DNA of 41,528 nt from Acidimicrobiaceae bacterium (GTDB taxonomy: Bacteria; Actinomycetota; Acidimicrobiia; Acidimicrobiales; RAAP-2). Of the stretch, positions 1 through 41,528 are shown piece by piece. The stretch covers positions 1-41,528 of the forward strand of contig PKZO01000072.1 in assembly GCA_003133125.1 (NCBI GenBank). Direction: 5' to 3'. A program made the translations under genes and the position numbers. Position 1 is the stretch's first letter. Each line of letters begins with the position of its first letter. The notes beneath the pieces are model-generated. The model saw only the letters and a program-made list of their open reading frames with translations. It made no database searches and was not told the origin of the DNA.

Positions 1-183
1 ACCACTTCAGGGGACGTCAACACGTACTTAGTCACTTGCCCTCCAGATTGGTCTCAAGTCATGGCGCGCTATTTGAGGAATAAACCCTCGAAAGAAAAGC
101 CGAGTTATCTTGTTCGTTCGAGTCATGATAGTGAGCCTCTAAATCCTTGGAGAGAGCGTCCAGAGATCGCTGAGTTCAATTGA
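1..183 (+). CDS. C-terminal fragment of a hypothetical protein, truncated by window start
   Basis: Frame 1 is open from base 1 to TGA at 181-183 (TTSGDVNTYLVTCPPDWSQVMARYLRNKPSKEKPSYLVRSSHDSEPLNPWRERPEIAEFN*); absent from the ORF track because it lacks a start in the window. Confidence 0.5.
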   Translation, partial: TTSGDVNTYLVTCPPDWSQVMARYLRNKPSKEKPSYLVRSSHDSEPLNPWRERPEIAEFN

Positions 184-272
184 CACGGAATGAACGAAGT
201 GAACAGATATCGGTTTAGGCTCGTGAATCCTCATGGGATGCCCAACTCAAATTCACGAAGTTTCCGCCACTT

Positions 273-375
273 ATAAAAGAGCTTTCATCAGGTACGATAA
301 GTTCGTCGAGCCAAGAGCGCTCCCAACCTTTCAAGGTAGCGGCACGGGTTCGAACCCCGTTGACGACACTCTCGA
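273..375 (+). repeat. tRNA-Glu-like repeat element, copy A
   Basis: ATAAA(14 nt)ATCAGG(42 nt)TTTCAAGG(20 nt)TTCGAA; perfect T-arm ACGGG-TTCGAAC-CCCGT at 344-360; same layout at 6629 and 11097. Confidence 0.6.
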
Positions 376-576
376 GACTCGATGAAGGCGCTTTCGTTGC
401 AATAGATTTCGCCCTACCGCAGTTAATAAGCAGGACTCTCACTTGAAAATTATCTCTGAAGCCAATTGAATTAGTGCCCAACTAATTCCCAGAATGGCTC
501 TGCAAAGTTCGGTTACTTGTCTGCACATCGCTCAGACCAGTCTTCCTCGCTCGAACAGATGCATTCGAAAACCGGT

Positions 577-1278
577 TTACCAGAGTCCAGGAAACAACTT
601 CCAGGGGACTCGGGTACGGTAGTTGGCGTAAGAACTGCTTGTGACAAGCAAGTGCTCTTCAACGAGAGCGCGCCCGACGTCGCAGCTGAGCACAAAGACC
701 ACGATCAGCGCATTGCGCACTGACATACTCTGAAGGAAATAGCCGAACAGAAGCAGGAAGTAGGACGCGTAGATGGGATGGCGTACGAAAGCGTACGGTC
801 CACGTTGGACCAATCCCCTGTCAGCCGCGGCGAATCCGAACGAGCGACCGAGGGCCGCGAACGACGCCACGCATATCGCGAGGCCGACCACTTGCAATAC
901 AAGTCCGACGACGATCCCCCAGTGCGGATGAGTCCCCGTGGGTCGCAGCAGCACCCCGCCAAACGTCCCACCGAAGGCGAGGAGCCAGTCGCCCGCTCGT
1001 TGGGTGACCACAGAAGCGGGACGTCTCACTAGATACGCAGCGACGATCCAGATCTGCTCGGCGAAGAATCCTCCGCCGATCAAGGAATGCGTGTCCAAAT
1101 AATGCACGTAGCCCGCTCTCGCAAAGAAAGCGGCGCCAATGGCCCCGACGACATTTGCTGAGATCCTGACAAGGCGGACCCACTGGAAAGCAATGGGGAA
1201 AGTCCGGTGAGAAGGTGGAACCGAAGTCTGACTTAGTTCTGGGAGTTGCGAGCCGCGCGGTCGAGAACTAATGCCCAT
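577..1278 (-). CDS. isoprenylcysteine carboxyl methyltransferase-like membrane protein
   Basis: Multi-TM protein with C-terminal RGPYAFVRHPIYASYFLLLFGYFL...EEHLL...YANYRTRVPWKLFPGLW, typical of ICMT/PEMT family; ATG at 1278 overlaps the DoxX stop. Confidence 0.75.
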   Translation of the reverse strand: MGISSRPRGSQLPELSQTSVPPSHRTFPIAFQWVRLVRISANVVGAIGAAFFARAGYVHYLDTHSLIGGGFFAEQIWIVAAYLVRRPASVVTQRAGDWLLAFGGTFGGVLLRPTGTHPHWGIVVGLVLQVVGLAICVASFAALGRSFGFAAADRGLVQRGPYAFVRHPIYASYFLLLFGYFLQSMSVRNALIVVFVLSCDVGRALVEEHLLVTSSSYANYRTRVPWKLFPGLW

Positions 1279-1804
1279 CGACGGATCCGTGTCTCTGCGC
1301 GGCCATACCCAGGCGACGGGCCACGAGAGCGTCCACGCTGTATGGACCCGAACCAAAGGCCACCACGATCAGCGCCAAGGTCGCGAGGGAAAGGTTGAAC
1401 TCGTAACCTGGCGTCGCCGACAAGGAATTGATCCCGTGTTTTCCGGTTACCGTGATAATCGCCATAACTTGGTCTCCGATGAGCGCGAGGCCCGCCAGGC
1501 GCGAGCCCAACCCGACTATGAGCGCGAGCGCCCCTCCGAACTCAATGACTCCTCCAAGGACAGCGAAGAACTCTCCGGGATGAAGGTGAGCGGTCGCAGA
1601 GAAGAAGACCGCCGTGCGGTGGATGCCCGGACCGTTGAACAGTCCGAAGAGCTTTCCGGCCCCGTAATACGTGAAGATCCAGGCGAGCACGATTCGCACA
1701 ACCACAAGAGCAACATCGGTCGCCGGGTTTGAGGGGCTCGTTTTCAGCAGCGCAGACAAAAGTGGGCGGACTTTTACCAATGGAGTGGAGTTGCGCGCGT
1801 TCAT
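1268..1804 (-). CDS. DoxX family membrane protein
   Basis: RIVLAWIFTYYGAGKLFGLFNGPGI...GGVIEFGGALALIVGLGSRLAGLALIGDQVMAI typical of DoxX. Confidence 0.85.
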   Translation of the reverse strand: MNARNSTPLVKVRPLLSALLKTSPSNPATDVALVVVRIVLAWIFTYYGAGKLFGLFNGPGIHRTAVFFSATAHLHPGEFFAVLGGVIEFGGALALIVGLGSRLAGLALIGDQVMAIITVTGKHGINSLSATPGYEFNLSLATLALIVVAFGSGPYSVDALVARRLGMAAQRHGSVDGH

Positions 1805-2847
1805 CGTGAGGGTGTCGCCGGAGAACCAGTGATGTCGGTGTCACGGTCCAAGGGACGAAAGGGCCCTATCAGTTGGGCGACCAGAACGGACAAGTGTCGG
1901 GGCACCTCTGCTTCCTGTTCCACCCGCAGCGGCCGGCCGGGGAGACCCGTGTCGGCCCGAATTGTCTCCTTCGTGGGGAAGACCGCCCGATGGAAGAGCT
2001 GGTCCCAAATGGTCAGAGCGAACCCCAAGTTGACGTCCTGGCGACCTTCTAAACGGTGATGAATACGGTGGTAGTTCGGGCTGACGAATATCCGCCCCAG
2101 GGGACCGAACCCCAAGTTCGTGTTCGAGTGCTCGAATGCGACGAACCCGGCGTAGGCCACCAGCAAAGTAGTCGGAACGGCGCCATTGGCGATGAGGACG
2201 ATTCCCGGAACCAACGTCATGAGGTAGGAGACGTGAATGAGTGGATGAGTTCGAAAGACCGTAAGAACGCTCATGTCCTCTTGCGAATGGTGCAGTTCAT
2301 GGAATCGCCAGAACATCCGAACGCGATGGTTCATCAGGTGCGCGAGCCAATTGCAGCCGTCCATGGCGACAAAGATCAAAACGATCACGGCCGAACGCGG
2401 AAGAAAACCAAATCGTGGCAGAACAATCCACGGCAAGGTCCTGCGCGCAACCAAGGCGAAGGACAGTGACAGAGCGACCACCAGGGGGGCGACGATTGTT
2501 GCGTTCAAGATCGTGTACAGCAGGTCCTGTCGATATCCTCGAGCGAAAATCGGTCGCCTTTGGGCAGGGTGCAGCCGCTCCACCACCAAAAAGGCGGCGA
2601 GGATTGCAATCGTTACCGGCCCCACGAGGACTACTCGTAGTCCAGTCATCGAGGCAGCGAAGTTGCTGCCGCCCCAGCGACTCGCCCAACCAATGGCCAC
2701 GAGCACCGTCGCCACCGCCGCAATTGAAAAAGCGGGCAGGTACACGCGCGACGACAGTTGAGATCGCGACTCATCCTTCCCGGACGATTCGGGTAGGGCG
2801 AGTGCGTACGGAAGAAAATAGCCTAACGACTCCGTCTCAGTGGACAT
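1801..2847 (-). CDS. sterol desaturase / fatty acid hydroxylase family protein
   Basis: Histidine boxes HLMNHR, HELHHSQ, NYHRIHHR with multiple TM segments. Confidence 0.88.
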   Translation of the reverse strand: MSTETESLGYFLPYALALPESSGKDESRSQLSSRVYLPAFSIAAVATVLVAIGWASRWGGSNFAASMTGLRVVLVGPVTIAILAAFLVVERLHPAQRRPIFARGYRQDLLYTILNATIVAPLVVALSLSFALVARRTLPWIVLPRFGFLPRSAVIVLIFVAMDGCNWLAHLMNHRVRMFWRFHELHHSQEDMSVLTVFRTHPLIHVSYLMTLVPGIVLIANGAVPTTLLVAYAGFVAFEHSNTNLGFGPLGRIFVSPNYHRIHHRLEGRQDVNLGFALTIWDQLFHRAVFPTKETIRADTGLPGRPLRVEQEAEVPRHLSVLVAQLIGPFRPLDRDTDITGSPATPSR

Positions 2848-2873
2848 GGTGTTCCTCTCGTTTTGATGGGTAG

Positions 2874-3425
2874 CTAGAAGCCGACGCCACCACCGCCAGG
2901 GCTCGTCGTCGTCGTGGTGTGAACGCCGCCAGCGGGCTTGATCGTCGCCACGTCAGACCACTTACCCCAGGTGTCAGTCACGTTGCCCTTGACTTGTCCG
3001 GGGGCGGTGTCGAGGACGTACCAGTAGAGCGGTTTGCCAGCGTAGGTGACCTGGAGAGCGCCACCAGATCGAACGACTGTTCCGAGTTTCGCTGCACTAA
3101 CCCCTTTGCCGGCGGTCGCCGAAGTGACGCCCTTGGGAAGCAGCAATTCGGGCCAGAACTTCTGGCAAGAGGCAGTACATGCAGCGCTGCTGGGTTTCAG
3201 GGTGTAGAGGGTCTTGCCGCTAACGAGAATCGTGCCGAACTTTGAGGTCTTTAAGGTCGAGATGACAACGCTTTTCTTGATGTGACTCGTCGCCGCGCCC
3301 GAGGGTCCCACGCCACCCAAGACCAGTGCGAGACCACTTGCAGCGATGCAGGCCGACGCAACTCTTACTGCTTGAACCAACGAAACAGGACGCTGGCGTG
3401 ACTGCGATGTACGAAGTACTCTCAA
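2874..3425 (-). CDS. secreted protein with Lipoprotein_15/COG4315-like repeats (paralog 1)
   Basis: FGTILVSGKTLYTLKPSSAACTASCQKFWPELLLPKG and GKPLYWYVLDTAPGQVKGN; TTG start at 3425 chosen by alignment with the paralog at 5005 (RVLRTSQS vs QVLRVSQS) and an upstream GGGAG. Confidence 0.8.
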   Translation of the reverse strand: MRVLRTSQSRQRPVSLVQAVRVASACIAASGLALVLGGVGPSGAATSHIKKSVVISTLKTSKFGTILVSGKTLYTLKPSSAACTASCQKFWPELLLPKGVTSATAGKGVSAAKLGTVVRSGGALQVTYAGKPLYWYVLDTAPGQVKGNVTDTWGKWSDVATIKPAGGVHTTTTTSPGGGGVGF

Positions 3426-3450
3426 TTTTTCTCCCTTGAATGACATCATG

Positions 3451-3478
3451 ACTACGGCCAAGCAGCGACTTCGGATCA
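3451..3478 (-). promoter_or_regulatory. putative ECF promoter TGATCC-N16-CGTAGT upstream of paralog 1
   Basis: Plus strand ACTACG 3451-3456 and GGATCA 3473-3478, 16 nt apart; same motif at 4855-4882 and 4951-4978. Confidence 0.7.
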
Positions 3479-3596
3479 CAGGACTTCTCGCTCGGAGCGC
3501 CTTTTCCCCACGAATGAGCGTTTGCCGCCGCCGCAGCAGGCGATCGAGTGGCAAATGAAGTCAAGTACAGGACCAACCCCGTGCAACAGTGTGGAC

Positions 3597-4271
3597 TCAG
3601 GTGCGGAGGATGGCGCTTGCGATGACTTTGCCGTCCACGCTCACCAATTGGGCCGTCCGGACCTGATTCCCAGCCGCCTTGAGAGGAGCGGTCCACGCAC
3701 CGTATCCATGCAAGAGAGTGAAGCGACCGACCGTCTCCACGCGTCCGCTCCTAAGGGTGACTTGGCACCATGCAACTCCCGACCAGTTCCCGTCATCCAC
3801 AGTCATGGACATCCAAGAAGGCTTCCCGGGTGTGACGATTACCTGACCGAGAACCACTCCGCTCGACGTGAGTCGCGCCGTTAAAGGTCGAGACGCATCG
3901 TAGTGGGTCGGGTTGGAACCATGAGTCGTCACAGTTCCAACTCCAAATCCAACGACCGCGACGAGCAGGGCCGCCGCCGCGAGCCATATACCGCGATGAC
4001 TCCGCGCGGGCACCGGCTCTGGTTCGTCCTTCAAAAACCTCTCGACAAGCCTTGACTCGAAACCTAACGGCGGCTCTATCTCGGGAGCGAGCAACAATAA
4101 GGCGTCAGTAACAGCCGCCAGTGAATCCAACTCGGCTCTGCAATGCGGGCAAGTCTCCAGATGCTCGAGAACCAGAGATCGATCGCGTCCAGAGATCGTT
4201 CCTAGTGCGAACTCATGAACGCTCCCGCTGATGGCTTCGCAGTTCACTGAGTCATGGGTACGATCACTCAT
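3597..4271 (-). CDS. anti-sigma factor with zinc-binding HX3CX2C N-terminus and RskA-like C-terminal domain
   Basis: LEHLETCPHCRAEL motif, one TM (GIWLAAAALLVAVVGFGVGTV), ATGA overlap with the sigma gene. Confidence 0.85.
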   Translation of the reverse strand: MSDRTHDSVNCEAISGSVHEFALGTISGRDRSLVLEHLETCPHCRAELDSLAAVTDALLLLAPEIEPPLGFESRLVERFLKDEPEPVPARSHRGIWLAAAALLVAVVGFGVGTVTTHGSNPTHYDASRPLTARLTSSGVVLGQVIVTPGKPSWMSMTVDDGNWSGVAWCQVTLRSGRVETVGRFTLLHGYGAWTAPLKAAGNQVRTAQLVSVDGKVIASAILRT

Positions 4272-4849
4272 GATGTCTCCGTAACGGCTACAAGATCGCG
4301 AAGCTTTGCCATACCGAGGCGGACTCGGCCCTTTGCCGTCCCCAAGGGGATCCCTTCTTCTGCAGCTACCTCGGCGATTGTTCTTCCGTACATTGTGGCG
4401 AGCACGACTGCCCTACGTTGCTCAATGGGTAGCGTCGCGAGCGCCGCACGAGCGCGCGCGACGATGTCCGACATCACTGCTGCGTCGTCCTGGCTACGAT
4501 CGTTGCTCATCAAGTTCATGAACACCCGATCCTCCGGTGCCGTGGGAATAGATCGGCGCAACCGCATTGAATCGATTGCTAGGTTCCGGGTGATAGTGAG
4601 TGTCCAGGAGGTCACTGAACCCCGACGCGCGTCAAACACTGATGCGTGGCGAAGAATGCGGATGAACGCCTCTTGTGTCACGTCTTCGGCCAAACCGGGG
4701 TCACCAAGGATACCCAGGGCCAATCCAAACAGGCGACGCTGATAGCGACGAACGAATATCAGGACCGCCTGATCGTCTCTGACTGCGATACCCGAAAGTA
4801 GGGCTTCGTCCGAGATCTCGTTGTCGGAGTCTGCGTCGCTTCTCATCAA
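4268..4849 (-). CDS. ECF RNA polymerase sigma factor (sigma-70 regions 2 and 4)
   Basis: LAEDVTQEAFIRILRHASVFDARRGSVTSWTLTITRNLAIDSMR and LPIEQRRAVVLATMYGRTIAEVAAEEGIPLGTAKGRVRLGMAKLR. Confidence 0.95.
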   Translation of the reverse strand: MMRSDADSDNEISDEALLSGIAVRDDQAVLIFVRRYQRRLFGLALGILGDPGLAEDVTQEAFIRILRHASVFDARRGSVTSWTLTITRNLAIDSMRLRRSIPTAPEDRVFMNLMSNDRSQDDAAVMSDIVARARAALATLPIEQRRAVVLATMYGRTIAEVAAEEGIPLGTAKGRVRLGMAKLRDLVAVTETS

Positions 4850-4854
4850 CAGAT

Positions 4855-4882
4855 AGTACGTCCAAGGCCCCGAAAAGGATCA
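4855..4882 (-). promoter_or_regulatory. putative ECF autoregulatory promoter TGATCC-N16-CGTACT
   Basis: Plus strand AGTACG 4855-4860 and GGATCA 4877-4882, 16 nt apart; -10-like element lies only a few nt from the TTG/ATG start (4849/4846), consistent with a leaderless transcript. Confidence 0.65.
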
Positions 4883-4950
4883 GTCCACCACAGAAAGTTG
4901 GCCCTTACGACAAAGGGGGTGCCCGATACGCCACTTTCTTGTTGATGCAG

Positions 4951-4978
4951 TGATCCAAAGTTGCTTCTCGGACGTAGT
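4951..4978 (+). promoter_or_regulatory. putative ECF promoter TGATCC-N16-CGTAGT upstream of paralog 2
   Basis: TGATCC 4951-4956, CGTAGT 4973-4978; flanks strongly similar to the paralog 1 promoter through the CAAGGGAG Shine-Dalgarno. Confidence 0.7.
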
Positions 4979-5004
4979 CATCACGTCAAACAAGGGAGTA
5001 ATTC

Positions 5005-5646
5005 ATGCAGGTGCTGCGCGTCTCACAATCACACCGAAACCTGATTCCGAGGTTTCACACAACTCGAATCGCGACCCTATGTTTCGCCGCGGGCGGGCTC
5101 GCGCTGATCGCCAGTGGCGCGGGAACGTCGAGTGCGGCGACCGGCCCCACCGCGAAGAACGTTGTCATCTCGACCTTGGTCACCGCCAAGTTCGGAACCA
5201 TCCTCGTGAGCGACACGACGCTCTACACGTTGGTCCCCAGTGACGTAGCGTGCAACACCACTTGTCATAAGTATTGGCCCGAAGTCCTGCTTCCCAAGGG
5301 CGCGACCAAGGCGTCTATCGGTAAGGGGGTCAATGCTTCGAAATTCGCAACGGTTCGTCGCCCGGGCGGGGTTCTCCAGGTCACCTACGCCGGCAAGCCG
5401 CTCTACTGGTTCGCCCTCGACAACGCCCGCGGACAAGTCAAAGGCAACGTCACCGACACATGGGGTAAGTGGTCTGATGTGGTGACGGTCAAGCCCGCTG
5501 TATCGACTACGACAACAACGACTACGGTTCCGCCGACAACCACTACTACCACGCGATTGACCACGACTACTCAGCCCACGACGACAACGACCACTCAACC
5601 CACGACGACAACGACAGCACCGGGTGGAGGGGGAGTCGGTTTCTAA
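5005..5646 (+). CDS. secreted protein with Lipoprotein_15/COG4315-like repeats and Thr-rich C-terminus (paralog 2)
   Basis: Closely similar to the 2874-3425 product (VVISTLVTAKFGTILVSDTTLYTLVPSDVACNTTCHKYWPEVLLPKG; YAGKPLYWFALDNARGQVKGNVTDTWGKWSDVVTVKP); C-terminus GGGGVGF. Confidence 0.82.
   Translation: MQVLRVSQSHRNLIPRFHTTRIATLCFAAGGLALIASGAGTSSAATGPTAKNVVISTLVTAKFGTILVSDTTLYTLVPSDVACNTTCHKYWPEVLLPKGATKASIGKGVNASKFATVRRPGGVLQVTYAGKPLYWFALDNARGQVKGNVTDTWGKWSDVVTVKPAVSTTTTTTTVPPTTTTTTRLTTTTQPTTTTTTQPTTTTTAPGGGGVGF
5507..5625 (+). repeat. low-complexity/imperfect tandem repeat encoding a Thr/Pro linker
   Basis: Repeated ACTCARCCCACGACGACAACGAC units encoding QPTTTTTT. Confidence 0.7.
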
Positions 5647-5823
5647 CGTAAGGATCACGAAGATCAGGAACTCCAGGTCGACTGATGCGGTGAAAGACAA
5701 GCGCACCAACCTCACCACGAACTAAGCATCAGGTGCACCATTTGGTCGTTGGTCGGTTTGAGTCGACTCGATTTTCCTCGGGATTCCGGCAAGCCTAGAA
5801 TTCAGCCGAATTCTGTCTCGGGC

Positions 5824-6483
5824 CTAACGGGCTCCCACCAAACGCCGGTGGGTCGAGAAAACCCACGCGAAGACCGCCAACACCGTCGCCTCGTCCAACA
5901 GCAAGCGAAGATCTACGGTGCGAGACCCAGCCTGATAAACACCTGGCGCGATAAGGCCCAAGATTGACCACACGAGGGCGAGCGACACGACCACGACGAC
6001 GAGCACGCTGATGAAACTTACGACGGCGGCGTAACTGCGCACCACTCGCTGCGATGGGCTCGCCTCTCCCGAGTCGGTTTCCGCCAACTCGATCGCCTTG
6101 GTGCGGTGCGTCAGCGCCGCGTAACCACCGACGATCGACAGAAGTAGTCCGGCTGTGATTCCTCTCACCGTCGAATCCCCTAGAGGGTGAACTTCGGTTG
6201 AGAAGTAGGTACTGCTCCCAGCTCCTATGAGTGCGAACAACGTAACAAAGATCGTTATGACTCCCGCGATCTCCAACCACAGAGCGATGAATGCGGTTCC
6301 CACGTGGTAGATGGCGCTGGTACGCCTGCCCGTCGGATCAGGCTCGGCTCGATTGGCCACCACAATGATGATGTAAGTGACGATGCTCCCCACACTGGCC
6401 AGCACGCTCAAAAGCACGAGCACTGAGACGTAGGTACCCACAACTGCTCCCACTGACGACACTGACGACACTTTCCACCCCAC
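5824..6483 (-). CDS. hypothetical membrane protein
   Basis: Long ORF with about five hydrophobic segments (VSVLVLLSVLASVGSIVTYIIIVVANRA...). Confidence 0.65.
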   Translation of the reverse strand: MGWKVSSVSSVGAVVGTYVSVLVLLSVLASVGSIVTYIIIVVANRAEPDPTGRRTSAIYHVGTAFIALWLEIAGVITIFVTLFALIGAGSSTYFSTEVHPLGDSTVRGITAGLLLSIVGGYAALTHRTKAIELAETDSGEASPSQRVVRSYAAVVSFISVLVVVVVSLALVWSILGLIAPGVYQAGSRTVDLRLLLDEATVLAVFAWVFSTHRRLVGAR

Positions 6484-6628
6484 CTCTCGGTTCTAGGAGC
6501 AACCTACTAAGGAATCGAACTGTGAGTGTCGATGACGTCAGCCAACTCCCCTCGCTTGGGCTTTCATCTGTCGAGTCGTTCACGCCTATGGATTGCCCAA
6601 GTTCAAAATTACGGAGAATCTCTTACCA

Positions 6629-6732
6629 ATAAAGAACCAGCGATCAGGAATGATGTAAACATCAATCTTGAAGCCCATCACCCTTTCAAGTTGGCGGCAC
6701 AGTTTCGAATCCCGTTGGCGTGCGAGAAAATC
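6629..6732 (+). repeat. tRNA-Glu-like repeat element, copy B
   Basis: ATAAA(14 nt)ATCAGG(41 nt)CTTTCAAG(20 nt)TTCGAATCCCGT; CTTTCGTTGC downstream as in copy A; GCCCAA upstream in A (240) and B (6595), each 89 nt before the TTTCAAG. Confidence 0.6.
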
Positions 6733-6901
6733 AAAGGGGAAACTTTCGTTGCCGCAGTGTCAGTCGAAGGTTGGCCGTTCAACACCACATGTTGATCGAG
6801 AACGATCTCTGAATCCGGTCGAGTTGATACATAACTACTGCCCACCACAATGTTCCAAAACGCAAGTACCAACCACTCAGGGTAACGCGATGTGGCGACG
6901 T

Positions 6902-7558
6902 TTAGCCAACCGACGAAGCGACACCCAGATTGGTCACGAGCTCTTCAACACGACCTCGAATCTCATCGCGGATGACGCGAACCGCAATGAGGTCCCTGCC
7001 TTCTGGATCATCGAGATCCCAGTCGACGAAACGCTTGCCCGGATAGATCGGACACACATCACCGCAGCCCATCGAGATCACCATGTCAACTGCTCGAACG
7101 ATCTCGTCGGTCCAAGGCTTTGGAAACTCCTCGTGGATGTCGATCCCGATTTCGGCCATCGCATCAACGACGATCGGGTTCAGTGCCTCCCCGGGTTCTG
7201 AGCCCCCGGTGTAGACGTTGACTTGATCCGATGCCATGCTGCGAAGCCAACCGGCGGCCATTTGACTTCGTCCAGCGTTGTGTACGCACAAAAACAGCAC
7301 ACCCGGCTTGCCGGACTCTGAACTCTCGATCCGTGCCATTGCCTGAAGGCGCTGTCGAGCGAAGCGTTCCGCGAGCACTCCAATGAAGGTCTTTGCCTTG
7401 GATTGGGCCGCGAGTCTCTCGTAAGAATCGACGACAAAGTGCTCGATTGTCTCGTCGTCAAAAGTGCCATGAAACTCCAAGAGCAGATCCGCTAGTGCGG
7501 GACGAAGTGGACGTTGGTCGCTCTGTGGAAGTTCATTAATGAGATGGTTATCGGTCAC
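6902..7558 (-). CDS. arsenate reductase / LMW phosphatase-fold ArsC with N-terminal three-helix-bundle-like domain
   Basis: VLFLCVHNAGRSQMAAGWLR (CX5R P-loop), GGSEPGEALNP, MGCGDVCPIYPGKRFVDWDLDDPEG; GTG start at 7558 after AAGGAGAGG, overlapping the upstream gene. Confidence 0.85.
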   Translation of the reverse strand: MTDNHLINELPQSDQRPLRPALADLLLEFHGTFDDETIEHFVVDSYERLAAQSKAKTFIGVLAERFARQRLQAMARIESSESGKPGVLFLCVHNAGRSQMAAGWLRSMASDQVNVYTGGSEPGEALNPIVVDAMAEIGIDIHEEFPKPWTDEIVRAVDMVISMGCGDVCPIYPGKRFVDWDLDDPEGRDLIAVRVIRDEIRGRVEELVTNLGVASSVG

Positions 7559-7985
7559 GGTTACCCTCTCCTTCGCTCGTGACGGCAAGCAGTCCGTCAA
7601 TGAGGTCCGTGATCCGTCGCTCGACGTCATCGCGAATTGGCCGGACTTCGTCGAGTTGTTTGCCCGCTGGATCAGGGAGTTCCCAATCGACGTAACGCTT
7701 GCCCGGATACACCGGACAGGCGTCGCCGCAGCCCATCGTGACCACAACGTCGGCGCTCAGGGCCATCTCATCCGTCAACTTCTGTGGCCGCTCGTTCGCA
7801 ATGTCGATACCCTTCTCGCGCATCACTTCGACCACCGCCGGGTTGAGTTGTTCTCCCGGCGCCGAACCGGCCGAGTACACCTTGATGCGACCGCGACCTA
7901 TCTCGCGGGCGAACGCCGCGGCCATCTGTGACCTACCCGCGTTGTGCACGCAGAGGAAGAGGATTTCGGGTTGCTCGGTACTCAT
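7548..7985 (-). CDS. arsC: arsenate reductase ArsC (LMW phosphatase fold)
   Basis: EILFLCVHNAGRSQMAAAFARE, SAGSAPGEQLNP, TMGCGDACPVYPGKRYVDWELPDPAG. Confidence 0.92.
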   Translation of the reverse strand: MSTEQPEILFLCVHNAGRSQMAAAFAREIGRGRIKVYSAGSAPGEQLNPAVVEVMREKGIDIANERPQKLTDEMALSADVVVTMGCGDACPVYPGKRYVDWELPDPAGKQLDEVRPIRDDVERRITDLIDGLLAVTSEGEGNRDR

Positions 7986-8680
7986 GGGGCTCCTTGTTGA
8001 TTAACGGTTGGACCGACGAAGGCCTGTATGCGTTCTCGAATTTCATCGACCGCCGCGTCGAAGGCACTCTTCGTGCCTCGCGCGACTGGATCAGGAATAG
8101 ACCAGTGCGACCACATTCTTTCTGAGCCGACCTCTTCGTGGGCTTGGTCACACACAGTGATCACGATGGGAGGCAGCGTCTCCACATTCTCAAGGCTGCG
8201 AGGTGTCGTGGCACGCAGGTCGAACCCCGCACGCCTCGCCGCCGCGATGGCACCAGGATGAACGTGATGAGCAGGATGCGTTCCAGCCGATTGAGCGGGG
8301 GCACCGGTGCACTCGTTCCACAGTGCCGCCGCGAGTTGACTTCGCGCTGAGTTCATGGAGCAGACGAAGAGCACGCCCGAAGAGGCCAATTTGGTAGGAG
8401 CGTAAATCGGCCCAAGCGCTCCACTAATGAGTCGAATGTAGCGACGCCGGCCATCGCCACTCGAGTCGGAACGGGCAATAAGACCGGCTTGTTCCAGCGT
8501 GTCGAGGTGGTGAGCCAGGAGATTCGACGCAAGACCCGTTAGAGCTTGAAGTTCAACTGGTGCGCGATCCGACACCATCAGTTCGTCAACGATCAAAAGA
8601 CGGACCGGATCGCCGAGTGCCGCGTGAAGCCTCGCTCGGCGAGCAATGGTGGGACCGGGGGGCACACGCCACGATATCAC
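7982..8680 (-). CDS. ArsR-type HTH regulator fused to a LMW phosphatase-like domain
   Basis: N-terminus ARLHAALGDPVRLLIVDELMVSDRAPVELQALTGLASNLLAHHLDTLEQAGLIARSDSSGDGRRRYIRL; C-terminus GVLFVCSMNSARSQLAAALW...SAGTHPA; 4-nt overlap with arsC. Confidence 0.88.
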   Translation of the reverse strand: MISWRVPPGPTIARRARLHAALGDPVRLLIVDELMVSDRAPVELQALTGLASNLLAHHLDTLEQAGLIARSDSSGDGRRRYIRLISGALGPIYAPTKLASSGVLFVCSMNSARSQLAAALWNECTGAPAQSAGTHPAHHVHPGAIAAARRAGFDLRATTPRSLENVETLPPIVITVCDQAHEEVGSERMWSHWSIPDPVARGTKSAFDAAVDEIRERIQAFVGPTVNQQGAP

Positions 8681-8696
8681 TCAATATTTATTGAGT
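8679..8696. promoter_or_regulatory. probable ArsR operator ACTCAATA-TT-TATTGAGT
   Basis: Perfect inverted repeat with 8-bp arms immediately upstream of and touching the annotated GTG start of the ArsR fusion. Confidence 0.75.
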
Positions 8697-8763
8697 CAAT
8701 ATTCTACGAGAAATAAGCCCCTCCCTTCGCTTCGACTTGGCGTAGCGAGGTGCGCCCCAGCCC

Positions 8764-9067
8764 GTTATCGTCGAGCTGTGGTTACTGGGCAAACAGATTC
8801 CTCGTCGATCGCCTAAGTAGAGATCGCTATGACCAAACTCTGCTGGTGAGTCTTGCTACCGATGGACTACTCGTTATCGCAACTTTCGCTCTCGACGAAC
8901 CGGAGCAGTGCACTGAACTTCCTCTGGCTCGCCATGACGCAGTTCAACTTGAGGCAGCGCTTGGGAAGGGCTTCGTCTTGATCGACGAACGACGCAAGGA
9001 ATATCCCACCCCGACCGGATCCGTACAACTGTTTACTGTGGCGACTTTCCGAAGAGATTCGTGGTGA
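8764..9067 (+). pseudogene. remnant of a class I SAM-dependent methyltransferase (C-terminal part only)
   Basis: LLVIATFALDEPEQCTELPLARHDAVQLEAALGKGFVLIDERRKEYPTPTGSVQLFTVATFRR matches the typical MTase C-terminus; VELW in another frame just upstream; SAM-binding N-terminus absent. Confidence 0.6.
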
Positions 9068-9285
9068 GCCACTTAGCCATCACGATCTACGGCGTATGTG
9101 CGGTGACCTTCATGATGGTGATGTACGCCCTTGAAGGGCGAGACCGCCGCTTCATTGCGGCATTCGCTGCGGGTTGTCTCCTCTCGAGCGTTTATGGCTT
9201 TCTTGCCGGGGCGTGGCCATTTGGCGTTGTCGAGATGGTCTGGTCTGGAGTTGCCTTCAGGCGTTTTCTCGCCTCGCAGGACTGA
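9061..9285 (+). CDS. small hypothetical membrane protein
   Basis: GTG start overlapping the preceding frame; TM segments AITIYGVCAVTFMMVMYAL and FIAAFAAGCLLSSVYGFLAG. Confidence 0.6.
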   Translation: MVSHLAITIYGVCAVTFMMVMYALEGRDRRFIAAFAAGCLLSSVYGFLAGAWPFGVVEMVWSGVAFRRFLASQD

Positions 9286-9462
9286 GCTGCCCTCTTTGAA
9301 TGACTAGACCAAAAGCACGTGGCCAGCCAGAACATTGGTGTGCGCAGTTCTGGATTGTCAATGCCGCTTAAACCATCGTGATGTCGCGCCTCGCCGTGAT
9401 TGTCTATCGTCGCGATTCGAACCGAGTGAGTTGAATTTCTCTATCGAGGAAACTAAAGCGGG

Positions 9463-10740
9463 TCAGATACGCAGAAAGGCACTCTTGGCGAGCTGCTCGA
9501 ACGCGGTCGCATCAAGCGGAGGACTTTCCAAATTGTCATCAAAGCTGGGTTGCGACGAGAAGAGCACGAGCTCAGCACCGTTGCGCACCACAAAACCGTC
9601 GTCGTCCGACAGGTGTGCCACGAACTGCTTGGCGTCTGACTCGGACTCCAGCTCCGCTACGTAGACGTCAATCGCGTTATTACCTTTGATGGCACAACAA
9701 TGGAGGCAGCCCAAGGTGCCAATGGAAGTTGTGGTTCCAGTCGAGAGGAACGAAAACTCCAAAGCGGTCGTTCGAGTTCCTTCGAGTCGATCAAGAGCAT
9801 CCGCGACCTCAACCGCCAATTGCGCAAGGTTGATCGTCGGGGCGTACACCGCATCATCTCTACCTATCATCGGTGGTCTTGACCAGTGGCCCGGCAGGTC
9901 GTGTGGCAAGGGAAGTTCGATAATCCCCAGGCCGTACGTGGTTTCCACTTCTCTCAAATGGCACTGTGAGAGCGAGCCACCGTTCTCCAACGAATTCTGG
10001 AGTTCCTGACAACGCATCCCGCCCTCTGTCGCCGGTCCACCAAAGAGTGCGACGACGTCGGGGTCATTGGCGTACTCACCGAGAATGAGCGCCGCCAGGA
10101 ACCATGTGATCCAAGGGATATCTCTCACCTCAGGTAGAAGCGAAAAAGCCGCCAGTGCCTGATGGTAGTAACTGACGTTTGAGGTACGCCGACCCAGAAG
10201 GACACGTCGTTGTCCGAAAAGGTAAAGCGTATCCTTGGCTTCATTGGTCAGAAGTCCCCGCAAGTCCGCTCGGACCACGTCATCGTAGAGTTCTGCGGAT
10301 TGGACCAAGTCTGCCACCCGATTATCAGCGTCATCAGGACGAAACCGGACGAAGTCGTCACTTACGACCTCTGACGAAGCGAGGGAATCAACGAATGGCT
10401 TGAGGCGCGGATCGACAGTCATCTCTGCCAGAGTAGGCAATAAATAGATTCGCGAGCCAACGACCTTCCGACCCAGAGGGAACGGGGCCACTACTGGTTT
10501 CGTTGATGACCTAAAGATGCGACGTTGGCTGGCCAAAAGCGCGGCTAGATGACCAGAGTTGTTCCAGTTGCCCACTAGATCAATTCTTCGCCCGATGAGT
10601 TTGTGATTGGTTCTAGGACTGTCAATATCGACTACCGGGGAGCGCCGAGGGGTCACAATGGTGAGACCGTACAGTTCAAAATCGTAAGACGGTCGGGCGA
10701 CCGAGCCGTTCGAGTTTGGCGACGGTGTTCGTTCGCACAC
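9463..10740 (-). CDS. hypothetical protein, no family recognised
   Basis: Long ORF with protein-like composition and a LGCLHCCAIKG cysteine cluster; exact start uncertain. Confidence 0.55.
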   Translation of the reverse strand: MCERTPSPNSNGSVARPSYDFELYGLTIVTPRRSPVVDIDSPRTNHKLIGRRIDLVGNWNNSGHLAALLASQRRIFRSSTKPVVAPFPLGRKVVGSRIYLLPTLAEMTVDPRLKPFVDSLASSEVVSDDFVRFRPDDADNRVADLVQSAELYDDVVRADLRGLLTNEAKDTLYLFGQRRVLLGRRTSNVSYYHQALAAFSLLPEVRDIPWITWFLAALILGEYANDPDVVALFGGPATEGGMRCQELQNSLENGGSLSQCHLREVETTYGLGIIELPLPHDLPGHWSRPPMIGRDDAVYAPTINLAQLAVEVADALDRLEGTRTTALEFSFLSTGTTTSIGTLGCLHCCAIKGNNAIDVYVAELESESDAKQFVAHLSDDDGFVVRNGAELVLFSSQPSFDDNLESPPLDATAFEQLAKSAFLRI

Positions 10741-11096
10741 TTACACCCTCGAACGTGACGGCGACGACAGCGTCGTTTACTTTGAAAATCAACCGTCCGA
10801 ACATCAACAAGCTTGTCGTAAGCCGCTGTTTACGATGCCGTCACACCAGGTCTACGACGCCGTACTCGGTGGGTTACCTCTTCGTTTTTCTCTGCTCGGG
10901 CGCCTGAGCCACGGTGAACGGAGTGCCAATATCGATCGACGGAGGCTCGATTGCCTAGTGGTCGGCAAGATGAATCCGGGCGAGTCCGAGCCATCTGGGC
11001 TGACGATTCGATGCCGTATTAATGGGCACCTGTTGGACGATCTCATTTCGCGACTGCCCGAGTGAAACCGTCTTCGCATTCAAGCGTTCGTTTCCC

Positions 11097-11190
11097 ATAA
11101 ATAGTCTTTGATCAGGTGTCATGTTAAGGACGGTCTCAAAGAACTGACCATTTCAGGGTACGCTTGAAAGTTCGAAACCCCTCATGGGAA
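11097..11190 (+). repeat. tRNA-Glu-like repeat element, copy D
   Basis: ATAAATAGTCTTTGATCAGGT matches copy A at 18/21; TTTCAGGGTA(20-nt offset)TTCGAAACCC; same spacing as A and B. Confidence 0.5.
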
Positions 11191-11200
11191 GGTACATTGA

Positions 11201-11233
11201 CGGGCAAGCGCTCGCCAAAATGACGCTTGCCCG
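11201..11233. other. inverted repeat (hairpin) next to copy D
   Basis: CGGGCAAGCG 11201-11210 / CGCTTGCCCG 11224-11233. Confidence 0.6.
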
Positions 11234-11492
11234 ACAGACGTGGGCGCCATAAGTGGGGCTGCTTTGCGTTTCGCTGGCTTCCTAACTTACTTGTCCCTTG
11301 AACTCATTACGTCTTCTGTTGGTGTAATTGGTCCTTCAATTTAAAGGAAAGCTGCTCTTACCAGGGAAAGCCCCTGCACTCGTTGCATACACAGTTGTTA
11401 CTCCGTCATCTCGCAGCAATCTCACAACTTTGGCCACAAGGCTTGGGGTTATCCGAGGTCATCTTGGAGGAAGTACAACGGAGGTAAACAGT

Positions 11493-11987
11493 ATGAGTAC
11501 ATTCACAACCAAAGTAGCGGGACGCATTGCCGTAGCAGCGGTTCTCAGCTTGGGTATCACCGCAGGTTCCATTGGCATCGCCTCGGCGTCTTCCAATGGC
11601 CATGGAAGATTCGACCACGCAAGCGCTGGATCCTCATGGACCTACGCAAACCGCGTTAACGGTGTCGTGACCGGCTACGTGGCTGGCGCGTCGATTACCA
11701 TCGCACCCCGTGGCGGCACGACCGCCACGACGTACACCTTGACGTCGGCGACCACCATCGCTGGCCTCGCGACTGGGGCATCACTGGTAAACAATGACGT
11801 CAGCTTGACGCTGTCAACCACGACTCCCACGACCGTCGTCTCGATCAAGGTCGAGGCTCCGAGGGTGAAGTGCGATGGCACAAACAGCCATTCCCCGCTT
11901 AGTGCGCACGCTTCCGACGGCCACCAAGCCTTCGGTCACGGTTCGAATCACCATTCCTCGGCCCGCTTTGCGAACTTTCACAGGTAA
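11493..11987 (+). CDS. secreted hypothetical protein with signal peptide
   Basis: MSTFTTKVAGRIAVAAVLSLGITAGSIGIASASS signal peptide; GGAGG-like site upstream; His-rich C-terminus. Confidence 0.7.
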   Translation: MSTFTTKVAGRIAVAAVLSLGITAGSIGIASASSNGHGRFDHASAGSSWTYANRVNGVVTGYVAGASITIAPRGGTTATTYTLTSATTIAGLATGASLVNNDVSLTLSTTTPTTVVSIKVEAPRVKCDGTNSHSPLSAHASDGHQAFGHGSNHHSSARFANFHR

Positions 11988-12016
11988 GTAAAGGCGTTCC
12001 CGAGAAGTAACAAGGC

Positions 12017-12068
12017 AACTCGAATGCCCAGTGACGTCGCTCGCGATGTCGCTGGGCATTCGAGTTTT
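12017..12068 (+). terminator. rho-independent-like terminator after 11493-11987
   Basis: AACTCGAATGCCCAG ... CTGGGCATTCGAGTT followed by TT. Confidence 0.8.
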
Positions 12069-12220
12069 ACGCAAGGAGCGGCCACTGGTCGCGATTCGTG
12101 GCTACGCATTTGGCCGTTTCGAGGTCCATTTGAGACTTCGCACAACCGATGGAAATCAAACTTTCCGAGTAGTCGACGACGGTAGTGCACGTCTTAGCGC
12201 GAATGGCAACGAGCTTCCCA

Positions 12221-12263
12221 GAGTTTGCTGGGCCCTACCGAATCGGCGGGGCCCAGCAAACTC
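12221..12263 (-). terminator. hairpin terminator downstream of the liv-type operon
   Basis: GAGTTTGCTGGGCCC 12221-12235 / GGGCCCAGCAAACTC 12249-12263, perfect 15-bp stem, 12 bp after the CDS stop; no obvious T-run. Confidence 0.65.
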
Positions 12264-12275
12264 GTTGGTGAATTC

Positions 12276-13631
12276 CTACTTAAGCCAAGCGGGAATCGGA
12301 TCGATAACGGTAGCCGCTCCGGTAAGTCCCGAGCTCGCACTTTGTGTCGACGTAAACACACCGCCCTGATTTGTGCTGTAAATCGGAGCAGAAGTGCCGT
12401 TGGGCGTAACGATTGAAATTGAAGCACCCTGCAAACCTTGGTGGTTACCCGCGGTGTACTTAAGCGGCGTGATCGACGGGGTGTCCAATTTGGTCGAGAA
12501 CAGTTTCTTTAAGAATCCCGCACGTGTAACATTCTTACCTTCGGCCTTCAGCGTCTCGGCGAAGGCCAGCGCATAGCTGGCTCCGTAGAGTGTGTCGTAC
12601 GAAATCACTGACTTTGACGTGAAGTTCGGAAAGTCGGTTGGATCCGCGAGAAGTACCTTACGCAGCCAGGGAATCCATGGATCCGCGTTGTCATTTACAT
12701 TAGGAAAGTAATTGACCGTAACTGCGTTGGCCTCGAGGGGCGTGTTCACCGTCAGCGGGTTCGATCCCACAGAACTGATGATCCACTGGGGCGAATAGCC
12801 CAATTGGTGCGCAATCGCAAGTATCCCTGCCGTGAATCCCGGCACCGCGAACACCACGACGACGGGAACCATGTTCGCCGCCAGGGCGGAGACGTCGGCC
12901 ACGAGGTCACTCGTTGAGCCAGTAATCGCGTCAGCGGCGTTGTAAGTCAAGTTGTCCGCTGACGGAATCGTGATCCCGCCATCCTGCACGCCGAGCAGGC
13001 CATAAGCGCCCAAGTCGTCGTTTTGACCAATGAAGCCAATGGTGTCAGTTGAATAATGCTGCTTGATATAACGAGCGAAGATCTTGCCCTCAACGACGTA
13101 GCTCGGCTCAAAGCCCGTGACGTCGGGGAACGCTTTGGGTTGGTTCCACGAAATGGAGCCAGAGGCGACGAAGAGTTGCGGCACGGCGTTCTGCTTCAGA
13201 TAGCTCATGACGCTCATTTCGGCCGCTGTGCCCAATGATCCCACCGTGGCAAAGACGTGGTCCTGGGCAACCAATTGCTGATTAACACTCAAGGGCGTCG
13301 TGCTCGCGCCGGCCGTGCAACCGAGACCATAAGCAGCCAGGCCGTAGCAGTCGTCGAGACGAATGTACTTGATCTGGCGCCCGTTGACGCCGCCCTTCTT
13401 GTCAATGTACTTAAATACCGCGTTGGCCGACGCGGAGACGTCGGCATAACTCGCCGCCACGCCCGAAAGCGGGACCGACGCACCTATGGTGATGGTTTTT
13501 GCAGTCACACCTGGTGTTGACGGGGATGCACCGGCGCTGGCGCCCATCATCCCTGTCGACGCCACGGCGAGCGCTAAGGCCGACGCGGACACGAGTGTGA
13601 ACATGCGACGGCTCCCTCTAAATAAATTCAT
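12276..13631 (-). CDS. branched-chain amino acid-type ABC transporter substrate-binding protein
   Basis: Signal peptide; GVTAKTITIGASVPLSGVAASYADVSASANAVFKYIDKKGGVNGRQIKYIRLDD. Confidence 0.92.
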   Translation of the reverse strand: MNLFRGSRRMFTLVSASALALAVASTGMMGASAGASPSTPGVTAKTITIGASVPLSGVAASYADVSASANAVFKYIDKKGGVNGRQIKYIRLDDCYGLAAYGLGCTAGASTTPLSVNQQLVAQDHVFATVGSLGTAAEMSVMSYLKQNAVPQLFVASGSISWNQPKAFPDVTGFEPSYVVEGKIFARYIKQHYSTDTIGFIGQNDDLGAYGLLGVQDGGITIPSADNLTYNAADAITGSTSDLVADVSALAANMVPVVVVFAVPGFTAGILAIAHQLGYSPQWIISSVGSNPLTVNTPLEANAVTVNYFPNVNDNADPWIPWLRKVLLADPTDFPNFTSKSVISYDTLYGASYALAFAETLKAEGKNVTRAGFLKKLFSTKLDTPSITPLKYTAGNHQGLQGASISIVTPNGTSAPIYSTNQGGVFTSTQSASSGLTGAATVIDPIPAWLK

Positions 13632-13666
13632 AATTTCCCCCCCAAGAGTTAAAGCCTTGGGACAAG

Positions 13667-14740
13667 TTACTCCCCGGTAGCGAGCGGTGCAACTCTCCGT
13701 CGGTTGGCCACCAGACGACCAAACCTCGGTCCTAGGCCGGCAATTCCTCGCGGGGTGAAGAGCATCGTAAGGATCAAAAGGATGCCAAAGATGATCCCTT
13801 GCATGTTGGCGCCCAAATTTGAGGTCGGATTGATGCCCGTGAGCGAGTTGATGTGGCCCACCAGATTTGAGCTGAAAGCGTAGATAATCCCGCCAATCAC
13901 GGCACCACTGAGCGTTCCGATACCACCCAGGACCATCAGGGTAAGAAGCGTTATTGACAACGTCAGAGGAAAAGTGGATGGCGTGACGGTGGCATTAATG
14001 AGCGCGTACAGCGAACCACCCAGTCCCGCGAAGGCCGCCGCTACGACGAAGGCGAGCGTCCTGGTACGAGGCAGGTTTACCCCGACCAATTCGGCTGCCA
14101 CGTCGTTATCACGAACCAGCCTCATGGCGCGACCGGTGTGGCTATGAAAGAGATTCGCCATGAAAAAGAAGGTCACGCCCGCAACTACGACCGCGAGGTC
14201 CGCGGTCCACTGGGCATTGGCGTCAATCGTCGCGTTCTGTCCGGAGAAAAGATTCAAGAACCAGTGCGGGGTTGTCAGGGTATTGAAGAAAAGGCCGCCC
14301 TCGCCACCGGTGATCGACGTGTAATTCTGCGCCAGCGGTGCTATCGCTGCCGAAAAGGCCAACGTCATGCCGGCTAAGTACGGACCACGCAGGCGGGTCG
14401 AAGGTATTGCGATGATCAATCCGCTGAAGGCACCGACCGCCATTGCCAGGACGAAAGTAAAAATAATCGGCGAAGAGGCGTGATGATGAGCCCAGATGCC
14501 CGTCGCGTAAGCGCCCACAGCCATGAAGCCCGAGTTGCCCAAGGAGATTTGCCCGCTCCAGCCAATCAGCCAACTGAGCCCGAGAACAACGATCGAGATT
14601 GCGGCGCCGCTCGCCAACTGCGAATCCGCGACAGGGGGCAACACGAAGGTGATCGCCAGGGTAAGTAGCGTCAACAACAGTACTCCCACCAGACGAGAAC
14701 TGGTAGCCCCTTGATTGGCGAATAAGGCGAGTCGCTTCAT
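13667..14740 (-). CDS. branched-chain amino acid ABC transporter permease (LivM type)
   Basis: LSWLIGWSGQISLGNSGFMAVGAYATG...DNDVAAELVGVNLPRTRTLAFVVAAAFAGLGGSLYA; ATG at 14740 overlaps the livH-like stop. Confidence 0.92.
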   Translation of the reverse strand: MKRLALFANQGATSSRLVGVLLLTLLTLAITFVLPPVADSQLASGAAISIVVLGLSWLIGWSGQISLGNSGFMAVGAYATGIWAHHHASSPIIFTFVLAMAVGAFSGLIIAIPSTRLRGPYLAGMTLAFSAAIAPLAQNYTSITGGEGGLFFNTLTTPHWFLNLFSGQNATIDANAQWTADLAVVVAGVTFFFMANLFHSHTGRAMRLVRDNDVAAELVGVNLPRTRTLAFVVAAAFAGLGGSLYALINATVTPSTFPLTLSITLLTLMVLGGIGTLSGAVIGGIIYAFSSNLVGHINSLTGINPTSNLGANMQGIIFGILLILTMLFTPRGIAGLGPRFGRLVANRRRVAPLATGE

Positions 14741-15639
14741 CACACTCTCCTGCTGACGCTCTTGGTGAAAAGGCCCTGTGGACGAAGCATCAGGACCACC
14801 ACCAGAAGGATGATGCCGCCAAGTGGTGCGAGGTCGGCTGACCAATAGGAAAGTATGAACTGCTCGGCCAATCCAATGAGGAGACCCCCGATCACTGCTC
14901 CGACCGGAGATTCGAGACCGCCGACGACCGCAGCAATGAATCCCGCGATCAAGATGCCATCCATGTCACTCGGGTAGAGCCCAAAACTCCCAGAGGCGAC
15001 AATGGTGGCGGCGACCGTGCCGACGGCGGCTGAGAGCATCCATCCGATGGTGAGCATTCGATTCACGCGAACACCTAACAAGCGCGCAACTTCTGGGGCG
15101 AGGGCCGACGCGCGCAACTGCAGTCCCAAGTCGGTGAAGCGAAAGAGACCGGCGACAAAGAGCATGATTACGATCGCTAAGGCAAATTGGAAAATGACGA
15201 AAGGCGACAGGAGGACAAGTCGACCTTGATTATGGAAATAGATCTGGGAAAGGGGCGTCGCGATGTTGCGCGTCGTGCTCGTCCATACCGCCTGAGCCAC
15301 GGCCTCGAGGACACCTAGGAAACCGACCGTGACGACGATGGCGTTTATCTCGGGTTTGCCGTAGAGGGGGCGGATCAGGACCCGCTCGGTGAATCCTCCG
15401 AAGAGCAGACCCACGAAGATCGAGAGGACCAGGCAAAGCCAATAGTTCAGTCCCCGGTCGATCTCGGTCATACCCACATAGCTGGCGAACATCGCCATGG
15501 CCCCCTGAGCAAAGTTGAGGACGTGAGTGGACTGCCAGATGATCACGAGGCTCAATGCAACGAGTGAATAGATGACGCCCTGGGCTAGTCCCGCGAAAAT
15601 ATTGTGCATTATCGGAGACGAAAGGAACTGACTCATCAC
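14740..15639 (-). CDS. branched-chain amino acid ABC transporter permease (LivH type)
   Basis: GLAQGVIYSLVALSLVIIWQSTHVLNFAQGAMAMFASYVG. Confidence 0.92.
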   Translation of the reverse strand: MMSQFLSSPIMHNIFAGLAQGVIYSLVALSLVIIWQSTHVLNFAQGAMAMFASYVGMTEIDRGLNYWLCLVLSIFVGLLFGGFTERVLIRPLYGKPEINAIVVTVGFLGVLEAVAQAVWTSTTRNIATPLSQIYFHNQGRLVLLSPFVIFQFALAIVIMLFVAGLFRFTDLGLQLRASALAPEVARLLGVRVNRMLTIGWMLSAAVGTVAATIVASGSFGLYPSDMDGILIAGFIAAVVGGLESPVGAVIGGLLIGLAEQFILSYWSADLAPLGGIILLVVVLMLRPQGLFTKSVSRRV

Positions 15640-16343
15640 TGCACCAGGCCGAGGTAGTAATGGCGAAGGTTCTTGTCGTTCGCGATCGTGTCCGCGTCGC
15701 CGCTGGCGACCACGGTACCGAGGTGTAGCACGACGGCGTCGTGAGAAATACGCAGAGCACTCTTCGCATTCTGTTCGACTAGAACGACGGTCAAGTCATT
15801 CGCGTGACAGAGTTCGAGGATCAGATTCATCAGTTCCGATGTCACTTGAGGCGCGAGACCCAGTGAAGGTTCATCAAGCAGCAGCACCTTTGGATCACTG
15901 ATCAACGCGCGTGCCATCGCGAGCATCTGACGCTCGCCACCCGACAAGGTCGAACAATACTTCTTGCGCCGATCACCCAATACCGGAAAGAGCTCGTACT
16001 GTCTTTCGAGTCCCGCACGGACATCAACCTCGCTCGCGAAGGCCCCCAGACGCAGATTCTCTTCGATCGTGAGTTCGTGGATCACACCTCGTCCCTCGGG
16101 AACGTGCGCCACTCCGAGGCGTGCGATGTTCTCTGTGGCCATTGACAAGATCGATCGTTCACCAAGGAAGATGTCCCCTGACTTAGGGGCGACCAAACCG
16201 GAAATGGCTCTTAAAAGCGTTGACTTTCCAGCGCCGTTAGCCCCCAGCACCGCCGTCACCCGGCCGGGATTCGCCTCGAAACTGACGTCACTGAGCGCGT
16301 TTATCGCGCCGTAGTTCACGGTGAGGTGTTCGACGCGGATCAC
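15636..16343 (-). CDS. ABC transporter ATP-binding protein (LivF type)
   Basis: Walker A GANGAGKST, LSGGERQMLAMARAL, LLLDEPSLGLAP. Confidence 0.93.
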   Translation of the reverse strand: MIRVEHLTVNYGAINALSDVSFEANPGRVTAVLGANGAGKSTLLRAISGLVAPKSGDIFLGERSILSMATENIARLGVAHVPEGRGVIHELTIEENLRLGAFASEVDVRAGLERQYELFPVLGDRRKKYCSTLSGGERQMLAMARALISDPKVLLLDEPSLGLAPQVTSELMNLILELCHANDLTVVLVEQNAKSALRISHDAVVLHLGTVVASGDADTIANDKNLRHYYLGLVQ

Positions 16344-17119
16344 GGGTCGACACCGAGATAGGCGGCGAGTACGTCGGGATTCGTCCGTATCGTCGAAGGC
16401 GCACCTGTCGCGATGACCTCACCGAAGTTAAGGACCACGAGCCGATGGACCAAAGGCATGACGAAGTCCATGTTGTGTTCAACCAGCAACACGCTCATCG
16501 ATTCACGTAACTCCACGATCAACTGCGCCAATTCATCTAGCTCGCTCTCGTCAAGACCCGACGCCGGTTCGTCCAGCATGAGCAATGAGGGATTGCCCAT
16601 CAAGGCTCGCGCCAAAGACACCTTTTTCGAGATACCGTACGGAATACTGCCCGGTAGCGACGAGGCAAACTGAGCGATGCCCAGTCGTTCAAGCTGCACC
16701 ATTGCGTGATCGCGCAGCGCCAACTCGTGGCGTCGACCTGCGGGCAAACCGAAAAGAGATGAAGCGAAACCTCGACCAACGTGTCCCTGCGCACCGGCCA
16801 TCACGTTTTCGAGGACACTCATATTGACGAAGAGACCAACACCCTGCAAAGTGCGCGCAACGCCAGCCGCGCAAAGTTGGGAGGGCTTCAGGGCGGTTCG
16901 ACCAAGCGCGGGAAATCGAACGGTCCCCGAGTCTGGCTTCTGAAATCCGCAGATCACGTTAAATGCGGTCGTCTTGCCTGCACCGTTAGGACCAATGAGA
17001 CCGACTATCTCATTGGCTTGAACGTCAAAAGAAATTCGGTCCAACGCCAACAGGCCACCGAAGCGAACGGTGACGTCGACGAGCTCAGCTGTCGCTTCAC
17101 TGGAAGGCCCCCCACTCAT
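16340..17119 (-). CDS. ABC transporter ATP-binding protein (LivG type)
   Basis: GPNGAGKTTAFNVICGF, ARTLQGVGLF, LMLDEPASGLDESE; probable ATG at 17119. Confidence 0.92.
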   Translation of the reverse strand: MSGGPSSEATAELVDVTVRFGGLLALDRISFDVQANEIVGLIGPNGAGKTTAFNVICGFQKPDSGTVRFPALGRTALKPSQLCAAGVARTLQGVGLFVNMSVLENVMAGAQGHVGRGFASSLFGLPAGRRHELALRDHAMVQLERLGIAQFASSLPGSIPYGISKKVSLARALMGNPSLLMLDEPASGLDESELDELAQLIVELRESMSVLLVEHNMDFVMPLVHRLVVLNFGEVIATGAPSTIRTNPDVLAAYLGVDP

Positions 17120-17374
17120 AGTTGAACAAACTACCCTCGCGAGCCAAGCCGCGCGAGAACAGGCATGCCAGTCCACCTACCCGTAGCGTCAAATCGTTTT
17201 CACCAAGGCATGGACTTGTTCGAATCAGTTACGCGCCACGGGGTGACTGGCTGATTCCTCGACCCAATGAAGATGGCGCACCACGTGCGCGAAAGATCCC
17301 GCCACCTTATCTCGATGGCGAAGGTAGCCATAACGTCGTTTTGGAAACCTAGCGCTACCGCTGTCAGAGCAGGT

Positions 17375-17764
17375 TCATTTGAGTTTCGAGGCGTTGAGCT
17401 TCGACGCGGAACGCACCAGGGCCTTTAGGGCGGTTGCGTTGACCTTGTCACCGTCGTGGAAGTCAATGGCGCGTCGAACCCCGCCCTCGAGGCTTGAATT
17501 GAACAGGCCCGAGGGGTCATCCAAGGACGCACCGTGAGCGAAGGTCAGTTTCACCGAATTCTTGTAGGACTCACCGGTACAAATCAATCCCTCTCGCGAC
17601 CACACCGGTACGTTCCACTTCCACTCCTCGACGATCTTGGGGTCGGCTTGTCTGATCAAGATGCGAAGCCGCGAGAGCATGTCGCCTCGCCAGTCGCCCA
17701 ACTCCTTGATTCTCGCGTCGATGAGCTGAGCGGGCGTGTCGCCTTTGGTGGGAGATTTGTTCAT
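17375..17764 (-). CDS. DUF1801 family protein
   Basis: LRILIRQADPKIVEEWKWNVPVWSREGLICTGESYKNSVKLTFAHGASLDDPSGLFN; start MNKSPTKGD. Confidence 0.8.
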   Translation of the reverse strand: MNKSPTKGDTPAQLIDARIKELGDWRGDMLSRLRILIRQADPKIVEEWKWNVPVWSREGLICTGESYKNSVKLTFAHGASLDDPSGLFNSSLEGGVRRAIDFHDGDKVNATALKALVRSASKLNASKLK

Positions 17765-18105
17765 GGACCTCAAGGTACACGAGGCGCGCGAGATTCCGGG
17801 CGGTGATGGACCATCAAAAGCTGACGATGACAAGCAAAGTTCGGGGCTTTTCGGGTCATTTCAGTGCGCGGGCCCCCAACCGACATTTACTCGCCCTCAT
17901 GAAACTGACTCGAATGAGGCGACCCAAGCCACGGTCTCAATCGGTCGGGCACTCTGATCGGCGAGGATCAGGGGCGTTCACCTTCAACTCTGGTCCTTTA
18001 CTGATATCCCTAGGTGGACCCACTGGCCCTCAGAGACGTTCTGGCCCCACTGACTTCTTGAAACTACGAGGCCATAATTGATCTCACTCACTCGTCGATA
18101 AGTTG

Positions 18106-18276
18106 ATGCCGCTCTCAGGTTTCAGCGAGGCGATGCTTCGTGTCGATGCGAGTGACTCATCGGCACGGATGACCCGAGGGCAATGGATGTCGGTCACCGC
18201 AGCCGTAGCCACGCTTCGCCCTGACCTCAAGGGAACTACCGAAGTCAGTTCGCTTAGCTGGCGTGAGCCCGAGTAA
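18106..18276 (+). CDS. possible 56-aa small protein
   Basis: ATG..TAA ORF MPLSGFSEAMLRVDASDSSARMTRGQWMSVTAAVATLRPDLKGTTEVSSLSWREPE in an otherwise long gap; below the ORF-track cutoff. Confidence 0.25.
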   Translation: MPLSGFSEAMLRVDASDSSARMTRGQWMSVTAAVATLRPDLKGTTEVSSLSWREPE

Positions 18277-18395
18277 TTCAAAACATTGCCATGATGGAGG
18301 TGCCTAGGCTTGGCGCAGACACTCCGAACAGCCGGGAAGCGATTGCGAAGACCGTCTCTTTCCCGGTCCCTAAACTTTGACCCAGAAACTGAAGG

Positions 18396-19310
18396 ATGAT
18401 TCTCATGAGCACCTCAGCAACGAACGCCACCGCCAAAGAGCGAATAGGGTTCGCTGGTCTAGGGACCATGGGTGCGTTCATGGCGCAGAACCTGGCTCGA
18501 GCGGGCTTTCCCCTCACAGTGTGGAATCGGTCACCTGGTCAAGCGAAAGAACTCGTCACTCTTGGTGCACGCGAAGCAGCAAGTCTCGCTGATCTCGCGA
18601 GTTCCAGCGACATCATCTTCACGTGCGTCACCGATTCGCCCCAGGTTGAAAGTGTGCTTTTTGGAAAAGAAGGCATCGCCGAAGGTGCCACAAGTGGTTC
18701 GCTCGTGATTGACTGCTCGACTATCAGCCCGACGCGCGCACGCGATTTCGCACAAAGACTCAGTGTCATCGGCGTCGACATGCTCGACGCCCCAGTATCG
18801 GGAGGTTCTGAAGGTGCTCGACTTGGCACGCTCACCATCTTGGTGGGAGGGGACCCTGCGCACTTCGAGCGCGCAAGTCCTGCACTCTCAAGTATCGGTC
18901 GTACGATCAGCCACCTCGGACCCCTCGGCGCAGGTCAATGGGCCAAGGCCGTCAACCAGGTCATTCTGGCGGGAACCTACCTGGGCGTCGCTGAGGGCGT
19001 GACCCTCGCTCTCAAGGCGGGTTTGGACGTTCGTAAAGTCATGGAAGCCCTCGCCGGCGGCGCCGCAGGGTCATGGGTGCTCGAAAATCGAAGTGGACGA
19101 ATGATCGACGACGACTACCCGATCGGATTCAAGATCTCGCTTCACCGTAAAGATCTCGGTATCGGTCTCGAGCTCGCTCGCGAAGTTGGGGCGGTGCTGC
19201 CGGTCTCGGCACTCGCTGCAGTCTTCGAAGACGGCATCATCGCCGAGGGCCATGGAGATGACGACAATTCCGCTCTCGCTCGCAGCGTCCGCAAGCTATC
19301 CGGACTCTAG
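18396..19310 (+). CDS. NAD(P)-dependent oxidoreductase, 3-hydroxyisobutyrate dehydrogenase family
   Basis: IGFAGLGTMGAFMAQNLARAGFPLTVWNRSP, DAPVSGGSEGARLGTLTILVGG. Confidence 0.92.
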   Translation: MILMSTSATNATAKERIGFAGLGTMGAFMAQNLARAGFPLTVWNRSPGQAKELVTLGAREAASLADLASSSDIIFTCVTDSPQVESVLFGKEGIAEGATSGSLVIDCSTISPTRARDFAQRLSVIGVDMLDAPVSGGSEGARLGTLTILVGGDPAHFERASPALSSIGRTISHLGPLGAGQWAKAVNQVILAGTYLGVAEGVTLALKAGLDVRKVMEALAGGAAGSWVLENRSGRMIDDDYPIGFKISLHRKDLGIGLELAREVGAVLPVSALAAVFEDGIIAEGHGDDDNSALARSVRKLSGL

Positions 19311-19347
19311 TGACCGCTACGCCTCTTGACGACTCGCGCACTTCGCC

Positions 19348-20832
19348 ATGAACTACCCACCCACCCTCCTCACGGACTTTTACAAGATCAGCCATCGCGA
19401 GCAATACCCTCCGGCCACGAGCACCGTGTACAGCACCTGGACCGCCCGCGAGAGCACCGTCGACGGCATCGACCACGTGGTGCCCTTTGGTGTCCAAGCC
19501 TTCATTCAGCGCTACTTGATTGACTACTTCAAGCAAAACTTCTTCGAACGCCCCCGCGAGGAAATCATCAACGAGTACACCCGACTCATTCGCAATACCC
19601 TCGGCGTTACCGATCCGACCTCGAGTCACCTCAAAAATTTGTGGGAACTCGGATACCTGCCCTTCGAAGTTCGTGCACTACCCGAAGGTACGTTGACGCC
19701 CTTGCGCGTGCCTTCGGTGACTTTCGTCAACACGGAGCCCGAATTCTATTGGCTGACGAACTTCGTCGAAACTCTCTTCAGCGCTGAGTCATGGTTGCCT
19801 TCGACCAGCGCGACGTTGGCCTTCGAGTATCGCAAACTCTTTGAGCGGTTCGCCAGGGAGACCGGTGGCGATCTCGACGCGGTCCCCTTCCAAGGTCACG
19901 ACTTCTCGTTTCGAGGGATGAGCAGCGTCGAAGCGGCGGCCGCATCGGGAGCGGGCCATCTGATCTCCTTCTACGGAACCGACACCATACCGGCGATCCT
20001 GTATCTCGAGAAGTATTACGGCGCCGATACCGACAACGAACTCGTCGGTACTTCAATCCCGGCGACCGAGCACAGCGTGATGTCCGCGTATGGCAATGAA
20101 CACGCCGACGACGAATATAGGACCTTCGAACGACTCGTCACCGAACTCTATCCTTCAGGTTTCATTTCCATCGTCTCTGACACCTGGGACCTCTGGCGCG
20201 TGCTGGAGGACTACCTACCACGGCTTCGAGCACAAATCCTGGCTCGCGACGGGCGAGTGGTCATTCGTCCCGACTCGGGTGATCCGGTCGAGGTCGTTGC
20301 GGGCCGAGAAGTGAGCGACGGTACCGTCGCTGGCCAGGGAGTCGTCGAAAACCTGTGGAACACGTTTGGCGGCACCGTCTCAAGCCAGGGCTATCGGATT
20401 CTCGACTCGCACGTCGGAGTCATCTACGGTGACAAGATCAGCCTCACCAGTGCCAGACGTATTCTCGAGCGCCTGCGCGCAAAGGGATTCGCCAGCACAA
20501 ACATCGTCTTTGGCATCGGCTCACATACGTATCAACGAACCAACCGCGACACTTTCGGTCACGCCTTCAAGTCCACCTCAGTGACAATTGACGGAGTCGA
20601 GAAATCCATCTTCAAGGATCCGGTGACCGATCTCGAACACATGAAACGCTCGCTGCGTGGACGCGTGGCCGTGACGGTTGCCAACGGAGGCCTCGTAGCG
20701 ACCGACGGTCTTTCAAGTGACACCCAAGTCAGCGGCGATCAACTGCGGGTCGTATTTCGTGACGGCCAGGCGTTCCACATAGAAAACCTGTCCCAGATTC
20801 GCTCACGCCTCCTTTCGAATCTCGAAATCTAA
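19348..20832 (+). CDS. nicotinamide phosphoribosyltransferase (NAMPT/NadV-like)
   Basis: LLTDFYKISHREQYPPATSTVYSTW, HDFSFRGMSS, GTDTIPAILYLEKYY, SIPATEHSVMSAYG, VVIRPDSGDPVEV, KISLTSARRILERL. Confidence 0.92.
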   Translation: MNYPPTLLTDFYKISHREQYPPATSTVYSTWTARESTVDGIDHVVPFGVQAFIQRYLIDYFKQNFFERPREEIINEYTRLIRNTLGVTDPTSSHLKNLWELGYLPFEVRALPEGTLTPLRVPSVTFVNTEPEFYWLTNFVETLFSAESWLPSTSATLAFEYRKLFERFARETGGDLDAVPFQGHDFSFRGMSSVEAAAASGAGHLISFYGTDTIPAILYLEKYYGADTDNELVGTSIPATEHSVMSAYGNEHADDEYRTFERLVTELYPSGFISIVSDTWDLWRVLEDYLPRLRAQILARDGRVVIRPDSGDPVEVVAGREVSDGTVAGQGVVENLWNTFGGTVSSQGYRILDSHVGVIYGDKISLTSARRILERLRAKGFASTNIVFGIGSHTYQRTNRDTFGHAFKSTSVTIDGVEKSIFKDPVTDLEHMKRSLRGRVAVTVANGGLVATDGLSSDTQVSGDQLRVVFRDGQAFHIENLSQIRSRLLSNLEI

Positions 20833-20916
20833 GCACCAAATACCAACGCGCTCCCCTGGAGCACGCGCATCCACCCTCGCTTAAGGTGTCACTAATCGCC
20901 CGACCAGAGGAGTGCC

Positions 20917-21351
20917 ATGTCCAACGAAGACAGCACCTTGAACTTCAATGAGCAGATCATCGCGGAGTTCCGAGCCAACGAAGGTCGAGCGGCCGCCTTC
21001 GGTGACGCACCCCTTCTCCTACTTACCACCAAAGGTTCGAAGACGGGCAAGGAGCACACGACGCCCGTAATGTACTTGGCCGACGAGCACGACAGCACGC
21101 TCGTCTACGTCTTCGCCTCTTACGCTGGAGCCGACACCCATCCAGCGTGGTACAACAATCTTCTCACGAACCCCTACGACGTGATTGTCGAAGTCGGCGT
21201 CGAGACAAATCCGGCGACGCCAGAAGTCGTCGACGAACCCGAGCGCAGCAGGATCTACGCCGAACAGTCGCGGCGGTTCCCGGGATTCAGCGAATATCAA
21301 GCGAAGACCTCACGTACCATTCCGGTAGTCGCACTACGCCTCCACGATTGA
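20917..21351 (+). CDS. deazaflavin (F420)-dependent nitroreductase family protein
   Basis: LLLLTTKGSKTGKEHTTPVMYLADE...YAGADTHPAWYNNLLTNPYDVIVEVG. Confidence 0.9.
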   Translation: MSNEDSTLNFNEQIIAEFRANEGRAAAFGDAPLLLLTTKGSKTGKEHTTPVMYLADEHDSTLVYVFASYAGADTHPAWYNNLLTNPYDVIVEVGVETNPATPEVVDEPERSRIYAEQSRRFPGFSEYQAKTSRTIPVVALRLHD

Positions 21352-21471
21352 TCTCGCGCATCGTCGCTCGCCTGTCATTTCCTTCCTTCGAACAAGCCAA
21401 CCTTCTGGCTGCTCGGGACAACATTCACTACCATTACGACATCGTGATGTCACGCTGGTACAGCGTGAGAA

Positions 21472-22152
21472 ATGGTGGTTGAAGTGCGAATTCTCGTCGC
21501 CGAAGACGATCGGGCGCTGCGCGACGTACTCCAACGTGGCCTGCGAGAGGCGGGTTATGTCGTCGACACCGCGAGTGACGGCGAACAGGCAGTGGCGAAT
21601 CTGACGGCCATCGAATACGAAGTTGCCGTTCTAGATTGGCGGATGCCCAAGCTCTCCGGCATTGAAGTGATAGAGGCGACCAGAAGGGCCAACGTCTTGA
21701 CGCCAATTCTCATGCTGACCGCACGCGACACGCCGAGCGACCGCGTCGATGGACTGAACGCCGGTGCGGACGACTACTTAGTGAAGCCCTTCGAGTTCAC
21801 CGAGCTCGTGGCAAGACTTCACGCCCTCCAGCGACGCCCCGCGCTTCGCCACTCTTCGCAGATCCAATGCGGTGATCTTCGATACGACCCGTCGGCCCGA
21901 CGGATCGAAGGTGCCGGTCGAGTCATCGAACTGACAACGACCGAATGCCTTCTCATGGAACTCCTGCTCCGTCGCAGTCCTGAAATCGTGTCCAGGCGGA
22001 CGATTGCCAATCAAGTGTGGCCCAACGCCACGGTGGCCGTTGGCTCTAACACGATTGAAGTCCACATAGCTCGACTGCGCTCAAAGATCCAAACTTGCAC
22101 GGCCAAGATCGAAACCGTTCGAGGCTTTGGCTATCGATTGGTTCCTTCTTGA
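21472..22152 (+). CDS. OmpR-family response regulator
   Basis: ILVAEDDRALRDVLQRGLREAGY..VLDWRMPKLSG..LTARD..KPFEF receiver plus winged-helix C-terminus. Confidence 0.94.
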   Translation: MVVEVRILVAEDDRALRDVLQRGLREAGYVVDTASDGEQAVANLTAIEYEVAVLDWRMPKLSGIEVIEATRRANVLTPILMLTARDTPSDRVDGLNAGADDYLVKPFEFTELVARLHALQRRPALRHSSQIQCGDLRYDPSARRIEGAGRVIELTTTECLLMELLLRRSPEIVSRRTIANQVWPNATVAVGSNTIEVHIARLRSKIQTCTAKIETVRGFGYRLVPS

Positions 22153-23399
22153 GACCAGGTCAATCCGCGACATCCCACGCGGCGCGAGTGGCTGGCGTCG
22201 CGACTGCCTTAGGCATGGTGAGTTTCGTTGTGATTGTCCTCATCCTTAACTCCCTTCTCATCAACCGAATGACCTCTCAAGTCGACCAGCGCCTGCAGGT
22301 ACGCTTGGCAATCGTAGAAAACGTCTTGAAGCAGAGTTCCTCGACGAGCGCCACCACGATCGCACCCCAACCCAATGACGGAGATGACGACGACGCGCCA
22401 ATCATTGTGTGGCTCATCAACGCCAACGGCCGCGCTTTGGTCCTTTCCGGCGCAAAGCCCGCCCTTCCTCAACAACAATGGTCGAAGGGCTATCGGACAA
22501 TGACGATTGCGACGTCCACTTTTCGAATGGAAGCCGTCAGTTACAAGAGCGGGTGGATCGTTGACGCCGAGAGTCTCGCCGATGTCCAGCGCTTGCGAAA
22601 CACCTTGGAGCTTGCCGAACTTATCGCGGGGCTCGTCTTGATGATCTTGATGTTTGGCGCCGCCTTCGTCGTAGGCATCCGCGCACTGGCACCTGTCTCC
22701 CTAGCCAAGCGACGCCAATCAGAGTTCGTGGCGGACGCTTCACACGAGTTACGCACGCCGCTCAGCGTGATCGAAGCGGAAATCGATGTTGCCCTCTCAC
22801 GCGATCGTGAAGTCGCGGAGTACCGCGAAGCCCTTCAACGGGTGAAGGGCGAGAGTAGTCGCCTGCGGCGCATTGTCGAAGATCTCCTGTGGCTCGCTCG
22901 ATCGGATGAAAATCTCAAGAGATCACGGACGCTGACGCCGACTGACGTGGCGAGCACTGCATCGATGAGCTACCAGAGGTTTCGTTCTCTGGCGACTTCG
23001 AATGACGTCGCGCTTAGCTTTAGCGGTTCAGAAGAAACCAAGGCAGTCATAGAGGGCTCAGATGAACTCATCGATCGGCTCGTCGGCGTACTTGTCGATA
23101 ACGCACTTAAGTTCGCGGGACCCGGTGGACGAGTTGAAATCACTGTTGTCACACGCGAGGAGAACGTGATTCTGCGAGTAGACGACAGCGGGCCCGGTGT
23201 GGCGCCCGATGAGCGTAGTCGGATCTTCGAGAGGTTTCACCACGCGGATTCGACGCAGGGTGGCACGGGACTCGGACTAGCCATCGCGGCTTCGATCGCT
23301 GACATCACCCACTGCACCTATGCCGTAACTGACGCTGAGATCGGGGGGGCACGATTCGAGTTCCAATGGCGGGCGTCGGGTTCAGAAATCACCAATTAG
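22095..23399 (+). CDS. sensor histidine kinase (exact start uncertain)
   Basis: Two TM segments, H-box DASHELRTPLSVIEAEIDVAL, LVDNALKFAGPGGRV, DSGPGVAPDERSRIFERF, GTGLGLAIA. Confidence 0.93.
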   Translation: MHGQDRNRSRLWLSIGSFLRPGQSATSHAARVAGVATALGMVSFVVIVLILNSLLINRMTSQVDQRLQVRLAIVENVLKQSSSTSATTIAPQPNDGDDDDAPIIVWLINANGRALVLSGAKPALPQQQWSKGYRTMTIATSTFRMEAVSYKSGWIVDAESLADVQRLRNTLELAELIAGLVLMILMFGAAFVVGIRALAPVSLAKRRQSEFVADASHELRTPLSVIEAEIDVALSRDREVAEYREALQRVKGESSRLRRIVEDLLWLARSDENLKRSRTLTPTDVASTASMSYQRFRSLATSNDVALSFSGSEETKAVIEGSDELIDRLVGVLVDNALKFAGPGGRVEITVVTREENVILRVDDSGPGVAPDERSRIFERFHHADSTQGGTGLGLAIAASIADITHCTYAVTDAEIGGARFEFQWRASGSEITN

Positions 23400-23644
23400 A
23401 ACTACGAGAGCGTAAGAAATGCTCGCAATCGTCAGCGAACGAGAGCGATCGCCGTTCGCCAGAGGGAATCACCTCGACGAAGATAAAAAACAATGAAGAA
23501 TAGGGACGTTGTTATTGGTCCGTAAGGTTCGCTTACGTAGCGTTGTCTCGTGGTCACAGACGACACTCCCCTATTTGGTTTCCAAGGTCCCGCGCGCGTC
23601 TCTTCAGGCTCAAGGCTCCCATCGCTCGACGTTCGTAGGCATCG

Positions 23645-24286
23645 ATGACCGAATTATTGACTCCCCCTCGGAAGAAGAGAAATCCATTTTCCCGTGGCCG
23701 CCACGCCGTGCGGATGGGCGTCGAGGGTAATTCACGACTCACCAGCGCCACTGCACTCGTACTTTTGATCCTCCTGGCAATCGAAGGAGTCACCGTACTG
23801 CGAGTCCGTTCGCTCCTGACCCCCCACGTTTTTGTCGGCATGCTGCTCATACCTCCGATCCTGGTCAAGATTTCAAGTACCCTGTGGCGCTTTGGCAACT
23901 ACTACCGAGGCACGAGCGATTACCGCCGCAAGGGCCCACCACCGGTTCCTTTGCGGGTTCTGGGACCCTTTGTCATCATCCTCACGGTTTTGCTCTTTGG
24001 TTCAGGTGTCCTCCTTCTCCTAGGACCGATTTCCCTCAGAGGACAGTTACTCCAACTGCACCAGGTGAGCTTCGTCCTCTGGTTCCTCGCCATGACCGTC
24101 CACGTCCTTAGCCACCTCGGCGAAACGGCACGGCTCTCAACCAAGGATTGGAGTCCACGTGTGCGGCGTTATGTCGCGGGTTCACGATCACGCCGCGCAA
24201 CGCTTGGACTCAGTTTGGTCGCGGGCCTCTTCCTCGCGTTCTTGACCATTCCTTACGTCGGGGTTTGGCTAGGCCGAACCGGTTGA
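23645..24286 (+). CDS. polytopic membrane protein, cytochrome b-like
   Basis: Four TM helices with spaced histidines (LTPHVFVGMLL, LHQVSFVLWFLAMTVHVLSHLGE). Confidence 0.65.
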   Translation: MTELLTPPRKKRNPFSRGRHAVRMGVEGNSRLTSATALVLLILLAIEGVTVLRVRSLLTPHVFVGMLLIPPILVKISSTLWRFGNYYRGTSDYRRKGPPPVPLRVLGPFVIILTVLLFGSGVLLLLGPISLRGQLLQLHQVSFVLWFLAMTVHVLSHLGETARLSTKDWSPRVRRYVAGSRSRRATLGLSLVAGLFLAFLTIPYVGVWLGRTG

Positions 24287-24291
24287 TATCC

Positions 24292-25545
24292 ATGTCGCGA
24301 GATACGGCGTTGCGAGATCGACCGGCGAACCCTGTCGTCACTCGTCCATCGCGTCAAGAACTTCGTTGGCGCGCACAACGTCGTCGAATCTACCGACGAC
24401 GGAGAATCGCCGTTGGCCTCGTAACAATGTTCCTCGTCGCTCTCATCTGGCTGGCTTTCTCAGTGGGAGGTGCACTTCTTAATCCCGCTCTCGGTGGTTC
24501 GGCGGGATCTCGACTCGCCGAATGGGCGCGGGCCCATGGCGGCTCGGGCATCGTCAACTGGATCGAGAATGAGTGGTACAGCCACCACCCACCGCCCATC
24601 GGAGGTGCCGTTCCAAAAGGCGAGATCCGAGTTCCTTCAGGGGGAGTCGTGACCGTGAAGTCCTCGGTACCGCACCTCGCCTCACCTTCACCGATCACTC
24701 CGTTCGCTTCGCCGGCAATTGCCGGCGAAGGCCAATGGTCGCCAGTTGGTCGGCGAGTGAGCGGCATTCCCGCGGTCTACGAGACCACCCTTCGTCCCGA
24801 CAAGGTACACACGAGTTACGTCGTAGGCGTCGCGTGGATGGATACCAAACTTCTGCACGCCACCTTGTACTCGGGCAGTTGGATTCCCGGTGGAGGACCG
24901 TATCCTGACACAGCGCCAATACAAACTTCCGCAGCACGAACGTTAGTAGCGGCTTTTAACGCCGGCTTTCTCATGGACAACGCAAACGGTGGTTACTACA
25001 CCAATGGCAAGGAGCAATTACCGTTGCGCACCGGTGCGGCCTCCTTTGTTGTCTATAAAGACGGTTCGTCGGACGTGGTCGCATGGCCTTACGGTAGGAA
25101 GGTCCCCGCTGACGTCGCGTCAGTGCGACAAAACCTAGACCTGTTAGTTCAGCACGGTAAACCTGTGCCTGGATTGCGGGCCAATGACACTTCGAAGTGG
25201 GGCGTCACACTTGGCAACGCCGTCTACGTGTGGCGTTCAGGTCTCGGCGTTACCGCCGACGGCGCTCTCGTCTACGTAGGAGGGCCGGGTCTGAATATCA
25301 CCGATCTCGCGAATCTGCTAGTCCGAGCTGGCGCGGTTCGAGCAATGGAACTTGACATCAACACCGACTGGGTGAATTTTGCCTCTTATTTACCCTCATC
25401 CTCCACTGGTCTCGCCACCACTTCGAACGGTTCGTTACTCCTGTCCTCTATGACCGGAACGCCGGGTCGTTACTTCGCTTCCTGGTGGACACGGGACTTC
25501 ATCACCATGTCGGCCGCCACTTCGACGTCCGTAGGAAGCAAATGA
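24292..25545 (+). CDS. phosphodiester glycosidase (NAGPA-domain) family membrane-anchored protein
   Basis: N-terminal TM; AFNAGFLMDNANGGYYTNGKEQLPLRTGAASFVVYKDGS...GADGALVYVGGPGLNITDLANLLVRAGAVRAMELDINTDWVNF-type core. Confidence 0.8.
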   Translation: MSRDTALRDRPANPVVTRPSRQELRWRAQRRRIYRRRRIAVGLVTMFLVALIWLAFSVGGALLNPALGGSAGSRLAEWARAHGGSGIVNWIENEWYSHHPPPIGGAVPKGEIRVPSGGVVTVKSSVPHLASPSPITPFASPAIAGEGQWSPVGRRVSGIPAVYETTLRPDKVHTSYVVGVAWMDTKLLHATLYSGSWIPGGGPYPDTAPIQTSAARTLVAAFNAGFLMDNANGGYYTNGKEQLPLRTGAASFVVYKDGSSDVVAWPYGRKVPADVASVRQNLDLLVQHGKPVPGLRANDTSKWGVTLGNAVYVWRSGLGVTADGALVYVGGPGLNITDLANLLVRAGAVRAMELDINTDWVNFASYLPSSSTGLATTSNGSLLLSSMTGTPGRYFASWWTRDFITMSAATSTSVGSK

Positions 25546-25666
25546 ACCAGCGCCCGATGAATACCACCTCGCACTTTCGAACGCACGAACTGGACGGGCC
25601 AACATTCACATTGAATCCGTACCCACAACTTGTGGTTTTCTTAAGTGCACTCAGTACCTTGCGGAC

Positions 25667-27064
25667 ATGGAAACTATGAAGACCAAGATCGACGTAGATC
25701 GGATCGTGTGGCACAGTCCGGCTCGCGGTGCCCGGCGTCGCCCGGCCAGCGCGCCCGTGCCGCGAATCGCCGATGCGCTCGCACTCTTGGGTGGCATCGG
25801 ACTCGGCGCAAGTATCGGATTGGCGTTCTGGGGAGAATCATTGAGTTCCCTCAACTCAGCCGGCGGTTGGATGACCCTAGGTGGAAGAATCACAGCACTC
25901 GCGGGCACCTATCTGATGCTCGTCATGGTGCTCTTGATCTCGCGTTTATCCTGGCTTGAACGCGTAGTCGGCCAAGATCGCCTCGTGGCGTGGCACCGGC
26001 GCATCGGTGGTTGGCCCATCGTCCTCATCGCAGCCCACGTCGTACTCATAACTTGGGGCTACGCACAGATGACGAGCGTGGGTATCCTTCACCAGTTCTG
26101 GACTTTCATCATCCACTACCCGGACATCCTGGCCTCGGCCGTCGCCTTCGGGTTGCTCGTGACGGCGGGCGTCACTTCGGCGCGCATTGCCCGCAGACGA
26201 ATGAAGTACGAAACTTGGTGGACCGTTCACCTCTACATCTACCTCGCTCTGGCGTTGGCTTTTGCCCATCAAATCCGTACCGGCGTCATGTTCATTGGAC
26301 ACCCCGTCGACCGCGACCTGTGGATTCTCATGTGGATCGTCGGAACTGGTGCGATCGTCACGTTCCGTGTGATCCTTCCGGTAGCGAGGAATTTTCGGCA
26401 CCGCTTGCGAGTGGCCGCCGTGCAGCAAGAGGCGCCAGGTGTCTATTCGATCATCATCTCGGGACGAAACCTTTCCTTCCTTAACGTCTCGGGTGGCCAG
26501 TTCTTCATGTGGCGGTTCATGGCCAAGGGACTGTGGGCTCACTCACACCCCTATTCGCTGTCCGCTTTGCCGCGTCCTCCTTTCCTGCGCGTGACGGTCA
26601 AAGGACTCGGTGACCAGAGCAAGGCCGTCGCCAAAGTGAAGCCAGGAACGAGAGTCTTCATCGAGGGTCCCTATGGAAAGTTCACAAGTCACGCGCGCTC
26701 AACAAATCGTGTCGTACTGATCGGTGCTGGAGTTGGCATCACGCCACTGCGCGCGCTTCTCGAGGATCTCCCCACTTCAGTAGACGTCAGCGTCATCGTT
26801 CGTGGCGCCTCCTACGAAGATATCGTCCATCGCGAAGAACTTCTCGAGCTGGTCAACCAACGCAACGGGCGGCTCTTCGAATTGGTCGGATCCCGGCAGG
26901 CGGTTCGAATGGACTCGAGCGAACTCAAGAAGCTCCTCGGTTCTTTAAGCAACGCCGACGTCTACATTTGTGGCCCAACTGATTTCAACGAATCCATCAC
27001 AAAGGCCGTCCAAAGACTTGGGGCACGAGAGCAGCGAATCCACCACGAGGTCTTCTCGTTCTAA
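25667..27064 (+). CDS. ferric reductase-like transmembrane / FAD-NAD(P)-binding oxidoreductase
   Basis: TM domain with paired His; HSHPYSLSALPRPPFLRVTVKGLGDQS, GTRVFIEGPYGKFT, VVLIGAGVGITPLRALLE, YICGPTDF. Confidence 0.9.
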   Translation: METMKTKIDVDRIVWHSPARGARRRPASAPVPRIADALALLGGIGLGASIGLAFWGESLSSLNSAGGWMTLGGRITALAGTYLMLVMVLLISRLSWLERVVGQDRLVAWHRRIGGWPIVLIAAHVVLITWGYAQMTSVGILHQFWTFIIHYPDILASAVAFGLLVTAGVTSARIARRRMKYETWWTVHLYIYLALALAFAHQIRTGVMFIGHPVDRDLWILMWIVGTGAIVTFRVILPVARNFRHRLRVAAVQQEAPGVYSIIISGRNLSFLNVSGGQFFMWRFMAKGLWAHSHPYSLSALPRPPFLRVTVKGLGDQSKAVAKVKPGTRVFIEGPYGKFTSHARSTNRVVLIGAGVGITPLRALLEDLPTSVDVSVIVRGASYEDIVHREELLELVNQRNGRLFELVGSRQAVRMDSSELKKLLGSLSNADVYICGPTDFNESITKAVQRLGAREQRIHHEVFSF

Positions 27065-27110
27065 TGAAATACAACCCACGTTCAAGACCCTCTAGCGAAT
27101 CAAGGTCACT

Positions 27111-27689
27111 ATGAAACGCGCTCCACTCGTGATCGTCGGCACGATCGCCGGACTAGCCGCTGTGCTGAGTTTTAATTCAACGCCAGCCAAATTGTCACTC
27201 GGCTCACTAGCGAGCACGCCACCAAATACCGGCTCCAGTTCGAACTCGACGACCTCCACGGCATCCACGACGCCCTCGAGTACCGCTCCGCCGCCCACCA
27301 CTAACGCCTCAACGACGTCGAGCCACGGTACGACGAACTCAAGCAGCCCGCCCGCGAAAAGTACGACGACGACAGCGCCGCCCGCTACTACGACGACTGT
27401 CTCCTCTGCTACACGCACCGCCACCGGTCCATCCGTGGACTACAACTTTGGAATTCTCTCAGTCAAGGTTCAGGTGACTGGCACCAAGATCACCAATGTC
27501 TCAATTGGAGCAATCAATGACGGTGGTAACTTTCGCTCCGTTTCAATCGACCAGCAGGCCATCCCGCTCTTGGAACAAGAGGCCATGCAGGCTCAGAGCG
27601 CCAACATCCAGAGCATCTCTGGGGCCAGTTACACCTCAGCGGGCTTCATCCAGTCGCTGCAATCCGCTCTAACGCAACTGGGACTGTAG
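27111..27689 (+). CDS. FMN-binding domain protein with long Ser/Thr-rich linker
   Basis: C-terminal VDYNFGILSVKVQVTGTKITNVSIG...IQSISGASYTSAGFIQSLQSAL; probable flavinylation motif SGAS. Confidence 0.85.
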   Translation: MKRAPLVIVGTIAGLAAVLSFNSTPAKLSLGSLASTPPNTGSSSNSTTSTASTTPSSTAPPPTTNASTTSSHGTTNSSSPPAKSTTTTAPPATTTTVSSATRTATGPSVDYNFGILSVKVQVTGTKITNVSIGAINDGGNFRSVSIDQQAIPLLEQEAMQAQSANIQSISGASYTSAGFIQSLQSALTQLGL

Positions 27690-27694
27690 TTCTC

Positions 27695-28474
27695 GTGGAC
27701 CAAGTGACGAACCGAGTGAAGACCCTTTACCACGAGGAACACGTGATGGGAACAGTCGTGACCTTCGACGTGTACCCAGGCGAGTTCTCTGACGAAGACT
27801 TACTCAGGGAATCGATCGAGTCCGCCGTCACGATCCTGCACGACGCCGATGACGTCTTCAGCACCTGGAAGTCGGAGAGCCCTTTGTCACGCCTTCGCCG
27901 AGGAGAGATCGAGCTTGATCAAGCACCCCTTGTCGTTCGCGAAGTCCTCGATCTCTGTGAGGTGGCCCGTTCGCTTTCGAATGGTTGGTTTGATCCTTGG
28001 TCGATCCCGGGCGGCGTCGACCCTACGGGACTCGTAAAAGGCTGGGCCGCGCAACGCGCACTCGAGGAGCTACACCGCCACGCCATCGATGGCGCGATTG
28101 TGAACGCCGCGGGAGATGTGGCGAGCTTCGGCGGGCCAAACGGGTCCTCCAAATTCCGAGTGGGTATCGTGAATCCAGCCAAGCCGCAGACGCTGGCGTG
28201 CATCGTCCAATCACCCGGCGCTGTCGCGACATCGGGTGAGTACGAACGGGGACAGCATCTCTATGACCCCTTCGCCAGGACTCTTGCAACACGATCGGCT
28301 TCGGCCACGGTCGTTGGCCCGAAACTTGGGCTCGCCGACGCCCTCGCCACGGCGCTCGTTATTGGTGGGCGTGACGTCCTTGGCGCCATCGTCGAGCTTC
28401 AAGGCTACGAAGGTCTCATCATCGAACCAGACGGTTCGATGCGCATGACGCCAGCTTTCCCCCTCGTCAGATAG
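27695..28474 (+). CDS. apbE: FAD:protein FMN transferase
   Basis: MGTVVTFDVY, DADDVFSTWKSESPLSRL, FDPWSIPGGVDPTGLVKGWAAQRA, NAAGDVASFG. Confidence 0.9.
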   Translation: MDQVTNRVKTLYHEEHVMGTVVTFDVYPGEFSDEDLLRESIESAVTILHDADDVFSTWKSESPLSRLRRGEIELDQAPLVVREVLDLCEVARSLSNGWFDPWSIPGGVDPTGLVKGWAAQRALEELHRHAIDGAIVNAAGDVASFGGPNGSSKFRVGIVNPAKPQTLACIVQSPGAVATSGEYERGQHLYDPFARTLATRSASATVVGPKLGLADALATALVIGGRDVLGAIVELQGYEGLIIEPDGSMRMTPAFPLVR

Positions 28475-28515
28475 CTGGAACTGGCGCGCGAAGAAGCGAG
28501 CACGAATGAAAACAA

Positions 28516-28546
28516 CGCCGCATCGTCCACAGTGGACGATGCGGCG
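28516..28546. terminator. bidirectional hairpin terminator between convergent apbE and padR-like genes
   Basis: CGCCGCATCGTCCAC-A-GTGGACGATGCGGCG. Confidence 0.75.
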
Positions 28547-28588
28547 AACGCTTCACTTGATACCTTCGCAATCCGATGCGCGATCTGT

Positions 28589-29221
28589 CTACTCTTTAGG
28601 CGACTCGCTGGTTTCAGCGAGCAGTAGGTAGATCTGTCGGCGCAACTCAAGTACGAGATGTTCGGCGCGGACCTTTTGGTCCTGTGTTCCCGCTTCAGCG
28701 ACTTGGCTCACCGCGATGGAAACCTGACGTAGCGCGACGCGAAGGGCGAAGTCGTCCTGGTTCGCACCTCTCACCATGGTGTCCCACGGCGCGGTCTTTC
28801 TCGGTTGATCCGAGAGTTCGCTACGACCCTTTTCGGTGAGCGTGAACTGACGCCGTCCGTCGGCGGTCTCGGACTGGACGAGCCCTTGATCCTCCAAGAG
28901 TTGGAGAGCCGGGTAGAGCGATCCGGGGCTCGGTCGCCAGATGCCTTTCGTCCGGTCCGCGAGCTCTTGCATCATCTCGTAGCCGTGCATCGGTCGCTCG
29001 GCGAGTAGCGCCAGTACCGCGAGGCGAACGTCGCCTCGCCGACTACGTCCACCGCGCCGCGGGGAATCGTCACGACGACGACTCTCGCCATGGTCGTGAC
29101 CGCCGTGATCGTCGCCACGACCGTGGCGCCTTCCGGGTCGGGGCCCCGCAACGCTTCGCTCACCTGACTCGGTAAAGCGACGCCGCCTCTGGGGCGGCTG
29201 GTCTAATTCTCGGTATTCCAT
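28589..29221 (-). CDS. PadR family transcriptional regulator with basic/His-rich N-terminal extension
   Basis: VRLAVLALLAERPMHGYEMMQELADRTKGIWRPSPGSLYPALQLLEDQGLVQSETADGRRQFTLTEKG. Confidence 0.9.
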   Translation of the reverse strand: MEYRELDQPPQRRRRFTESGERSVAGPRPGRRHGRGDDHGGHDHGESRRRDDSPRRGGRSRRGDVRLAVLALLAERPMHGYEMMQELADRTKGIWRPSPGSLYPALQLLEDQGLVQSETADGRRQFTLTEKGRSELSDQPRKTAPWDTMVRGANQDDFALRVALRQVSIAVSQVAEAGTQDQKVRAEHLVLELRRQIYLLLAETSESPKE

Positions 29222-29251
29222 ACCGTATCCTTTCGATACTTTGACTATGTC

Positions 29252-29265
29252 AACGATATATCGTT
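29252..29265. promoter_or_regulatory. candidate PadR autoregulatory operator AACGATATATCGTT
   Basis: Perfect 14-bp palindrome about 30 bp upstream of the padR-like start. Confidence 0.55.
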
Positions 29266-29394
29266 ATAAGTCGTTTGTCAAGTCCTTTTTGAGGTGTTCG
29301 TATAGACGCCCTTATCAGAGTTTTCGCCGATATCCGCGTCCCTTCGAGATACGGATTTCACAAATACCTCGCCCCCCACCGTGGTGCGAAGGCT

Positions 29395-29880
29395 CTAGCG
29401 CTGCGTGCGGCGGTCAATCTCCATGAAACGCTCCGGGTGCTCGAGCGGGCGAAAGCCGACCTTCGAGTAGACCTGGTGCGCATCACGGGTCACGAGCAAC
29501 ACGCGAGACACGCCAATCTGAAGCCAATCCTCAACCACGAGACCCACCATCCACGTACCTAGACCAACGCCTCGGTGTTCGGGATCGACAAACACATCGC
29601 TGACCCAGGCGAACGTCGCCTGATCAGTGACCACGCGCGCACAACCCACCGTCGCGCCGTCCGGGTCAAGGACGCCATAAAGGAACGAGTGATCAATGGA
29701 GCGTTCGATCATCTCGCGGGCGTTGCCCTTGGACCAGTACGCATCCTCGTGGAGCCATCGAAAAACCGTCTCTCGCGAGATTCGACTTGCGTCGTCGCAG
29801 AGTTCGTATCCCTCATAGAACGCCCGCATCGCTACCGCCCATTCTCCGATTTTCTCGCGCGACGCACGAACACGACGCAC
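29395..29880 (-). CDS. GNAT family N-acetyltransferase
   Basis: GCARVVTDQATFAWVSDVFVDPEHRGVGLGTWMVGLVVEDW. Confidence 0.9.
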   Translation of the reverse strand: MRRVRASREKIGEWAVAMRAFYEGYELCDDASRISRETVFRWLHEDAYWSKGNAREMIERSIDHSFLYGVLDPDGATVGCARVVTDQATFAWVSDVFVDPEHRGVGLGTWMVGLVVEDWLQIGVSRVLLVTRDAHQVYSKVGFRPLEHPERFMEIDRRTQR

Positions 29881-29920
29881 TCAGGGTTGAGCAAATCATG
29901 ATCACGCCACACGCGAAGCA

Positions 29921-30235
29921 TCACGATGACTCCGGGTGAACGAACTCGTGACCAGACCGCTGCACGCAAACGGCGATGTCGTACCAGGAATAGAACTCCT
30001 CACGTCCTCGACGCTGCGCCTCTCGATGACTCGGGTGTTCGGACCATCGCCTCTGACACTCCAAGTCACGAAAGCGCACTATCGTGACCCGCTCGTCATC
30101 GCTCGCGACGTAGGACTTATGATCGATGAAGCTGTCCATCGCGGCGACGGCGTCGTTCATCTCCTGAGTGAGCCGTTCCACCTCAATCTCGACACCTGTG
30201 CGCAGCCGACTCCGAAAGTCCGTAACAACGACCAT
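29921..30235 (-). CDS. small hypothetical protein, possibly ABM/EthD-like dimeric alpha-beta barrel
   Basis: About 100-aa ORF (DERVTIVRFRDLECQRRWSEHPSHREAQRRGREEFYSWYDIAVCV). Confidence 0.55.
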   Translation of the reverse strand: MVVVTDFRSRLRTGVEIEVERLTQEMNDAVAAMDSFIDHKSYVASDDERVTIVRFRDLECQRRWSEHPSHREAQRRGREEFYSWYDIAVCVQRSGHEFVHPESS

Positions 30236-30424
30236 ACGTAACGGTACCCAAGAGATTGGTCCCGCCGCGCTGTACCGTGCGTCGAATTCGCTCGCCAGGT
30301 GGCTTTTCTAAGAAACTCTGGATTTGACGCGGACGCGGTGCCAGACTGTCGTCCACGAACTAGTGAAGTCAGGCGACCAGTGCACTTTTCGCGCGCTGGC
30401 CGAAAGCGAACTTTGACAGGAGCA

Positions 30425-31207
30425 ATGATGCCAATCCGAACAAAAGCACCCCTGGGATCGCCATGCTGGACCGACCTCTGGACCTCAGACGTAGAAGGCA
30501 GCCGAAAATTCTACAGCGAACTGTTCTCGTGGGAGGCACTCGCTCCCAGTCCTGAGTTCGGGGGCTACTTCATGTTCACTCGCGATGGCGTGCCGGTGGC
30601 GGGAGGCATGGGTGACATGGGAGAGATGAAGGCCGATAACACCTGGAAGATCTATCTCGATACTCCCGACATCGCGCGAACCGTCACCGAGACCGAGAAG
30701 GCGGGAGGCCAGGTTCTCACTCCCGTCGTGCCCGTCGCCGATCTGGGTGACCAGTTCGTGTTAGCCGACCCGAACGGAGCACAACTGGGAGCGTGGCAGG
30801 CGGGGACGTTCCCCGGCTTCACCGTTCTAGGCGAACACGGCAGCCCCAGCTGGTTCGAACTTCACACGCGTGGCTTCGAGCGAGCAATTGACTTCTATCA
30901 TTCCGTCTTTCTTTGGAAGCTCAACGCGGTCAGCGACTCCGACGAGTTCCGCTACAGCGTCATGCTCAACCCCTCAGGCGAGGGCGAATTGGCCGGGATA
31001 ATGGACGGCTCGCGTTCTCTGCCCGCTGACGTTATCGATCATTGGTCCGTCTACTGGCACGTCGACGATCCAGAAACCACCGTCGCTGCGGCCAAGTCGC
31101 TTGGAGGCTCAGTGACCCAGGACATCACCGACACACCGTATGGTCGACTCGCCTCACTGAAGGATCCCTCGGGAGCCTCGTTCAAGATCCGCTCAGTCCA
31201 GTCGTAA
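30425..31207 (+). CDS. VOC (glyoxalase/bleomycin resistance) family protein with two tandem domains
   Basis: PCWTDLWTSDVEGSRKFYSELFSWE...; SPSWFELHTRGFERAIDFYHSVFLWK... Confidence 0.9.
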   Translation: MMPIRTKAPLGSPCWTDLWTSDVEGSRKFYSELFSWEALAPSPEFGGYFMFTRDGVPVAGGMGDMGEMKADNTWKIYLDTPDIARTVTETEKAGGQVLTPVVPVADLGDQFVLADPNGAQLGAWQAGTFPGFTVLGEHGSPSWFELHTRGFERAIDFYHSVFLWKLNAVSDSDEFRYSVMLNPSGEGELAGIMDGSRSLPADVIDHWSVYWHVDDPETTVAAAKSLGGSVTQDITDTPYGRLASLKDPSGASFKIRSVQS

Positions 31208-31252
31208 ACAAGAACCCCGAAGTCGACACCCGACCGACACCGCGCAGCGACC

Positions 31253-31996
31253 TCAACAACTACCCGCTGGGCCAGGATCACCTGGGCCTACTGAGTAGTC
31301 GTAGATCTGGCCCACGACGCCAGTTGCGGTGTACTGGCCCAGGTGAATGAAATACCACTGCCCACGCCACGAAATCATCGACAGCACGCCCACCGAGTTG
31401 ATCGTCGACCCGTAGTGATACACAAAACGAACCCCGGGTAGGTGCCAGTATCCAATTTTGTTGTAGCAGGCCCCGACGGGTATCCACTGTGCGTCCTCAG
31501 GACTGGTGACGACTCGCAAGAACACCGGAGTTCCCTTGGCGAGAAGAAACCGTCGATACGCGCCAATATCGAGATTGAACAGATACTGCAATCGATTGAC
31601 GTAGTCACTCTGCGGATACGGAATCGCCTTTAGCTTCTCGTACGCCAGTTCCGGGAACATCATTGTGTCCGCCTGGCGTGTGTTGTTCGCCAGAATGTCG
31701 TTCCAGAGTTTGTCCATGGAACTGTAAAGGTGACTGCCGGGTTGGGTGGCGAGGGAGGGTTCGGTCGAAGTTTGGGGAAGCAGGCCCGCGTTGATGGTCG
31801 TGGTCGTCGTCGCCACTCTCTTCATTGTTGTTGTCGTCGTAGAAGTTAGAAGCAGTGTTGACGTCGTGGTCGCGTTCGTCGCAGTCGTCATCTCGCCGGC
31901 GCCGGACCACACTGGTGAAAGTGTGCTCAACAGAGCCACCAGGAGTGCGGACAAGTACCCCGGTCCACGAGAAACCGAGCGTCGGCGAGAACTCAC
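31253..31996 (-). CDS. secreted hypothetical protein with Thr-rich linker
   Basis: N-terminal signal-like segment, TSTTTTTMKRVATTTTT linker, globular C-terminus. Confidence 0.6.
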   Translation of the reverse strand: MSSRRRSVSRGPGYLSALLVALLSTLSPVWSGAGEMTTATNATTTSTLLLTSTTTTTMKRVATTTTTINAGLLPQTSTEPSLATQPGSHLYSSMDKLWNDILANNTRQADTMMFPELAYEKLKAIPYPQSDYVNRLQYLFNLDIGAYRRFLLAKGTPVFLRVVTSPEDAQWIPVGACYNKIGYWHLPGVRFVYHYGSTINSVGVLSMISWRGQWYFIHLGQYTATGVVGQIYDYSVGPGDPGPAGSC

Positions 31997-32213
31997 TTCG
32001 AACTACGCCGTCTCAACCGGATCTCCATGCCAGCACTTTGCAACCCCGCTGCGCGCAACGACGCACTTGTGACGCCGCACGTGCACACCATGGAAGAACT
32101 ATAACGGCGCAGTATTTAGGTCTCGGTACGCCTCGCGGTTGGCCATGACTCAACGGGGCCCAACCGCGCCCTTCGATGACGTTAGGACCCGTCCGGCTGT
32201 GTAACTTTCTGTC

Positions 32214-32630
32214 ATGGAAGAAACCTCATCTCTTTCACTCGCCAAGAAGCTCGGAATCACCGGGGACACGTCCGTGGCGATTGTGCACCCCCCAAAAGGG
32301 TTCTCGTTGGACCTGCCCGATGGTGCACACCGATTTCGTAGCGTGCGCAAGGAGGTCGACATCGTTCTCGCATTCTTCCGCTCGACGAAGGCGATCGAGG
32401 GCGAGATACAGAACCTGGCCGCCATCACGTATCCCAGTAGCTCCCTGTGGATCTCCTGGCCCAAGAAATCCTCAACCATCGACACCGACCTTTCTGACCA
32501 CGCGGTGCGACACATTGTCTTGCCCCTTGGTCTGGTCGACAACAAAGTCTGTGCCGTGGACGACACCTATACGGCTTTACGATTTGTGTGGCGGCGAGCA
32601 CTTCGGATCTCAACGCCTACTGATCTCTAG
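32214..32630 (+). CDS. DUF3052 family protein
   Basis: LAKKLGITGDTSVAIVHPPKGFSLDLP...LWISWPKKSSTIDTDLSDHAVRHIVLPLGLVDNKVCAVDDTYTALRFVWRR. Confidence 0.8.
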   Translation: MEETSSLSLAKKLGITGDTSVAIVHPPKGFSLDLPDGAHRFRSVRKEVDIVLAFFRSTKAIEGEIQNLAAITYPSSSLWISWPKKSSTIDTDLSDHAVRHIVLPLGLVDNKVCAVDDTYTALRFVWRRALRISTPTDL

Positions 32631-32663
32631 GGTCCGAAACGTACTTTGATTTAAGGTATCGGC

Positions 32664-33092
32664 GTGGGACGACAGGTGCCCGTCGCGGCGGCCGCAATCG
32701 CGTATGGCTGGTGGGATACCGGCGTTCTACCCTTCACAACGAGTTCGTACCTGCTGATTGCGGTTCCGATTGTTTTCGTTTTTGGCGCCTATGTCGCGAA
32801 GGGCGGCCTCTTGCGACCGTCCTCAACCAGCGCCGAGCTCGAAGGCGATGGAAAAGACGCAACCTTGCGTCACCCCAGTGCTTGGTGGACGCTCATGGTG
32901 CTCGCCATCATCCTCGAGGTCCTGGGTCTCGCTCTCGGCGGCAGGTCCACGATTGTGCCGACTCTCCGCACCACGTTCGACCGTCTGCTCGTGAACCATT
33001 TCGAACGAGAGCTCGTCTTCCTGGCGTGGCTCGCAGTGGGCCTCTCTCCGCTCATGCGCAACCGTCGGCGTCGACCTGAGCGGCGAGCCTGA
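32664..33092 (+). CDS. hypothetical membrane protein
   Basis: TM segments; followed closely by a second small membrane ORF. Confidence 0.55.
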   Translation: MGRQVPVAAAAIAYGWWDTGVLPFTTSSYLLIAVPIVFVFGAYVAKGGLLRPSSTSAELEGDGKDATLRHPSAWWTLMVLAIILEVLGLALGGRSTIVPTLRTTFDRLLVNHFERELVFLAWLAVGLSPLMRNRRRRPERRA

Positions 33093-33093
33093 C

Positions 33094-33303
33094 GTGATTG
33101 GCACGCTCGGTTGGCTCGCACTACTCGGGCTAAGCCTGCTGGTCGATTTCGCCGCTCGTCAGCATCCGACAAAGCGCAAGACACTCACGAATTTCATCGC
33201 ACCGCTCACCTCGCGACGAAGTGGGCGAATCACGCTGCTCGTTTTCTGGGCCTTCGTCGGATTTCACTTATTTGCTCGCTATACGATTCCCCAGCACTTG
33301 TAG
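33094..33303 (+). CDS. small hypothetical membrane protein
   Basis: LGWLALLGLSLLVDFAARQHP...GRITLLVFWAFVGFHLFARYTIP. Confidence 0.55.
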   Translation: MIGTLGWLALLGLSLLVDFAARQHPTKRKTLTNFIAPLTSRRSGRITLLVFWAFVGFHLFARYTIPQHL

Positions 33304-33416
33304 GGCCTCGCGCATCGCTTGCGCCGGAATCGCTGGTTCGAAGGGGCGGTTACCTCACGCCAATGTCCCTCGATGCAAGGGTCAGGATGCTCGAGTCAAG
33401 ATCGTGCGACGCTTTG

Positions 33417-34289
33417 CTACAGATGGAATGGCGCAATCATCGAGCGCGCGGTCTTCGCACCACCAAGTAGTGGAACTTTTAGCAACGTCTCGGTGGTGCG
33501 TAGCAATGAGTAATGGGTGAAGGCGTCTGCCACCCGCTCGCCGCGAGGCACCGAGGGCGCGATGACTATCGTCGGCACTTGGTTCACCGCTTGGTTGTCG
33601 TTTTCGTCAAAGGTGATAAAAAGCGCCAGGGAACCAGACTGGTACTGGGTACTAGCTAAGATCATGGGAACGTATCGACGTAACCAGTCGTCGCCAGTCG
33701 ACACCGGGCAACTGTGCATATCGTTACAGATGTTGGGAACCACCATCGTGAACGCGGAATTGAGATTCATGGGCAGCTTCAGCGGAACGTCCTCACGCTC
33801 GCAGGCAGAAGCAATCGGGAGATAGTAGACCGCAGGATTGTGGCGAGCTGCGTACTCGCCACTCGTCACCCGATCACACGCAGTGGGCATCGATTCGGCG
33901 TACGTTCGCCAGTTCTCGCCGAGTTCGGAAAAGAGACTCGCTACCCGAAGCAGGTGCGTACTCGGTTCGCCATCATCAGTGATGCCTTGGATAGAACCCG
34001 AAGTGAGCGCAACGTAGTTCGGAAGACTGGGATGCGAAACGGCGAGGTAATTGGTCGCGAGTCCGCAATCATCAGCGAGCGAGTTCAAGTAAGGAGCACT
34101 CGAAGATCCGATGACCGAATAGCCGACGTTTTCAAGCATGATCCACACCACGTGGTCGTAACTCACGGTGCTGGACTGGCCACACGGTTGGCTTGCTGGA
34201 ATCTTCAACGCCCCAGCGGCTGACGGAATCATGGCGACACTGGCGAGCAACACGCTCACCAGAGGCATCACCCAACCCCGACGTCGCAT
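33417..34289 (-). CDS. secreted phosphoesterase / acid phosphatase family protein
   Basis: YDHVVWIMLENVGYSVIGSSSAPYLNSLADDCGLATNYLAVSHPSLPNYVALTSG...LFITFDENDN...VPTIVIAPSV. Confidence 0.88.
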   Translation of the reverse strand: MRRRGWVMPLVSVLLASVAMIPSAAGALKIPASQPCGQSSTVSYDHVVWIMLENVGYSVIGSSSAPYLNSLADDCGLATNYLAVSHPSLPNYVALTSGSIQGITDDGEPSTHLLRVASLFSELGENWRTYAESMPTACDRVTSGEYAARHNPAVYYLPIASACEREDVPLKLPMNLNSAFTMVVPNICNDMHSCPVSTGDDWLRRYVPMILASTQYQSGSLALFITFDENDNQAVNQVPTIVIAPSVPRGERVADAFTHYSLLRTTETLLKVPLLGGAKTARSMIAPFHL

Positions 34290-34536
34290 GCGACCATCTT
34301 GTCACTGATCGCCGGGCGCCCTCGGCTCCCTATGGTCCCAAAATAGCGCGTTGGTCGGTCCACTTCGCTAGGCCCCGGCACATCTGCGCGCACAGGGATC
34401 AAGCGGTCCGAGATCTGATTTCAACGTTGACACGCTTCGACCCCGGTATTGCACCGCTTCTCATTATCAGAGCAGTTGCACTTCTCTCGCCCCTATCGCC
34501 GCCTTTCACCGTCGTGTGGTGGCGACTGACAGAAAC

Positions 34537-35208
34537 TCAATGGACACGCAGTACGTGGCGGGACTTCAAACGGAGAGCTTCCTCGGCGACACTTTCATCA
34601 AGCGGCTGTTCCAAGGACGTCGGATGTTCGCGCTTCACTACCAAACCGTCCAGGACGATGGTCAAATAACGTCGCCAAAGATCGGGTGAGAACTCCTCGG
34701 TCATGCAACCCAGTGAACTAATCATCATCTCCAAGATGGCGAAATCCGCGGAAACGACATCATCGCGCAGAAACCCGTCACGCTGAGCTCGCTCAATTAG
34801 CTGGGTGATCGCGGGTGCGATACGACACTTCACGCTCTCCATACGTTCGCGGGCATACGGAGCGCCAATCACAATCTCGCGAAGGCCACGGTTCACGCAC
34901 TGGCGTTGCAGCGCCTCGCTCAAGAACCAGACGAGCCCATCCCAGGAGTTCTCGGCCTCGTAGGCGCTCAACGCGATCGTCGCGATCTCGTCGACGGCGT
35001 TCTCGAAGAGCGCGCCGATCAAGGTGTCCTTGTCAGGAAAACGACGGTAGACGGTACCGACGCCCACGCCCGCCTCCAGGGCCACCTCGTCAAGAGTCGC
35101 GTCAAGGCCACGCCGGGCGAACACCGTCGCTGCCGCGGCGAGTATTTTCTCGCGGTTCCGTACCGCGTCGGCTCTGAGGGGCCGGGCCCGCGTCGTCATC
35201 TTGTTCAT
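34537..35208 (-). CDS. TetR family transcriptional regulator
   Basis: RADAVRNREKILAAAATVFARRGLDATLDEVALEAGVGVGTVYRRFPDKDTLIGALF. Confidence 0.93.
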   Translation of the reverse strand: MNKMTTRARPLRADAVRNREKILAAAATVFARRGLDATLDEVALEAGVGVGTVYRRFPDKDTLIGALFENAVDEIATIALSAYEAENSWDGLVWFLSEALQRQCVNRGLREIVIGAPYARERMESVKCRIAPAITQLIERAQRDGFLRDDVVSADFAILEMMISSLGCMTEEFSPDLWRRYLTIVLDGLVVKREHPTSLEQPLDESVAEEALRLKSRHVLRVH

Positions 35209-35295
35209 CACAATCCCCTTCTGCCATTGATAATACACGCTTTTTGAAATAAATGGAACACTTTCCTCCATATATCGCTATACTGTCTTTCAAGT

Positions 35296-35310
35296 GGAGT
35301 TACCAACTCC
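35296..35310. promoter_or_regulatory. candidate TetR operator GGAGTT-ACC-AACTCC
   Basis: Inverted repeat in the divergent tetR/MFS intergenic region, just before the MFS start. Confidence 0.5.
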
Positions 35311-35331
35311 GTTTACCCCCTGGAGGTCGCA

Positions 35332-36837
35332 ATGTCAGTCGAACAACTACCCGAACTATTCGAGCCAAGTCTCGAGATCGAAACAGCCGACGAGAAGTAC
35401 CACCGTCGTAGGTGGTGGATTCTGGCCGTGATCGGTATCGCACAGCTGATGGTGATCCTTGACGGCACCATTGTGAACATCGCCCTGCCCACCGCCCAGC
35501 ACGCGCTGCACTTCTCCAACTCCGACCGACAATGGATCGTTACCGCCTACTCGCTCGCCTTCGGTAGTCTCTTGCTTCTGGGTGGACGTATTTCTGACTA
35601 CATCGGTAGGAAGAATGCTCTGATCACCGGACTGGCTGGCTTTGCCGTCGCGTCAGCCCTTGGCGCCGCGTCAGTGAACTTCACCATGCTCGTCGTCGCA
35701 CGCACGGTCCAAGGTGCCTTTGGGGCACTCCTCGCGCCGGCGGTTTTGTCCCTCCTCACCACGACCTTCACGAACCCTGACGAACGGGGCAAGGCGTTCG
35801 GTATCTACGGTGCCATCGCAGGCGCCGGTGGTGCACTTGGCCTCTTGCTCGGCGGTATCCTCACCACCTACGCTTCGTGGCGCTGGACGCTTCTCGTCAA
35901 CCTCATCTTCGCGGCCGTCGCGATCGCCGGAGCCCTGACATTCCTTCGCCACGACCGTGGAACCGATCACGACCCGCTCGACTGGCGCGGCGTACTGACC
36001 GCCACTACCGGACTATTCGCGTTGGTGTTCGGCTTCTCGCACGCCGAGACGACCTCGTGGTCCAATCACTACACGATCGGCAGTTTGATCGTGGCCGTTG
36101 TTCTACTCGCCGTCTTCGCGAGGATCCAAGCGCGGGCAAAGTTCCCGCTGCTACCTCTGCGAGTGGTGTTGGACCGTAACCGCGGTGGTTCTCTCATCGC
36201 CATGCTCGTTGCGGGCTCGGGCATGTTCGGCGTGTTCTTGTTCTTGACTTACTACTTACAGGAAACACTCGGTTTCAGCGCGGTCTTAACGGGAGTCGCG
36301 TTCCTGCCCATGGTCGTGTCACTGTCGATCACGGCGCAACTTTCTAATATCGTGTTGCTACCCAAGATTGGCCCACGCCCCCTGATTCCAGTTGGAATGT
36401 TGATGTCGGCCATTGCCCTCTTCATGCTGACGAAACTAGGGGTCTCGAGTTCGTACGCGACCCACGTGTTCCCCGCGCTCGTACTCCTCGGACTCGGCAT
36501 CGGCTTCGTCTTCGCGCCCGCGATCAATACCGCAACCGCGGGCGTCGGACCGCACGACGCGGGTGTTGCATCAGCCTCGGTGAACACTTCCCAGCAGGTG
36601 GGTGGCTCCATTGGCACGGCGTTGCTCAACACCCTGGCGGCCAGCGCGGCGGCGTCCTTTCTCATTGGAAGGGCCCCCACCAAACTCAACGTGAAACTCG
36701 CGAATGTCCACAGTTACACCTCGGCATTTGGCTATTCGGCGATCATCTTCTTCATTGGTGCGGTGATTACTGCCCTGATTCTTCGCTCGGGTGCGCCAAG
36801 GGCCCCCGAAGCTGCCTCCGCCAACTCCGTCCACTAA
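35332..36837 (+). CDS. MFS transporter, DHA2 (EmrB/QacA) type
   Basis: IAQLMVILDGTIVNIALPTAQHALHFSNSDRQWIVTAYSLAFGSLLLLGGRISDYIGRK. Confidence 0.93.
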   Translation: MSVEQLPELFEPSLEIETADEKYHRRRWWILAVIGIAQLMVILDGTIVNIALPTAQHALHFSNSDRQWIVTAYSLAFGSLLLLGGRISDYIGRKNALITGLAGFAVASALGAASVNFTMLVVARTVQGAFGALLAPAVLSLLTTTFTNPDERGKAFGIYGAIAGAGGALGLLLGGILTTYASWRWTLLVNLIFAAVAIAGALTFLRHDRGTDHDPLDWRGVLTATTGLFALVFGFSHAETTSWSNHYTIGSLIVAVVLLAVFARIQARAKFPLLPLRVVLDRNRGGSLIAMLVAGSGMFGVFLFLTYYLQETLGFSAVLTGVAFLPMVVSLSITAQLSNIVLLPKIGPRPLIPVGMLMSAIALFMLTKLGVSSSYATHVFPALVLLGLGIGFVFAPAINTATAGVGPHDAGVASASVNTSQQVGGSIGTALLNTLAASAAASFLIGRAPTKLNVKLANVHSYTSAFGYSAIIFFIGAVITALILRSGAPRAPEAASANSVH

Positions 36838-36843
36838 GCACAG

Positions 36844-36873
36844 CCCCAGTCGGCCTTCGCGGGCCGACTGGGG
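36844..36873 (+). terminator. hairpin terminator after the MFS gene
   Basis: CCCCAGTCGGCC-TTCGCG-GGCCGACTGGGG. Confidence 0.75.
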
Positions 36874-36922
36874 GTCCAAGCATCTCAAGAGATGCACTCC
36901 AGGCAAGAAATTGACTTCAAGT

Positions 36923-37000
36923 ATCGAGCCCGGAGCGTTGTCAATCCGTCGTGGACGGGCCGATTTTCAAGTAATCGCCCGTGGTTCGACTCCTGGGTAC
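36923..37000 (+). repeat. possible fourth, highly diverged tRNA-Glu-like element (copy C)
   Basis: ATCGAG 36923 (42 nt) TTTCAAG 36965 (20 nt) TTCGA 36985; spacing matches but the upstream ATAAA block is not convincing. Confidence 0.25.
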
Positions 37001-37207
37001 ATTCGCTGGCGCGTTGCCCGCGGTGGTTGAACGCCTGGGATGCGATTGCTCTGACCAATGGGAACCTATTCACCATGTGACAACCTCACGCCGCTACGAT
37101 GGTGGCTCTGAATTTCTAACTGCTGAGCGTGGCTATAATCGAACCCCCTAGTAAATTCTGAGCGGTCCAGCTTGACCCGAGCGCTCCCCGTCTGAGAGGA
37201 ACCCGCG

Positions 37208-38449
37208 GTGTACCCATTCGAAGATCTTGAGTCCAACGTGCGTTACTACTGCCGGCGCTGGCCGGCCGTGTTCGCGAGCGCCCAGGGCGCAACGATCGTC
37301 GACGAGGACGGTGTGGAATACCTCGACTTCTTCGCTGGCGCAGGCGCACTCTCTTATGGGCACAACAACCCTGTTTTCGTCGAAGTCGCAATACAACACT
37401 TGCGAGCGGGAAAGCTGCTCCACAGCCTCGATACGTTCACCGTGGAAAAGCGCCGTTTTCTTGAGACTATGCATCGTCTGGTCCTTGGACCCCGCAAGCT
37501 GGACATGGTCGTCCAGACGGTCGGTCCAACGGGCGCCACGGCGGTGGAGGCTGCGCTCCAGTTGGCCCAGCGCATCACCGGGCACCGCGCGGTCGTCGGC
37601 TTCGAAGGCAGTTACCACGGCATGACCTACCGCGCCGCTTCAATCTCGGCCTCAATGGCGGGACGAAAGACCAGCGCTCACCTCAAAGACTTCGTCGCCC
37701 TGCCTTACGTCGCGAACGTCACCGATGACGACCTTGAACTACTCGCGCGTACGCTGCGATCTAGCGTCGACGGCCAGAAGATCGGTGCGCTGATCATCGA
37801 GCCAACCCAGGGTGAAGGCGGAGCCCGCCCGTTCGACCCGGCGTATCTACGGGCAATTCGCGATCAGTGCACTGAACTTGGAATCCTCGTCATCGCGGAC
37901 GAGGTGCAAGCGGGCGTGGGCCGCACCGGTCCTTTCTTCTCCTTTGAAGGCTCGGCCCTCGACCCCGACATCATCTGTCTCTCCAAATCCATCAGTGGTC
38001 TCGGACTTCCTATGGCGATCAACCTCGTGCGACGCGATCTCGACACGTGGGCACCGGGTGAATTCTCGGGTACGTTCCGTGGCAACAACCTCGCTTTTGC
38101 GACTTCGGCGGCGATGATCGAGACGTACTGGTCCGACTCGGACCTCGAAAAGGGTACCGAACAACGCGGTCTCCTAGTGCGAAACTCACTCCAGCAGATT
38201 GCCGAGGACTACGGCAAGGGCGCGTTCATCGTTCGGGGCAACGGTCTACTCTGCGGACTCGATGTGAAGGACACGCAACTCGCGGACAACATCGCCCAAA
38301 AGGCCTTCGACCGTCGTCTCATCGTTGAAACCTGTGGCGCTGGCGACACGACGGTGAAACTGCTGACACCACTGGTCATCGATGAAGACCAGCTCAGCGA
38401 CGGTCTGGACCGGCTGAGCGACGCGGTCGCACAAGCTACCTCGCGTTGA
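37208..38449 (+). CDS. diaminobutyrate--2-oxoglutarate aminotransferase (EctB/Dat-like class III aminotransferase)
   Basis: PFEDLESNVRYYCRRWPAVFASAQGATIVDEDGVEYLDFFAGAGALSYGHNNP, GPTGATAVEAALQLAQ, IIEPTQGEGG, ADEVQAGVGRTG. Confidence 0.88.
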   Translation: MYPFEDLESNVRYYCRRWPAVFASAQGATIVDEDGVEYLDFFAGAGALSYGHNNPVFVEVAIQHLRAGKLLHSLDTFTVEKRRFLETMHRLVLGPRKLDMVVQTVGPTGATAVEAALQLAQRITGHRAVVGFEGSYHGMTYRAASISASMAGRKTSAHLKDFVALPYVANVTDDDLELLARTLRSSVDGQKIGALIIEPTQGEGGARPFDPAYLRAIRDQCTELGILVIADEVQAGVGRTGPFFSFEGSALDPDIICLSKSISGLGLPMAINLVRRDLDTWAPGEFSGTFRGNNLAFATSAAMIETYWSDSDLEKGTEQRGLLVRNSLQQIAEDYGKGAFIVRGNGLLCGLDVKDTQLADNIAQKAFDRRLIVETCGAGDTTVKLLTPLVIDEDQLSDGLDRLSDAVAQATSR

Positions 38450-39879
38450 ATCAGGATTGGCGAGACTTCGTCGTCACCGTTGACCAAAGAGGTCTCGCAA
38501 CACTCGCCAGTGCCGCGTCAGCGGCTGTCGAAAGTCTCGCGCGACCTACGGGACCGCGTTCGAACCTGACGCCGGCGGCCCTGCACGAACTGATCTGGTC
38601 GATGGAGATCTGTCCCGAGGCGGGCAGCGACCTAGCCACGGTACTGGCCGACCTCGGTGAGGTCGTATGGAAACATGGCGTGGTCCCGAGCGATCCCGCC
38701 TGCGTCGCCCATCTACACCCACCTACTCTGATTCCTGCGGTTGTGACCGAACTCGCGATCGCGGCGTCCAACCAGTCCATGGATTCCTGGGACCAATCGC
38801 CATCGGGGACTGAAGTCGAATTGCACCTCATGAGTTGGCTCGCTCACTTGATCGGGATGCCGACCAGCGCCTCGGGGATCATGACGTCGGGTGGAACGGC
38901 CTCAAATATCCTCGCCATGACCCTCGCGAGGTCCTGGGCTGCGCAACGCATTGGCTTTGACGTTTTGAAGACTGGGCTTCCAGAGCAAGCCTCAAGATGG
39001 CGGATCCTGTGTTCAGATCAGGCCCACTTCTCAGTTCAGCGTGCTGCGGCGCAGCTCGGCCTAGGTCGCGACGCGGTCGTCGCCGTGGCCTCTGAGTCAA
39101 GTGGCGTTCTGAGCGTGGCAGAATTGGACGAAACGTTGACCAAGCTATCTGATGAGAACCTTGAGCCAATCGCTGTCATCGCCACCGCCGGTACGACGGA
39201 TCTGGGTGCCATAGACCCCCTCCACGAGGTGGGACAGCGCGCTCGCGACCACGGTGCTTGGTTCCACGTGGACGCTGCCGTCGCGGGAGCGCTGCTCTTG
39301 TCAGATCGCCTGCGGCCCCAACTCGCCGGTATCGAATTCGCCGACTCAGTGACCATTGACTTCCACAAGCTTTGGTGGCAACCATTCAATGCGAGTTCAC
39401 TCATACTGTCCGACGCTCAACAGTTCGACCTGCTGCGCGTGAAGTCCAACTACCTCGATCGTGGTGATGAGCTCGAGGGCATGATCAACCTCGTTGGGCG
39501 CTCGCTCGACACTTCGCGACGCTTCGACGCGGCCAAGGTGGTCGCCACTCTTCGCACCCTCGGACGTCGTTCAATGGCATCGATGCTCGAGCACCTTGTC
39601 GACGTCGCCTTATTCGCCGGTGAGCGCATCGAAGGGAACCCCCAACTCGAGTTGGTCGCCCCACCCGCGTCGGTCATGTGCGTCTTTGAGGTCCGGGGTG
39701 CGAACCGCGACGACCTTCGCCGCATTCAACAACGACTTCTCGCCCGAGGAGAGATGGTGCTCGGCCGCACTGAGATAAAGGGTCGGCCCGCCCTGAAGTT
39801 CACTTTCATGAACCCGCTCACCACGTTCGACGACGTCGAGAGACTCATCGCGATGGTCACGGCGGAAATAGACTCGTGA
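38446..39879 (+). CDS. PLP-dependent decarboxylase, probable L-2,4-diaminobutyrate decarboxylase
   Basis: GIMTSGGTASNILAMTLAR, SDQAHFSVQRAA, ATAGTTDLGAIDPL, WFHVDAAVAGA, IDFHKLWWQPF; TTGA overlap with the aminotransferase stop. Confidence 0.88.
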   Translation: MNQDWRDFVVTVDQRGLATLASAASAAVESLARPTGPRSNLTPAALHELIWSMEICPEAGSDLATVLADLGEVVWKHGVVPSDPACVAHLHPPTLIPAVVTELAIAASNQSMDSWDQSPSGTEVELHLMSWLAHLIGMPTSASGIMTSGGTASNILAMTLARSWAAQRIGFDVLKTGLPEQASRWRILCSDQAHFSVQRAAAQLGLGRDAVVAVASESSGVLSVAELDETLTKLSDENLEPIAVIATAGTTDLGAIDPLHEVGQRARDHGAWFHVDAAVAGALLLSDRLRPQLAGIEFADSVTIDFHKLWWQPFNASSLILSDAQQFDLLRVKSNYLDRGDELEGMINLVGRSLDTSRRFDAAKVVATLRTLGRRSMASMLEHLVDVALFAGERIEGNPQLELVAPPASVMCVFEVRGANRDDLRRIQQRLLARGEMVLGRTEIKGRPALKFTFMNPLTTFDDVERLIAMVTAEIDS

Positions 39880-39913
39880 CCAGCCAATGCGCCGCCTCGA
39901 ACCGTACCGCTGA

Positions 39914-40117
39914 AGGGGTGACAACGCGCAACGCACTCCCAGGGTTCGGTTCGCCTTAGCAGTAGTAGCAGCCCTTCTGGCTCTCGTGCTCGTACGAAAC
40001 GAGCCGGTCACGTACTCCAACAAGCTGCTCAAATGTCCGCCCGTGACACTGGCACACGACGCCGGCGAAACCATGAATTCATGTGGCACCAATGGTGGCG
40101 GCCTTCCCAAGCCTTGA
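39914..40117 (+). other. stop-free frame resembling a small secreted/anchored peptide, no in-frame start
   Basis: RGDNAQRTPRVRFALAVVAALLALVLVRNEPVTYSNKLLKCPPVTLAHDAGETMNSCGTNGGGLPKP*. Confidence 0.3.
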
Positions 40118-40301
40118 ACGTCATTATCGAACGCGCTAGGAATACTTCATCAACAGTTTCGTCAGTGACTCGCGTCGCCGACCGTGATGAAATGCCACGG
40201 ACGCAGTGCGTAAAGTGGCTCGATCCAGTAAGGGTCAAACTACGGGCGGCTCTGTTGATGTCCAGAAAGCGAACTCGCACCGGCACGGTAGTGTCTTCTC
40301 T

Positions 40302-41135
40302 GTGACACCACTTCTGCTCGTTGTGCTTATAGCCAGCGCCGTGTGTGCTCTCGCGTGGATTGCATCCTTGCTCACCGGCGACACTTCGTGGGTCGACCGA
40401 AGCTGGTCCGTCGTGCCCGTGATCTACATGTGGGTCTTTGCGGCTTTCGCTCACCTACTCAACGCACGACTCGACCTCATGGCTTCGTTGGTGACGATCT
40501 GGGGTGTTCGCTTGACCTTCAATTTCGCGCGCAAGGGTGGCTACAGCGGCGTCGAGGACTACCGTTGGCCAGCGCTGCGCGCTTCAATGAAGGGATGGCA
40601 GTTTCAGCTCTTCAACTTCTTCTTCATTGTCCTCTACCAGAACTTCCTGCTCGTACTCATTACCCTTCCGGCGCTCACGGCGTACCAGCATCGCACCACA
40701 CCCTTAAGGGCTCTCGACGTACTGTTGACGGTGGCGTTCCTCACCTGCACTTTCGCCGAGACAATCGCCGACCAGCAGCAATGGAACTTTCAACAATGGA
40801 AAATCGCTGAAGTTAAGGCGGGGCGCGACCCTGATATCAGATTCGTCCAAACCGGCCTTTTCCGCTATTCACGCCACCCGAACTATTTCTATGAGCAGGC
40901 CCAGTGGTGGATCCTGCTCTTGATCGGCGCAGTCGCGGCGGGCTCAATCCTAGATTGGACCGTTGTAGGTGCGTTCTTGCTCACCCTGCTCTTCATAGGT
41001 TCGACCAGTTTCACCGAGAAGCTGACCCTCGAGCGCTACCCCGAGTACGCGCTTTACCAGAATTCGACGTCGGCGGTGATTCCATGGTTCACGCGAGTTC
41101 CCCGCGCAGCGGTCCTAACTGCCGAGACAGAGTGA
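40302..41135 (+). CDS. DUF1295 / steroid 5-alpha-reductase-like membrane protein
   Basis: DRSWSVVPVIYMW...GVRLTFNFARKGGYSGVEDYRW...GLFRYSRHPNYFYEQAQWW; GTG at 40302. Confidence 0.88.
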   Translation: MTPLLLVVLIASAVCALAWIASLLTGDTSWVDRSWSVVPVIYMWVFAAFAHLLNARLDLMASLVTIWGVRLTFNFARKGGYSGVEDYRWPALRASMKGWQFQLFNFFFIVLYQNFLLVLITLPALTAYQHRTTPLRALDVLLTVAFLTCTFAETIADQQQWNFQQWKIAEVKAGRDPDIRFVQTGLFRYSRHPNYFYEQAQWWILLLIGAVAAGSILDWTVVGAFLLTLLFIGSTSFTEKLTLERYPEYALYQNSTSAVIPWFTRVPRAAVLTAETE

Positions 41136-41139
41136 CGAA

Positions 41140-41528
41140 CTAGACGTTCGACGCGAGTGACTCGAGATAGTAGCGGATCTGAATCGCTACTGCCGCGCCT
41201 TCGCCCACCGCTGAAGCAATCTGTTTTGTCGAGCCAGCACGAACGTCGCCCGCAGCAAAGACTCCATCCATCGTGGTCTGGAACATGTGATCGGTGACGA
41301 GAAACCCCCGCTCGTCAAGTGCCAGGGTGCCGTTGAGAAAACCAGAATTGGGATCGAGCCCGATGAATACAAAGGCGCCCGAAGTCTCGTGCTTGACATC
41401 CTTATCGTCATGGTTCACGACTATCGACTCGAGCTTTCCCGACGAATTCGCGTTGAAAGAACGAACTTTCGCGTCGCACCACACCGACATCCTGGGATGG
41501 TTCAGCACTTTGTCCTGAAGCAACTTGC
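41140..41528 (-). CDS. thioredoxin reductase-like FAD-dependent oxidoreductase, N-terminus beyond window
   Basis: FVFIGLDPNSGFLNGTLALDERGFLVTDHMFQTTMDGVFAAGDVRAGSTKQIASAVGEGAAVAIQIRYYLES; frame open to the window edge. Confidence 0.88.
   Translation of the reverse strand, partial: KLLQDKVLNHPRMSVWCDAKVRSFNANSSGKLESIVVNHDDKDVKHETSGAFVFIGLDPNSGFLNGTLALDERGFLVTDHMFQTTMDGVFAAGDVRAGSTKQIASAVGEGAAVAIQIRYYLESLASNV

Follow-up and report, generated by a model that had tools for sequence, protein, structure and literature searches.

The SigK/RskA pair of mycobacteria (ECF19) consists of a sigma factor and a membrane anti-sigma factor encoded beside it, controls a small regulon of secreted proteins (mpt70/mpt83), and uses the -35 element CCATCC, which is reminiscent of the TGATCC described below. 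Autoregulation of SigK/RskA has been reported, and the redox cysteines C133 and C183 are kept in 94% and 56% of ECF18/19 members (PMC7509140). In Caulobacter, the sigmaF/NrsF pair serves a heavy-metal response by way of an N16 promoter (GTAACC-N16-CGAA) and an operon ending in DoxX (PMC3511200). Classical ECF systems share CGT(A) at -10, a co-transcribed anti-sigma factor, and positive autoregulation (PMC8103513), all of which are also features seen or predicted at the locus analyzed here.

This locus lies in a 41,528-nt stretch of DNA (hereafter the window) from a soil/peat-type actinobacterial MAG (2.01 Mb, 90 contigs, 88% complete). Its sigma protein of 192 amino acids contains only the sigma2 and sigma4 domains (Pfam Sigma70_r2 at residues 31–98 and r4_2 at 132–182) with a short linker and scores above the TIGR02937 cutoff. 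The adjacent anti-sigma gene overlaps the sigma stop codon and is its neighbor in nearly all orthologous loci. Both the domain content and this neighborhood agree with an ECF (group IV) sigma factor, and the overlap suggests that the two genes are co-transcribed.

The nearest NCBIfam model to the window sigma is SigK, but the score of 113.8 bits reaches only about half of the 226 bits that this model sets as cutoff; the nearest solved structure is also SigK (4nqw, E 8e-31). The alignment showed that the window sigma has no cysteine and thus neither of the redox cysteines of ECF18/19, and the predicted targets of its family are Lipoprotein_15 or cupredoxin proteins instead of MPT70/MPT83. The anti-sigma factor has one apparent transmembrane segment (read from the sequence), an extracytoplasmic domain, and an Hx3Cx2C motif (H37, C41, C44) which is invariant in 21 orthologs and marks it as a predicted zinc-type (ZAS) protein. 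The original prediction had considered it RskA-like, a view not supported by this motif, on which RskA does not rely (PMC7406223). The pair was not filed as SigK/RskA on account of the low score, the lack of cysteines, and the Hx3Cx2C motif.

Table 1. Genes and putative promoters of the sigma locus (positions in the window)
Feature	Position	Strand	Details
PEMT/ICMT-like membrane methyltransferase	577..1356	-	domain match; start codon uncertain
DoxX family membrane protein	1268..1804	-	domain match
FA_hydroxylase/sterol-desaturase-type membrane protein	1801..2847	-	domain match
Secreted Lipoprotein_15 (PF03640) paralog 1	2874..3425	-	C-terminal tail TTTTTSPGGGGVGF
Predicted promoter of secreted paralog 1 and downstream operon	3451..3478	-	TGATCC-N16-CGTAGT
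Membrane anti-sigma factor	3597..4271	-	zf-HC2 above cutoff, overlaps sigma stop
ECF sigma factor	4268..4846	-	regions 2 and 4 only, without cysteine
Predicted promoter of sigma gene	4855..4882	-	TGATCC-N16-CGTACT
Predicted promoter of secreted paralog 2	4951..4978	+	TGATCC-N16-CGTAGT
Secreted Lipoprotein_15 paralog 2	5005..5646	+	Thr/Pro-rich linker, GGGGVGF tail

A pattern search of the window detected three exact matches to TGATCC-N16-CGTA[GC]T (table 1) and no fourth copy, even when one mismatch was allowed. This bears out the original prediction, which had placed the same bipartite motif, with exactly 16 nt between its halves, at these three positions of the window only. When the window was simulated 300 times with a first-order Markov model, TGATCC-N16-CGTA appeared 0.06 times on average and at most twice, and the full pattern had a mean of 0; three copies of each were observed. 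The two paralogs share a visibly duplicated upstream stretch of ~75 nt, which includes the spacer and the ribosome-binding site, so that their two sites are not mutually independent within this genome. The spacer of the sigma-gene site, on the other hand, is unrelated to theirs.

Genome-wide scans were carried out by pattern searches and with a sequence model. TGATCC-N15..18-CGTA has 21 matches in the genome of the window, nine of which have N16 (the window's three included). All those outside the window are located inside long reading frames with one exception (C22:149), and this site appears to lie in a reading frame running off the contig end. The seven TGATCT-N16-CGTA sites are likewise all inside reading frames. 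A promoter-like placement was found for none of these 25 similar sites elsewhere in the incomplete MAG, and the window's three sites are the only promoter-like ones within the assembled genome.

The sigma gene is preceded by the same predicted promoter as its putative targets, an arrangement which is conserved in orthologs. Its in-frame TTG (4849) and ATG (4846) are only 7 and 10 nt past CGTA, and most sigma orthologs also have an in-frame start 6–10 nt past this element. With transcription starting at the usual point, 6–8 nt past CGTA, there would be no room for a ribosome-binding site, and thus the sigma mRNA is probably leaderless or nearly so. Leaderless mRNAs are common in actinobacteria, accounting for about one quarter of M. 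smegmatis transcripts (PMC6448022). The two paralog genes have leaders with ribosome-binding sites (AAGGGAG-type before the TTG at 3425 in paralog 1).

Both secreted paralogs belong to the Lipoprotein_15 family (PF03640; 35.9 and 31.6 bits, gathering cutoff 24.4), whose members at these loci have two invariant cysteines. They also match part of the model for the SCO0930 family lipoprotein (NF040526; E 1e-17 and 5e-13), but with scores (64 and 49 bits) far below its cutoff of 275, and no lipobox was seen in either protein. A literature search for COG4315, SCO0930, and PF03640 yielded no functional study. The predicted structure of paralog 1 (mean pLDDT 41, pTM 0.27) was too poor for a fold search, and paralog 2, when compared by sequence with solved structures, gave only weak mucin matches, likely due to its Thr-rich linker. 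The run from paralog 1 through the FA_hydroxylase and DoxX genes to the PEMT/ICMT-like gene has short gaps or overlaps, which suggests that these genes form one operon.

Many of the secreted Lipoprotein_15 proteins and of the cupredoxins at related loci have, at the C terminus, a linker rich in Thr, a Gly-rich tail closed by an aromatic residue, or both. Examples of such tails include GGGGVGF, GGYGY, and GGGTPGY (window 2874–2894 and 5626–5646; loci L052–L092 and L191–L220), and they are present both with and without the promoter. GGG[VI]GF was considered as a hallmark of the regulon and rejected, because Lipoprotein_15 proteins without the promoter have the same or related tails. It is possible that the Gly-rich tail is a sorting or anchoring signal.

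The whole sigma cluster is flanked by direct repeats of 83% identity (window 324–365 and 6679–6720), which resemble the 3' half of a tRNA-Glu gene, from the anticodon arm to the T arm. A single further copy was found in the genome, within a tRNA-Glu(CTC) gene (G000:C16), and the cluster may represent an ancient island that had integrated at a tRNA gene. Further along the window (6902–8680, minus strand), three LMWPc/arsenate-reductase-like genes lie side by side; one of them includes a fused ArsR/MarR-type helix-turn-helix, and another has a phosphatase-like domain at its N terminus.

We then analyzed the distribution of the promoter in related organisms. In a search of 61 genomes, the sigma factor (counted at an identity of at least 63%) was detected in ten genomes of the genus, including that of the window, and two further sigma loci (L069 and L070) were found in named Acidimicrobiaceae MAGs from palsa and bog samples. 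Eleven related loci have the same promoter, always with 16 nt, ahead of both the sigma ortholog and the Lipoprotein_15 gene. Gene order differs among loci, the paralog being directly behind the anti-sigma gene, divergent from the sigma gene, or upstream of it, and the promoter travels with the genes across these orders. TGATC and CGTA are invariant in the 27 promoters of 12 loci (window included), all of which have a spacer of 16 nt; the spacer bases carry ~0.4 bits per position versus ~1.9 in the motif. An unbiased search with the window left out (4+4 dyads, all gaps from 10 to 23, 65 upstream regions) revealed ATCC-N16-CGTA as the top dyad, present in 30 of the 65 regions, whereas no dyad exceeded ten regions in 20 shuffled sets.

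A promoter model of 41 positions, with the best 150 candidates per genome scored, had 22 matches at E<0.01 in 37 congeneric genomes, all of them at sigma or paralog loci. Genomes without a close sigma ortholog had no match at this threshold (best, E 0.0156). Among Lipoprotein_15 genes of the genus, the promoter is present in 17 of 20 in genomes with the sigma factor versus 0 of 15 in sigma-less genomes (Fisher 3e-7, related genomes not being independent). Two genomes (G036 and G025) contain the paralog-FA_hydroxylase-DoxX module with neither a detected sigma gene nor the motif. In another (G010), the module is on a different contig from the sigma gene, yet carries CAATCT-N16-CGTA.

Two additional observations were made in these genomes. 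A second Lipoprotein_15 copy in G034 (G034:C23), far from the sigma gene, has TGATCG-N16-CGTA shortly upstream (L225 3490–3515, minus strand) and may belong to the regulon as a distal member. In G021:C8 (L056 7150–8100), the assembled sequence of the module's FA_hydroxylase gene contains one in-frame TGA.

In a wider set, we examined 41 sigma orthologs from Acidimicrobiia and Propionibacteriaceae. Thirty-three of these have a site at N16, as counted with a -35 pattern drawn partly from the same loci, and every other spacer from 12 to 21 was found in at most one ortholog, a control free of such bias; the remaining eight have no site under this fixed pattern. In other Acidimicrobiia families and in Propionibacteriaceae, the sigma site has CAATC[CT] at -35 and the same 16 nt. 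There the motif is often doubled back to back, before the sigma gene and before a divergent gene, whose product is a cupredoxin in some genomes and a secreted protein of the Lipoprotein_15 family in others (including Tessaracoccus). At two loci (L074 5910 and L076 5951, both minus strand), the product of the divergent gene is a small membrane protein for which no Pfam family scored above cutoff.

The -35 element of this sigma family is YRATCY, in contrast to AAC in classical ECF promoters; AAC was found only in two congeneric orthologs (TGAACC and TGAACT; L061 and L063). The region 4.2 helix (...GTAKGRVRLG... in the window sigma) has two positions, residues 173 and 177 of the window sigma, which change together with the -35 element: the 13 TGAT cases all have S/G and L, the 18 CAAT cases all have T and a residue other than L, and both TGAA cases have T and A. 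In the tree, the TGAT cases make up one side of a branch (support 72/81), and therefore the change represents a single event that should not be counted 31 times. Even so, this matched change supports a direct reading of the TGAT -35 by the local sigma.

Taken at the level of sequence, the identity of the predicted promoter, its exact spacing and conservation, its co-occurrence with the sigma gene, and the matched change in region 4.2 are established, and the local sigma itself would read the three sites. We consider it very probable that the ECF sigma/anti-sigma pair of this locus regulates itself together with a very small number of mostly neighboring genes. The signal would be extracytoplasmic. 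The membrane zinc-type anti-sigma factor would release the sigma factor, with which RNA polymerase would read TGATC[CT]-N16-CGTA. Three outputs would follow: the sigma-anti-sigma pair itself, from a promoter lying almost at the start codon, which probably yields a leaderless mRNA; the operon of paralog 1, FA_hydroxylase, DoxX, and the ICMT/PEMT-like methyltransferase; and the divergent secreted paralog 2.

The original prediction of an autoregulated local ECF regulon is supported by the conservation in orthologs and by the nonrandom placement of the motif. Its expectation that the motif would recur upstream of orthologs is confirmed by the 11 related loci and by the 33 sigma orthologs, and the coupling it drew between paralog 1 and the membrane genes downstream corresponds to an arrangement conserved in related genomes. 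Nor is the motif equally frequent at random genomic positions, as the other matches in the genome sit in reading frames and the congeneric model matches are all at sigma or paralog loci.

One alternative is a genuine ECF-type promoter that serves a different sigma factor of the genome, the local sigma gene being just one target. Cross-regulation among ECF sigma factors is known and the genome encodes other, weaker sigma candidates (12 at first look), but promoter and close sigma ortholog are present or absent together across the 37 genomes, and the -35 change accompanies region 4.2 changes in the local sigma itself; we regard this possibility as improbable. It is more improbable still that a DNA-binding repressor or activator uses the motif as its operator. 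The motif has a direction and is not a palindrome, its spacing is fixed at 16 nt, its second half is an ECF-type CGT(A) -10, and the sigma start codons lie at the point where a -10 of this type would start transcription. Although operators can also be bipartite conserved elements upstream of coregulated genes, no conserved regulator besides the sigma pair was found at these loci in a search for homologs of the window genes. Chance likeness, with the paralog sites explained by duplication and the sigma site by coincidence, can practically be dismissed, because, despite the duplicated paralog upstream regions, only 0.06 copies are expected per window and the motif is conserved in other genomes in differing arrangements.

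The preferred reading, local autoregulation by the sigma factor, makes the locus an autoregulated ECF module of an already known kind, although an unusually clean case. It resembles Caulobacter sigmaF/NrsF in its small regulon, DoxX, N16 spacing, and a negative regulator encoded beside the sigma factor. However, both -35 and -10 differ between the two, and the Caulobacter operon (DUF2282-DUF692-DUF2063-DoxX) contains neither Lipoprotein_15 nor FA_hydroxylase. Caulobacter sigmaF responds to heavy metals; for the window module, a metal signal would be conjecture.

The exported targets are Lipoprotein_15 proteins with two invariant cysteines or copper-type cupredoxins, accompanied by the membrane module with DoxX. 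The likeliest functional reading, and the least certain step of our analysis, is that the output might protect or remodel the envelope under redox or metal stress, which we propose only tentatively. A broader hypothesis, which we consider less likely than not, is that an actinobacterial non-SigK sigma family governs exported redox/metal proteins (Lipoprotein_15 or cupredoxins) as an envelope redox/metal switch, and that in one clade, which also gained the FA_hydroxylase-DoxX-methyltransferase module, the promoter code changed from CAATCY to TGATCY in step with two region 4.2 residues.

An uncultured actinobacterium thereby gains a regulon whose promoter, sigma factor, anti-sigma factor, and targets can be defined from sequence alone. 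Lipoprotein_15, a family of unknown function, gains a regulatory context, and the shared promoter ties it to the cupredoxins of related families. The change in -35 and region 4.2 offers a small and testable example of a sigma factor that changed in step with its promoters.
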